From NCBI GenBank assembly GCA_003216455.1, contig QCIV01000008.1, positions 1 through 48,289 on the forward strand: a DNA stretch of 48,289 nt. Reading direction: 5' to 3'. Numbering within the stretch: the first letter of the stretch is position 1; every line of letters begins with the position of its first letter. Of this stretch, positions 1 to 48,289 are shown piece after piece. The notes under the pieces are model-generated. The model searched no databases and was not told the origin of the DNA. It saw only the letters and a program-made list of their open reading frames with translations. A program made the translations under genes and the position numbers. The DNA is from Prochlorococcus sp. AG-402-N17 (GTDB taxonomy: Bacteria; Cyanobacteriota; Cyanobacteriia; PCC-6307; Cyanobiaceae).

Positions 1-2048
1 ATAGCTTCAGCAACATTACGAGGAACTTCCTCGTAATTTGCGAACTCCATTGAAAATATACCCCGACCTTGAGTCATTGATCGGAGTTGAGTGGCATAAC
101 CGAACATTTCGGCTAAGGGCACTTTGGCCTGTACCTTAGACAATCCATCATCAACAGATTGTCCTTCTACTTGACCTCTTCTAGAAGAGAGATCACCAAT
201 TACAGATCCAAGAAAGTCGTCAGGACTTTCGACCTCAACTTTCATCATAGGCTCTAAAAGGACAGGGTTGCATTTTTTAACCCCGTCTTTAAAAGCCATG
301 GAACCTGCAATTTTGAAGGCCATTTCAGATGAGTCTACATCGTGGAATGAACCATCGACTAGTGTTACTTTTACATCAATGAGTGGATAACCGGCAAGAA
401 CTCCAGATTCACAGGTTTCTTTCATACCATTAGATGCAGGGCCAATATACTCTTTTGGTACTGATCCTCCAACAATTTTGTTTACAAATTCAAAACCTTT
501 GCCAACTTCAGCAGGTTCCATTTCAATAATTACATGACCATATTGGCCTTTTCCTCCAGTTTGCCTTGCATATTTGCCTTCACCTTTAGAACTAGACCTA
601 ATAGTCTCTCTATATGAAACCTGAGGAGCTCCTATATTTGCTTCAACTTTAAATTCCCTTAGCATTCTGTCAACAAGGATTTCTAAGTGCAACTCACCCA
701 TACCTGCAATAACAGTTTGATTTGTCTCAGGATCTGTGCTTACCCTAAAGGTTGGATCTTCTTCAGACAAAGCAGTTAAAGCTTTTGATAATTTTTCCAT
801 ATCACCTTTGGTTTTTGGCTCAACAGCCACTGAGATAACTGGTTCAGGGATAAACAAAGTCTCCAAAACTATTGGATCTTCTGTATTACAGAGAGTGTCA
901 CCAGTAGTTGTGTTCTTAAGACCTAATACAGCTCCTAAGTCCCCAGCCCTCAATTCATCAACCTCCTCTCTTTCATCAGCCTTAAGAATCACTAATCTAG
1001 AAATTCTCTCTTTAGCATCCTTAGTAGAATTCATTACATAACTTCCCTTTGAAAGAACACCTGAATACATTCTTACAAAAGTTAATTTCCCATAAGGATC
1101 TGACATCACTTTGAAAGCTAATGCACTGAAAGGAGCATTATCATCTGAAGGTCTAACATCTTCTTTGCCACTTGGTAAAACTCCTTGTATTGGTTTCACA
1201 TCAACTGGAGCTGGCAAGTAATCAACTACAGCGTCTAATACAAGTTGGACACCTTTATTTTTAAAAGCTGAACCGCATAATACTGGAACCAATCCATGTT
1301 TTAAAACACCTTCTCTAATACCTTTTTTAAGTTGATCTTCAGATAATTCTCCTGTTTCGAGAAATATTTCTATTAACTCTTCATCATTTTCTGCAACACT
1401 CTCCATTAACTTAAGTCTCCACTCAGCAGCTTCCTCCTCCATATCAGATGGAATTGAGGCTTCTTCAATATCAGTACCTAAATCGTTTTTGTAGAGATAT
1501 GCTTTGTTGGCTACTAAATCAATAATACCTGTGAGATCACCTTCAGCCCCTATAGGTAACTGGATTGGAAGGGCATTTGCCTTTAGTCGATCTTTAATTT
1601 GCTTATTAACCTTTAAAAAATCCGCACCTGTTCTGTCCATTTTGTTAACAAAAACCATTCTTGGAACAGAGTATCTATCTGCTTGACGCCAAACCGTTTC
1701 GGATTGAGGCTGAACTCCACCAACTGCGCAAAATACTGCAATGACTCCATCCAAGACTCGCATTGATCTTTCAACTTCAATAGTAAAGTCAACGTGTCCA
1801 GGAGTATCAATAATATTAATCCTATGATCTTGCCAACTAGTAGATATTGCAGCAGCAGTAATAGTTATTCCCCTTTCTCTTTCTTGAGCCATCCAATCTG
1901 TTACGGCAGCACCATCATGAACTTCTCCAATCTTATGAACTACACCTGAATAAAACAAAATCCTTTCTGTTGTTGTTGTCTTACCTGCATCAATATGAGC
2001 GGCTATACCTATGTTCCTTACTCGTTCTAGGGGAAAGTCGCGTGCCAA
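1..2048 (-). CDS. fusA: Elongation factor G (3'-truncated by window edge)
   Basis: Translocation GTPase that moves tRNA and mRNA through the ribosome after peptide transfer. The reverse-strand translation gives the G1 loop AHIDAGKT near residue 17, then [13 protein letters not shown] and NKMD in the correct order, followed by the EF-G beta-barrel and C-terminal domains. About 682 residues are visible and the family is about 691, so only the tail and stop lie beyond position 1. The start is TTG at 2046-2048. It is supported by the conserved N-terminus [11 protein letters not shown] and by GGAG at 2057-2060, eight bases upstream. No in-frame ATG gives the family N-terminus. It is the third gene of the leftward str group after rpsL and rpsG, with a 96-nt spacer from rpsG. 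Confidence 0.97.
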
Positions 2049-2144
2049 TTTTAAAGCTCCAAATAAAATAATTTTTGATAAGTGTAGTTCACCCTAAAAG
2101 CAAACTTTAATAATAATAAACTACTTAAGTACCTTTTGATGAAA

Positions 2145-2615
2145 TTAATATCTGTAATGTGCAAAAGCTTTATTAGCTTCTGCCATTTTATGAGTATCTT
2201 CTCTTTTTTTAACGGCACTGCCTGTTTCATTTGCTGCATCCATCAACTCGCCAGCAAGTTTTTGGGACATGCTTTTTCCATTTCTTGCCCGTGAGAATGT
2301 AACAAGCCATCTTAATGCCATAGCCGTACCCCTCTCTTGGCGAACTTCCATAGGTACTTGGTAAGTTGCACCACCAACTCTTCTAGCTCGTACCTCGACA
2401 AGGGGAGTAGCATTTTTTACAGCTGTTTCAAATAATTCGACTGCATTCCCACCTGTTCTCTCGCTTATTAAAGAAAACGCATCAGACAATATTCGTTGGG
2501 CTGTAGATTTTTTTCCATGTTTCATCAATCGAGAAATCATCATGGAAGCAAGACGACTATTAAATTGAGGATCAGGAAGAACTGGTCTTTTTACTGCTGC
2601 ATTACGACGTGACAT
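2145..2615 (-). CDS. rpsG: 30S ribosomal protein S7
   Basis: Head protein of the small subunit that nucleates assembly of the 16S rRNA 3' domain and contacts E-site tRNA. At 156 residues it has the usual bacterial length. It opens with [16 protein letters not shown] and carries the conserved basic stretches [16 protein letters not shown] and MALRWLV. The ATG start is clear. It lies 25 nt downstream of rpsL in the str group. In E. coli S7 is the translational autoregulator of this operon; whether that holds here is not visible. Confidence 0.97.
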
Positions 2616-2640
2616 GTTTTTAAAAAATGATGTTTACAAA

Positions 2641-3015
2641 TTAATCTTTTGGAGCTTTTGCTCCATACTTAGATCTGGATTGACGTCTATCTTTGACTCC
2701 AGCTGTATCTAAAGTTCCTCTAATTATATGATATCTAACTCCAGGCAAATCCTTGACTCTTCCACCCCTAAGTAGAACTACAGAATGTTCTTGCAAATTA
2801 TGTCCAATACCAGGAATATAAGCCGTTACTTCGAAACCAGAAGTTAATCTAACCCTAGCAACTTTTCTCAAAGCTGAATTAGGCTTCTTTGGAGTTGATG
2901 TATAGACTCTTGTACATACACCTCTTCTCTCAGGGCAAGCCTTTAATGCAGGAGATTTTGTTTTCTTTGTCAGACGTTTTCTTTCTGAACCTACTAATTG
3001 CGAGATGGTGGGCAT
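2641..3015 (-). CDS. rpsL: 30S ribosomal protein S12
   Basis: Decoding-centre protein of the small subunit and a determinant of accuracy and streptomycin response. At 124 residues it is full length. The streptomycin loop [17 protein letters not shown] and the loop [12 protein letters not shown], which contains the Asp that is methylthiolated in many bacteria, are both intact. It is the first gene of the leftward str group. The 195-nt spacer upstream is shared with the divergent glutamate synthase gene and must hold both promoters. Confidence 0.97.
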
Positions 3016-3125
3016 CTATTAAACTTAGATAAATTAAATATTTAACTATCATAACCTCTTGCGAGCACCAACTAAAAGTTTTTTTATTATATTTTTTTTA
3101 AAATTTATCAAATTCAAATTCTTTG

Positions 3126-3173
3126 GTAAATATTCATTATCTTTAGATTTATTTTCATATTTATTTTTATAAT
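3126..3173 (+). promoter_or_regulatory. Candidate NtcA-type promoter of glutamate synthase
   Basis: A degenerate NtcA box GTA-N8-TTA (consensus GTA-N8-TAC) lies at 3126-3139. It is followed after 22 nt by TATTTT at 3162-3167, which fits TAN3T, and a second -10-like TATAAT lies at 3168-3173. The arrangement matches the class II NtcA layout, but one arm has two mismatches in a very AT-rich spacer. NtcA is the global nitrogen regulator of cyanobacteria, so the target would make sense. Low certainty. Confidence 0.25.
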
Positions 3174-3210
3174 AGAAATACATAAATAACTAAACAGAAT
3201 TAAATAATCT

Positions 3211-6200
3211 ATGGGAGAAAGTATCAAAAGAATCTTTGGGCCATATCAAGATAGTTATTCCCCAAATGGAATAATTGGAGAGAAAGATGCGTGTGGAGTT
3301 GGTTTCATAGCAAATATTGAAGGATTAGAAAGCAACTGGGTCCTAAAACAATCTCTAAAAGGTCTTAACTGCATGGAGCATAGAGGAGGTTGTGGAGGGG
3401 ATAGTGACTCAGGAGATGGAGCGGGCATTTTATGTTCAATTCCATGGAATTATTTAGAAAAAGAAGTGAATCTTAAAAATAAAAATAAATATGATAAAGG
3501 TTTAGGCATGATTTTTATGCCTAACAAAAAAGAGAAAATTGATGAATGTAAATCAATATGTGAGGAGGAAGCAGAAAAGTTAAGAATCAATAAAACATCA
3601 TGGAGAACAGTACCTGTTAATAATGAAATCTTAGGTCCTTTGGCTAAAGCAAATGCTCCATTTATAAGTCAATGGATTTTATTCATAGATAAAAAAGATA
3701 ACAATGACATTGAGAGGCTTCTATTTCAATTAAGGAAAAGAATTGAGAAAAAAATAAGAGAAAATTTTAAAAACCATGTTGGGAATTGTGAATTTTATTT
3801 TGCCTCACTAAGTTCTAAAACAGTTGTTTATAAAGGTATGGTTCGTTCTGAAATATTATCTGAGTTTTATCAAGACTTAAGAGAAGAGAGTTTTAAAGTG
3901 TCATTTTCTGTTTACCATAGGAGGTTTAGTACTAATACACTACCAAAATGGCCACTAGCTCAGCCGATGAGATTCTTAGGTCATAACGGAGAAATAAATA
4001 CTCTCTTAGGTAATATCAACTGGGCTAAAGCTTCAGAAACACACATAGATGATTTTTGGGGAGAGTTATCAAACGAAATTAAGCCAATCGTAGACATAAA
4101 CAAAAGTGATTCATCAAATCTTGATGCAACTCTTGAAATCAATATTCGTTCAGGTCAGCCCATTACTGACTCATTATTAAAACTTGTCCCTGAAGCATTT
4201 AGAGATCAACCAGAACTTGAACAACGAGAAGACATAAAATCATTTTATGAGTATTCTGCGAGCATACAAGAAGCTTGGGATGGTCCTGCTCTACTTGTAT
4301 TTGCAGATGGAAATTTTGTAGGAGCAACACTTGATAGAAATGGCCTAAGACCAGCAAGATATTCAATAACAAATGATGGTTTTGTAATAATGGGTTCCGA
4401 AACAGGAGTCGTAGATCTAGAAGATGAAAGAGTAATTGAAAAAGGTAGATTAGGACCTGGACAAATGTTGGCGGTTGATTTTCATCAAAATAGAATCCTC
4501 AGAAATTGGGAGGTAAAATCTGAAGCCGCGCAAAGGCATGATTACAAAAATCTCCTAAGTAATAGAACTATCAAAATTGATAATAGTGAATGGTTTAAAG
4601 ACTGCAAACTAAAAGACCTTGAGCTATTACAACAACAAACTGCGTACGGTTTTTCAGCAGAAGATAATGATCTTATTTTGGATTCAATGGCTTCATTAGC
4701 TAAAGAGCCTACCTATTGCATGGGCGACGATATCCCATTAGCAGTGCTTTCTTCAAAGCCCCACATCTTATATGACTATTTCAAGCAAAGATTTGCACAA
4801 GTTACAAATCCTCCTATTGATCCTTTAAGAGAAAAACTGGTAATGAGTTTAGAAATGCATCTTGGAGAAAGATGTACACCATTTGAGATTAAAGATCCTA
4901 AACCTTTTGTTCATTTACAAAGTCCAGTTCTCAATGAGGAAGAACTCATTTCCATTAAAAAATCAAAAATTAAATATCAAACAATTTCAAGTTTGTTTCA
5001 TATTGAAGAAGGTGTTCAAGGCTTAGAGAACCAATTAAAAGCAATTTGCAAACAGAGTGAGATCTCTATAAAAGAAGGTTGCTCTTTAATTATTATTTCT
5101 GATAAGGGTATTACGCCTAAAAAAACTTTTATTCCTCCTTTACTTGCTGTTGGAGCAATTCATCATTACCTTCTAAAAAAAGAAATCAGGCTAAAAGCTT
5201 CTCTAATTATTGAAACAGGTCAATGTTGGAGCACACATCATCTGGCTTGCTTGATTGGTTATGGTGCAAGCGCGGTTTGCCCTTGGTTGACCTTCGAAGC
5301 AGGTAGACACTGGTTAAAACATCCAAAAACCCAAAAACTCATTGATAGCAAAAAAATAAATCCACTTTCAAAAATTGATGTTCAAGAAAATATTAAAAAA
5401 GCTCTAGAAGACGGTCTAAGAAAAATTCTCTCGAAAATAGGTATCTCACTTTTGTCTAGTTATCATGGTGCACAAATTTTTGAAGCTGTAGGCCTTGGAT
5501 CTGACTTAATAAAAATTGCTTTTGATGGTACAACAAGCCGTATCGCTGGCATAACATTAAGAGAATTAACTAATGAAACACTTTCAATACATACAAAAGC
5601 CTATCCAGAGATCGATTTAAAGAAATTAGAATTTTTAGGATTTGTACAATTTAGAAATAATGGAGAATATCATTCAAATAACCCAGAGATGTCCAAAGTT
5701 TTACATTCAGCGGTAAAACATGGACCAGGATACGATCATTTTGAAACTTACAAAAAACTTATTAGTAATAGACCAACAACATCTCTAAGAGATTTGCTAA
5801 CCATTAATTCACAAAGAAAAAGTATTCCATTAGAGGAAGTTGAAAGTATTGAATCAATTTGCAAGAGGTTCTGTACTGGAGGAATGAGTTTAGGCGCTTT
5901 ATCCAGAGAAGCACATGAAGTTTTAGCAGTTGCAATGAATAGAATTGGGGGGAAAAGTAATAGTGGAGAAGGGGGAGAAGATCCAGCTCGTTTTAATGTT
6001 TTAAATGATATCGATGAAAATACTCAATCAGCGACGTTGCCATTTATTAAAGGTCTAGAGAATGGAGACACCGCATGCTCAGCTATTAAACAAATAGCAT
6101 CAGGAAGATTTGGAGTTACACCTGAATATCTAAGAAGTGGTAAACAACTCGAAATTAAAATGGCTCAAGGTGCAAAACCAGGAGAAGGGGGGCAATTGCC

Positions 6201-7785
6201 TGGTCCAAAAGTTGATTCTTACATCGCAAAACTAAGAAATAGTAAACCTGGTGTAGCTTTAATATCTCCTCCCCCGCATCATGATATTTATTCAATTGAA
6301 GATTTAGCTCAACTTATCCATGACTTACACCAAGTTCATCCAAAAGCGAAAGTAAGCGTTAAACTTGTTTCTGAAATTGGTATAGGCACTATTGCTGCTG
6401 GAGTAAGCAAAGCTAATGCAGATGTAATTCAAATTTCAGGCCATGACGGAGGTACAGGTGCTTCGCCCCTAAGTTCTATTAAACATGCAGGTTTACCATG
6501 GGAATTAGGTGTTGCTGAGGTTCATAAATCTCTCTTAGAGAATAACTTACGCGAAAGAGTAATTTTGAGAACTGATGGAGGTCTTAAAACAGGCTGGGAT
6601 GTAGTTATTGCAGCTTTACTAGGTGCTGAAGAATACGGTTTCGGTTCTGTAGCGATGATTGCTGAAGGATGCATAATGGCTCGGGTTTGTCATACAAACA
6701 AGTGTCCAGTTGGAGTTGCTACTCAAAAAGAAGAGTTAAGAAAAAGATTTAAAGGTATTCCAGAAAATGTTGTCAATTTTTTCTTATATATTGCAGAAGA
6801 AGTAAGACAGATAATGAGTAGTATTGGAGTTTCTAATATGGAAGAACTGATTGGCAATCAAGAATTTCTTTCTGCAAGAAATATCGGTCTTCCAAAAACT
6901 TCTAATATCGATCTCTCTTCTTTAGTAAATAATCAAAACATAACCACTGATAGATCATGGTTAAAACATTCAAAAAATGCTCATAGTAATGGTTCTGTAT
7001 TAGAGGACGAGTTTTTGTCTGATACTGAATTTATAGATTTAATTAAAAGTCACGAAAAGTTGACTAAAGAAATTGAGATAAAAAATACAGATAGAAGTGT
7101 TTGTGCGAAAATATCAGGCGAAATCGCAGAACTTCATGGAAACACCGGCTTCAATGGCGAACTTAACTTAAATTTCAAAGGATATGCAGGACAAAGCTTT
7201 GGTGCCTTTTTACTAAAGGGAATGAATGTTCAATTAATCGGAGAAGCTAATGATTATGTTTGTAAAGGAATGAATGGAGGAATACTCACAATAATTCCAC
7301 CCAAAATAGATAAAATCTCCTCCGAACAAGTTATCCTAGGAAATACTTGCCTTTATGGAGCAACAGGTGGGAAATTATTTGCTTTAGGAAAATCGGGAGA
7401 AAGATTTGCAGTAAGAAATAGTGGTGCTACAGCAGTAACAGAGGGAGCAGGAGATCATTGTTGTGAATACATGACTGGTGGGAAAGTAGTTATTCTAGGT
7501 TCCATAGGAAGGAATATTGGTGCGGGCATGACTGGTGGAATAGCTTTCATAATCGATGAGAATAATGATTTAAATAATAAAGTTAATAAGGAAATAGTAA
7601 GCATTCATAAAATAACTTCATCAATGCAAGAGGATATTTTATTGGAAATTATTAGGGAATATCGAGCAAAAACAAATAGCTTAAAGGCCGCCAAAATAAT
7701 TGAAAATTGGTCTCATTTTAAGAGTACTTTCAAATTAATTGTTCCCCCAAGTGAAGAAGAGATGCTAGGCATAAAGAAAATGTAA
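3211..7785 (+). CDS. gltB: Ferredoxin-dependent glutamate synthase (Fd-GOGAT)
   Basis: Makes two glutamates from glutamine and 2-oxoglutarate using reduced ferredoxin, closing the GS-GOGAT nitrogen assimilation cycle. At 1524 residues it is a single-chain enzyme with a propeptide of 27 residues ahead of the catalytic Cys28 in KDACGVGF, an N-terminal glutamine amidotransferase domain with the HRRFSTNT and HNGEINT motifs, a central domain, an FMN/synthase domain with GGMSLGALS and GEGGEDPAR, and a C-terminal beta-helix rich in Gly. The 3Fe-4S cysteines are at 1154, 1160 and 1165 (C-x5-C-x4-C). No small NADPH subunit lies nearby, and the plant/cyanobacterial ferredoxin type (also called glsF) fits best. 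No good Shine-Dalgarno precedes the ATG. A YCII-domain gene follows directly. Confidence 0.96.
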   Translation: MGESIKRIFGPYQDSYSPNGIIGEKDACGVGFIANIEGLESNWVLKQSLKGLNCMEHRGGCGGDSDSGDGAGILCSIPWNYLEKEVNLKNKNKYDKGLGMIFMPNKKEKIDECKSICEEEAEKLRINKTSWRTVPVNNEILGPLAKANAPFISQWILFIDKKDNNDIERLLFQLRKRIEKKIRENFKNHVGNCEFYFASLSSKTVVYKGMVRSEILSEFYQDLREESFKVSFSVYHRRFSTNTLPKWPLAQPMRFLGHNGEINTLLGNINWAKASETHIDDFWGELSNEIKPIVDINKSDSSNLDATLEINIRSGQPITDSLLKLVPEAFRDQPELEQREDIKSFYEYSASIQEAWDGPALLVFADGNFVGATLDRNGLRPARYSITNDGFVIMGSETGVVDLEDERVIEKGRLGPGQMLAVDFHQNRILRNWEVKSEAAQRHDYKNLLSNRTIKIDNSEWFKDCKLKDLELLQQQTAYGFSAEDNDLILDSMASLAKEPTYCMGDDIPLAVLSSKPHILYDYFKQRFAQVTNPPIDPLREKLVMSLEMHLGERCTPFEIKDPKPFVHLQSPVLNEEELISIKKSKIKYQTISSLFHIEEGVQGLENQLKAICKQSEISIKEGCSLIIISDKGITPKKTFIPPLLAVGAIHHYLLKKEIRLKASLIIETGQCWSTHHLACLIGYGASAVCPWLTFEAGRHWLKHPKTQKLIDSKKINPLSKIDVQENIKKALEDGLRKILSKIGISLLSSYHGAQIFEAVGLGSDLIKIAFDGTTSRIAGITLRELTNETLSIHTKAYPEIDLKKLEFLGFVQFRNNGEYHSNNPEMSKVLHSAVKHGPGYDHFETYKKLISNRPTTSLRDLLTINSQRKSIPLEEVESIESICKRFCTGGMSLGALSREAHEVLAVAMNRIGGKSNSGEGGEDPARFNVLNDIDENTQSATLPFIKGLENGDTACSAIKQIASGRFGVTPEYLRSGKQLEIKMAQGAKPGEGGQLPGPKVDSYIAKLRNSKPGVALISPPPHHDIYSIEDLAQLIHDLHQVHPKAKVSVKLVSEIGIGTIAAGVSKANADVIQISGHDGGTGASPLSSIKHAGLPWELGVAEVHKSLLENNLRERVILRTDGGLKTGWDVVIAALLGAEEYGFGSVAMIAEGCIMARVCHTNKCPVGVATQKEELRKRFKGIPENVVNFFLYIAEEVRQIMSSIGVSNMEELIGNQEFLSARNIGLPKTSNIDLSSLVNNQNITTDRSWLKHSKNAHSNGSVLEDEFLSDTEFIDLIKSHEKLTKEIEIKNTDRSVCAKISGEIAELHGNTGFNGELNLNFKGYAGQSFGAFLLKGMNVQLIGEANDYVCKGMNGGILTIIPPKIDKISSEQVILGNTCLYGATGGKLFALGKSGERFAVRNSGATAVTEGAGDHCCEYMTGGKVVILGSIGRNIGAGMTGGIAFIIDENNDLNNKVNKEIVSIHKITSSMQEDILLEIIREYRAKTNSLKAAKIIENWSHFKSTFKLIVPPSEEEMLGIKKM

Positions 7786-8079
7786 ATGCCTTTCTTTGTA
7801 AAAACTGAAATTATAAAAAAAGAATACTTAATTAATAATGATTTAAAACGAAAAGTAATTAACGAACATTATGATTGGATCAATCAATTAAAAAAAGAGG
7901 GTATTAATATAAAAAGTGGTTTTTTAGTAGATGAGTTAAAAAGGCCAGGCGCCGGCGGATTACTAATTCTTGAAATAAATAATTATGAAAATGCACTAAA
8001 AATAATTAAGAATGATCCAATGATTAAGAATGATCTTGTTGAATGGAAATTAAATGAGTGGGTAGATTCAAATAAATGA
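7786..8079 (+). CDS. YCII-domain small protein
   Basis: A 97-residue protein resembling the YCII family: an antiparallel beta fold seen in the segments ending in RPGAGGLLILE and in the DPMIKNDLVEWKLNEW end, with a conserved-looking His at residue 26 (NEHYDWI). Function is unknown for most of the family. Its ATG begins at the base after the TAA of the glutamate synthase gene, so the two are almost certainly on one mRNA with translation coupled by re-initiation. It faces lipA, with only five bases between the two stops. A role linked to nitrogen or glutamate metabolism is inference from position only. Confidence 0.75.
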   Translation: MPFFVKTEIIKKEYLINNDLKRKVINEHYDWINQLKKEGINIKSGFLVDELKRPGAGGLLILEINNYENALKIIKNDPMIKNDLVEWKLNEWVDSNK

Positions 8080-8084
8080 AAATA

Positions 8085-8978
8085 CTATCTTGGATACTTT
8101 TTCATAAGTTTTTGAATTTCTTCAGCATGATAACTGCTTCGAGTTAAAGGAGAACTAACTACTTGCATAAAATCCAAATTTTTTTCCCCGAAAACTTTAA
8201 AATAATTAAATTTTGAGGGACTCACAAATCTTTGAACAGGTAAATGATTAGGGCCAGGAGATAAATATTGGCCAATAGTAACAATATCAACGAAATTACT
8301 TTTTAAATCCTCAAGAAGACTTAAGACCTCCTCATCTTTTTCTCCCAAACCAAGCATAAAGCCTGACTTTGTATAAACTTTGGGAGAATAGTCTCTAGTT
8401 CTTTTAAGTAGCTCAAGAGTTCTCTCATATTTACCCTGAGGTCTTACTTTTTTATATAGAGAAGGCACAGTCTCAATATTGTGGTTTAAAACGTTTGGAT
8501 TTGAATCAAGAACTTTTTCAAGAGCTTTCCAGTTACCACAAAAATCAGGAATTAAAAGCTCAATAGTAGTTTCAGGAGATTTTTTTCTTACTTGATAAAC
8601 ACATTTAAAAAATTGAGATGCGCCACCATCCTCTAGATCGTCTCTATTAACTGATGTGATTACAACATGTTTAAGCTTCATTCTATAAACTGCTTCGGCC
8701 AAACGATATGGTTCTGTCGAATCTAATTCTCTTTTAGATCTATCAAAATCAATATCACAATATGGACATGCCCTAGTACAGCCAGGTCCCATTATGAGGA
8801 AAGTGGCAGTTCCACTAGCAAAACATTCACCAATATTTGGACAACTTGCCTCTTGACATACAGTATTGAGATTTAAATCATTTAACAAATTTGCAGTATT
8901 TCCAATTCTCTCAACTTGCGGAGCTTTTACTCTTAACCAATCAGGTTTTGAAATTAAACTATTGGAATTATTAGTCAA
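8085..8978 (-). CDS. lipA: Lipoyl synthase
   Basis: Radical SAM enzyme that inserts two sulfurs into octanoyl groups on carrier proteins of 2-oxoacid dehydrogenases and the glycine cleavage system. At 297 residues it has the family length. The auxiliary cluster cysteines are C41, C46 and C52 ([12 protein letters not shown]), the radical SAM cluster is C67, C71 and C74 (CTRACPYC), and the conserved C-terminal RSSYHA is present. The start is a TTG at 8976-8978. The conserved N-terminal KPDWLR lies just after it, so no downstream ATG can serve. No clear Shine-Dalgarno is visible. Confidence 0.95.
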
Positions 8979-9226
8979 ATTAATTTTTTTTAGCCTGTAA
9001 TCTTATTTTACTAAAAACAATTTAAATTAACTATTAATGATTTCAAAAATGATGCCTATTCAATGGAAGTCAAAAAATAAATGAATTTAATTAGTCCATC
9101 GATAATTTAAGAAATCCTAATCCAAGTTAATAATTAGACAATAATTTTGTTTCATCAACTAAAAAAAAACAGTATTTAGAACGTTATTTTTAATACAGAT
9201 ATAAGAACATTTTAATTAAACTCGTG

Positions 9227-9247
9227 TATAGCTATTTTAGGACTATA
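9227..9247. repeat. Imperfect dyad upstream of recombinase-like gene
   Basis: TATAG at 9227-9231 and CTATA at 9243-9247 form a 5-bp inverted repeat around an 11-bp centre, and CTA/TAG extend the symmetry imperfectly. It ends 22 bp before the GTG of the recombinase-like gene, in a 291-nt AT-rich spacer (8979-9269) where nothing else stands out. It could be an operator or a recombinase binding site, but short AT-rich dyads are common by chance here. Confidence 0.2.
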
Positions 9248-9269
9248 AAATAATTTTTTGTACTAAAAA

Positions 9270-9944
9270 GTGTTTTTTTATTTATTTATTGATACAGTAA
9301 AAAATATATGTAATAAAACATTGACTTTTAAATTTAAAAGAAAGCGTATTTTACTATCTGAAAAAAATAAAAACTCTAAAGCAATAGGTTATGCTAGAGC
9401 TACTAATGATGAATATGAATATTTAGATGAACAAATAAAAATTTTAAAGGAAGAGGGTTGCAGTTTAGTTTTCTCTGAATTTATAAGTTTAGATGAAGAA
9501 ATCAAACCTCAACTTAATAAAGCTATGAATTGCTTATCTAGAGGCGATCAATTAATAATAACTCAGCTTGACCGAGCCTTTAAAAATAAAAAAGAATGTT
9601 TGAGGACAATAAATAAACTTATTAATAAGGATATTAAATTACGAACTTTGACTGGTTTTTTTGCTGCTAATGAATCCTCTAGTGAAAGTTCTTCAATTTT
9701 TAAAATTTTATATGAATTAGATTATTTAGAAGACAAAAGTTTAAGTGAAAGAAAAAAAGAACAACTATTACGCAGAAAATTATCTGGAAATAATCTGGGA
9801 GGAAGGCCCAAAATAAGTCCTTTAAAAGAATCTTTAGTAATAAGATTGCGCAATGAAGGATATTCATATCGATCAATCAGATCACAAACAGGAATTGCAT
9901 TATCAACAATAAGAAGAGTGATTTTGGAAGGAGAATTAACATAA
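9270..9944 (+). CDS. Serine-recombinase (resolvase/invertase)-like protein with altered active site
   Basis: A 224-residue protein that aligns along its whole length with the gamma-delta/Tn3 resolvase family after an N-terminal extension of about 37 residues: catalytic domain from KAIGYARATND, the core motif ITQLDRAFKNK, the E-helix region LEDKSLSERKK, then a GGRP hinge and a C-terminal helix-turn-helix (SYRSIRSQTGIALSTIRRV). The position of the nucleophilic Ser in YARVST is Thr45 here, and by my alignment the Arg equivalents of 45, 71 and 119 are Lys, Lys and Asp. The Arg after Tyr-Ala and the Arg of LDR are kept. It may bind DNA without recombining it. The GTG start is uncertain; TTG at 9321 is an alternative. 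A small acidic gene follows after one base. Confidence 0.8.
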   Translation: MFFYLFIDTVKNICNKTLTFKFKRKRILLSEKNKNSKAIGYARATNDEYEYLDEQIKILKEEGCSLVFSEFISLDEEIKPQLNKAMNCLSRGDQLIITQLDRAFKNKKECLRTINKLINKDIKLRTLTGFFAANESSSESSSIFKILYELDYLEDKSLSERKKEQLLRRKLSGNNLGGRPKISPLKESLVIRLRNEGYSYRSIRSQTGIALSTIRRVILEGELT

Positions 9945-9945
9945 A

Positions 9946-10158
9946 ATGAAGAGGAAAGAAATTGAAAATTTAATTAAAGAAAATTTCAAAGATACAGCGT
10001 TGCGTATTTATGAATTAGATAATGAAGATAGAAAAAGTTTGTTAGCTGAATATAGAGAATGGATTATGAATGATTTAGATTTTGAAGAAGTAATGATGTT
10101 ACCTTATGAAGCATATACTGACAAATTAGATCCTAATTACTTAGACGATTTAATTTAG
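9946..10158 (+). CDS. Small acidic hypothetical protein
   Basis: A 70-residue protein I do not recognise. It is predicted mostly helical, with a basic start (MKRKEIENLIKE) and a strongly acidic rest (DFEEVMM, DKLDPNYLDDLI), and has no signal peptide or membrane segment. Its ATG begins one base after the stop of the recombinase-like gene, which suggests a two-gene transcript and possibly a working pair. Its last four bases overlap the last four of the convergent serine-hydrolase gene. Coding is supported by the ATG, the compact arrangement and the biased composition. Confidence 0.65.
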   Translation: MKRKEIENLIKENFKDTALRIYELDNEDRKSLLAEYREWIMNDLDFEEVMMLPYEAYTDKLDPNYLDDLI

Positions 10159-11063
10159 TGCTGTATAGTATATCTTTTATTAAATTCATATACTTCTTTT
10201 GATATTGATGGTAAGAAGGAAGTATCTTTGGAATATTTTTCTCCATCACAAAAAACAACTAATAAAGTATGTAGAGATTGACTATTAGTCCACCAAGCAG
10301 AATCATGTCTAACTTCAGACATTAAACCTGCTTTACTCCAAAAATTAATGCTTTCTGGTAATCCTGCACCCAAAAAACCATCTATTTGATTGAGAGAATC
10401 GTTTTTAAGAACAAATTTATTTAAATTTCTTTTTAAAAAACTTCGTAAATTTAAATCATTTTTTTGATAATCAATATGAATCATAATTTCCTCCAAAACC
10501 CGTGCAGCCGAATCAGAATTCATCGCATTTCTATTTTTATTATTATGTCCATAAAATTCTTTTTCACGACCAAATGGTCCATCATCCCAGGTCTTCTGAC
10601 AGCAATTTATACCGCTCAATTCCTCCCAATTTAAATCATGTAGCCAATCGTTTATTATTGTTCTTTGATATTTCCAATTTTCCCATAATTCTCCTTCAAT
10701 ACAAGGTCCACTTGTTGTTCCAGTAAGTAAATCAATTAAAAAGCTTGTTGCATTATTACTGGAGAAAGACAACATTTTCCTTACAGCATCAATAATTTCA
10801 TCTGATAATAATAAACTTCCTTTTTTAATCCAATAAAATGCAGCAAGGCCATAAACTAACTTGACTATGCTAGCAGGGTAAACCATTTTTTTATTATTAA
10901 TACCAGTTCCAAAACCTTTAAATACACTTTTATTTTCACTTTTATAATTAATCCAAGTTATCGAAATTTCTTCTCTTGAAAAATCTTTATTATAAGAGCA
11001 TGCTCTCCCTAAAATATCATTTAAGGCTAGACCCATCTCTTTACTTAAATAGTAAAAGGACAT
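10155..11063 (-). CDS. Beta-lactamase-fold serine hydrolase
   Basis: A 302-residue member of the class A beta-lactamase/DD-peptidase superfamily. The SxxK motif is S65-I-V-K68 in YPASIVKL, the SxN motif is S102-N-N in SFSSNNATSF, and a KAG (KTG box) lies in FWSKAGLMSEVRHD. These are the three boxes of the acyl-enzyme fold. No signal peptide is visible, so it may act in the cytoplasm or use an unannotated export route, and I would not call it an antibiotic resistance enzyme. A peptidoglycan or D-amino-acid ester/amide substrate is plausible. It is divergent from an NlpC/P60 peptidase gene with three bases between the two ATGs. Confidence 0.8.
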   Translation of the reverse strand: MSFYYLSKEMGLALNDILGRACSYNKDFSREEISITWINYKSENKSVFKGFGTGINNKKMVYPASIVKLVYGLAAFYWIKKGSLLLSDEIIDAVRKMLSFSSNNATSFLIDLLTGTTSGPCIEGELWENWKYQRTIINDWLHDLNWEELSGINCCQKTWDDGPFGREKEFYGHNNKNRNAMNSDSAARVLEEIMIHIDYQKNDLNLRSFLKRNLNKFVLKNDSLNQIDGFLGAGLPESINFWSKAGLMSEVRHDSAWWTNSQSLHTLLVVFCDGEKYSKDTSFLPSISKEVYEFNKRYTIQH

Positions 11064-11066
11064 TGT

Positions 11067-11825
11067 ATGGAAAGTTATAAAAATGCTATCTCACTATTTA
11101 AACAAACTAATTTTTCAAAAACTATTTGGTGGAAATTAAAAGTTAATATTTCTGGATATCAAAATGAAACAGAAGATGATTTAGTTACTGAAATATTTGA
11201 GAATAGAATTTTTAGGCTTATTCATTCAAATATTTCTCTAAACAACCATAAATTATCAAGAATACTTGTTCAACTATATGAAGATGGTTACGTCTGTTGG
11301 ATAAATTTAGATGGATTAATTATTGAGAAATACGAATTAGGAAAACCTGATAATTCAAAAGAAGAACACTTCTTTATAAAAGATAAAGTTAACTCAATTT
11401 TAAAATGGATCAAGGATCAATCTAAGTTAAATAATGAATACCTTTGGGGAGGAACATTAGGACCCAATTTTGATTGTTCTGGATTAATTCAGACTGCTTT
11501 TTTAAAGCATGAAATTCATATACCTCGAGACTCTTTTCAAATAAAAAGTTTTTGTAAACACCTTTTTTATTACAAAGAATCATATACGGCTCTACGACCT
11601 GGCGATCTTTTATTTTTTGGGAATGAAGAAAAATGTGATCATATTGGAATCTACAAGGGAGATGGATTATATTACCATAGCTCTGGAAAGGATTTTGGAA
11701 GAAATGGAATAGGATTAGATACCCTACAAAAGTCTAATGACAAAATCTCATTACATTATAAATCTAAACTAATTTCCGCAGGACGAGTAGTTAGAAATTA
11801 TAGATGGGACAGAACTATACGTTAA
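11067..11825 (+). CDS. NlpC/P60 family cysteine peptidase
   Basis: A 252-residue protein with an N-terminal region of about 110 residues that probably forms an SH3-like domain (it includes LVQLYEDGYVCWINLDGL), followed by an NlpC/P60 domain. The catalytic Cys137 sits in NFDCSGLIQTAF, His192 in CDHIGIYKG and the third polar residue near His204 in YYHSSG. This family cleaves gamma-D-Glu-meso-diaminopimelate bonds in peptidoglycan stem peptides. No signal peptide is seen, as in other cyanobacterial SH3-P60 proteins that recycle wall peptides. The head-to-head neighbour also has a wall-enzyme fold, which suggests a shared peptidoglycan recycling or remodelling role (inference). Confidence 0.88.
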   Translation: MESYKNAISLFKQTNFSKTIWWKLKVNISGYQNETEDDLVTEIFENRIFRLIHSNISLNNHKLSRILVQLYEDGYVCWINLDGLIIEKYELGKPDNSKEEHFFIKDKVNSILKWIKDQSKLNNEYLWGGTLGPNFDCSGLIQTAFLKHEIHIPRDSFQIKSFCKHLFYYKESYTALRPGDLLFFGNEEKCDHIGIYKGDGLYYHSSGKDFGRNGIGLDTLQKSNDKISLHYKSKLISAGRVVRNYRWDRTIR

Positions 11826-11889
11826 TTAATAGAGCTCATCTTTTAATTTTAAATTAAATTTAAATATTACTTATTCTTTTATTTAGGAA

Positions 11890-12489
11890 TTAGCCAGCAG
11901 TCCAAATATTTTTAATAATTGGCATTATGGTATCTAAGTGTAATGTCCCAACAAGTAACCAAGCAAAAACAGCTCCTCCACAGCCACCTAACCAAAATCC
12001 ACTTGTAAAATCAGCCCAACCAGCTCTTGTAAATAAGTCCTTTGGCGGATTATTAACCGTCGCATCGGGAGGTTGAACATTAGGTGCTTTACCAGGTGCA
12101 TTGTATAGAACAAAAAGTGCTGTCAAAATATGAACAGCTCCAATAGTAGCGAGAAGTCCAGCTGTTAGAGCAAATTCAGAATTTCTTAATGGCCCAGTCA
12201 TAGTGAAAGGTCCGTATAGAAGATATCCAAAAGCAGCTCCAGTTTCTAAACCTCTAAAATTAGGGGAAATACCTTCTCTGTAAAAAGGTAAATTATTTAT
12301 GAAGGCTTTTGTAAAATAACCACTATTAACTGGGGTAGCTAAATTACCAACACAAGGATCAGCAACTGTTTTTACTGCCCATTGTTCTGCTACGCCAATA
12401 TCATTTGGTTGTACAGAAGTATCTATATATTTCTCATCAAACTTAATAGAACTTGTTGATTCTGAGAATGATTTTTGAAAGTCGCTCAT
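11890..12489 (-). CDS. psaL: Photosystem I reaction centre subunit XI
   Basis: Thylakoid membrane subunit that holds photosystem I monomers together as trimers. At 199 residues it is longer than the roughly 150-160 of most cyanobacteria because of an N-terminal extension ([14 protein letters not shown] onward), a trait of Prochlorococcus. The family core [15 protein letters not shown] and the segment [19 protein letters not shown] are present, followed by hydrophobic helices ([19 protein letters not shown] and [18 protein letters not shown]). It follows psaI on the same strand after a 27-nt spacer, so the two are probably one operon. The ATG start is clear. Confidence 0.97.
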
Positions 12490-12516
12490 TTTTTTAATAG
12501 TTTAGTGTTTGATAAT

Positions 12517-12630
12517 TTATTCAGTTGCTGTAATTAATCTTCCAATCAATACGATAAAAACAGCAGGCGTTGCTATACCAATTAATGGAACAAAAATTGA
12601 AGGTAAAAGACTTGGTAAATCAGTTGGCAT
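12517..12630 (-). CDS. psaI: Photosystem I subunit VIII
   Basis: A 37-residue single-helix membrane protein found by reading the reverse strand: it begins MPTDLPSLLPSIFVP, has one hydrophobic helix (about residues 11-30) and ends RLITATE. The sequence pattern and the position directly upstream of psaL match PsaI, which docks PsaL to the photosystem I core. It is too short to be picked up by usual length cut-offs. Promoter elements for psaI-psaL must lie in the 92-nt spacer 12631-12722 shared with the divergent gene at 12723. Confidence 0.93.
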   Translation of the reverse strand: MPTDLPSLLPSIFVPLIGIATPAVFIVLIGRLITATE

Positions 12631-12722
12631 AGTTCTTTAAACATCTTTAAACACTTTAGTATTTATCTGCTAAATAGTGTTAATTTTACAACTGGATGAT
12701 ATAAAAATTATTAACTTTTTAC

Positions 12723-13115
12723 ATGTTAAATTTTTTCGCAATTGTACTTATTATTTTTATAGGAATATTACTTCTAATTTTAAAAAAAAGAAGCTTTAAA
12801 AATTTAATAAATAAGGGCAAATTATATTCTATTAAATTAAAAAAACATAGAAAAAATAATAATCAATTTGTTTCTAATAAAAAAAGTGTTTTATACAAAC
12901 ACGAAGAAAAAAAGCACTCAGTATTTTATAAGAATTCTCAAAGAAATAAAATGTTTAGTCTTTTTCAAGGAAATACAGAAGACAAATTAAAAGCCTTAAA
13001 AATTGCGGAAGAATTGGCTGATAAATCAACATTATCAATTTTAAGAATAGGATTGAGAGATATTTCGCCTGAAGTGGTTGAAATTTCAGCTTTATTAATC
13101 AGAAAATTCAAGTAA
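12723..13115 (+). CDS. Membrane-anchored hypothetical protein
   Basis: A 130-residue protein I do not recognise. Residues 2-20 are a single hydrophobic helix, followed by a very basic linker (FKNLINKGKLYSIKLKKHRKN), and the last 45 residues (EDKLKALKIAEELADKS onward) look like one or two helical hairpins of HEAT type. It would sit with its basic tail in the cytoplasm by the positive-inside rule. It is transcribed divergently from psaI and converges on the glycosyltransferase gene, with four bases between stops. Function unknown. Confidence 0.7.
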   Translation: MLNFFAIVLIIFIGILLLILKKRSFKNLINKGKLYSIKLKKHRKNNNQFVSNKKSVLYKHEEKKHSVFYKNSQRNKMFSLFQGNTEDKLKALKIAEELADKSTLSILRIGLRDISPEVVEISALLIRKFK

Positions 13116-13119
13116 AAAT

Positions 13120-14085
13120 TCAATTTCGTTCGGCACCACTACTTATTGACCTAATTCTATAAATTGGACGACTTTGACTTTCATGATAAGTCCTAATTAA
13201 AAGTTCACTCAATAATCCAAAGCTAAATAATTGAACCCCGGCAATTCCTAATATTAATGCAAACATTAGCAACGGACGATTTCCAATATCCTCACCCATT
13301 ATTTTTAAAACTATTAAATAAGAACTCATTGCAAGGCTAATGAAAATACTTATAATTCCAACAAAACCAAATCCATACATTGGTCTTGTTAAAAATTTAG
13401 TCATAAACCAAACAGTTAGTAAATCCATTAAAACTCTAAAAGTTCTATCGATTCCATATTTACTAGATCCATATTGCCTGCTTCTATGATTGACTTTAAT
13501 TTCTTTGATTTTTGCACCTTCAATATTTGCTAAGACAGGCAAAAACCTGTGAAGTTCTCCATACAATTTAATATCATCAATTATTTCTTTCTTAAAAGCT
13601 TTTAATGAACATCCATAGTCATGCAACTTCAAACCTGTTACGCGACCAATTAATTTATTCGCTATTTTTGATGGAATCTTTCTATTAATTAATTTATCTT
13701 TTCTATCAAACCTCCATCCACAAATCAAATCGTAGCCATTATTAATTTCTGAAATTAATATCGGAATATCATTTGGATCATTCTGTAAATCACCATCCAA
13801 AGTAATGACAATATCGCCTTTAGAGTTATCAAAGCCAGCTGACATTGCTGCAGTCTGCCCATAATTTTTGCGAAGGGAAATCACTGACAATTCTTTAATT
13901 TTGAGAGTTAATTGTTTTAATACTTGTTGAGTATTGTCTTTAGAACCATCATTTACAACAATCAATTCAAAACAAAATTTATGTAATGACATTACATTTA
14001 TAACTTCATCCAATAAAAAACCAATACTCTCACTTTCATTGAAAACAGGAATAATAATAGAAATTAATTGTTTTATATCTGACAT
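13120..14085 (-). CDS. Family 2 glycosyltransferase with C-terminal membrane helices
   Basis: A 321-residue enzyme of the polyprenyl-phosphate glycosyltransferase (GtrB/DPM1-like) group. The GT-A fold runs from ISIIIPVFNESESI through VVNDGSKDNT to the metal-binding DGDLQND, followed by HDYGCSLKAF and HRFLPVLA, which are typical of this group. Two transmembrane helices follow (about residues 233-258 and 272-295). It would transfer a sugar from a nucleotide donor to a lipid phosphate at the cytoplasmic face for cell-surface glycans. It lies downstream of psaA-psaB on the same strand but is cut off from it by a terminator. The exact sugar is not predictable. Confidence 0.88.
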   Translation of the reverse strand: MSDIKQLISIIIPVFNESESIGFLLDEVINVMSLHKFCFELIVVNDGSKDNTQQVLKQLTLKIKELSVISLRKNYGQTAAMSAGFDNSKGDIVITLDGDLQNDPNDIPILISEINNGYDLICGWRFDRKDKLINRKIPSKIANKLIGRVTGLKLHDYGCSLKAFKKEIIDDIKLYGELHRFLPVLANIEGAKIKEIKVNHRSRQYGSSKYGIDRTFRVLMDLLTVWFMTKFLTRPMYGFGFVGIISIFISLAMSSYLIVLKIMGEDIGNRPLLMFALILGIAGVQLFSFGLLSELLIRTYHESQSRPIYRIRSISSGAERN

Positions 14086-14138
14086 TTATATTTGATAATA
14101 TTTATATAATTTTAACTTAATTTAGAACATTAAAATTA

Positions 14139-14170
14139 AACAAAAAAAATCACCACAAATGTGGTGATTT
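14139..14170 (-). terminator. Rho-independent terminator of psaA-psaB
   Basis: A perfect 10-bp stem (14147-14156 with 14161-14170) and a 4-nt loop lie just downstream of psaB. In the sense of the transcript the stem is AAATCACCAC/GTGGTGATTT and is followed by a run of eight T. This is a textbook intrinsic terminator, set 19 nt after the psaB stop. It insulates the glycosyltransferase gene from the strongly expressed photosystem genes. Confidence 0.9.
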
Positions 14171-14188
14171 AAATTATTTAAGAAAAAT

Positions 14189-16417
14189 TTAACCAAACTT
14201 ACCTGAAGTTGATGCAATAAGAAATGCACCGAATGTAAGTATGTTTCCAATCGTGAAATGTGCCAGTCCAACTAATCTAGCTTGAACAATTGAAAGTGCA
14301 ACTGGCTTATCTCTCCAGCCAACAAGATTAGCTATTGGAGTACGCTGATGTGCCCAAACTAATGTTTCAATTAATTCTTGCCAGTAACCACGCCATGATA
14401 TTAAGAACATAAAACCAGTAGCCCAAACTAAGTGACCGAATAGGAACATCCAGGCCCAAGGAGATAAAGAGTTAACTCCGAATGGATTATATCCGTTAAT
14501 AAGTTGAGCAGAGTTTAACCAGAGATAATCTCTGAACCAACCCATTAGATAAGTTCCTGATTCATTAAATTGCGCAACATTGCCCTGCCATATTGCTAGG
14601 TGTTTCCAATGCCAGTAGAAAGTTACCCATGCTATTAAATTTAATGCCCAGAACATAGCTAAGTACATGGCGTCCCAAGATGAACTATCACAAGTACCTC
14701 CACGTCCGGGACCATCGCAAGGGAATGCATATCCTAAATCTTTCTTATCAGGAATTAATTTTGTTCCTCTAGCATCAAGTGCACCTTTAATAAGGATTAA
14801 AGCAGTTGTATGAAGACCTAAAGCAATAGCATGGTGGACTAAGAAATCTGCAGGACCGATAGGCAAGAAAGCACTTAATGCATCTTGTCTATTAATAAGA
14901 TCCATCCAGTAATGATTACCTGGTAATGAATTAGCAGCAAGACTTGCTGAACTAGTAGGATCAGATAATAAAGCGTTAAAGCCGTACATCATCTTACCTT
15001 GAGCGGCTTGAACGAATTGAGCAAATACTGGCTCAATTAAAATTTGTTTTTCAGGGTTACCAAAAGCTACAACAACGTCGTTATGAACATAAATTCCTAG
15101 AGTATGGAATCCTAGCAACATCGTTACCCAGCTAAGGTGACTTATCAAAGCTTCCTTTGTTCCAAGAACTCTTGCTAATACATTATCTTTATTTAATTCA
15201 GGATCATAATCTCTTACAAAGAAAATAGCTCCGTGTGCAAATGCACCAACCATCAAGAACATTGCTATGTACTGATGATGACTATATAAAGCAGATTGTG
15301 TAGTGTAGTCCCTGGCAATAAAAGCGTAAGAAGGAAGTGCACCCATATGTTGCGCTACAAGAGAAGTTGCTACACCAAGTGATGCTAATGCTAGTCCAAG
15401 TTGGAAATGTAGTGAATTATTTACAGTTTCGTAAATTCCATCATGATTAATTCCGAAACTACCTTTATGAGGATCATTAGGGTGTCTTGTATTATGAGCT
15501 TCTGTAATTTCTTTGAGGCTATGACCAATACCAAAAGTATTTCTATACATATGGCCAGCAATTACAAAAACTGTTCCAATCGCAATGTGATGATGCGCAA
15601 TATCAGTAAGCCATAATGCTTCACTTTGAGGATGTAGACCACCTAAGAAAGTAAAGATTGCTGTGCCAGCTCCCTCAGCTGTTCCAAATACTTGGTCTAG
15701 AGAATCAGGATTTTGAGCATATGCTCCCCAGTTTAAAGTAAAGAAAGGAGCTAATCCTGCTGGGTGTGGAAGCACTGTTAACCAGTTATCCCAACCTACA
15801 TGCTGTCCTCTAGATTCAGGTATAGCAACATGAACTAAATGACCTGTCCAAGCAATACTACTAAAACCAAATAAGACTGCTAAATGATGATTTAATCTTG
15901 ACTCTGCATTTTTAAACCAAGCTAAAGAGGGTCTGAATTTTGGCTGTAAATGTAACCAACCTGCAAATAGAGTCCAACAAGCCAAAATACTCATGAATAT
16001 TGAAGCTTGGAAGAGTTGCTCATTAGTTCTCATTCCAATTGTGTACCACCAATGATAGAGACCTGAGTAAGCTATGTTTACTGGACCACTAGCTCCAGCT
16101 TGTGTCATTGCTTCTGTGATACCAGATCCGAAATGAGGATCCCAAATAGCATGAGCAATAGGACGAACGTGGGTTGGATCAAGTACAAATTGCTCGAAGT
16201 TACCTTGCCAAGCAATATGAAATAAATTACCAGCTACCCAGAGGGCGATTATTGCTAGATGACCAAAATGTGTAGAGAAAAGCTTCTGATAAAGCTTTTC
16301 TTCGGTCATACCATCATGACTTTCAAAGTCGTGGGCAGTAGCTATTCCGTACCATATTCGTCGGGTTGTAGGGTCCTGAGCTAGACCCTGGTTAAATGAT
16401 GGAAATTTTGTTGCCAT
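14189..16417 (-). CDS. psaB: Photosystem I P700 apoprotein A2
   Basis: One of the two large core proteins that bind P700, the electron acceptors A0 and A1, and antenna chlorophyll. At 742 residues it has eleven membrane helices by family. The FX iron-sulfur loop [15 protein letters not shown] gives two of the four cluster cysteines; PsaA gives the other two. Many His residues that ligate chlorophyll are in place. Prochlorococcus uses divinyl chlorophylls, which is not visible in this sequence. It is second in the operon, 27 nt after psaA, and ends at a strong terminator. Confidence 0.98.
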
Positions 16418-16444
16418 TGTATTAAAAAGGTGAAGTTCAGGTAA

Positions 16445-18748
16445 TTAGCCCAGGCCGAAAAGGCGAGCGTGGAAGAAGGCCCAAGTAGTCGCGATACCGC
16501 CTACTAAGAAGTGAGTAACGCCAACCGCACGACCTTGGGTAATTGATAGTGCTCTTGGTTGAATTGTTGGAGCAACTTTAAGTTTGTTATGAGCCCAAAC
16601 AATTGACTCAAACAGCTCTTGCCAGTAACCTCTTCCGCTGAATAAGAACATTAAGCTAAATGCCCAGATAAAGTGTGCTCCTAAGAACATCAAACCATAC
16701 ATACTTATAGCTGAACCATAACTGGTCAAAACCTGAGAAGCTTGCGCCCATAAATAGTCTCTAAGCCAACCATTAATAGTAATGGCACTTTGAGCGAAGT
16801 TACCTCCAGTTAGTCCCCAAACATCACTTTGCATCTTCCAAGAAAAATGGAAAATAACAATTGATAAGCAGTTATACATCCAGAAGAGTGCTAAGAAAAC
16901 ATGATCCCAAGAAGAAACTTGACATGTGCCTCCTCTACCAGGTCCATCACATGGAAATCTAAATCCTAATGATGCTTTATCAGGTATCAATCTTGAGCTT
17001 CTTGCATAAAGAACACCTTTAAGAAGAATTAAAACTGTTACGTGTATTTGGAATGCATGGATATGATGAATCATCAAGTCAGCAGTTCCTAAGGGGATTG
17101 GAGCGATAGCAACCTTTCCACCTACTTCAACTAAACTTCCATTAAATACTTCACTTATAGCTTTATGAGGTAAAGCTTCTGCTGTACCAGCCAATATTGA
17201 AGTACCAACGGCTGAAGCTTGAATGCTTTGAACCCATTGAGCAAAGATTGGCTGAAGTTGGATAGCAGAATCACTAAACATATCTTGGGGTCTACCCAAA
17301 GCTCTCATAGTATCGTTGTGAATATAGAGTCCAAAACTATGGAATCCTAACCACATACATACCCAATTCAAGTGGCTGATTAGAGCATCTCTTGCCTTAA
17401 GAATTCTGTCTAATACATTATCAATATGTTTTGCTGGATCGTAATCTCTAACCATTGCAATACCAGCATGCGCCCCTGCTCCTACAATAAATAATCCACC
17501 TATCCACATGTGATGGGTAAATAGTCCAAGAACTGTCATGTAGTCAGTAGCTATATAAGGATATGGAGGCATAGCATACATGTGATGAGATACAAGTATA
17601 CTTATCGATCCAAGCATCGCTAGGTTAACTGAAAGCTGAGCATGTCTACTTTCTGCCATGAACTCAAAAAGGCCTTGATGACCTTTAGGCGCAGGGAATA
17701 ATATTGGATCTCCTTGTTGTGAATCTAATATTTCTTTCATACTATGACCAATACCGTAATTGGTTCTATACATATGACCACCGATTATTGCTATTACACC
17801 AAAAGCTAAATGATGATGTGAAACATCAGTCATCCACAAGCTTCCTGTCACAGGGTTAAGTCCACCTTTGAAAGTAAGGAAGTCTGAGAAAGCTAACCAG
17901 TTTAAACTAAAGAAATTACCTGTACCACTTGCTAATCCTGGAAATATCTGACCAATAATTTGTGGATCACAGAGTTGATGGGGCATAGGCATATCTGCAA
18001 TAGTTGCAATTTCTTTACCATTAATAACTAGAGGAGAACCAGCATCAATTGCATCTAAGAGAGCTGCAGTAGGAGCTCCTATATGAATACAATGACCAGC
18101 CCAGGCTAAAGATCCTAGTCCTACTAAACCAGCTATGTGATGGTTAAGCATAGACTCAATATCTTGGAACCACTCCATTTTTGGAGCTGCTTTATGATAA
18201 TGAAAAATTCCAGCATGGAGCATAAGTGCAGCCATTACAACAGCACCTATTGCTAAAGCCATCAATTCACTCTCGTTAGTAATTCCCCATGCTCGCCACA
18301 TATGGAATATTCCTGAACTGATTTGAATTCCGTTGTAGTTAGCACCAAGATCAGCGTTAAGCATTTCTTGACCAACAATTGCCCATACTTGCTGAGCTCC
18401 TGGTTTGACATGAGTTGGGTCAGCTAACCAGCCTGAATAATTAGAAAATCTTGCTCCATGGAAAAATGCAGCACTCATCCATATAAAAATGACTGCAAGA
18501 TGTCCAAAATGAGCTGAAAAGATTTTTCTTGTTGCTTCTTCAGCATCGCCTGTGTGCACATCGAAATCATGTGCGTCAGCATGCAAATTCCAGATCCAAG
18601 TTGTAGTTTTTGGACCTTTAGATAATTTACTTGACCAGAAACCTGGCTTATCTAATTTGGCAAAATCAATAGGTCTTGGATCGGCCTTAACAGGATCCTC
18701 CAAAACCTTTTTGTTTTTTTCTCCACTTTCTGGTGGGCTGATGGTCAT
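16445..18748 (-). CDS. psaA: Photosystem I P700 apoprotein A1
   Basis: Partner of PsaB in the photosystem I core heterodimer. At 767 residues it is slightly longer than in freshwater cyanobacteria (about 750-755), with a luminal-loop segment [18 protein letters not shown] that may account for part of the difference. The FX-binding loop [12 protein letters not shown] is intact. The start ATG follows an AGGTG Shine-Dalgarno a few bases upstream. It is the first gene of the leftward psaA-psaB operon, and its promoter must be in the 334-nt spacer to its right. Confidence 0.98.
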
Positions 18749-19082
18749 CTAGCACCTCGAAAATAATTGACATTAAAGCCGATTGATCGCATCTTGATCA
18801 TATTAATAATGATAATGTTCAAGAAAACGAAACCTTCGGAACTTTAGATATTCGTTTCAAAAATAATAAGACAAAGATTCTTTCGTTATGCATTAACGTA
18901 ACAAATGTTCTAATGATTGTTACTATATGAATATTTTGTTAAATTCTAGTCTATGACATAATTATGAGTATTTTTACCCAAATATTATGTAAATTTCTTA
19001 AATTTTTTTTTATATTTCAAAGGAAATTTTTTAAATCAAGCGACAGGATATAATTTCAAAGTAACTATCAATAGTTTCTGAT
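18749..19082. promoter_or_regulatory. Divergent control region between psaA and the CbiG-CobJ gene
   Basis: A 334-nt non-coding stretch. On the psaA side there is a -10-like TATGAT (reverse complement of 18797-18802) about 50 nt from the ATG, with TTGAAC upstream of it at a spacing (14 nt) shorter than optimal. No tRNA, terminator or long repeat is seen. It is AT-rich and probably holds the light-controlled psaA promoter and a weak promoter for the rightward gene. Individual elements are not firmly supported. Confidence 0.4.
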
Positions 19083-20885
19083 TTGAAAGGAATTGCTATA
19101 GGTCTATCTAATAATTCAAAAGAAATTTTAAAAAGGCTTAAAAAAACCGAATTTGTCAAAGATATATACATTGCAGGATCTTCAAAAAATGATGGAGAAG
19201 AAAATGAACTTTTTCAAATACAAAAACCTAGAGAAATCTTACTTAAAAAATGGCTGGAGATAGATTTAATAATTTTTATAGGCTCCATTGCTGCATCAAT
19301 ACGCATAATAAATTCTTTTTTAACTTCTAAAGATCAAGATCCTGGTGTAATAGTTATAGATAACAAATGTTCCAAGATAGTTCCCTTAATTGGCTTACAT
19401 CAGTCAAATACGCAAAATATCGCATTTCAAATTGCTAATTTACTTGGTGGCGAAATAATAGAAACTAATAATTCCAATGATCAAAGCTTCTTAAATCTTG
19501 ATGCATTTGGGAATCAATGGGGTTGGGAAAGATCTGGCAACATAAAGGATTGGTCAAAACTAGTAATTAAACAAGCTAAGAACGAAAAAATATTTTGCAA
19601 ACAGTTATCTGGTAATAAATTATGGAAAAATTCAGAATCAGGAGAGATTATTAATCAAATTAATGAAAAAGAAATTGAAAAACCAGATTCAACATTTCAT
19701 GTGAGTATATTCGAAAATCATGAAACAACTTGGCACCCGCCCGTATTATGGATTGGCATTGGATGTGAAAGAAATACCAGCAAAGAATTAATAGCAAATT
19801 CTTTAAATAATTTATTGGAGTCAAGAAATTTATCCAAATATTCAATTGCGGGACTTGCAACGGTTGATATTAAAAAAGATGAGAAAGGAATTTTAGAACT
19901 TGCTGAAGAAAAAAACTTGCCTATAAAGTTTTTTAGTAAAGAAGATCTTTCAACAATAATTGTTCCAAATCCTTCAAGAGTTGTAGAAAAAGAAATTGGC
20001 ACACCTTCTGTAGCAGAAGCCTCTTGCTTACTAGCAGCAGGAGAAGAATCAAAATTATTAGAAGAAAAAAAAATTTTTAAAAATCAATCTGGGGCAGTAA
20101 CTTTCGCTGTAGCAGAATCAAAAAATCAATATAATCCAACCCATGGCGAAATACACATTGTTGGAAGTGGGCCTGGTGATATCTCCTTCCTAACCAATAA
20201 TGCAAAAAAAGCACTTTCAAGATGTTCTGTTTGGATCGGATACACAATGTATTTAGAATTAATTAAGCCCTTAAAAAGGGGTGACCAAGTTTTAATTGAA
20301 AGTAACCTTACTGAAGAAAAAGATAGATGCCTTAAAGCAATTAAACTAGCCGATGAAGGAATAAAAGTGGCTTTAATTTCCTCAGGTGAATCTGGATTTT
20401 ATGGCATGGCTGGTTTACTTTTAGAATTACTTCAAAAAATCAAAAAAGAATATAGACCTTACTTTGAAGTACATCCAGGTATAAGTAGTGTTCAATTAGC
20501 GGCTGCGATTAGTGGGGCACCACTAATGAATGACTTTTGTTCAATAAGCTTAAGCGATAAATTAACTCCATGGTCCTTAATAGAAAAAAGAATTGAAGGA
20601 GCTCTTATAGGTGACTTTGTAATAGCTTTATTTAATCCTCAATCCATTGAGAGAAATTGGCAACTAAAAAGTGTAATAGATATATGTTTACAATCTAGGC
20701 TTGGAGATACTCCAGTCTTAATAGCTAGGCAAGTAGGGAGAGAAAATCAATCAAAAAAATTTTTTACTTTAAACACCATTCCTTTAAAAGAGATTGATAT
20801 GTTATCAATCATTATTATTGGCAATTCTCAAACAACCTTAGTTGATGAAATATTTCTCACTCCCAGGGGATATTTACAAAATTAA
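19083..20885 (+). CDS. cobJ: CbiG-CobJ fusion: cobalamin ring-contraction proteins
   Basis: A 600-residue two-part enzyme of corrin ring synthesis. The first 340 residues match CbiG, the lactone-opening/acetaldehyde-releasing protein: IFIGSIAASIRI, LGGEIIETNN, then the C-terminal CbiG core WIGIGCERNTS, GLATVDIKKDE and TPSVAEASCLLAAG. From residue 356 (EIHIVGSGPGD) it is a CobJ/CbiH-type precorrin-3B C17-methyltransferase with SSGESGFYGMAG and HPGISSVQLAAA. Together they carry out C17 methylation with ring contraction and the next step. Prochlorococcus makes pseudocobalamin, so the gene fits. The start is a TTG at 19083 just before KGIAIGLS; a Shine-Dalgarno is lacking. Confidence 0.92.
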   Translation: MKGIAIGLSNNSKEILKRLKKTEFVKDIYIAGSSKNDGEENELFQIQKPREILLKKWLEIDLIIFIGSIAASIRIINSFLTSKDQDPGVIVIDNKCSKIVPLIGLHQSNTQNIAFQIANLLGGEIIETNNSNDQSFLNLDAFGNQWGWERSGNIKDWSKLVIKQAKNEKIFCKQLSGNKLWKNSESGEIINQINEKEIEKPDSTFHVSIFENHETTWHPPVLWIGIGCERNTSKELIANSLNNLLESRNLSKYSIAGLATVDIKKDEKGILELAEEKNLPIKFFSKEDLSTIIVPNPSRVVEKEIGTPSVAEASCLLAAGEESKLLEEKKIFKNQSGAVTFAVAESKNQYNPTHGEIHIVGSGPGDISFLTNNAKKALSRCSVWIGYTMYLELIKPLKRGDQVLIESNLTEEKDRCLKAIKLADEGIKVALISSGESGFYGMAGLLLELLQKIKKEYRPYFEVHPGISSVQLAAAISGAPLMNDFCSISLSDKLTPWSLIEKRIEGALIGDFVIALFNPQSIERNWQLKSVIDICLQSRLGDTPVLIARQVGRENQSKKFFTLNTIPLKEIDMLSIIIIGNSQTTLVDEIFLTPRGYLQN

Positions 20886-20977
20886 ATTTAGATCATAAAT
20901 TAATTATCCATAGAATTCTTTTTTTTGCTTTTTTTTAATAAGAATACTAATCTTTTATAAAGGATTAAGAAAATTCA

Positions 20978-21775
20978 TTGAAAAATATTGGTTTAATTTT
21001 ATTTGACATAGATGGTGTAATACGCAGCGTAGAGAATAGTTACAGACTTTCATTAAAAAAAACAGTTTACAAATTTTCTGGATGGGAGCCAAGTTATATT
21101 GATATTGATAATGCCAAAAATGAAGGGATCTGGAATAATGACTGGGATTTAAGTTTAGAATTTATAAAAAGATTTAAAAAAAAAGAGAACTTAAACCTTG
21201 AGATCCCAACTAGGGATGAGATTGTTAAATGTTTTGAAGAATTTTACTTTGGAGGAGATCCAAATAAAGATAGCAAATATTGGTCTGGATTCATAACAAA
21301 TGAGGAATTATTAGTTGATAAAAAGTTTTTTGATTTATTAGAAAACAATGGCATTATATGGGGTTTTGTGAGTGGTGCGGAGTATGCCTCTGCAAAATTT
21401 GTTTTAGAAAAAAGACTTGGACTAAAATCACCTCCATTAATATCTATGGGAGACGCGCCGGACAAACCTGATCCTAAGGGCTTTATATACTTATCCAAAA
21501 AACTTCTTGGAGATAAACTTGGCTCATCAAATATTCCCATTGGATATGTAGGAGATACTATTGCAGACATAAATACAGTTATGAACGCTAAAAAGGAAAT
21601 CCCATCTCAGAAATTTGTAAGTATTGGAATAGCTCCTCCTCATTTACATTTAAAGTCTCGATTAAATGAACGTAATTCATACGAAAAAACTCTAAAGGAT
21701 GCAGGTGCTGACTTGATTTTAAATTCTATTAATGACCTAAATCTATTAATCTTGCCCTATTTTAAAAAAATATAA
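20978..21775 (+). CDS. HAD superfamily phosphatase-like protein
   Basis: A 265-residue haloacid dehalogenase-type hydrolase. The nucleophile Asp10 and acid Asp12 lie in LFDIDGVIRS, motif II is the Ser of FVSGAEYAS, the Lys motif is in DKPDPKGF, and the acidic motif IV is GYVGDTIADINT. Its features match the subfamily known as TIGR01548, common in cyanobacteria and of unknown substrate. The start is a TTG at 20978 with AGGA 13 nt upstream, a weak Shine-Dalgarno. It follows the CbiG-CobJ gene on the same strand after 92 nt. It is the last core-type gene before the tRNA-Ser-bounded region. Confidence 0.85.
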   Translation: MKNIGLILFDIDGVIRSVENSYRLSLKKTVYKFSGWEPSYIDIDNAKNEGIWNNDWDLSLEFIKRFKKKENLNLEIPTRDEIVKCFEEFYFGGDPNKDSKYWSGFITNEELLVDKKFFDLLENNGIIWGFVSGAEYASAKFVLEKRLGLKSPPLISMGDAPDKPDPKGFIYLSKKLLGDKLGSSNIPIGYVGDTIADINTVMNAKKEIPSQKFVSIGIAPPHLHLKSRLNERNSYEKTLKDAGADLILNSINDLNLLILPYFKKI

Positions 21776-21800
21776 ATTAGAAGATATTTCTTGATTAAGT

Positions 21801-21812
21801 ACGGAGAGGGAG
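21801..21812. repeat. Left att-like copy of the tRNA-Ser 3' end
   Basis: Twelve bases identical to 25048-25059, in the same orientation. It covers the discriminator base and the whole 7-bp acceptor arm of tRNA-Ser plus three bases of the T arm. The sequence then diverges (TTCATTAG against the T-arm GGATTCGA). It lies 25 nt after the HAD gene, so the copy is not part of a gene. A chance match of this length, in this orientation and at the edge of an accessory patch, is unlikely. Confidence 0.5.
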
Positions 21813-21832
21813 TTCATTAGAGTGAACCTAAA

Positions 21833-21862
21833 TGGAAGTATATGGAACTATATGGAAGCATA
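21833..21862. repeat. Three 10-bp tandem repeats (TGGAANNATA)
   Basis: Three direct, imperfect 10-bp units in a row: TGGAAGTATA, TGGAACTATA, TGGAAGCATA. The 10-bp period puts each unit on the same face of the helix. They lie 20 bp inside the left att-like repeat. They could be binding sites for a DNA-binding or recombination protein. A 42-codon frame that runs over them (21832-21960) is probably accidental. Confidence 0.6.
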
Positions 21863-21880
21863 AAAATGAAAAAAGGAGGA

Positions 21881-21906
21881 TTTCCTACCTTAAATCCTAC
21901 CCTCTT
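21881..21906. repeat. Left pair of TTTCCTACC repeats
   Basis: TTTCCTACC at 21881-21889 and ATCCTACCC at 21894-21902 form a direct pair about 12 bp apart. The right flank at 24889-24935 has three more of these, and the two sets share a longer mosaic: on the reverse strand AGGGTAGGA, TTTAAG and then GNAGGAAAT. They may be arm-type recombinase sites or a remnant duplicated during insertion. Confidence 0.5.
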
Positions 21907-21993
21907 GCTTTTACTACAATTTGTTCCTCTAATTTCAAAGATTTGGAAAGCTATCATTGACTAAATAGGAAAGAAATCAAAAAAAACTCTTTA

Positions 21994-22212
21994 TCATTGT
22001 GAATTCTCCAATTGAGATATTCTCTTTTTTATTTCATCTAATTCATCTGAAAGACTTTTATTAATTTCACCTGGAATGTATGTTTTTATCTTTTCATATA
22101 ATATTTCTTTGCACAAAGCATTCAATTTAATATTCCTCGAAAGTGCTAATAATTTAAGAGCTTTAAGCAAGTCATTTTCAATTTCTATATTTAATTGAGT
22201 TCTTTTTTTCAT
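21994..22212 (-). CDS. Small ribbon-helix-helix DNA-binding protein
   Basis: A 72-residue protein with the pattern of an Arc/CopG-type ribbon-helix-helix fold: a short N-terminal strand (RTQLNIEIE), helix one (NDLLKALKLLALSRN) and helix two (LNALCKEILYEKIKTYI). A heptad-rich C-terminal tail (SDELDEIKKRISQLEN) could form a coiled coil. Such proteins are dimeric repressors that bind short palindromes, often their own promoters. It is divergent from a second, 44-residue protein of the same fold at 22404, with a 191-nt spacer that contains a perfect palindrome. No toxin gene is obvious beside it. The ATG start has no strong Shine-Dalgarno. Confidence 0.7.
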   Translation of the reverse strand: MKKRTQLNIEIENDLLKALKLLALSRNIKLNALCKEILYEKIKTYIPGEINKSLSDELDEIKKRISQLENSQ

Positions 22213-22351
22213 TGTTTTATCTTAGTTGTAGGAAAATAGCTATACAGTTTTTTTTAATTATTTCTTTATCTAAAAAAATCAAATATCAATAAAAGTTTAA
22301 TCTATATGAAGTTTTATATGATTTATTCCTAGTTTTCTAGTAAATATATTA

Positions 22352-22374
22352 TAAATGAAAATTATTTTCATTTA
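22352..22374. repeat. Perfect 23-bp palindrome (11-bp arms, 1-bp centre)
   Basis: The arms TAAATGAAAAT and ATTTTCATTTA are perfect inverted copies around one T. It ends 29 bp before the ATG of the 44-residue ribbon-helix-helix gene, in the spacer between two divergent genes of that fold. This is where an autoregulatory operator would sit. No T run follows, so it is not a terminator. Confidence 0.6.
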
Positions 22375-22403
22375 ATTAGTTTACTTCGAAACTTTTTATC
22401 TAA

Positions 22404-22538
22404 ATGAATAAAAAAGTCTTAAGCCTAATTTTAGAAGAAAAAGTTTTAAAAATCTTAAAAAAAAATGCTGTTAGAGAGGGTATATCTATTGAAGAATATG
22501 TAATAAAAGTCTTAGAAGAATTTAATAATGTTAAGTGA
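22404..22538 (+). CDS. 44-residue ribbon-helix-helix mini-protein
   Basis: A very short gene, below usual length cut-offs. The protein starts MNKKVLSLILEEKVLKILKK, and its second half NAVREGISIEEYVIKVLEEF has the Gly-hinge-and-second-helix pattern of the ribbon-helix-helix fold (compare xGxSxEEYVxxxL). Its last 11 bases overlap the start of the NTF2-like gene, whose ATG is at 22528 in another frame, so translation is probably coupled. A dimeric repressor role is likely by fold. The coding call rests on the fold pattern and the overlap arrangement. Confidence 0.65.
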   Translation: MNKKVLSLILEEKVLKILKKNAVREGISIEEYVIKVLEEFNNVK

Positions 22539-22929
22539 AGAAGAAAAAATTATTCAATTAATAGATAACTTTACAACGAATGATTTTGGTGAGTTTTTGC
22601 TTGATAATGCAACGAAAGATTTTCTCTTTATTCGCCCAAGTGGTAATCCAATAGATGCTTTGGGTTTTATTAAAATGAAAACCTCTGGTGAATTATCTTG
22701 CGATGGATATACAGATATTAAAAAAATTCGTAAATTAGAATTTTTATCTAATGATGTTGCTATGTGTGTTTTTACTTTGAGATCTAGTTTTGTCTACAAA
22801 GATATTCAAAATAGCGACTTAGCTACTGTTACTACGATATTAAAGAAAATAAATAATCAATGGAAATTATCATGGATGCATAGATCATCTGGAGATTCAG
22901 ACCTTTCGCTATGGGACTCATATCTGTAA
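22528..22929 (+). CDS. NTF2-like (SnoaL/DUF4440-type) protein
   Basis: A 133-residue protein with the layout of an NTF2-like cone fold: N-terminal helices (EEEKIIQLIDNF), a central part ending in IRKLEFLSNDVAMCVFTL, and the typical final strands ATVTTILKKINNQWKLSWMHRSSG. In related proteins the last motif is followed by an acidic tail, as here. The fold is used by isomerases, dehydratases and ligand-binding proteins, so activity cannot be stated. Its start overlaps the end of the 44-residue ribbon-helix-helix gene. A 129-nt spacer with CTAG-rich repeats separates it from the export gene. Confidence 0.65.
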   Translation: MLSEEEKIIQLIDNFTTNDFGEFLLDNATKDFLFIRPSGNPIDALGFIKMKTSGELSCDGYTDIKKIRKLEFLSNDVAMCVFTLRSSFVYKDIQNSDLATVTTILKKINNQWKLSWMHRSSGDSDLSLWDSYL

Positions 22930-23058
22930 TTGCTACAAAAAGGATTAACCTAATTCAAAATGTTCTTTGATCAGCTTCAGCAAAAGTATTTAATATTTTA
23001 ACTAGATAGCTATAAGACTAGAAAACTAGTAAACTTTAAACTAATTGATTTCCGATTC

Positions 23059-24786
23059 TTGAGAGTTCAAAAAAATATCCCTGAAAAATTTTTTGGATTA
23101 CTTTCATTTAAAAGTAATTTTAAATTGCTTTTTATTTTTAATTTTTTAATATCTTTTTTTATATTTGACCTCGTCAAGACAGAAAGTAATAATGCAACTT
23201 TGAATAGCAATAATGAGCTTGTAATAGATTATTTAGATTCAAAAAGTGAATTAGAAGACCTCAATCTTGATTCGGAAACTATTGAACTAATTCTTGAAAA
23301 TGCGAAAAATAGAACTGAGATTGATATTGATTATTTAAATCCAAAAAATGAATTGGAGGACTACATAGTTGATACTGGAGATTCTCTATTAATAGAATTT
23401 AAAAATAAACCAAGAGGATTAGGATTAATTGAATGGGAATATGATCCAGAAAATATAGCCTATCTGAAACCTAGGAATGATTTAAGAAATTACAAATTAG
23501 ATGAGGGAGATACTTTATCTATTCGATTTTTAGAAACTCCCGAACTAAATGTTAACCAAACAATTGATCAGGAAGGAGAAATATATCTTTCTCGATTGAA
23601 ATCAACTTATATAAAGGGTCTCAACATATATCAATTAAAAAAATTATTAGAGAAAAAATATAAAGAATTCCTTGTTGATCCTGAAATTGAGATCCGAATT
23701 TCAAGATTTAGATTCATTGGTTCTGGAATATATTCAATAAATAACGAAGGAGAGCTCATGCTCCCACTAATTAAAGAAACTTACGTTAGGGGATTAACTA
23801 CAAATGAAATATCTAATTTATTAAGTAAAAAATATTTAAATTCGAAATATATTTCTTCAGAAGTAGACATTAGAATAGCTAAATTTAAACCTCAAAGAAT
23901 CTTAATAACTGGCGAAATAAGAAATCCTGGAATCTATAAATTCGCAGGTTATAGTTCTGGAGAATTTCTTGCAGTAGAAAATATTAAAGATAATACATCT
24001 CAAATACGAGAAATGGAAAATGATACTGAAGACTCTATTTCAAAAGAAATTGATGGAGATAATATGACTAAAGGGCAATTGAATAGAAGGGAATCAAATG
24101 CATCTTTAAATCAAATTTCGCAGAACAATAATACAAGGCAAAGTTTTCAAATAAAACGCCCATCTGAAAATTTTACTACTATCTCAAATGCAATTAGAAA
24201 AGCTGGAGGAGTAACTTCTAAAACTGATTTGTCTCGCATCGAAATTATAAGAGATATACCCATTGGAAAAGGAGGTGGAAAACAAAGAGCAGTAATCGAT
24301 TTCACTTCTTTTATAAATGAAAGTGATCCTACTAACGATATTAGATTATTTGACGGAGATAGAATATTCATACCAAAGCTTGCAACAGCTTCTTCTGATA
24401 TCATCCCAAAATCAATCCTAAGCGGTCTTTCTCCAAGATTCATAACGGTAGATATTTTTGGTAGAGTCGAAAATCCTGGAACTGTAAAATTACCTTTAGA
24501 AGCTGCATTATCAGATGCAATTAATTTAACTGGACCGATAAAACCTCTATCAGGAAAAATTGTTTTGATAAGGTATAACAAAGATGGAACAATTTTAAAC
24601 AAAAATATTTCTTATTCTGCTAGAGCAAAAAAAGGTTCTAAAAGAAATCCTTTTGTGCAACAAGGTGATTTAATATCTGTAAAAAATAGTCTATTAGGGA
24701 AAAGTACAGGAGTTATTAGAGAAATTACAGCACCATTTGTTGGGATTTATTCAACAAAAGAAATAATTGAAAGTTTTAATGATTGA
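23059..24786 (+). CDS. Polysaccharide export protein (Wza-like, PES/SLBB domains)
   Basis: A 575-residue secreted or outer-membrane-linked protein. A hydrophobic signal or anchor lies at residues 22-38. Three degenerate copies of Y-L-(D/N/K)-x-(K/R)-(S/N)-(E/D)-L occur near 58, 92 and 135; the second and third lead into D-x-G-D-x-L-x-I-x-F. The third opens a polysaccharide biosynthesis/export domain (DEGDTLSIRF to about 215), followed by SLBB-type domains (ILITGEIRNPGIYKF near 278 and VDIFGRVENPGTVKL near 465). A low-complexity Asn/Ser/Gln-rich stretch (about 325-370) splits the region. Such proteins form the export pore for capsule or exopolysaccharide. The start is a TTG at 23059. The long N-terminal repeat region is unusual for Wza. 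Confidence 0.85.
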   Translation: MRVQKNIPEKFFGLLSFKSNFKLLFIFNFLISFFIFDLVKTESNNATLNSNNELVIDYLDSKSELEDLNLDSETIELILENAKNRTEIDIDYLNPKNELEDYIVDTGDSLLIEFKNKPRGLGLIEWEYDPENIAYLKPRNDLRNYKLDEGDTLSIRFLETPELNVNQTIDQEGEIYLSRLKSTYIKGLNIYQLKKLLEKKYKEFLVDPEIEIRISRFRFIGSGIYSINNEGELMLPLIKETYVRGLTTNEISNLLSKKYLNSKYISSEVDIRIAKFKPQRILITGEIRNPGIYKFAGYSSGEFLAVENIKDNTSQIREMENDTEDSISKEIDGDNMTKGQLNRRESNASLNQISQNNNTRQSFQIKRPSENFTTISNAIRKAGGVTSKTDLSRIEIIRDIPIGKGGGKQRAVIDFTSFINESDPTNDIRLFDGDRIFIPKLATASSDIIPKSILSGLSPRFITVDIFGRVENPGTVKLPLEAALSDAINLTGPIKPLSGKIVLIRYNKDGTILNKNISYSARAKKGSKRNPFVQQGDLISVKNSLLGKSTGVIREITAPFVGIYSTKEIIESFND

Positions 24787-24862
24787 TTAACAATTTTAAA
24801 AAAATCCCTTGTGCATGGATCAAATTCTCTAAAAAATAGAGGTGGATTATCTCAGTCCATAA

Positions 24863-25033
24863 TTATGCATACCCTGCTACGACTGATATTTCCTGCCCTC
24901 TGTACTTAAATTTCCTACCCTTTTTCCTACCTCCCAAACGTGAAATTCCCTGATACTCTGTGAATGTCTCTGATTTTCCTTTTTCTGCAAAAGTATTAGT
25001 ATCACTAGCTTCAGGAACATTATGAACTTCCAT
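24863..25033 (-). CDS. Possible 56-residue ORF beside tRNA-Ser
   Basis: A short frame with an ATG at 25033 that begins MEVHNVPEASDTN and ends VVAGYA; its middle GGRKKGRKFKYRG comes from the GGTAGGAAA repeats. It starts 16 nt after the tRNA 3' end on the same strand, so it could be on the tRNA transcript. I do not recognise it. It may be real, a fragment of a lost recombinase gene, or simply an open frame over the repeat sites. Low certainty. Confidence 0.25.
   Translation of the reverse strand: MEVHNVPEASDTNTFAEKGKSETFTEYQGISRLGGRKKGRKFKYRGQEISVVAGYA
24889..24935. repeat. Right set of TTTCCTACC repeats
   Basis: Three copies: TTTCCTGCCCTCTG at 24889, TTTCCTACCCTTTT at 24911 and TTTCCTACCTCCC at 24923. 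They match the pair at 21881-21902 and have the same orientation. They sit about 115-160 bp inside the right end of the candidate island, in the 262-nt spacer between the export gene and tRNA-Ser. The spacer has no other clear feature apart from the doubtful 56-residue frame. Confidence 0.5.
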
Positions 25034-25048
25034 GCTCTACCAAAACCA

Positions 25049-25137
25049 CGGAGAGGGAGGGATTCGAACCCTCGACAAAAGTTACCTCCTGTAACTCCTT
25101 AGCAGGGAGCCGCTTTCAACCACTCAGCCACCTCTCC
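25049..25137 (-). tRNA. tRNA-Ser (GCU)
   Basis: The reverse strand folds as a type II tRNA: acceptor GGAGAGG with CCTCTCC, D arm with GGCTGAGTGGTTGAAAGC, anticodon stem GCTCC/GGAGT with loop CTGCTAA (anticodon GCT), a long variable arm, and a T arm with GGTTCGAATCCC. The discriminator is G and CCA is not encoded. It reads AGC and AGU codons. Its 3' end is repeated at 21801, which marks it as the likely insertion site of the neighbouring island. alr lies upstream on the same strand. Confidence 0.95.
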
Positions 25138-25198
25138 AGTTCTTATACATTATCAATATTTTTGCAAACATTCAAAATTTTTTATTTAATCGAAATGT

Positions 25199-26398
25199 CT
25201 AATCAACTTGAACTCTTGGTAATCTATTTTTAAAAGAACAAAGAATTTCCCATGGGATAGTATTAGATTTTCTTGCCCATTCAAGAGGAGAAATTGTTTT
25301 ATCTCCGTCAGATCCCAGTAATACCATTGTACTACCAATTCTAATTTCATTTGAATCTGTTATGTCGACCATCATTTGATCCATAGTTATGGATCCAACT
25401 TGGGGATAAAATTTATTATTATGGATGACGTTTATTTTTCCTGAAAGATTTCTTGGAACTCCATCTGCGTATCCAATACTTAATACAGCTAACTTAGTTT
25501 GTCTTCTACTTACAAACTTTCCTCCATAACTTACGCTTACACCTTGATCAATAATCCTAATAAAAGCTACATTAGCTTTCAAATATAAAGCTGGTTTAAG
25601 TAATAAATTTTTATCTATTTTGGCTAGAGGACTGTATCCGTACATAGAAAGCCCAACACGTACCATTTGAAAATGAAAATCTTTGTTTAGAAGCATTCCC
25701 GCAGAATTAGCCAAATGAATCTTAATTTCGTTATCTTGATCGAGATTAATTTGCTTCAATAATTCATTAAACTTCAGTCTTTGTAATTGTGTAATACTTT
25801 GAGAATTTAATGCGTTATCTTCATCTGCAGACGATAAATGACTATATATTCCTTCTATTGAAATATTCTCAAAAGATTTTATTTTTTCAAATTGCTGTAC
25901 AAACTTACTAGATTCAAACCCTAATCTTGACATTCCAGTATCAATTTTAAGATGTAAAGAAAATTTCAATCCAAAGTGCTTCCCGATATTATTGCAAATT
26001 AAACACTCTCTTATACTACTGATAGTTGGCATAAGATCGTTTTTAAAGGATATTATTAAATCTCTTTTTGTATATAAATTTCCGAGAATAAGAATTGGTT
26101 TTTTAACTCCAAAAGAACGTAGCTTAATCCCCTCTTTTAAAGTGGCAACACCTAATTCTGAAGCTCCGCCTCTAATAGCATAGTCAGATACTACTTTTGC
26201 ATCATGTCCATATCCATCAGCTTTTACAACCGCCATAAATTGACAGTTAGTACTCAGTTTTGTTCTTAATTGCCTTACATTTGCCTCTAATGCTTTACCT
26301 TTGACTTCTATCCATGCCCTTTGTTTTGGATCTATATCTTGTTCAAAAATTGGATATTTATCAAAATTAAATCCCTGTTTAGGTTGCCGATTTTGCAT
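25199..26398 (-). CDS. alr: Alanine racemase
   Basis: A PLP enzyme that interconverts L- and D-alanine and supplies D-Ala for peptidoglycan. At 399 residues it is close to family length. The PLP lysine is K59 in AVVKADGYGHD, and the second catalytic base, Tyr, is in VSYGGKFVS. The TIM-barrel motifs HLKIDTGMSRLGF, HLANSAGML and VRVGLSMYGYSP, and the C-terminal SIGYADG and QVGSITMDQMMVD, are all present. The ATG start is clear, about five bases from the divergent HNH gene region. The N-terminus has about 20 extra residues before the barrel. Confidence 0.96.
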   Translation of the reverse strand: MQNRQPKQGFNFDKYPIFEQDIDPKQRAWIEVKGKALEANVRQLRTKLSTNCQFMAVVKADGYGHDAKVVSDYAIRGGASELGVATLKEGIKLRSFGVKKPILILGNLYTKRDLIISFKNDLMPTISSIRECLICNNIGKHFGLKFSLHLKIDTGMSRLGFESSKFVQQFEKIKSFENISIEGIYSHLSSADEDNALNSQSITQLQRLKFNELLKQINLDQDNEIKIHLANSAGMLLNKDFHFQMVRVGLSMYGYSPLAKIDKNLLLKPALYLKANVAFIRIIDQGVSVSYGGKFVSRRQTKLAVLSIGYADGVPRNLSGKINVIHNNKFYPQVGSITMDQMMVDITDSNEIRIGSTMVLLGSDGDKTISPLEWARKSNTIPWEILCSFKNRLPRVQVD

Positions 26399-26466
26399 TA
26401 ACTTTGCACAATTTTATGCGCTTATTGAAATATACAGTTAGCATGACATGTAAATTGTATTTTGGC

Positions 26467-26973
26467 ATGAGCCAGACTCTAGTTTTAAATGCATCTTATG
26501 AACCTTTAAATATCACTTCTTGGCGAAGAGCAGTCATTTTGATGATCAAAGGTAAAGCAGAAAGCTTAGAGGAGGATAAATCATACTCAATACATTGTGG
26601 TAGAAAATTGCCAACAGTTATAAGACTTCGTTACTACGTGAAGGTACCTTTTAGAGAGGTTTCATTAACAAGAAAAAATATTCTTCTGAGAGATAATAAT
26701 TCTTGCCAGTACTGTAACTATAAAGGTAGTGACCTATCAATAGACCATGTTTTACCAAGAAGCAGGGGTGGAACAGATAACTGGGAAAATGTTACTACAG
26801 CATGTCTCAGATGTAATGTACAAAAAGGTAACCGAACCCCAGAAGAGGCAAATATGCCTTTAAAACGCAAGCCTTATCGTCCACTTAGTAATCTTAATTT
26901 TGAGGCCACAAGACAAATTGACTCTGGCAAACATAAAGAATGGAGTAAATACGTTATTGGAATTGCAATCTAA
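26467..26973 (+). CDS. HNH endonuclease family protein
   Basis: A protein of about 168 residues from the cyanobacterial HNH family that begins SQTLVLNASYEPLNITSWRRA. The HNH nuclease core is CQYCNYKGSDLSIDHVLPRSRGG with a second Cys pair in ACLRCNVQKG, a zinc-binding beta-beta-alpha-metal fold. I prefer the ATG at 26467, because this N-terminus is the conserved one; frames extending upstream to a TTG at 26404 or an ATG at 26443 add residues not typical of the family. It is divergent from alr and convergent with prfA, with 12 bases between stops. Its substrate, DNA or RNA, is unknown. Confidence 0.85.
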   Translation: MSQTLVLNASYEPLNITSWRRAVILMIKGKAESLEEDKSYSIHCGRKLPTVIRLRYYVKVPFREVSLTRKNILLRDNNSCQYCNYKGSDLSIDHVLPRSRGGTDNWENVTTACLRCNVQKGNRTPEEANMPLKRKPYRPLSNLNFEATRQIDSGKHKEWSKYVIGIAI

Positions 26974-26985
26974 TAAAATTAAATC

Positions 26986-28080
26986 TTAATTTACTTCGTT
27001 ATTAAAATCTTCCATCATTCTTTTTTGTTCTTGCGCTATGCATGCATTAATCACTTCATCCAATTGACCAGAAAGAATTGGCTCTAGTGAAAAATTGGAA
27101 CCTAATCTATGATCAGTTGTCCTGTTATCTTTAAAATTATAAGTTCTAATTTTTTCACTCCTATCACCTGTTCCAACCTGGGAAAGCCTTTGTGATCTCT
27201 CTTTTGCATTAGCTTCTTTTAATTGAATTTCATATAATTTAGCTCTTAAAATTTCCATTGCTCGTTCACGATTTTGCAATTGTGATCTCTCTTGAGTACA
27301 AAAAACTCTTATTCCTGTGGGCTTGTGGAGAAGATCAATAGCTGTCTCTACCTTATTAACATTTTGTCCCCCTGCACCTCCTGATCTTGCTGTACCAACC
27401 TCTAGATCAATTGGGTCAATCTTAACCTCAACAGGATCGGCCTCAGGCATGACGGCCACTGTAGCAGTAGAGGTGTGAACTCTACCTTGAGATTCAGTAG
27501 CTGGAACTCTTTGGACTCTATGTACACCGGCTTCAAATTTAAGTTGACTATATACAGATTCTCCCTTAACGGAAATAACTAACTCCTTAAATCCTCCCAT
27601 ATCTGACTCGGAAGCACTAACAGGTTTTACAGACCATCCAATTTTTTGTCCATATCGTTCGTACATTCTTGCTAAATCACCCGCCCAGATACAAGCCTCA
27701 TTTCCTCCAGCACCCGCTCTGATTTCTAACATTACACTTCTCTCATCTCTAGGATCTTTCGGTAATAAAGCGATTGTCGTTTTTTGAATCAATTCATTCT
27801 GATATTCCTCTAGCGTTATTAACTCTTCATTTATCAAAGATTCCATTTCTTTATCATTTCTATTCTCTTTAAGTAGATTTTTTGAATCTTCGATTTCTTT
27901 AGCCGTATCAAGCAATTTATTTAAGTCAATCACCAAAGGTTCTAATTTTGACCTTTCTCTTGCTATTGATTCTAATTTTTTTGGATCATTTGCTATGTCA
28001 GGATCTGCAAGCTGCACTTCCAAATTTTCAAAACTTTCTGAAGCAGTTTTCAACCTTGCAATTAATGTTGAGTATTCCAA
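26986..28080 (-). CDS. prfA: Peptide chain release factor 1
   Basis: Reads UAA and UAG stop codons and triggers peptide release. At 364 residues it is full length. The codon-recognition PAT motif is at 193-195 ([10 protein letters not shown]), and the catalytic GGQ is at 237-239 ([11 protein letters not shown]), where the Gln is normally methylated. The start is a TTG giving [13 protein letters not shown], the N-terminus known for this lineage, without an obvious Shine-Dalgarno. It closes the long ribosomal transcript, 28 nt after rpmE. Confidence 0.96.
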
Positions 28081-28108
28081 TTGAAATTGTGCTTAATTTT
28101 TGAAAATT

Positions 28109-28369
28109 CTATTTTTTAGAATCTTTTTCTTCTTTTTGATTTTTTGAGGTGGCTGAATTAGCTGAACCCATTCCATATTTTTTCATAAACCTATCAACCC
28201 TACCTTCTGTATCAAGAATCTTTTGAGTTCCAGTGAAGAAAGGATGATTACCACTCCATACATCAACATGTAATTCAGGCTGCGTGGAGCCAGTTGTCAT
28301 TACAACTTCTCCATTACAAATAACTTTTGCATCTGGATACCATTTTGGGTGTATTTCTGATTTTGGCAT
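28109..28369 (-). CDS. rpmE: 50S ribosomal protein L31, zinc-free type
   Basis: An 86-residue L31 that bridges the large and small subunits. The zinc-binding form has CxC near residue 16 and CxxC before HPFFTG. Here only one Cys remains (VICNGEV), and WSGNHPFFTG replaces the CxxC, so it should not bind zinc in the usual way. The C-terminal tail is long and lysine-rich (KNQKEEKDSKK). It has an ATG start and lies 13 nt after rpsI. Confidence 0.95.
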   Translation of the reverse strand: MPKSEIHPKWYPDAKVICNGEVVMTTGSTQPELHVDVWSGNHPFFTGTQKILDTEGRVDRFMKKYGMGSANSATSKNQKEEKDSKK

Positions 28370-28382
28370 GATTTAAATTCCT

Positions 28383-28793
28383 TTAACGTTTAGAGAATTG
28401 AGGAGCTTTTCTTGCTTTTTTAAGACCATATTTTCTTCTTTCCTTAGCTCTAGGATCTCTGCTGAGATGGCCTTCAGTTTTTAGCGGTTTCCTATTGTCG
28501 GGAGATAATTCGCAAAGTGCTCTTGCTGCTCCTTGCTTGATAGCATCTGCTTGACCAGTCAATCCACCACCAAAAACATTTACCAGAATATCATAAGAAT
28601 TTTCAAGGCCTAATGTTTGCAAAGGTGCTTTTACTGAATTTAAGTGTAGAGGATTAAAGTTTAAGTAATCATCTCCAGAACGGCCATTAATTTTTATTAT
28701 TCCATTTCCTGGAATCAACCGAACTCTAGCTACTGAAGTTTTTCTTCTTCCAGTTCCCCAGTACACAGCTTTGTTTTTTATTTGACTATTCAT
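28383..28793 (-). CDS. rpsI: 30S ribosomal protein S9
   Basis: At 136 residues. The globular part starts [16 protein letters not shown], and [14 protein letters not shown] is conserved. The extended tail ends [11 protein letters not shown], whose terminal Lys-Arg reaches the P-site tRNA. It is nine bases after rplM, the classical rplM-rpsI pair, here attached to the alpha cluster. Confidence 0.97.
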
Positions 28794-28802
28794 TTTGAAA
28801 AA

Positions 28803-29234
28803 TTAACTATTTAATAATACAGGATTCTGAGCAGCATGTGGATGATCAGCACCTTTATAAACTTTTAGTTTTTTAAATTGCTGTCTTCCTAAAGAGTTAT
28901 GTGGCAGCATACCCTTAACAGCTTGCTCGATGATTCTTTCAGGAATTCTTTCTTGTAGAGTTTCAAATTTTTCAATTTTCATTCCTCCTGGTCTTCCAGA
29001 GTGTCTCCTATACAACTTTTGTGATGCTTTTTTACCTGTTACCTCAACTTTTTCGGCATTTACTACGATGACAAAATCTCCAGTATCTAGATGAGGTGTA
29101 AAAGTTGGTTTATTTTTGCCTCTCAATAAAGTTGCTATTTCTGTAGCTAGTCTCCCTAGTGTCTTATCTTTTGCATCAACTAAAAACCAATTTCTTTCAA
29201 TGGTTTCTAAAGATGGAGTAATTGTTTTATTCAT
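28803..29234 (-). CDS. rplM: 50S ribosomal protein L13
   Basis: An early-assembly protein of the large subunit that binds the 23S rRNA 5' region. At 143 residues it has the normal length, with [19 protein letters not shown], the [18 protein letters not shown] core (here [11 protein letters not shown]) and [19 protein letters not shown]. The ATG start is clear. A 114-nt spacer from truA is the largest gap in this part of the run, so an internal promoter could exist there. Confidence 0.97.
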
Positions 29235-29348
29235 TTACAAATTTACACAAATAAATTTAAAGTTAGTTCTAAATTCTACCTTATTGGAGGAATATTAAAC
29301 AACAGTTTTGAATGATTTATACAAAAAATTCGCTTAGTTAAACTTTAA

Positions 29349-30155
29349 TTAAGAAAAACCCTTAATTAAAAAAACAGGGAAAAAATCATTGTTATTAATC
29401 TTTTTAAAAACATTTTCTTTATAAACAGCATTTACAAAACATAATCCCTTAGCTGGAGCAGATTCTTTAACATCATTTTTCTTTTTGTTTACCCATCTAT
29501 CTGTAAAAATTTCTGGCGATATTTTCTTTTCTCCAACTAAAACTAGTTGTCCAATAATTAAACGGACCATTCCATATAGAAAACCAGTAGCTTTAATATC
29601 AACTAAAATCAAATCCTCTACTCTTTTAATATCTATATTTATTATTTTTGTAATAGAATTTGTTCTATTGCTACCACTTTTCTGAAAAGCAAAAAAATCA
29701 TGTTCTCCTTCCATTGTCTTGGATGCATTTAACATTAAAACTTCATCTAATACTTTTTGATATCTATGCCATGACCAATTATTGATGAACAAATTAGGTA
29801 ATTTACTATTATTAATTACATATCGATAATGCCTATACATTGTTGAGTAGCATGCATGCCAACTTTCTTTAACCTCAACTGATTCCAAGATCCTAATTGT
29901 TGCAGGTAAAAATCTATTTAAGACATCAGAATAACTATTTCCTGGAATAACACAATCAACATCAAAGTGTACTACTTGGCCTGATGCATGAACCCCAGCA
30001 TCAGTCCTGCCTGCTGCAAAAGTCTTTACTTTATGATTTGTAATCTTAAAGAGAGCTCTATCTATAATTTCTTGAACAGTAGTTGCATTTTTTTGTTTTT
30101 GCCAACCTGAATAAGGAGATCCATCATATTGGACTAGTAAAGCTACCCTTTTCAA
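29349..30155 (-). CDS. truA: tRNA pseudouridine synthase A
   Basis: Makes pseudouridine at positions 38-40 of the tRNA anticodon arm. At 268 residues, the catalytic Asp52 is in AAGRTDAGVHASGQV, with the opening QYDGSPYSGWQ and the late motif FLYGMVRLIIGQL. The start is a TTG before KRVALLVQYDG; no ATG fits. It is placed between rplQ and rplM, an arrangement seen across cyanobacteria and other bacteria that links tRNA modification to ribosome synthesis. Confidence 0.96.
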   Translation of the reverse strand: MKRVALLVQYDGSPYSGWQKQKNATTVQEIIDRALFKITNHKVKTFAAGRTDAGVHASGQVVHFDVDCVIPGNSYSDVLNRFLPATIRILESVEVKESWHACYSTMYRHYRYVINNSKLPNLFINNWSWHRYQKVLDEVLMLNASKTMEGEHDFFAFQKSGSNRTNSITKIINIDIKRVEDLILVDIKATGFLYGMVRLIIGQLVLVGEKKISPEIFTDRWVNKKKNDVKESAPAKGLCFVNAVYKENVFKKINNNDFFPVFLIKGFS

Positions 30156-30191
30156 AAGTTATTTTATAGTAAAAGACCTTTATTAACTAAC

Positions 30192-30542
30192 CTATACAAG
30201 CTCGATTATGGCCATCTGAGCGTTATCACCTTTTCTTGATACAGTTCTGACTATGCGTGTATAACCACCATTTCTATCTCCATATCTTTCCTTTGCTTTT
30301 TCAAATAATGAGTGAACTAATTTTTTATCATAAATATATCCAATAGCCCTTCTCCTAGAAGCCAAACTTCCCTCTTTGGCGAGTGAAATCATTCTTTCAG
30401 CTTCATTTCTTAAAGCTTTTGCACGAGCTTTTGTTGTCGTTACTCTACCTTCCCTAATTAATTGTGTAGTTAAACCTCTTAGAAGTGCTTTCCTCTGGTC
30501 AGCAGGTTTACTTAATAATGGAATTCTAAGTTGGTGTCTCAT
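30192..30542 (-). CDS. rplQ: 50S ribosomal protein L17
   Basis: At 116 residues, it begins [24 protein letters not shown], where plain bacterial L17 often has MRHRxxGRKLGRxxxHR; the later [20 protein letters not shown] and [25 protein letters not shown] are standard. It sits near the polypeptide exit tunnel. It lies 14 nt after rpoA, as in the classical alpha operon. Confidence 0.96.
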
Positions 30543-30556
30543 AATCTTTAAAATTG

Positions 30557-31495
30557 TTAAACAGATGTTCTGCTCTGTGGAATAGAAATGCCGATGCGCT
30601 CAAGAGCCTCAATTACCTCATCTGCAGATTTAGAGCCAAAGTTCTTAATTTCAAGAAGATCTTCATAACTGAAGCCCATTAAATCTGAAACTGAGTTAAC
30701 TTGAGCCCTTTTCAAACAATTATATGCTCTAACGGACAAGTTTAGTTCCTCTAGAGGAATTTGAGCTTCAGGAGATGGTTCAGGTTCTTCAGGAATTTCC
30801 TCAACCATTGTGACAGTAGCAAGGGGTTGAAAAAGTTCTATTAACTGATTTGCAGCTTCAGCAATAGCATCGTCAGGACTTGTTGAACCATCTGTTACGA
30901 CTTCCATTTTTAATCTTTCTCTTCCCGTTCCGCCTTCTGCTACAGCAGTTTCATCAATCGTAAAATTAACTCTCTTCACTGGCATAAATACAGCATCTAT
31001 TTGAAGTAAATCAATTGCAGTTGTCTCTTCACTCTTACGGTCTACGGGTCTATATCCAACACCTCTTTCAACATGGATTTCCAACTCTAAGTTATGACCT
31101 TCCTGGATAGTCGCAATCGGTTTTTCACCATCAACAATTTCAACTTGAGAAGAGAATTGGATGTCATTTGCCTTCACCTCCATTGGACCACTCGCTACTA
31201 ACCTGCCAATTTCTAGCTCTGGATTTGAACTATTTATTGATAGTTGCTTGCAATTAAGAAGAATATCTAAAACGTCTTCTCTAACTCCAGGAATAGTGGC
31301 ATATTCATGATTAATTCCTGCTATTCTTACTGCAGTAACTGCGCTCCCTTCCAGTCCTCCCATAAGGACTCTTCTAAGGGAATTACCCAAAGTTGTAGCT
31401 TGTCCCCTTTCTAGTGGGCCAATTAAAAAAGTTCCTGTTTGGGAGCGATCATCTGCTATTTGATGGTCGATTCTGTCAATCTGGTATTGCAACAC
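30557..31495 (-). CDS. rpoA: RNA polymerase alpha subunit
   Basis: Scaffold of RNA polymerase. At 312 residues, the N-terminal dimerisation domain (about 1-230, with [16 protein letters not shown]) is joined by a Pro/Glu-rich linker ([14 protein letters not shown]) to the C-terminal domain ([22 protein letters not shown]) that contacts activators and UP elements. The start is a GTG followed by [11 protein letters not shown]. It is the fourth gene of the alpha cluster (rpmJ, rpsM, rpsK, rpoA, rplQ). Confidence 0.97.
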
Positions 31496-31546
31496 GGAAA
31501 ATAATGAGGTTAAGAGTTTTTTTTTGGGGTTGAGAATGGTTAAGAC

Positions 31547-31939
31547 CTAAACGCGTCTTCGTTTAGGTCTTCTACATCCATTATGAGGTAATGGAGTGAC
31601 ATCTCTTATTAGAGTTATTTCTAATCCGGCCACTTGTAAAGCTCTTATGGCCGTTTCCCTACCTGCGCCAGGCCCTCTAACTAGTACTTCTATTTGTCTC
31701 ATTCCTTGATCAAGTGCTCTTCTAGCTGCAGCTTCGGCAGCTGTTTGAGCAGCAAATGGGGTACCTTTCCTAGCCCCTTTAAATCCACTTGCGCCAGCAG
31801 AAGACCAAGAAATTACATGACCAGAGGTATCAGTAATTGAGACGATAGTATTATTAAATGTGCTTTGGATGTGTACCACACCATTAGGTACATTACGTTT
31901 AGATTTCTTTGAACCTGTTTTTTTTACTGTAGCTGCCAT
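31547..31939 (-). CDS. rpsK: 30S ribosomal protein S11
   Basis: Platform protein of the small subunit near the mRNA exit. At 130 residues, it has a basic N-terminal tail ([16 protein letters not shown]), then [34 protein letters not shown] and the C-terminal [16 protein letters not shown]. It is full length with a clear ATG. It lies 44 nt after rpsM. Confidence 0.97.
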
Positions 31940-31983
31940 GATGTTTTAAGTTAATACTTCAATTTGTAAATAGATTTAGTTAT

Positions 31984-32349
31984 TTATTTTTTTCTTCCAG
32001 CAACTGTTTTCCTAGAACCCCGTCTTGTTCTTGCATTGGTTCTAGTTCTTTGACCCCTTACTGGAAGACTCATTCTATGTCTTCTTCCTCTTACACACCC
32101 TATATCTTGTAGACGTTTTAAAGCCATTCCCTCTTTTCTTCTCAAATCGCCTTCTAAAGTGAAATCTTCTGTGGCACCTCTTAGTTTTTGCACATCAGAA
32201 TCTGAAAGGTCTTTGACACGAGTATCTGGGTTTACACCCGTATTAGCAAGAATTAGCTTCGATCTCGTTAAACCAATTCCATAGACGTATGTAAGTGCAA
32301 TTTCAACTCGCTTTTCGCGAGGTATGTCAATTCCTGCAATCCTGGCCAC
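31984..32349 (-). CDS. rpsM: 30S ribosomal protein S13
   Basis: Head protein that bridges to the large subunit and contacts P-site tRNA. At 121 residues, it begins [20 protein letters not shown] with a GTG start, and has [10 protein letters not shown] and the basic tail [18 protein letters not shown]. It is full length. It lies 41 nt after rpmJ. Confidence 0.97.
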
Positions 32350-32390
32350 GTTTTTTGAATAAGTAAAAGTTTGAATTTAAGGGTTGAAAT

Positions 32391-32507
32391 TTAACCCTGA
32401 CGCTGTTTATTGCGAGGTCTTTTCTTGTTAATAACATAGATTTTACCTCTTCTCCTCACGATCTGATCGTCAGGACTAATTTTTTTGACTGAAGATCTGA
32501 CCTTCAT
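32391..32507 (-). CDS. rpmJ: 50S ribosomal protein L36, zinc-free type
   Basis: A 38-residue protein read from the reverse strand: [20 protein letters not shown], then [18 protein letters not shown]. The start MKVR-SVKK and the end KQRQG are diagnostic of L36. The usual zinc ligands (CxxC and C-H) are replaced by PDDQ and N-K, so this is the zinc-independent form. It is between adk and rpsM, the normal place in the alpha cluster. It is too short for standard ORF cut-offs. Confidence 0.95.
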
Positions 32508-32552
32508 AGGGGTTTAACAAATAAAACGTTAATACTATATTCTACATCATCA

Positions 32553-33101
32553 TCAAGCCATTTTTAGTTTGATATCAGAGGAAATTGTTTTTAAATCTCT
32601 ATCAGCATCAATATATTCTAACAATGAGAGATCTTTAAAATATCGAATCAATGGTTCTGTAGTTTTTTTATAAATGTCAACTCTTGTTTTAATTGTCTCT
32701 TCCGTATCATCTTTTCTACCTCTTAAAAGTAAACGCTTAATTAGTACTTCTTCCGGGATATCTAAATAAAAAACTAATTCCAAAGGTTGATTTATTTCAT
32801 TTAAGACTGCATTCAATGAATTTGCTTGAGATAAATTTCTTGGGTAACCATCTAGAATCCAACCTTTATTATCCTTGACTAAATTTTGTCTTACTATCTT
32901 TAATACAAGTTCATCACTAACAAGTTCCCCTCGATTCATAATATCCTTTACCTGAATACCTAGGGCAGTATTCATTTCGATTTCTTTTCTTAATAATTCA
33001 CCAGTTGAAAGGTGTAAATAAGAATTACTTTGACTAAGCAATTCCGCTTGAGTCCCTTTCCCTGCTCCAGGAGCGCCTAAAAATAGTATATGTTTCTTCA
33101 T
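32553..33101 (-). CDS. adk: Adenylate kinase (short form)
   Basis: Balances AMP, ADP and ATP. At 182 residues it lacks the long LID domain, as in other cyanobacterial short forms. The P-loop GAPGAGKGT is at 8-16, the AMP site [10 protein letters not shown] follows, and [10 protein letters not shown] and the RGRKDD(T) segment stand in place of the LID. Its ATG overlaps the TAA of secY by one base (TAATG), so translation is coupled. secY-adk is a classical spc-operon pair; map and infA, which often follow, are absent. Confidence 0.96.
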
Positions 33102-34420
33102 TAATTGTTAATTAGTCCCTCATACCTTTGTGAAATAACATAAGTTTGAATTTGCTTAGCAGTATCAATAGCAACACCCACAAGAATAAGCAATGAAGTT
33201 GCTCCTAAACCTTGAAAGGTCTGAACATTAGTAGCTCTTTCTACTGCAGCTGGGATTATAGCTACTGAACCCAGAAATAATCCTCCCAATAAAGTCAACC
33301 TATTTTGTATACCTGATAGGTAGTTTGTTGTATTAGATCCTGGTCTAACTCCTGGAATCGCTACTCCTCCTTTCTTTAAATTTGAAGCTACATCAACTGG
33401 ATTGATAGTAAGAGATGCATAAAAATAGGAGAACCCCAAAATCAAGGAGAAGAATGTAAGAGCATATGGCCATGGATTAGAAGATCCGGGATTTAAACTA
33501 CTGGCTAACTTTATTAAGACTGGATTACCCGTAACATTTGCAATAGTTATAGGTAAAAAGATTAAAGCAGATGCGAATATTATAGGCATGACTCCTCCTG
33601 CATTTAATTTCAAAGGTAAATAACTTTGCCTTGTAGGAAGTAATGTTGAACTTCCTATCTGCCTTTTTGCACTAACAATAGGAATGCGTCTTGCTCCCTC
33701 TTGGACAAAAATGATCCCAACAATTGTCAGTAAAAATACTCCAAGTAAAACTGCTATACCTAAAACATCTCCTCTATCGCCGGTTTGAGCTTTTTCAATG
33801 GTTGAACTTAGAGCCTTAGGTAAAGTCGAAACAATATTCAAAAAAATTACCAGTGAAGCACCTTGACCTATCCCTTTTTCCGTAATAATTTCACTAAACC
33901 ACATTACTAACATTGAGCCAGTAACCAAGGCAATGGAGGTTTGCAAGACAAATGTAGTTTCACTTATCCCCTCAATAGCATATTGTCTGAGAATTAAGGA
34001 AAAAATTATACTTTGCAAAAAACCCCATCCTAATGAAACATATCTAGTTATTTGAGCAATTTTTCTTCTCCCCGCTTCTCCTTCATTTTTTTGTAAATCT
34101 TCAAGCACAGGCAATGAAGCTGTGAGAAGCTGAATAATAATTGATGCGTTAATAAAGGGAAGTATGCCTAATGCGAATATTCCTAAGGTTGAAATTCCTC
34201 CTCCAGTAAAAATATCTAAAAAACCTATTAATTGCCCCCCTTGATCTATAAAACTTTTAAAAGCGACCCTATCAATACCAGGCATAGGGATATATATACC
34301 AAGTCTTACTAAAAGGAGCAGACCTAAAGTAGTTAAAACTCTACTCCTTAACTCTTTATTTAAAAATAATTGGGAAAGTATTTCAGAAGCGCTAGGATTT
34401 CTACTTTTGTTGACAAACAT
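33101..34420 (-). CDS. secY: Preprotein translocase subunit SecY
   Basis: Channel of the general secretion machinery in the plasma and thylakoid membranes. At 439 residues it has about ten membrane helices by family. The plug/helix 2 region and the conserved cytoplasmic loops can be seen in [41 protein letters not shown] and [15 protein letters not shown]. It lies in the spc cluster after rplO, with a 29-nt gap. The ATG start is clear. Confidence 0.97.
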
Positions 34421-34449
34421 TTTAAGGTTTACCTAAATTTTTAGTAAAT

Positions 34450-34908
34450 TTATTTATTATTTATAAGCTCGCAGGATCCACCTGCGTCCTCAATTTTTTG
34501 TTTTGCAACTTTTGTAAATGCATGGGCTTGGACTTTTAGCTTTACATTAATTTTTCCATTACCAAGGATTTTTAAAGGAAATTTGGGCTTGAAGATCAAT
34601 CCTTTCTTAACTAGTGAGTCAAGGTTAACTGTATCGTTATCTTTGAAATCATTTAATTTTTCTAAATTTATTATGGAAAAGTTCTTTTGATTAATTATTT
34701 CAAAGTGCTTTAATTTGGGAACTCTTCTATATAAAGGCATTTGGCCACCTTCAAAACCTGGACGTGTAGGTCTTCCAGAACGTGACTTTTGTCCTCTCAT
34801 TCCAAAACCACATGATGCACCCTGACCGGCTGCAATTCCTCTACCCTTTCTTAGTTTTTTCTTTCTCGAGCCAGAGTTTGATTTAAGTGAATTTAATGTT
34901 GAAGTCAT
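34450..34908 (-). CDS. rplO: 50S ribosomal protein L15
   Basis: At 152 residues from the ATG at 34908, giving [23 protein letters not shown] and then [29 protein letters not shown], the standard L15 N-terminal half. A longer frame from a TTG at 34932 would overlap rpsE and adds eight residues not found in the family, so I reject it. The ATG is four bases after the rpsE stop. L30 (rpmD), which usually lies between S5 and L15, is missing here. Confidence 0.95.
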
Positions 34909-34912
34909 AATT

Positions 34913-35533
34913 TTAAGAATAGAGCTGTTCAAGTGAGATGCCTCTCTCCCTAGAGGCAGATTTGTGTGTTCTTAATTGAGAAAGAGCTACCATAGCAGCT
35001 CTAGCGTTATTCAAAGGTGTTTTACTACCCAATCTTTTTGCTAAAACATTTTTTATGCCGGCTAATTCTAAAACCGTTCTTATTGAACCACCAGCAATTA
35101 CTCCTGTACCTGGGGCAGCTGGTCTAATTAGAACATTAGCAGCACCATCTCGACCTAAAGATAAAGTCGGTATTGAATTATTTGGGGTTAAGGGAACCCT
35201 TACAAGATTCTTTTTACCATCTGAAACTCCCTTTCTCACCGCACCAATAACATCCCCTGCTTTACCAACTCCAACTCCAACTTGACCTTTTTCGTTACCT
35301 ACTACAACAATTGCTCTAAAACTCATTTTTTTTCCACCCTTAACAGTCTTAGAAACGCGTCGAATTTGAACAACTCTTTCTTGCCAATCAGAATCTCTCT
35401 CTAGATTTTTTGAATCACCTCTTCTATTTCTTTTTCGATCATTACGATTATTCTTTTTTTGTTCTACCGGCGTAGCTGCAGGAACATTATCGTTCTTGGA
35501 TTGAATTTCTTGTTTTGTTGGAGTGTCAGTCAT
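34913..35533 (-). CDS. rpsE: 30S ribosomal protein S5
   Basis: A protein of the mRNA entry channel that affects accuracy. At 206 residues it is about 40 longer than in E. coli because of an N-terminal, charged, disordered-looking tail ([20 protein letters not shown]), common in cyanobacteria. The core [19 protein letters not shown] and the loop [20 protein letters not shown] are standard. The ATG start is clear. It lies 16 nt after rplR. Confidence 0.97.
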
Positions 35534-35549
35534 AGTAAAAAATTAAAAG

Positions 35550-35918
35550 TTAGAATTCTAGGCCGGCTTCACGAGCAGCATCTGCAAGTGCCTTTACTCT
35601 ACCGTGATATAAATTACCTCCACGGTCAAAAATGACTTGCTTAATACCTTTTTTTATCGCTCTCTTTGCTAATAATTTTCCAACAATGGAAGAAGAATTA
35701 CAATCAGAAGATAATTTCTCAGATTTTTCTCTTAATTCCTTATCAACAGTTGAAGCTGAGCAAATAGTTGTTTGAGCGCTATCATCTATAACCTGAGCAT
35801 AAATATGGTTATTAGAGCGAAAAACAGACAATCTTGGACGAGTTGCATCTCCAATTAAGAATCTCCTTAATCTTTTATGTCTTTTTTGGGTTTGTAATTT
35901 CCTGGAAAGTTTGGTCAT
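35550..35918 (-). CDS. rplR: 50S ribosomal protein L18
   Basis: Binds 5S rRNA with L5. At 122 residues, it has [18 protein letters not shown], then [43 protein letters not shown], an end typical of L18. The basic N-terminus is [15 protein letters not shown]. It is full length, in the usual place between L6 and S5. Confidence 0.97.
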
Positions 35919-35932
35919 TTTTTTAATTGGAA

Positions 35933-36472
35933 TTATTTTTTGCCAGATTTACCAGCTTTTCTGAGAATTCTCTCATCATGATATTTAATTCCTTTACCTT
36001 TATATGGCTCTGGAGGTCTAATTGATCTGATTTTTGCTGCTTCATTGCCAACAATTTCCTTATCAATTCCAGATACGGTAACGTTTGTATTACTCTCAAC
36101 TTTGTATGTTATACCATCAGGGGGGGTCATTTCTACAGGATGACTATATCCTGCACTTACAACTAGATTTTTACCTTTTACTTGTGCTCTTGATCCAACG
36201 CCTACAATTTCTAGTTTCTTTGAAAAACCTTGAGTAACCCCTTCAACCATATTTGCAATTAAAGCTCTACATAAACCATGTCTCTGCCTTGAATGTATTT
36301 TGGTTGTGGTAGGACTTACGACAACAGTATTATCTTTCTTATCAAAACTAACTCCCTCTGGCATCTCACGTTTTAACTCACCCTTTGGACCCTTAACTGT
36401 AACTGTTAATCCATCAAAATCAACTGTAACTTTCTCTGGAATAAGTACTGGTGTTTTTCCGATTCTTGACAT
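35933..36472 (-). CDS. rplF: 50S ribosomal protein L6
   Basis: Sits near the factor-binding site of the large subunit. At 179 residues it has the two-domain repeat: [15 protein letters not shown] and [11 protein letters not shown] in the first, and [17 protein letters not shown] with [15 protein letters not shown] in the second. It is full length. It is 12 nt after rpsH. Confidence 0.97.
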
Positions 36473-36484
36473 GATTAATTCTCC

Positions 36485-36886
36485 TTAGTAAACATAGCAG
36501 AGGACTTCACCGCCAATGCCTTGCTTCCTGGCATCGCGATCACTCATGACGCCTTTAGAAGTTGATATTATAGCAACTCCAAGACCTCCAAGAACTTTTG
36601 GTAAACCTCTAGTATTTTTATAAATTCTTAAACCAGGTTTACTAACTCTTTGCATAGATCGAATAGTAGGAAATTTGTTTTTACCACTATATTTGAGGCC
36701 GAGTATAATTTGTGATTTATAACCTTCACCTTCCTCATTAATATCAGAAATGAACCCCTCTTTTTGGAGCACTTTAGCGATACTTAAGGACATTTTTGAA
36801 CCTGGGATAGTTGTGGTTGTATGCTTTTTTTGACTCGCATTTCTAATTCGAGTTAGCATATCTGAAATAGGATCGTGATTTGACAT
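36485..36886 (-). CDS. rpsH: 30S ribosomal protein S8
   Basis: Primary binder of 16S rRNA helix 21. At 133 residues, it begins [16 protein letters not shown] and ends with [21 protein letters not shown], the standard S8 C-terminus. In E. coli S8 represses the spc operon by binding mRNA near rplE; no obvious mimic was searched for here. It is nine bases after rplE, with no rpsN between, unlike E. coli. Confidence 0.97.
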
Positions 36887-36895
36887 AGTTTTAAG

Positions 36896-37435
36896 TTAAT
36901 TCTTACTAAAAGGCATTCCTAACTCCTGCAAAAGAGCTTTACCTTCTTGATCTGATTTTGCACTAGTGACAATAGTTATATCCATACCTCTTATTGAATC
37001 TATTTTATCAAAAGAGATTTCAGGAAAAATCAATTGCTCTTTCACGCCAACGGTGTAATTCCCTCTCCCGTCAAAACTTTTTGGATTAACTCCTCTAAAG
37101 TCTCTTATTCTTGGTAAAGCTAGATTTATAAATCTCTCCAAAAAGGAATACATCCTGTCTCCTCTCAAAGTTACAGTACAACCTATAGGCATGCCCTCAC
37201 GAATTTTAAAACCCGCGATAGCTTTTTTGGCCCTAGTTACTAAGGCCTTTTGTCCTGTAATTGTTGCCATTTCATTTAAAGAGGCTTCTAGAGCTTTCGA
37301 GTTTGAAGCTGCCTCACCAAGACCTCTGTTAACGTTGACTTTGACAACTTTAGGTACTTGATGAATATTTTTTAGACCAAGGTCTTTTAAAAGTTTTGGT
37401 CTAATTGATTCTTTGTAGCGATTTTTTAGAGTCAT
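36896..37435 (-). CDS. rplE: 50S ribosomal protein L5
   Basis: Binds 5S rRNA and contacts P-site tRNA. At 179 residues, it has [39 protein letters not shown] and [23 protein letters not shown]. The order S8 after L5 without rpsN (S14) fits cyanobacteria, where S14 is coded elsewhere. A 74-nt spacer separates it from rplX. Confidence 0.97.
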
Positions 37436-37509
37436 AATTTTTTGTTAATTCTGGTCTTTGTCAGAATTGATAAATTAGAAAAAGTTGAAATCTAGTTTCT
37501 GATGAAAAA

Positions 37510-37866
37510 TTAATCAATTACTTCACCAGTTTTCTTCAATCTTCTTTTCTTAACCCCCTCTTTATCAATAAAGTATTCAATCTTACTTGTGAGATTTTTA
37601 TCCTTTGAAAAGAACATTACATTTGATGCATGTAAAGATGCTTCTTCCGTAAGTATTCTTCCAGTTTCTCCTTCCTGAGTTGGTTTTACGTGTTTAGTCC
37701 TTAGGTTAATTCCTTTAACTACAACTCTATTTTCAAGGGGGATAGTTTTTATAACCTCACCAGTTTTACCTTTGTCCTTGCCGTTAATTACTTTTACCAA
37801 ATCTCCAGTTTTGATTCTCATTTTTATTCTCTGGAAATTTTTCTTTTGTTTTAATGAATCCAACAT
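37510..37866 (-). CDS. rplX: 50S ribosomal protein L24
   Basis: An assembly initiator of the large subunit with a KOW motif: [20 protein letters not shown]. At 118 residues it carries about 15 residues before the core [10 protein letters not shown] keep the ATG at 37866 because it begins at the base after the rplN stop, and this longer form is typical of the lineage; the inner ATG (MRIKTG) at 37821 is an alternative. Confidence 0.93.
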
Positions 37867-38232
37867 TTAAATCACCTCCGGAGCAAGAGAAACAATCTTT
37901 GTATAATTTTTATCTCGCAGTTCTCTGGCTACAGGACCAAAGACTCTAGTACCTTTTGGATTTTTATCTTCATTAATCAATACTGCCGCATTGTCATCAA
38001 ATCTAATTGAATTACCAGTATTTCTTCTTAATGTTGCTTTAGTTCTTACGATAACAGCTTTAACAACTTCAGATTTCTTAACTCCCATATTAGGTAGAGC
38101 ATCTTTTACAGTTGCTACGATTACATCCCCAACATGTGCATACCTTCTATTAGAGCCCAAAACTCTAATACATTGGAGTCTTTTCGCTCCGCTATTATCA
38201 GCAACTGTTAAATAAGTTTCTTGTTGAATCAT
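37867..38232 (-). CDS. rplN: 50S ribosomal protein L14
   Basis: At 121 residues, it starts [22 protein letters not shown] and has ATVKDALPN(M)[11 protein letters not shown] and the end [10 protein letters not shown], all standard. It sits at the subunit interface and binds silencing factor RsfS in other bacteria. Its start overlaps the rpsQ stop by four bases (ATGA). Confidence 0.97.
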
Positions 38233-38495
38233 TTTTTAACCTCCTTAGCCTGACTTGTTTTATTGAGAATTTCTTCTATTGCCCATCTTTTATGAGCGCT
38301 AAGCGGTCTAGTTTCTCTAATTTTAACTCGATCACCTAAGACACAAATATTTTCGGGGTCATGAGCCTTGTATCTCGTAGTTCTACTTACAATTTTTTTA
38401 TAAGTGGGGTGTGGATATCTGTTAATAACAGCAACAACAACTGTTTTATCCATTTTGTCGCTGACAACAGTACCAATTCTTTCTTTAAGTGCCAT
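38229..38495 (-). CDS. rpsQ: 30S ribosomal protein S17
   Basis: An OB-fold 16S rRNA binder. At 88 residues, it starts [22 protein letters not shown] and has [25 protein letters not shown], the family signature. It overlaps rplN by four bases and is nine bases after rpmC. Confidence 0.97.
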
Positions 38496-38504
38496 AACTA
38501 ATAA

Positions 38505-38723
38505 TTAATCAGGAGTAGTTTTAGAAGCAGATTGACTTTTACTGAGAGTTAGTAATTGCGCAACTTGTTTCTTGATAATTTTAAATTTATGAGTTTCATT
38601 GAGCTGTCTAGTAGCTTGCTTGAATCTCAAATCAAAAAGATCTTTTCGTAATTGGTCAATCTTTTCATTAATTTGATCAGAATTTAATTTTTTAAATTCT
38701 TTAAGAGACTCTGAGTTTTTCAT
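38505..38723 (-). CDS. rpmC: 50S ribosomal protein L29
   Basis: A small helical protein at the exit tunnel. At 72 residues, it has the L29 pattern [24 protein letters not shown] and a Ser/Thr-rich end. Its ATG overlaps the rplP stop by four bases, suggesting translational coupling. Confidence 0.96.
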
Positions 38724-39202
38724 TGTTTAACCTCCCCTTGAGATTTTTTACTATTTTTTGTATTTTCTTGGGAGGAATCTTCTAGATTTTTATCAATGGA
38801 GATAAATTTAGTTTTTACAGGAAGTTTGTATTGAGCAAGACGCATAGCTTCTTTTGCAATTTCCTCAGTGATATCCTCACCACCCATTTCAAAAAGTATT
38901 CTTCCAGGTTTCACAACTGCGACCCAAAACTCTGGATTACCTTTACCAGAACCCATTCTGGTTTCAGCAGGTCTCATTGTTACAGGTTTATCAGGAAATA
39001 TTCTTATCCAGATTTGACCACCACGTTTGATATATCTTGTCATAGCTCTTCTACTTGCTTCAATCTGACGTGCAGTTACCCAGCCACAGTCTTGAGCTTG
39101 GAGAGCAAATTGACCGAATGCAATAGTATTACCTTTTGAGGCTACGCCTCTCATTCTGCCTCTGTGTTGTTTACGGAATTTAGTACGTTTTGGACTAAGC
39201 AT
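38720..39202 (-). CDS. rplP: 50S ribosomal protein L16
   Basis: A large-subunit protein at the A-site. At 160 residues, it is longer than E. coli (136) by an acidic/lysine-rich C-terminal tail ([17 protein letters not shown]). The core is [23 protein letters not shown]-like [16 protein letters not shown], and [34 protein letters not shown] in parts. It is 11 nt after rpsC. Confidence 0.97.
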
Positions 39203-39213
39203 TGTTATACCTC

Positions 39214-39945
39214 CTATGAATTCTCATTTGAACGATCCTCAAATTCCTGAGGTCTTCTACTAGCTTTCCTCTTAGGGCTCGCACCCACAGGGATAGTTTG
39301 TTCTTCTTTAGGAAGAACTTCACCTTTGAAAACCCAAACTTTAATGCCTAGAACACCGTAAGTTGTATTAGCTTCACGTGTTGCATAGTCAATTTCAGCT
39401 CTCAAAGTATGTAATGGTACTCTACCTTCTCTAGTCCATTCAGTTCTAGCTATTTCAGCACCATTCAACCTTCCCCCTACTTGAATTTTAAGACCTAAGA
39501 CTCCAGCCCTTTGAGCCCTTTGTAAGGCCATCCTTATAGTTCTTCTAAATGCAACTCTTTTTTCTAGTTGTTGCGCAATATATTCAGCTAGTAAAAAAGC
39601 ATCTGCATCTACTCGTTCAACTTCAACAACGTTTATTCTGACTTGCCTTGTTCTATCACCTATAGTTTTTTGAATGCCAGATCTTAATTCTTCAATACCA
39701 CTTCCTTGCCTTCCAACTATAACTCCTGGTCTTGCTGTTTTTAATTCAAGTTCCAGTTGGTCAGCTTTTCTAGCTATTAAAACATCGCTAATTCCCGCTG
39801 CTCCATATTTTTTCTGTATGAAAGTACGAATTTTAAAATCTTCTTGGAGAAGAATTGGATATGTTTTAGAAGTAGCAAACCACTTAGAGCGATGCTCTTG
39901 TGTAATTCCTAATCTTAGTCCAGAAGGATGTATTTTATGTCCCAT
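39214..39945 (-). CDS. rpsC: 30S ribosomal protein S3
   Basis: A mRNA entry and helicase-associated protein. At 243 residues, it starts [23 protein letters not shown], has the KH domain [18 protein letters not shown] and the C-terminal domain [27 protein letters not shown]. The acidic tail [10 protein letters not shown] ends it. Its ATG overlaps the stop of rplV by one base (TAATG). Confidence 0.97.
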
Positions 39946-40331
39946 TAGTTTTGTACCTCCGCATTAGTTTGAGTTGGAGCAGATTCAACAGAAATACTGA
40001 TGTGGCAACTCTGTTTTTTAATTGAAAAAGCTCGACCTTGAGCCCTGGGCCTATACCTTTTCATTACAGGCCCACTATTAGCCCATGCAGAGGAAATAAC
40101 TAAGGTAGAAGGATCCATCCCAAGGTTATGTTCTGCATTGGCAACAGCAGATCTTAGAACTTTAGTGATGGGGTCTGTAGATCTGTAAGGCATAAATTCC
40201 AACATAATCAATGCATCTCTGTAAGACCTACCCCTTATCTGATCCAAAACTCTTCTCACTTTAGAGGCTGATCCGCGAACGTAATTTCCATGAGCAATAG
40301 CTGTTTTTGTTGTTTCAGGTGTTTTTGTCAT
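39945..40331 (-). CDS. rplV: 50S ribosomal protein L22
   Basis: Lines the exit tunnel with its long beta hairpin. At 128 residues, it has [23 protein letters not shown] and the hairpin [28 protein letters not shown]. The ATG start overlaps the rpsS stop by four bases. Confidence 0.97.
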
Positions 40332-40606
40332 GATTTTGCTCCTTTTTTATCTCTTATATGACCTCGGTAAGTGCGTGTTGGAGCAAATTCACCAAGTTTA
40401 TGACCAATCATTTGTTCAGTAATAAATACTGGAATGTGAGTCTTGCCATTATGTACGGCGATTGTGTGACCAATCATTAAAGGTAAAATCGTAGAGGCTC
40501 TCGACCAAGTTTTGATAACAGACTTGTCATTATCAGTATTTTGTTTTTCTACCTTCTTGAGCAGGCTATCTGCTATAAAAGGTCCTTTTTTTAGTGAACG
40601 TCCCAT
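40328..40606 (-). CDS. rpsS: 30S ribosomal protein S19
   Basis: At 92 residues from the ATG at 40606: [20 protein letters not shown], then [20 protein letters not shown] and the end [16 protein letters not shown]. The frame is open farther upstream to 40699, but that would overlap rplB and adds residues ([11 protein letters not shown]) that are not part of S19. It lies 37 nt after rplB. Confidence 0.96.
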
Positions 40607-40643
40607 AATTATGTAATAGAAATTGAAATAATAAATGAAGTAA

Positions 40644-41507
40644 TCAAGAGTCTCTTCCTCCTCTACTCCTCTTAGAAACGCGACGGCGTCTTCGAACAAC
40701 TAATTTATTACTTGGTTTGTTCTTTTTACGAGTCTTTAATCCAAGAGCTGGTTTACCCCATGGAGTAACTGGTCCTGCTCTACCAATTGGTGCTTTTCCC
40801 TCTCCTCCTCCATGTGGATGATCACATGGGTTCATTACACTACCTCTTACTTGAGGCCTTCTTCCAAGCCATCTTCTTCTACCGGCTTTACCTAAGCTAG
40901 TATTTCTTATTTCAGAATTACCAACTTCACCAAGAGTTGCGTAGCATTCTTTTCTTACAAGTCTTACCTCGGTAGATGGGAGTTTTAAAGCAACATAATC
41001 TCCCTCTTTTGCCATAACTTGAGCACTAGCTCCTGCGGATCTAACCATCTGAGCACCCCTACCTGCATATAACTCAACACAATGAACACTAGATCCTAAT
41101 GGCATAACAGAAAGTGGCATTGCATTACCATCTTCAATTGGAACACTTTCTCCAGATATGACATTTTGTCCAACTTTTACTCCTGCTGGAGCGATAATAT
41201 ATCTTTTTTCACCATCTTCGTAGAATAAAAGTGCCAACCTTGCATTTCTATGAGGATCGTAGTGGATAGCTGCAACTTTAGCGTTAATGTTTCTTTTATC
41301 TCTTCTAAAGTCAACTAATCTATATTGCCTTTTGTGACCACCTCCACGATGGCGACAAGTGATAACTCCACGATTATTCCTACCTTTAACTCTATGTTTT
41401 GAGACTATTAATGATCTTTCAGGTTTTGAACTTGTTATTTCACTAAAGTCAGTAACTACTCTCTGCCTAGTACCAGGTGTATAAGGTTTAAATTTACGGA
41501 TTGCCAT
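40644..41507 (-). CDS. rplB: 50S ribosomal protein L2
   Basis: A central protein near the peptidyl transferase centre. At 287 residues it has [22 protein letters not shown], then [20 protein letters not shown] with the conserved His, and the basic C-terminus [19 protein letters not shown]. It is full length with a clear ATG. It is 12 nt after rplW. Confidence 0.97.
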
Positions 41508-41519
41508 GATTAAAACTCC

Positions 41520-41822
41520 TTAAGATTCTGGAAATAGTTGAATTTTGTCTCCTTCAGCAAGGCGCACAATTGCTTTCTTGACCTGAGAACGTTTACCGGA
41601 AAATTTCCCGACTCTTCTAGTTCTCCTAGGAGGATTCATAGTGTTAACTCCTATGACTTTAACACTGAATAAGGCTTCAACAGCTGCCTTTATTTGTGGT
41701 TTTGCCGCTCTGTGATCTACTTCAAAAGTATATTGGTTAAGATCTAGCGCATTTGTAGCTTTCTCAGTAATAACTGGCTTTCTTATTACATCGGCTAAAC
41801 GAGAATCTAATAATTTACTCAT
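41520..41822 (-). CDS. rplW: 50S ribosomal protein L23
   Basis: Docking protein at the tunnel exit for the signal recognition particle and trigger factor. At 100 residues, it has [28 protein letters not shown] and the loop [18 protein letters not shown]. Its ATG overlaps the rplD stop by four bases. Confidence 0.97.
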
Positions 41823-42451
41823 GATGCATAAACCTCCTGAATTTTATCTATCGCTGATTGCCCTATGACCAATTTATTAGCATTGAGAATATCAAATACA
41901 TTTAATTGATCGGCGGCAATTAATTTTACTTTTTCAATATTATTGATGGATTTTTTTATAACATCGGACGGACTATCAAGAATAACCAAAACTTTTTCAG
42001 TTTTTTGTATACCTAATCGAGCAAGGCCATTGATGATATCACTTGTTTTAGGCTGCTTTAAAGTAGATCCAAAATCTTCAACGGCCTTCATATCAGATAC
42101 TCTAGACATAAGTGCTGTTCTTAGAGCTAACCTACGTTCCTTACGATTCATATCAAGATTGTAAGAACGTGGCTTCGGTCCAAAAATAATTCCACCACCA
42201 GGTCTTAAGGGTGTCCTTATTGATCCTTGACGAGCTCTTCCTGTACCTTTCTGTTTATAGGGCTTTCTACCGCCCCCACGCACTTCAGATCTTGTCAACG
42301 TTGATGCTGTCCCCTGTCTTTTATTTGCTAGCTGCCTAAGGACTGCTCTATGTATTAAGTCTGCCGAAGAAGTTTCTTTAGCAACTGCTAAATCAAGAGA
42401 AACTTTGCCGGATTTTTTACCATCCCACTTAAGAGTTTCAAGTGTTGTCAT
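41819..42451 (-). CDS. rplD: 50S ribosomal protein L4
   Basis: At 210 residues, with the exit-tunnel loop [21 protein letters not shown] and the segment [27 protein letters not shown]. In E. coli L4 shuts down its own S10 operon through an mRNA leader. Whether that loop exists here is unknown, but a GC-rich hairpin lies in the 5' spacer of rplC. It overlaps both rplC and rplW by four bases. Confidence 0.97.
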
Positions 42452-43101
42452 GAGTTTTCACCTCCTTTTTTGCCTACAACATTATTTGGCTTAATGTTTA
42501 TTATTGAGCCTGGCTTACCTGGGACAGAACCCTTTACTACAAGCAAATTTTTCTGATCATCAATTTTTAGAACTAACAAACCTTTAGTAGTAATCTGTTT
42601 TCCTCCATATCTTCCTGCCATTCTTTTTCCAGGATAAATTCTGCCTGGGGTTGTTCCTGCACCTGTTGATCCAGGTGCTCTATGATTTTTTGAACCATGA
42701 CTCATAGGACCTCTACTAAAACCATGTCTTTTCTGGTAACCAGCAAAACCTCTACCCATAGATTTGCCACTGATATCAACTTTTTGACCAACTTCAAAGT
42801 TTTTTACAGTTATTTGATTTCCGATTTCATAAGATGAAGTTTCTTCAACCCTATATTCTTTCAAATGCTTTAAGAGTTCTTCACCTGATTTCAACAAATG
42901 TCCCTTTTCAGGCTTACTTATATGCTTATCTTTGGACAAGCCATAACCTATTTGAACGGCAGTATAACCATCCAAAGCGGTTGTTTTCAATTGAGTGACA
43001 CGGCAAGGACCAGCCTCAATAAGAGTAACTGGAACCGAATTACCTTTGTCGTCGAAAAGTTGGGACATGCCCAATTTCTTTCCTAAAATACCTATAGACA
43101 T
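42448..43101 (-). CDS. rplC: 50S ribosomal protein L3
   Basis: A large-subunit protein close to the peptidyl transferase centre. At 217 residues, it starts [21 protein letters not shown] and has the loop [30 protein letters not shown], with the Gln that is methylated in E. coli. It is the first gene of the 30-gene leftward run. rpsJ (S10), normally before it, is not here; in this group it usually lies after tuf in the str operon, off the left edge (inference). Confidence 0.97.
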
Positions 43102-43285
43102 AAGACTAAATTAGGCTAGCTCGTAATGATTTTTAGATTATCTAAAACCTTCAGTTATTAAGGTGAAGTTAATAAAAAAACAATTAATAAGGTTGAGACT
43201 TATCTGAAAATCTAGATAGTTTCTCTTGGGATAAACCCACCTGTGTTTTTTAACGAAACGCTAAAAAATGTGAAATTTTACAGCG

Positions 43286-43304
43286 GCTCGGCTAGCTTGC
43301 GAGC
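43286..43304 (-). promoter_or_regulatory. GC-rich hairpin in the rplC leader region
   Basis: GCTCG at 43286-43290 pairs with CGAGC at 43300-43304 around a 9-nt loop, an unusual GC island in a 280-nt AT-rich spacer (43102-43381) between rplC and ndhN. On the reverse strand it would be about 185-205 nt upstream of the rplC ATG, so it could be in the mRNA leader, or be near the divergent promoters. A weaker hairpin (TGGG/CCCA) lies at 43227-43239. No L4-binding motif was identified. Confidence 0.3.
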
Positions 43305-43381
43305 TTAAAAATTCACTGAGTTACAATTGTACATCATCAAGTACCATAAAATAAAATAAAATAGAACTAAAGGAAATTTTT

Positions 43382-43858
43382 ATGCCATTACTTCTCACAG
43401 GGAAAAAGTTTCATAACGATTTAAAAACTAACAAATGTCTTGCAATTTTTGCTCCTCTTGAAGGTGGTTATGAAACTCGTCTTTTGAGGAGAATGAGGGC
43501 CAAGGGCTTTAAAACTTTTATAACCTCAGCAAGAGGGCTTGGAGATCCAGAAGTCTTCTTGCTCAAATTGCATGGCGTTAGACCACCGCACCTTGGCCAT
43601 CAAAGCGTAGGAAGAAATGGAGCACTCGGGGAAGTTCAACAAGTTATTCCACAAGCTTCTGAGCTATTTAATGAAAATGATAAAAATAAATTACTTTGGT
43701 TATTAGAAGGTCAAGTATTATCTCAATCTGAATTAGAGAGCTTAATAGAGATTTGCACTAACGATAATAAACTAACGATAGTTGTTGAAATGGGGGGTTC
43801 AAGAAAACTTGAATGGAAGCCATTAAGTAATTATATTTTAGATGAATTTGAAAGTTAA
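43382..43858 (+). CDS. ndhN: NDH-1 complex subunit N
   Basis: A 158-residue peripheral subunit of the photosynthetic NADH dehydrogenase-like complex, which takes part in cyclic electron flow and respiration. Family marks: [46 protein letters not shown] and the C-terminal [18 protein letters not shown]. An AAAGGA Shine-Dalgarno precedes the ATG by seven bases. It is followed after five bases by ldpA on the same strand, a pair seen in marine picocyanobacteria. Confidence 0.95.
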
Positions 43859-43863
43859 ATTGT

Positions 43864-44871
43864 TTGATTAGAACCAAGAATAAAAAAGATAAATGGATTA
43901 AATTAATTTGTGGTGCCAGTAATGAAGATATTCTTGCCATAGAAGATTTATGTGCGATTTATACTGCTGCTGGTGTCGACTACATAGATGTTGCCGCAGA
44001 AGAATCTATAACCCATGCAGCAAAAAAAGGAATCAAGTGGGCAAAAAAAGTCTTTAATAACTCTCCTGGTTTAATGATAAGCATTAGTGATGGAAATGAT
44101 ATCCACTTTCGTAAAGCAAAATTTGACCCATCAAAATGTCCCACTAATTGTCCAAGACCGTGCGAAAAAGTATGCCCCACATTTGCCATTGATAATTCTG
44201 GGATCAAAAAGAGTAAATGTTATGGATGTGGAAGATGTTTGAATAGCTGTCCCTTAAATCTAATTAGTGAATATGAATATAATTTGACGAAAAACGATTT
44301 AGCATCAACAATTCAAAAAATAAAGCCTAATGCAGTAGAAATTCATACAGAAATCAATCGCATAGATTCTTTTACAAAAGTAGTCAGTAGCATTAAAAGT
44401 TCTGGAATGAAATTAGACAAGATATCTATCAGTTGTGGATTAAATCAATCTTTCAAAAAATCACAAGAGCCCGAAGATCTTTTGAAAGCTCTTTGGGAAA
44501 GATATGAAATTCTTAAAAAACTTGATATTCCCCTTATTTGGCAGCTAGATGGAAGACCAATGTCTGGAGATCTTGCTCCTACAACAAGTAGAGATGCTGT
44601 AAAGTTATTTGAAACAATCGGTTCAGACCTTCCACCAGGATTAGTTCAATTAGCAGGAGGAACAAATGAAAAAACTCATGAATTTTTGAATTCAAACAAT
44701 CTCCCAGACGGAATAGCATTTGGAAGTGCTGCAAGAAAAATTATGCAGCCCCTTATTGAATTTGCTCAGAAAAATAACAAAAAACTCTATGAATATCCTG
44801 AAAGAATGGCTTTAGCGATCAAAAAAGCTCAGAAATTTCTAGAGCCATGGAAATCGAGCTCATTCAAATAA
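43864..44871 (+). CDS. ldpA: LdpA, iron-sulfur protein of light-dependent clock input
   Basis: A 335-residue protein of the cyanobacterial LdpA family, which senses redox state and tunes clock period in Synechococcus elongatus. Two cysteine groups form a ferredoxin-like pair: C92, C96, C100, C104 (CPTNCPRPCEKVC) and C119, C122, C125, C129 (CYGCGRCLNSC). The N-terminal part CGASNEDILAIEDL is family-specific. The start is a TTG at 43864, five bases after ndhN. Prochlorococcus lacks kaiA, so its clock role may differ (established for the genus, not seen here). Confidence 0.92.
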   Translation: MIRTKNKKDKWIKLICGASNEDILAIEDLCAIYTAAGVDYIDVAAEESITHAAKKGIKWAKKVFNNSPGLMISISDGNDIHFRKAKFDPSKCPTNCPRPCEKVCPTFAIDNSGIKKSKCYGCGRCLNSCPLNLISEYEYNLTKNDLASTIQKIKPNAVEIHTEINRIDSFTKVVSSIKSSGMKLDKISISCGLNQSFKKSQEPEDLLKALWERYEILKKLDIPLIWQLDGRPMSGDLAPTTSRDAVKLFETIGSDLPPGLVQLAGGTNEKTHEFLNSNNLPDGIAFGSAARKIMQPLIEFAQKNNKKLYEYPERMALAIKKAQKFLEPWKSSSFK

Positions 44872-44959
44872 TATTTTTCAAAACTAGAGCTATGTTTATA
44901 AAAACTTTGTATTTTTTGGATAGAAAAAAATCTTTTCATGTATTAAAATAAAAATTCAA

Positions 44960-45031
44960 TGGGCCGTCGCCAAGTGGTAAGGCATCGGGTTTTGGTCTCG
45001 ACATTCCTAGGTTCGAATCCTAGCGGCCCAG
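44960..45031 (+). tRNA. tRNA-Gln (UUG)
   Basis: A 72-nt cloverleaf: acceptor TGGGCCG with CGGCCCA, D arm with GCCAAGTGGTAAGGC, anticodon stem TCGGG/CTCGA with loop TTTTGGT (anticodon TTG), and T arm CTAGGTTCGAATCCTAG. The discriminator is G and CCA is not encoded. It reads CAA and CAG codons. No copy of its 3' end is found elsewhere in the window. Confidence 0.96.
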
Positions 45032-45047
45032 TTCTAATATTTAATTA

Positions 45048-45824
45048 GTGTCTTCTCAAAAAATATTTCTATTTGATTTCGATGGAGTAATAGTCGATGG
45101 AATGCAAGAATATTGGAATAGTTCCTTGCTTGCCTGTGAAAGGTATTTAAATTCACCCTACATTTCTGTTAATCAAAAACTTTATAAAAAAGTACCAAAT
45201 TCATTCAAAGAAATTAGGCCCTGGGTTAAATATGGTTGGGAAATGATTCTAATCGTTCACGAAATTATCAAAACAGAAAATCCATTAAAAAATGATAATA
45301 AAGATGATTTCATTAATAATTATCATCATAATTGCCAGAAGATATTAAATCAAAATTACTGGATTGCTGAAGATTTACAAAAAATGTTAGATGAGTCTCG
45401 CAAGTACCAAATTGATAAAGATTTTAAATCATGGGTAAATTTACATAATCCTTTTTTTGAAATTATAAATTTTATGAAAGAATTGAGGAAAAGAGAAATA
45501 AAAACTGGAGTTATAACAACTAAAGGTAAAATATTTGCAGAAAAAATTCTGAAACAATTAAATATTTTTCCAGAATTTATTTTTGGTTATGAATCCGGAA
45601 CAAAAATCAAAATAGCTGAAAAGCTTACACAAACTTACGAAATTTTAGGCTTTATAGAAGATAGAAAAAAAACTCTAATAGATATTAAACAAAATTTAGA
45701 AACTTCTCACATTCCATGCTTCCTAGCTGATTGGGGATATTTAAAAAGATCAGATAGATATGCTTTAAGTAATGAAATTAAATTATTAAAATTAGGCAAC
45801 CTTGAAGAATTAGTTGCAATTTAA
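45048..45824 (+). CDS. HAD-like hydrolase
   Basis: A 258-residue HAD-superfamily protein, similar in role to a phosphoglycolate-phosphatase-like subfamily but not assignable. The nucleophile Asp10 and acid Asp12 are in LFDFDGVIVDGM, motif II Thr is in GVITTKGK, the motif III Lys is in GTKIKIAEKL, and the acidic pair is in GFIEDRKKTL. The GTG start (45048) is 16 nt after tRNA-Gln. It is followed by the recA promoter region. Confidence 0.8.
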   Translation: MSSQKIFLFDFDGVIVDGMQEYWNSSLLACERYLNSPYISVNQKLYKKVPNSFKEIRPWVKYGWEMILIVHEIIKTENPLKNDNKDDFINNYHHNCQKILNQNYWIAEDLQKMLDESRKYQIDKDFKSWVNLHNPFFEIINFMKELRKREIKTGVITTKGKIFAEKILKQLNIFPEFIFGYESGTKIKIAEKLTQTYEILGFIEDRKKTLIDIKQNLETSHIPCFLADWGYLKRSDRYALSNEIKLLKLGNLEELVAI

Positions 45825-45838
45825 TGATAATCAGCTAG

Positions 45839-45852
45839 AGTACAGATGTACT
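45839..45852 (+). promoter_or_regulatory. LexA (SOS) box of recA
   Basis: AGTACAGATGTACT fits the cyanobacterial LexA consensus RGTACNNNDGTWCB at every position. It is 84 nt upstream of the recA ATG, in a spacer with no other gene. A TATAGT that could be a -10 overlaps its right end. Binding would block transcription until DNA damage triggers LexA cleavage. The consensus is established for cyanobacteria; use of this site is inference. Confidence 0.8.
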
Positions 45853-45936
45853 ATAGTTTGTATTTATGAAGTTTGGTTTAAATAAAAATTTCCAAATTTA
45901 GAATAATTACAAGAACTTTAACCGATAAATCAAACA

Positions 45937-47034
45937 ATGAGCCTTGAAGAAAAGAAAAAAACTGAATCAAAAGAAAAAGACAAGGCATTAAGTCTTGTCT
46001 TAGGTCAAATAGAAAGAAATTTTGGACGAGGATCAATAATGAGACTTGGTGACGCCTCAAGAATGAAAGTAGAAACAATATCTACTGGAGCGCTCACCTT
46101 AGACTTAGCATTAGGAGGAGGCTATCCAAAAGGCAGAGTAGTAGAAGTTTACGGACCAGAAAGTTCAGGAAAAACTACATTAACGCTTCACGCGATTGCG
46201 GAAGTCCAAAAGAATGGAGGAGTAGCTGCATTTGTAGATGCTGAGCATGCACTCGATCCAGTTTATGCAGCCTCTTTGGGAGTTGATGTTGAAAATTTGT
46301 TAGTTTCACAACCAGATACTGGTGAAATGGCTCTGGAAATAGTTGACCAACTTATAAGATCGAGTGCAGTAGATCTTGTAGTTGTTGACTCGGTCGCAGC
46401 ACTAACCCCAAGAGCCGAGATAGAAGGAGAGATGGGAGATCACGTAATTGGGAGCCAAGCAAGGCTAATGAGCCAAGCAATGAGGAAAATAACAGGAAAT
46501 ATTGGCAAATCTGGATGCACGGTAATATTCCTGAATCAATTACGCTTAAAAATTGGCGTTACATACGGCAATCCAGAAACAACCACAGGAGGTAATGCAT
46601 TAAAATTTTACGCCTCAGTGAGACTTGATATCAGAAGAATTCAAACTCTTAAAAGAGGTACTGAAGAGTATGGCATAAGAGCAAAAGTGAAAGTAGCAAA
46701 AAACAAAGTTGCACCACCATTTAGAATTGCAGAGTTTGATATTCTCTTCGGAAAAGGTATTAGTACAACAGGATGTTTATTAGATTTAGCAGAAGAGACA
46801 AATATTATAATAAGGAGAGGTGCTTGGTATAGTTATGAAGGAGAAAATATTGGACAAGGAAGAGATAATACAATTATTTGGCTTGATCAAAACTTAGAAA
46901 TCAGGAATAAAGTAGAATCTATGGTTAAAGATAAATTAACAGAAGGAACTGAAGTCAGTTCTAATTCAATGAAAGCATTGAATAGCAATCCTGCTAATAC
47001 AATCGCTGTTAATGATATAAAAACAGTAGCTTAG
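45937..47034 (+). CDS. recA: Recombinase RecA
   Basis: DNA strand-exchange protein and SOS co-protease. At 365 residues it is normal. The Walker A GPESSGKT is at 73-80, and the Walker [11 protein letters not shown] and the L2 loop [24 protein letters not shown] are intact, followed by a Ser/Asn-rich tail in place of the usual acidic one. The ATG start follows no strong Shine-Dalgarno. A LexA box lies upstream. The next gene (DUF2839) is convergent, with one base between stops. Confidence 0.98.
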
Positions 47035-47035
47035 A

Positions 47036-47281
47036 TTATAAAGAATCAGCTAAAGTCCACCACCCAGCAGAAGGGCCTATAAATCTCACTACAATCCATA
47101 AGATTACTAACCCTCCGATTCCAAACCAACTGGCCTTAATACTTAATTTAATTAGGTTATCTCTTTGATTGATTGTAAAGGGTAGCCATTCAAATAATCT
47201 TGGAGACTCATCGATTTTAGTTTTAGTATTATTTTTTTTTGGGGGTAAACCAAGTGTTTTACGTCTTTTTGCTTCTCCCAT
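47036..47281 (-). CDS. DUF2839 family protein
   Basis: An 81-residue protein of a family found only in cyanobacteria, recognised by MGEAKRRKTLGLPP at the start. A single membrane helix lies at about 51-70 (WFGIGGLVILWIVVRFIG), followed by SAGWWTLADSL. Function unknown. It converges on recA and lies 29 nt downstream of the DinG-like gene, possibly in one transcript. Confidence 0.9.
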   Translation of the reverse strand: MGEAKRRKTLGLPPKKNNTKTKIDESPRLFEWLPFTINQRDNLIKLSIKASWFGIGGLVILWIVVRFIGPSAGWWTLADSL

Positions 47282-47310
47282 ATTTCTTTAGTTATTTACA
47301 AAATCATAAC

Positions 47311-48289
47311 CTAATCAAAAGGTAATATATAGTTTATTTGTTTTGAGGGTTGAATGTTTTGCAAAAGTAATCTTCCCCAGTTTCTTTTATTTGCTCTTCC
47401 ATCTAAGATTATTAATTTACCTGAATTTCTTCTTAAAGGAGAAATAGATCTTTCAAGTTTTGTTCTAGCTTGAGGAAGAAAAAAGTCTCTAAACCAATCT
47501 TGAGAAAGCTTCTTTTTATGAGAGACTGTAATTGCATTAATAGGTTCTGACATATTCGGAATCGGAAGTAAAGGAATGATAATTTGCTCTGGAATTTGAA
47601 TTAAATAAGAATTAATAATCCACCAGTCAAAACTAGAGCAAAGGATTTCATTATTACCAGAGGGAATTGTCTCTAGCAATACTCTCTTCCCGAACTTAGA
47701 AGCTAATTCTGTAGCAAGGTTAGTTTTTAAATCAATATCATCAGACAAAACTAAAGTTAAACCCTTTCTAAAAAGTATTAACTTTTTGCATTTATCCAAG
47801 ATTGAATTAATAAAAAGAGGATTATTAGGAAGTAATTGTTTAGAGGGTATATATAATGAAATCTTTTTTTCTTCAAAATTACTTTTAAAATTAATAACCA
47901 AGTCAATATCTAAACTGTGCTTTTTAAAATACATTTGGAAAAAATTATCTTTTCTCAATGCTGATAAAAAAACAAATTTATTATTTGAAAAAAATTGCTT
48001 AATTTGAGAAAGTTCATCTATTGGCTGCAAATACAAATTCCAATCTAAATTTATATCGTTTAACTTTACCCAGCATGCCCAGCCTTGTGATAATGCTTTG
48101 TTAATGCTTAAAAATTTATCAGAAAAAAAAGAATTTTCATAAAAAAAGTTTGAAAAGAAACTAATTTCTTTTTCATCTAAATTAATATAGCTATTTCCTA
48201 AGACCTTTCTCATGAAGAACTGTTTCCTCAAAGAATCATAAACTTTTATAAATTTTTGATTGATTAATTCAAATTCTTTAAGATTGTTT
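47311..48289 (-). CDS. DinG-like helicase, C-terminal part (5' end off the window)
   Basis: The reverse-strand frame stays open to the right edge, so only the C-terminal 326 residues or so are seen; a TTG at 48231 is internal and not a true start. The last third has the DinG/Rad3-type helicase C-terminal domain: LPQARTKLERSISPLRRNSGKLIILDGRANKRNWGR. FVFLSALRKDN earlier fits the T-S-A-T-like motif. The ATP-binding half is not in view. Family members are 5'-3' helicases that act on damaged DNA or RNA-DNA hybrids. The arrangement before DUF2839 and recA is typical of marine picocyanobacteria (from memory). Confidence 0.7.
   Translation of the reverse strand, partial: NNLKEFELINQKFIKVYDSLRKQFFMRKVLGNSYINLDEKEISFFSNFFYENSFFSDKFLSINKALSQGWACWVKLNDINLDWNLYLQPIDELSQIKQFFSNNKFVFLSALRKDNFFQMYFKKHSLDIDLVINFKSNFEEKKISLYIPSKQLLPNNPLFINSILDKCKKLILFRKGLTLVLSDDIDLKTNLATELASKFGKRVLLETIPSGNNEILCSSFDWWIINSYLIQIPEQIIIPLLPIPNMSEPINAITVSHKKKLSQDWFRDFFLPQARTKLERSISPLRRNSGKLIILDGRANKRNWGRLLLQNIQPSKQINYILPFD

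Follow-up and report, generated by a model that had tools for sequence, protein, structure and literature searches.

The window analysed here is a stretch of 48,289 nucleotides from Prochlorococcus sp. AG-402-N17, in which a gene for a HAD-family hydrolase is separated from a tRNA-Ser(GCU) gene by an insert that measures 3,247 bp core to core (Table 1). The 12-bp core, ACGGAGAGGGAG, is found exactly and in identical orientation at both edges of this insert. A pattern search of the whole assembly (1.14 Mb in 36 contigs, 67% complete) located it with 0 mismatches at these two places only, which agrees with the initial annotation, where an exact direct copy of the tRNA 3' end in the orientation for insertion had been described. 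The reversed pattern, used as a control, gave 1 match in this genome and 14 across 266 genomes of the genus (counted by hand from the table of matches). Since the core occurs twice only and its reversed control is rare, it is improbable that a copy arose within 3.3 kb by chance. At 2 mismatches, the window alone contains 3 core matches against a shuffle mean of 0.96, which is unremarkable, as 8 of 100 shuffles reach 3. An Rfam scan of positions 20800-26500 gave no match besides the tRNA.

Table 1. Features of the insert and its flanks (window positions).
Feature	Position	Strand	Evidence or remark
HAD-family hydrolase, left host flank	20978..21775	+	PF00702; adjoins tRNA at empty sites
Left core, displaced copy of tRNA-Ser(GCU) 3' end (putative distal att half)	21801..21812	+	exact match
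Tandem ~10-bp repeats (three), ATGGAAnnAT, adjoining left core; may bind accessory proteins	21832..21861	+	sequence
Left arm pair, class TTTCCTACCC, 12-bp period	21881..21902	+	
Possible ribbon-helix-helix protein, 72 aa (weak)	21994..22212	-	below Pfam cut-offs
Possible ribbon-helix-helix protein, 44 aa (weak), overlaps DUF3804 gene	22404..22538	+	below Pfam cut-offs
DUF3804 cargo gene	22528..22929	+	PF12707, E 2.7e-43, firm
SLBB / polysaccharide-export cargo gene, listed with a TTG start	23059..24786	+	PF02563 and PF10531, firm
Conserved right end of element	24869..25047	.	kept whichever cargo block a same-class element carries
Right arm pair, class TTTCCTACCC, 12-bp period	24911..24931	+	
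Right core	25048-25059		inside tRNA-Ser(GCU) 3' end
tRNA-Ser(GCU), integration target	25048..25138	-	Rfam tRNA match
Alanine racemase, right host flank	25199..26398	-	PF01168, PF00842

Among the genes first proposed for the insert, the surface-export gene (SLBB) is firm, while the two ribbon-helix-helix proteins remain weak calls: the 72-aa protein has a homologue in L067, and the 44-aa protein shows a NikA-like Pfam match below cut-off (E 0.007). No transfer family scored above the Pfam cut-off among the insert's genes. An ORF at 24863-25033 (minus strand, 56 aa) was rejected as a gene and is treated as probably spurious, because it has no Pfam match and lies on the conserved right end. As the initial annotation had stated, there is no recombinase inside; a tblastn search with E up to 1 found neither a recombinase nor a remnant of one. 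The SLBB gene has a dN/dS of 0.25-0.30 against four relatives. Relatives of DUF3804 are present in 202 of the 266 genus genomes (identity mostly 30-67% among the matches listed) and those of SLBB in 82 (mostly 30-67%), and since both families are so widespread elsewhere, the accessory status claimed for these genes is limited to close copies. Full-length SLBB relatives with at least 78% identity occur in 8 genomes, at tRNA-Ser(GCU) in 6 of them, at tRNA-Cys in G133, and with no tRNA within the 20 kb examined in G022. Among the matches listed, close copies of insert genes lie away from tRNA-Ser(GCU) in G022, G133, G195 and G187.

To place the insert in context we used the best 80 of 555 relatives' loci by HAD similarity, 79 of which have both flanks (L062 was left out, as its contig ends). 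The site is empty in 50 of the 79, where 28-72 bp separate the end of the HAD gene from tRNA-Ser and contain one copy of the repeat, just as the initial annotation had expected of strains without an island inserted at this tRNA. The remaining 29 loci carry inserts of 243-8,342 bp whose contents differ among relatives; unrelated inserts at tRNA-Ser(GCU) are bounded by the same 12-bp repeat, and in relatives with the window's genes at this tRNA the copy is exact or has one mismatch. Neither of the two refuting outcomes named in the initial annotation was thus observed. Judged by sequence comparison, most of the close relatives sampled have nothing inserted where the window's segment lies, and the segment's HAD-side boundary coincides with the tRNA 3'-end core, all of which supports site-specific insertion at the tRNA-Ser 3' end. 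The island had been called unusually small, which does not hold at tRNA-Ser(GCU): 25 of the 29 inserts are shorter than 5 kb, and a recombinase is absent from 25 and present in 4.

Beyond the boundary repeat, elements at tRNA-Ser(GCU) have fixed ends in common. Paired direct repeats of ~10 bp with a 12-bp period lie ~80 bp inside the left core and 137 bp inside the right core. Over 50 segments, which include two from tRNA-Ser(CGA) loci (L147, L156) and some near-duplicates, self-identity at lag 12 has its maxima at +82 from the left core (0.70, mean 0.31) and at -136 from the right core (0.67, mean 0.28); at lag 10 it is 0.59 at about +33 from the left core. The two tRNA-Ser(CGA) loci were left out of all arm comparisons after this lag analysis. 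Cargo-only elements have arm pairs at both ends, at a fixed distance from the core, and elements of ~218 bp consist of one shared arm pair with its surroundings (81 + 137 bp). The window's arm pattern was found in 9 of the 266 genus genomes (reversed control, 0), all of them at this locus: eight show tRNA-Ser(GCU) and G037 continues into the tRNA on an overlapping contig. The exact right-end pattern was found in 7 of the 266.

Left and right arms agree at 16.8/20 within elements and at 12.5 between them (38 segments; 0 of 20,000 permutations, which ignore kinship, same-class elements being partly related by descent). This set was derived from an earlier one of 48 segments by dropping duplicates and segments shorter than 500 bp, in which both arms are one site. 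By our own sorting, the arm repeats fall into about ten classes, 7 of the 10 defined by patterns made by eye, and both core and arm patterns were written after viewing the sequences. Of the elements classed at both ends, 36 of 38 agree in class, or 31 of 33 once five elements of 215-219 bp, whose two arms are one site, are removed; 9 of 47 distinct elements could not be classed at both ends. These 47 include loci picked for arms, recombinases or two cores, so proportions among them are not population frequencies. No recombinase-bearing member was found among the 47 in classes TTACCCACC, TTGTCCCC, CCGACAACA and CGTAACCC; TTCGCCACACC is another class distinct from the window's. A core together with repeat pairs matching at both ends has the apparent layout of core plus arm-type sites.

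Other elements at tRNA-Ser(GCU) carry a tyrosine recombinase and a serine resolvase, the former being present in 7 of the 47. The nine best recombinases (at least 575 bits) are without exception encoded at this site: the tRNA is on the locus in eight cases, and the ninth lies beside HAD and a core. Five of the nine belong to the search profile, which in itself ties score to site to some extent. The nine form one group in the tree (support 0.98), and in three pairs of sister recombinases the arms are equal or, by eye, similar. The recombinase N-terminus weakly resembles arm-binding domains, with a match to the 88-residue CP4-like integrase entry 3jtz (E 5e-4) and a below-cut-off match to Arm-DNA-bind_3 in 2 of 4 recombinases tested. 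A structural model from a four-sequence input had lambda integrase as its best Foldseek match (E 2e-7); given a TM-score of only 0.27, a mean pLDDT of 72.8 and a pTM of 0.45, we use it as weak support. A profile search found no recombinase of this family in the window's own genome, as far as its 67% complete assembly extends. L109 alone combines a recombinase with the window's arm class, and it also has an SLBB gene homologous to the window's cargo. It has this class at its left end only, with the arm ~20 bp nearer the core than usual and a single core mismatch; the right arm belongs to a different class.

Some near-identical copies without a recombinase lie in diverged hosts. The recombinase-less elements of L015 and L174 are 98.3% identical without gaps and those of L058 and L164 97.0% identical, with HAD and alanine racemase at 87-88.5% in both cases; in the other 4 of 6 compared pairs the element is 87.5-90.4% identical with gaps, not above or barely above its flanks. 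Counting from the core, the first 1.6 kb are 97-99.5% identical between the window and G037, compared with 0.64 in the 26 bp outside it. Over 18 pairs mean identity is 0.98 in the first 120 bp inside the core versus 0.68 in the 26 bp outside, these pairs having been preselected at >=0.9 inside, several being the same record or genome twice, and the outside being sometimes another element. The G037 island is a mosaic (SLBB 89.5-97.5%, right end 85%, right arm degenerate), and a right arm was looked for in L204 and none was found, which indicates that homologous recombination also acts. Several same-class relatives look like nested internal deletion derivatives with differing breakpoints. Both alternatives of the initial annotation, a mobilised or a decayed element, thus find a counterpart: deletion-like relatives exist, yet so do near-identical recombinase-less copies in diverged hosts. 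Tandem runs of elements were seen in L169 and L164, and in L164 an element copy has the tRNA on one side and ~1.5 kb of other DNA on the other.

Nine IMG/VR contigs with the arm pattern were treated as unrelated after partial analysis; none has the core or the recombinase, and in one (L091) the arm-pattern match is 1.1 kb away from a tRNA-Ser(GCT). Left-core and right-end patterns were not found in the viral contigs, and recombinase alignment against them gave one weak partial relative. These searches thus provide no evidence for packaging in viral particles.

We conclude that the window's insert probably belongs to a Prochlorococcus family of small integrative elements that target tRNA genes: it would be an integrated cargo carrier with no recombinase, a CIME-like relative of tycheposons that would be mobilised in trans. 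Another element in the cell that encodes a tyrosine recombinase would supply this enzyme; its N-terminal domain may bind the arm pairs, so bringing both element ends together, and strand exchange inside the acceptor-stem core would then excise the recombinase-less element and integrate it in trans. Which elements a given helper can mobilise would depend on the arm sequence, and the cargo would be retained through selection on the host. A more extensive proposal, for and against which we see the case as evenly balanced, is that arm pairs form a specificity code: about ten compatibility classes of mostly enzyme-less mini-elements would coexist at one tRNA target, recombinases that recognise the arms of a class would mobilise its members in trans, cargo could be lost between the arm pairs down to a unit of ~218 bp, and cargo genes would pass between classes and target tRNAs. 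Most Prochlorococcus cells are not known to have plasmids, prophages or conjugation, yet Prochlorococcus exchanges genes widely. If the proposal is true, the mobility of much flexible DNA at tRNA-Ser(GCU) could be read from ~250 bp of end sequence, and helper-cargo pairing would become directly testable.

The strongest competitor, although we consider it unlikely, is that the insert descends from an element that was formerly autonomous, has lost its recombinase and now spreads solely by homologous recombination through the flanking core genes. The nested, deletion-like relatives with different breakpoints, the mosaic right side of the G037 island, the joint presence of recombinase and SLBB gene in L109 and the roughly equal divergence of element and flanks in 4 of 6 pairs speak for such a history. 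It sits poorly, however, with near-identical element starts next to diverged bases outside the core (0.98 and 0.68 in the 18 preselected pairs), with arm pairs maintained at fixed positions, and with the position of the L164 copy, flanked by ~1.5 kb of other DNA on the side away from the tRNA.

That the 12-bp-period pairs serve the elements as replication iterons or as regulator sites, and not as recombinase arms, seems to us improbable. Iterons are likewise direct repeats, but the pairs stand at both ends of cargo-only elements at a fixed distance from the core and once in the ~218-bp elements, and elements whose recombinases are sisters have equal or similar pairs. We give hardly any credence to ordinary strain-variable gene content beside a tRNA with a coincidental repeat: 12 bp is short and the core and arm patterns were written after viewing the sequences, but the core has only two copies in the genome, empty sites, which by themselves already contradict this reading, hold one copy in the interval, and unrelated inserts are bounded by the identical repeat.

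The preferred reading, a recombinase-less element moved in trans, finds partial parallels in known systems. Tycheposons are inserted where a tRNA gene ends and carry a partial duplicate of that gene at their opposite edge. Hackl et al. (2023, Cell) reportedly described them in Prochlorococcus as cargo-carrying elements at tRNA genes. The window's insert likewise carries cargo at the end of a Prochlorococcus tRNA gene with a partial tRNA copy at its far end, and members of its family have a tyrosine recombinase. By a strict definition (own recombinase, >=4 kb) it nevertheless falls outside the tycheposons, the group to which the initial annotation had likened it, having no tyrosine recombinase of its own and a length of 3,247 bp, under the 4-200 kb quoted for tycheposons in the portion of PMC10872708 consulted; that portion gives no account of arm-pair classes, left/right agreement or ~218-bp forms. 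Cis-mobilizable elements (CIMEs), as outlined in an excerpt of PMC5704250, lack a recombinase, keep their att ends and are mobilised in cis with a tandem neighbour, and they have been suggested for some Dehalococcoides ssrA islands (PMC3146451, in part). The insert resembles them in having neither a recombinase nor above-cut-off transfer genes, in apparently keeping both att ends, with cores and both arm pairs, and in the tandem runs of L169 and L164. It differs in standing alone, with no tandem neighbour, so that a route in trans would be needed in place of the CIME route in cis. As to the origin of CIMEs from an ICE or IME, the pertinent observation here is L109, a relative with both a recombinase and homologous cargo. 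The att sites of lambda- and P4-type integrases consist of a core plus arm-type sites. Here about ten arm classes share one tRNA target and most carriers encode no recombinase, in which they differ from those systems; the likeness lies in a putative arrangement of core and direct-repeat arm pairs, together with a recombinase whose N-terminus resembles arm-binding domains.

We sampled the site in relatives with the HAD protein as query and took the best 80 of 555 loci, nearly all from Prochlorococcus with a few from Synechococcaceae; 79 of these show both HAD and tRNA-Ser(GCU), and the counts of empty and filled sites refer to them. In 50/79 loci the site is empty and HAD adjoins the tRNA, with 28-72 bp from the end of the HAD match to the tRNA and a single copy within it of the core (the 12-bp 3'-end sequence of the tRNA), while 29/79 carry inserts of 243-8,342 bp. 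In the empty locus L003 (HAD 94.7% identical), 26/28 bases ahead of the core are identical to the window bases ahead of 21801. Locus L004, with a HAD 95.6% identical, yet has a different insert, and genome G037, with a HAD 86.5% identical, yet carries the window's island. The core, ACGGAGAGGGAG, occurs in two places, 21801 and 25048, with no third in the source genome assembly (67% complete), confirming the direct copy of the tRNA end described in the initial annotation. Its proposal of an island inserted at the 3' end of tRNA-Ser(GCU) is borne out by the empty sites with one core copy, and the island is a site-specific insertion.

Coordinates of the island, its target tRNA and related genes in the window and in two other retrieved loci
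Feature	Locus	Position	Strand
Island	window	21801-25059	
Left core (HAD side)	window	21801-21812	
Right core (tRNA side)	window	25048-25059	
tRNA-Ser(GCU)	window	25048-25138	minus
Island flanks: HAD hydrolase and alanine racemase	window		
Serine-resolvase-like gene	window	9270-9944	
SLBB gene between two tRNA-Cys(GCA) 3'-end copies	L205	58-2397	
DUF3804 gene directly ahead of tRNA-Asn(GTT)	L207	9977-10679	

Inserts of unrelated content have a common end layout, in which a pair of ~10-bp direct repeats with a 12-bp period (the arm pair) lies inside each core. Over 50 segments, lag-12 self-identity peaks at 0.70 ~82 bp inside the left core (mean 0.31) and at 0.67 ~136 bp inside the right (mean 0.28); at lags 9, 11, 13, 14 and 15 it is at most 0.42, and lag 10 has separate peaks of 0.59 on the left, at +33, and of 0.48 on the right. 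The repeat unit varies by element (TTTCCTACCC, TTACCCACC, TTCGCCACACC, CCCAACAACA, CGTCACAACA, TTATCCCC, TTGTCCCC, TTTCATCCCC, CCGACAACA, CGTAACCC), and left and right arms agree at 16.8/20 positions within an element vs 12.5 between elements (38 segments; 0/20,000 permutations). Sorted by our own patterns, the arm class is the same at both ends in 36/38 elements classed at both (9/47 distinct elements were not), and in 31/33 after removal of five 215-219-bp elements whose two arms are one site. These short core-to-core segments, with one arm pair each, measure 218 or 219 bp in L025, L036, L169 and L014 and 215 bp in L019, and would fit a fusion of the left arm with the right (81 + 137 = 218). 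No ORF of at least 50 aa was found in the inserts of L014, L019 and L036.

The window's arm pattern is present in 9/266 genus genomes, every one at the tRNA-Ser(GCU) locus, and its right-end pattern in 7/266. Related islands are nested: that of L067 is without the SLBB gene, those of L072, L106 and L108 are without the RHH-DUF3804 block, and that of L204 (HAD only 73% identical) has the complete gene set, with no right arm found there. Locus L109 (genome G255) combines the window's left-arm class with a recombinase, a resolvase and a homologue of the window's SLBB gene; its right end carries an arm of a different class, and there is shortening at its left end.

The window and G037 are 97-99.5% identical for 1.6 kb inward of the left core, vs 31/60 bases (ungapped) or 0.64 of 26 bp (gapped) immediately outward of it. 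Further right, SLBB is 89.5-97.5% and the right end 85% identical, and past the island the tRNA is 100%, the next 60 bp 98% and alanine racemase 88% identical; the left boundary is therefore sharp and the right side mosaic. A related 1.4-kb recombinase-less element was compared among four loci (six pairs). It is 98.3% identical without gaps between L015 and L174 and 97.0% between L058 and L164, vs 87-88.5% for the HAD and alanine racemase flanks; in the remaining 4/6 pairs the element (87.5-90.4%, with gaps) is not much more alike than the flanks. In L164 the element has the tRNA on one side and ~1.5 kb of other DNA on the other, and L169 has three elements of three classes in a run.

The island encodes two small possible ribbon-helix-helix proteins, a DUF3804 protein and an SLBB/polysaccharide-export protein. 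Of the content originally annotated, the export gene stands, while both ribbon-helix-helix assignments are weak, below the cut-off. SLBB has a dN/dS of 0.25-0.30 in four comparisons and is under purifying selection. Relatives of DUF3804 occur elsewhere in 202/266 genomes and of SLBB in 82/266. The SLBB gene of L205 is 78% identical to the window's, and 11-bp-period TTGCTGTC pairs, seen by eye, lie close to both ends; here the same cargo sits at a different tRNA, between different arms. The DUF3804 gene of L207 is 74% identical to the window's, and no 12-bp-period pair was found at that tRNA-Asn(GTT) locus. Other cargo at tRNA-Ser(GCU), across L063, L043, L012, L058, L004 and L075, includes a D12 DNA methyltransferase with DUF7687, an SRA-HNH protein, a carbamoyltransferase, a polysaccharide lyase, sulfotransferases and an acyltransferase, that is, surface chemistry and possibly defence.

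Of the 29 inserts, four carry genes for both a tyrosine recombinase and a homologue of serine resolvases. The recombinase is present in 22/266 genus genomes, with none found in the window's own (67% complete). The nine best (at least 575 bits) are all at the tRNA-Ser(GCU) site, eight with this tRNA on the locus and the ninth adjoining HAD and a core; five of the nine are members of the search profile, so the search itself partly ties a high score to this site. Among 14 weaker full-length recombinases, eight have a tRNA on the retrieved stretch (Asn-GUU, Ser-CGA, Ser-UGA) and none has Ser-GCU. The nine best form one group in the tree (0.98), where the well-supported sister pair L144/L139 has the same arms and the pairs L142/L143 and L109/L145, also well supported, have similar ones, as judged by eye. 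Columns invariant across five aligned recombinases include Arg, Lys, His-x-x-Arg, His and Tyr, which form the catalytic set of tyrosine recombinases. At its N-terminus the recombinase matches a CP4-like integrase entry of 88 residues, an arm-binding domain, and 2/4 recombinases tested have an Arm-DNA-bind_3 match there, below cut-off. A low-confidence structure model has lambda integrase as its best match. The single-contig genome G043 has three family recombinases, L144, L150 and L154, at loci bearing tRNA-Ser(GCT), tRNA-Ser(TGA) and tRNA-Asn(GTT). The window also holds a serine-resolvase-like gene (PF00239, E 1.9e-15), which the resolvase profile of these elements also picks up; no tRNA was found near it.

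The island belongs to a family of tRNA-targeting elements and is itself without a recombinase, and the best inference for its movement is a helper, which would act through arm recognition. Recombinase-less forms and arm classes were not found in titles and abstract openings of related literature, and they may already be published; the papers drawn on here are PMC10872708, PMC11389934, PMC9951446, PMC3146451 and PMC5704250. The initial annotation compared the island with tycheposons; strictly defined, that group does not include it, because it has no recombinase of its own and is smaller than 4 kb. It probably works like a cis-mobilizable element (CIME) of its tRNA-targeting family, keeping both att ends.
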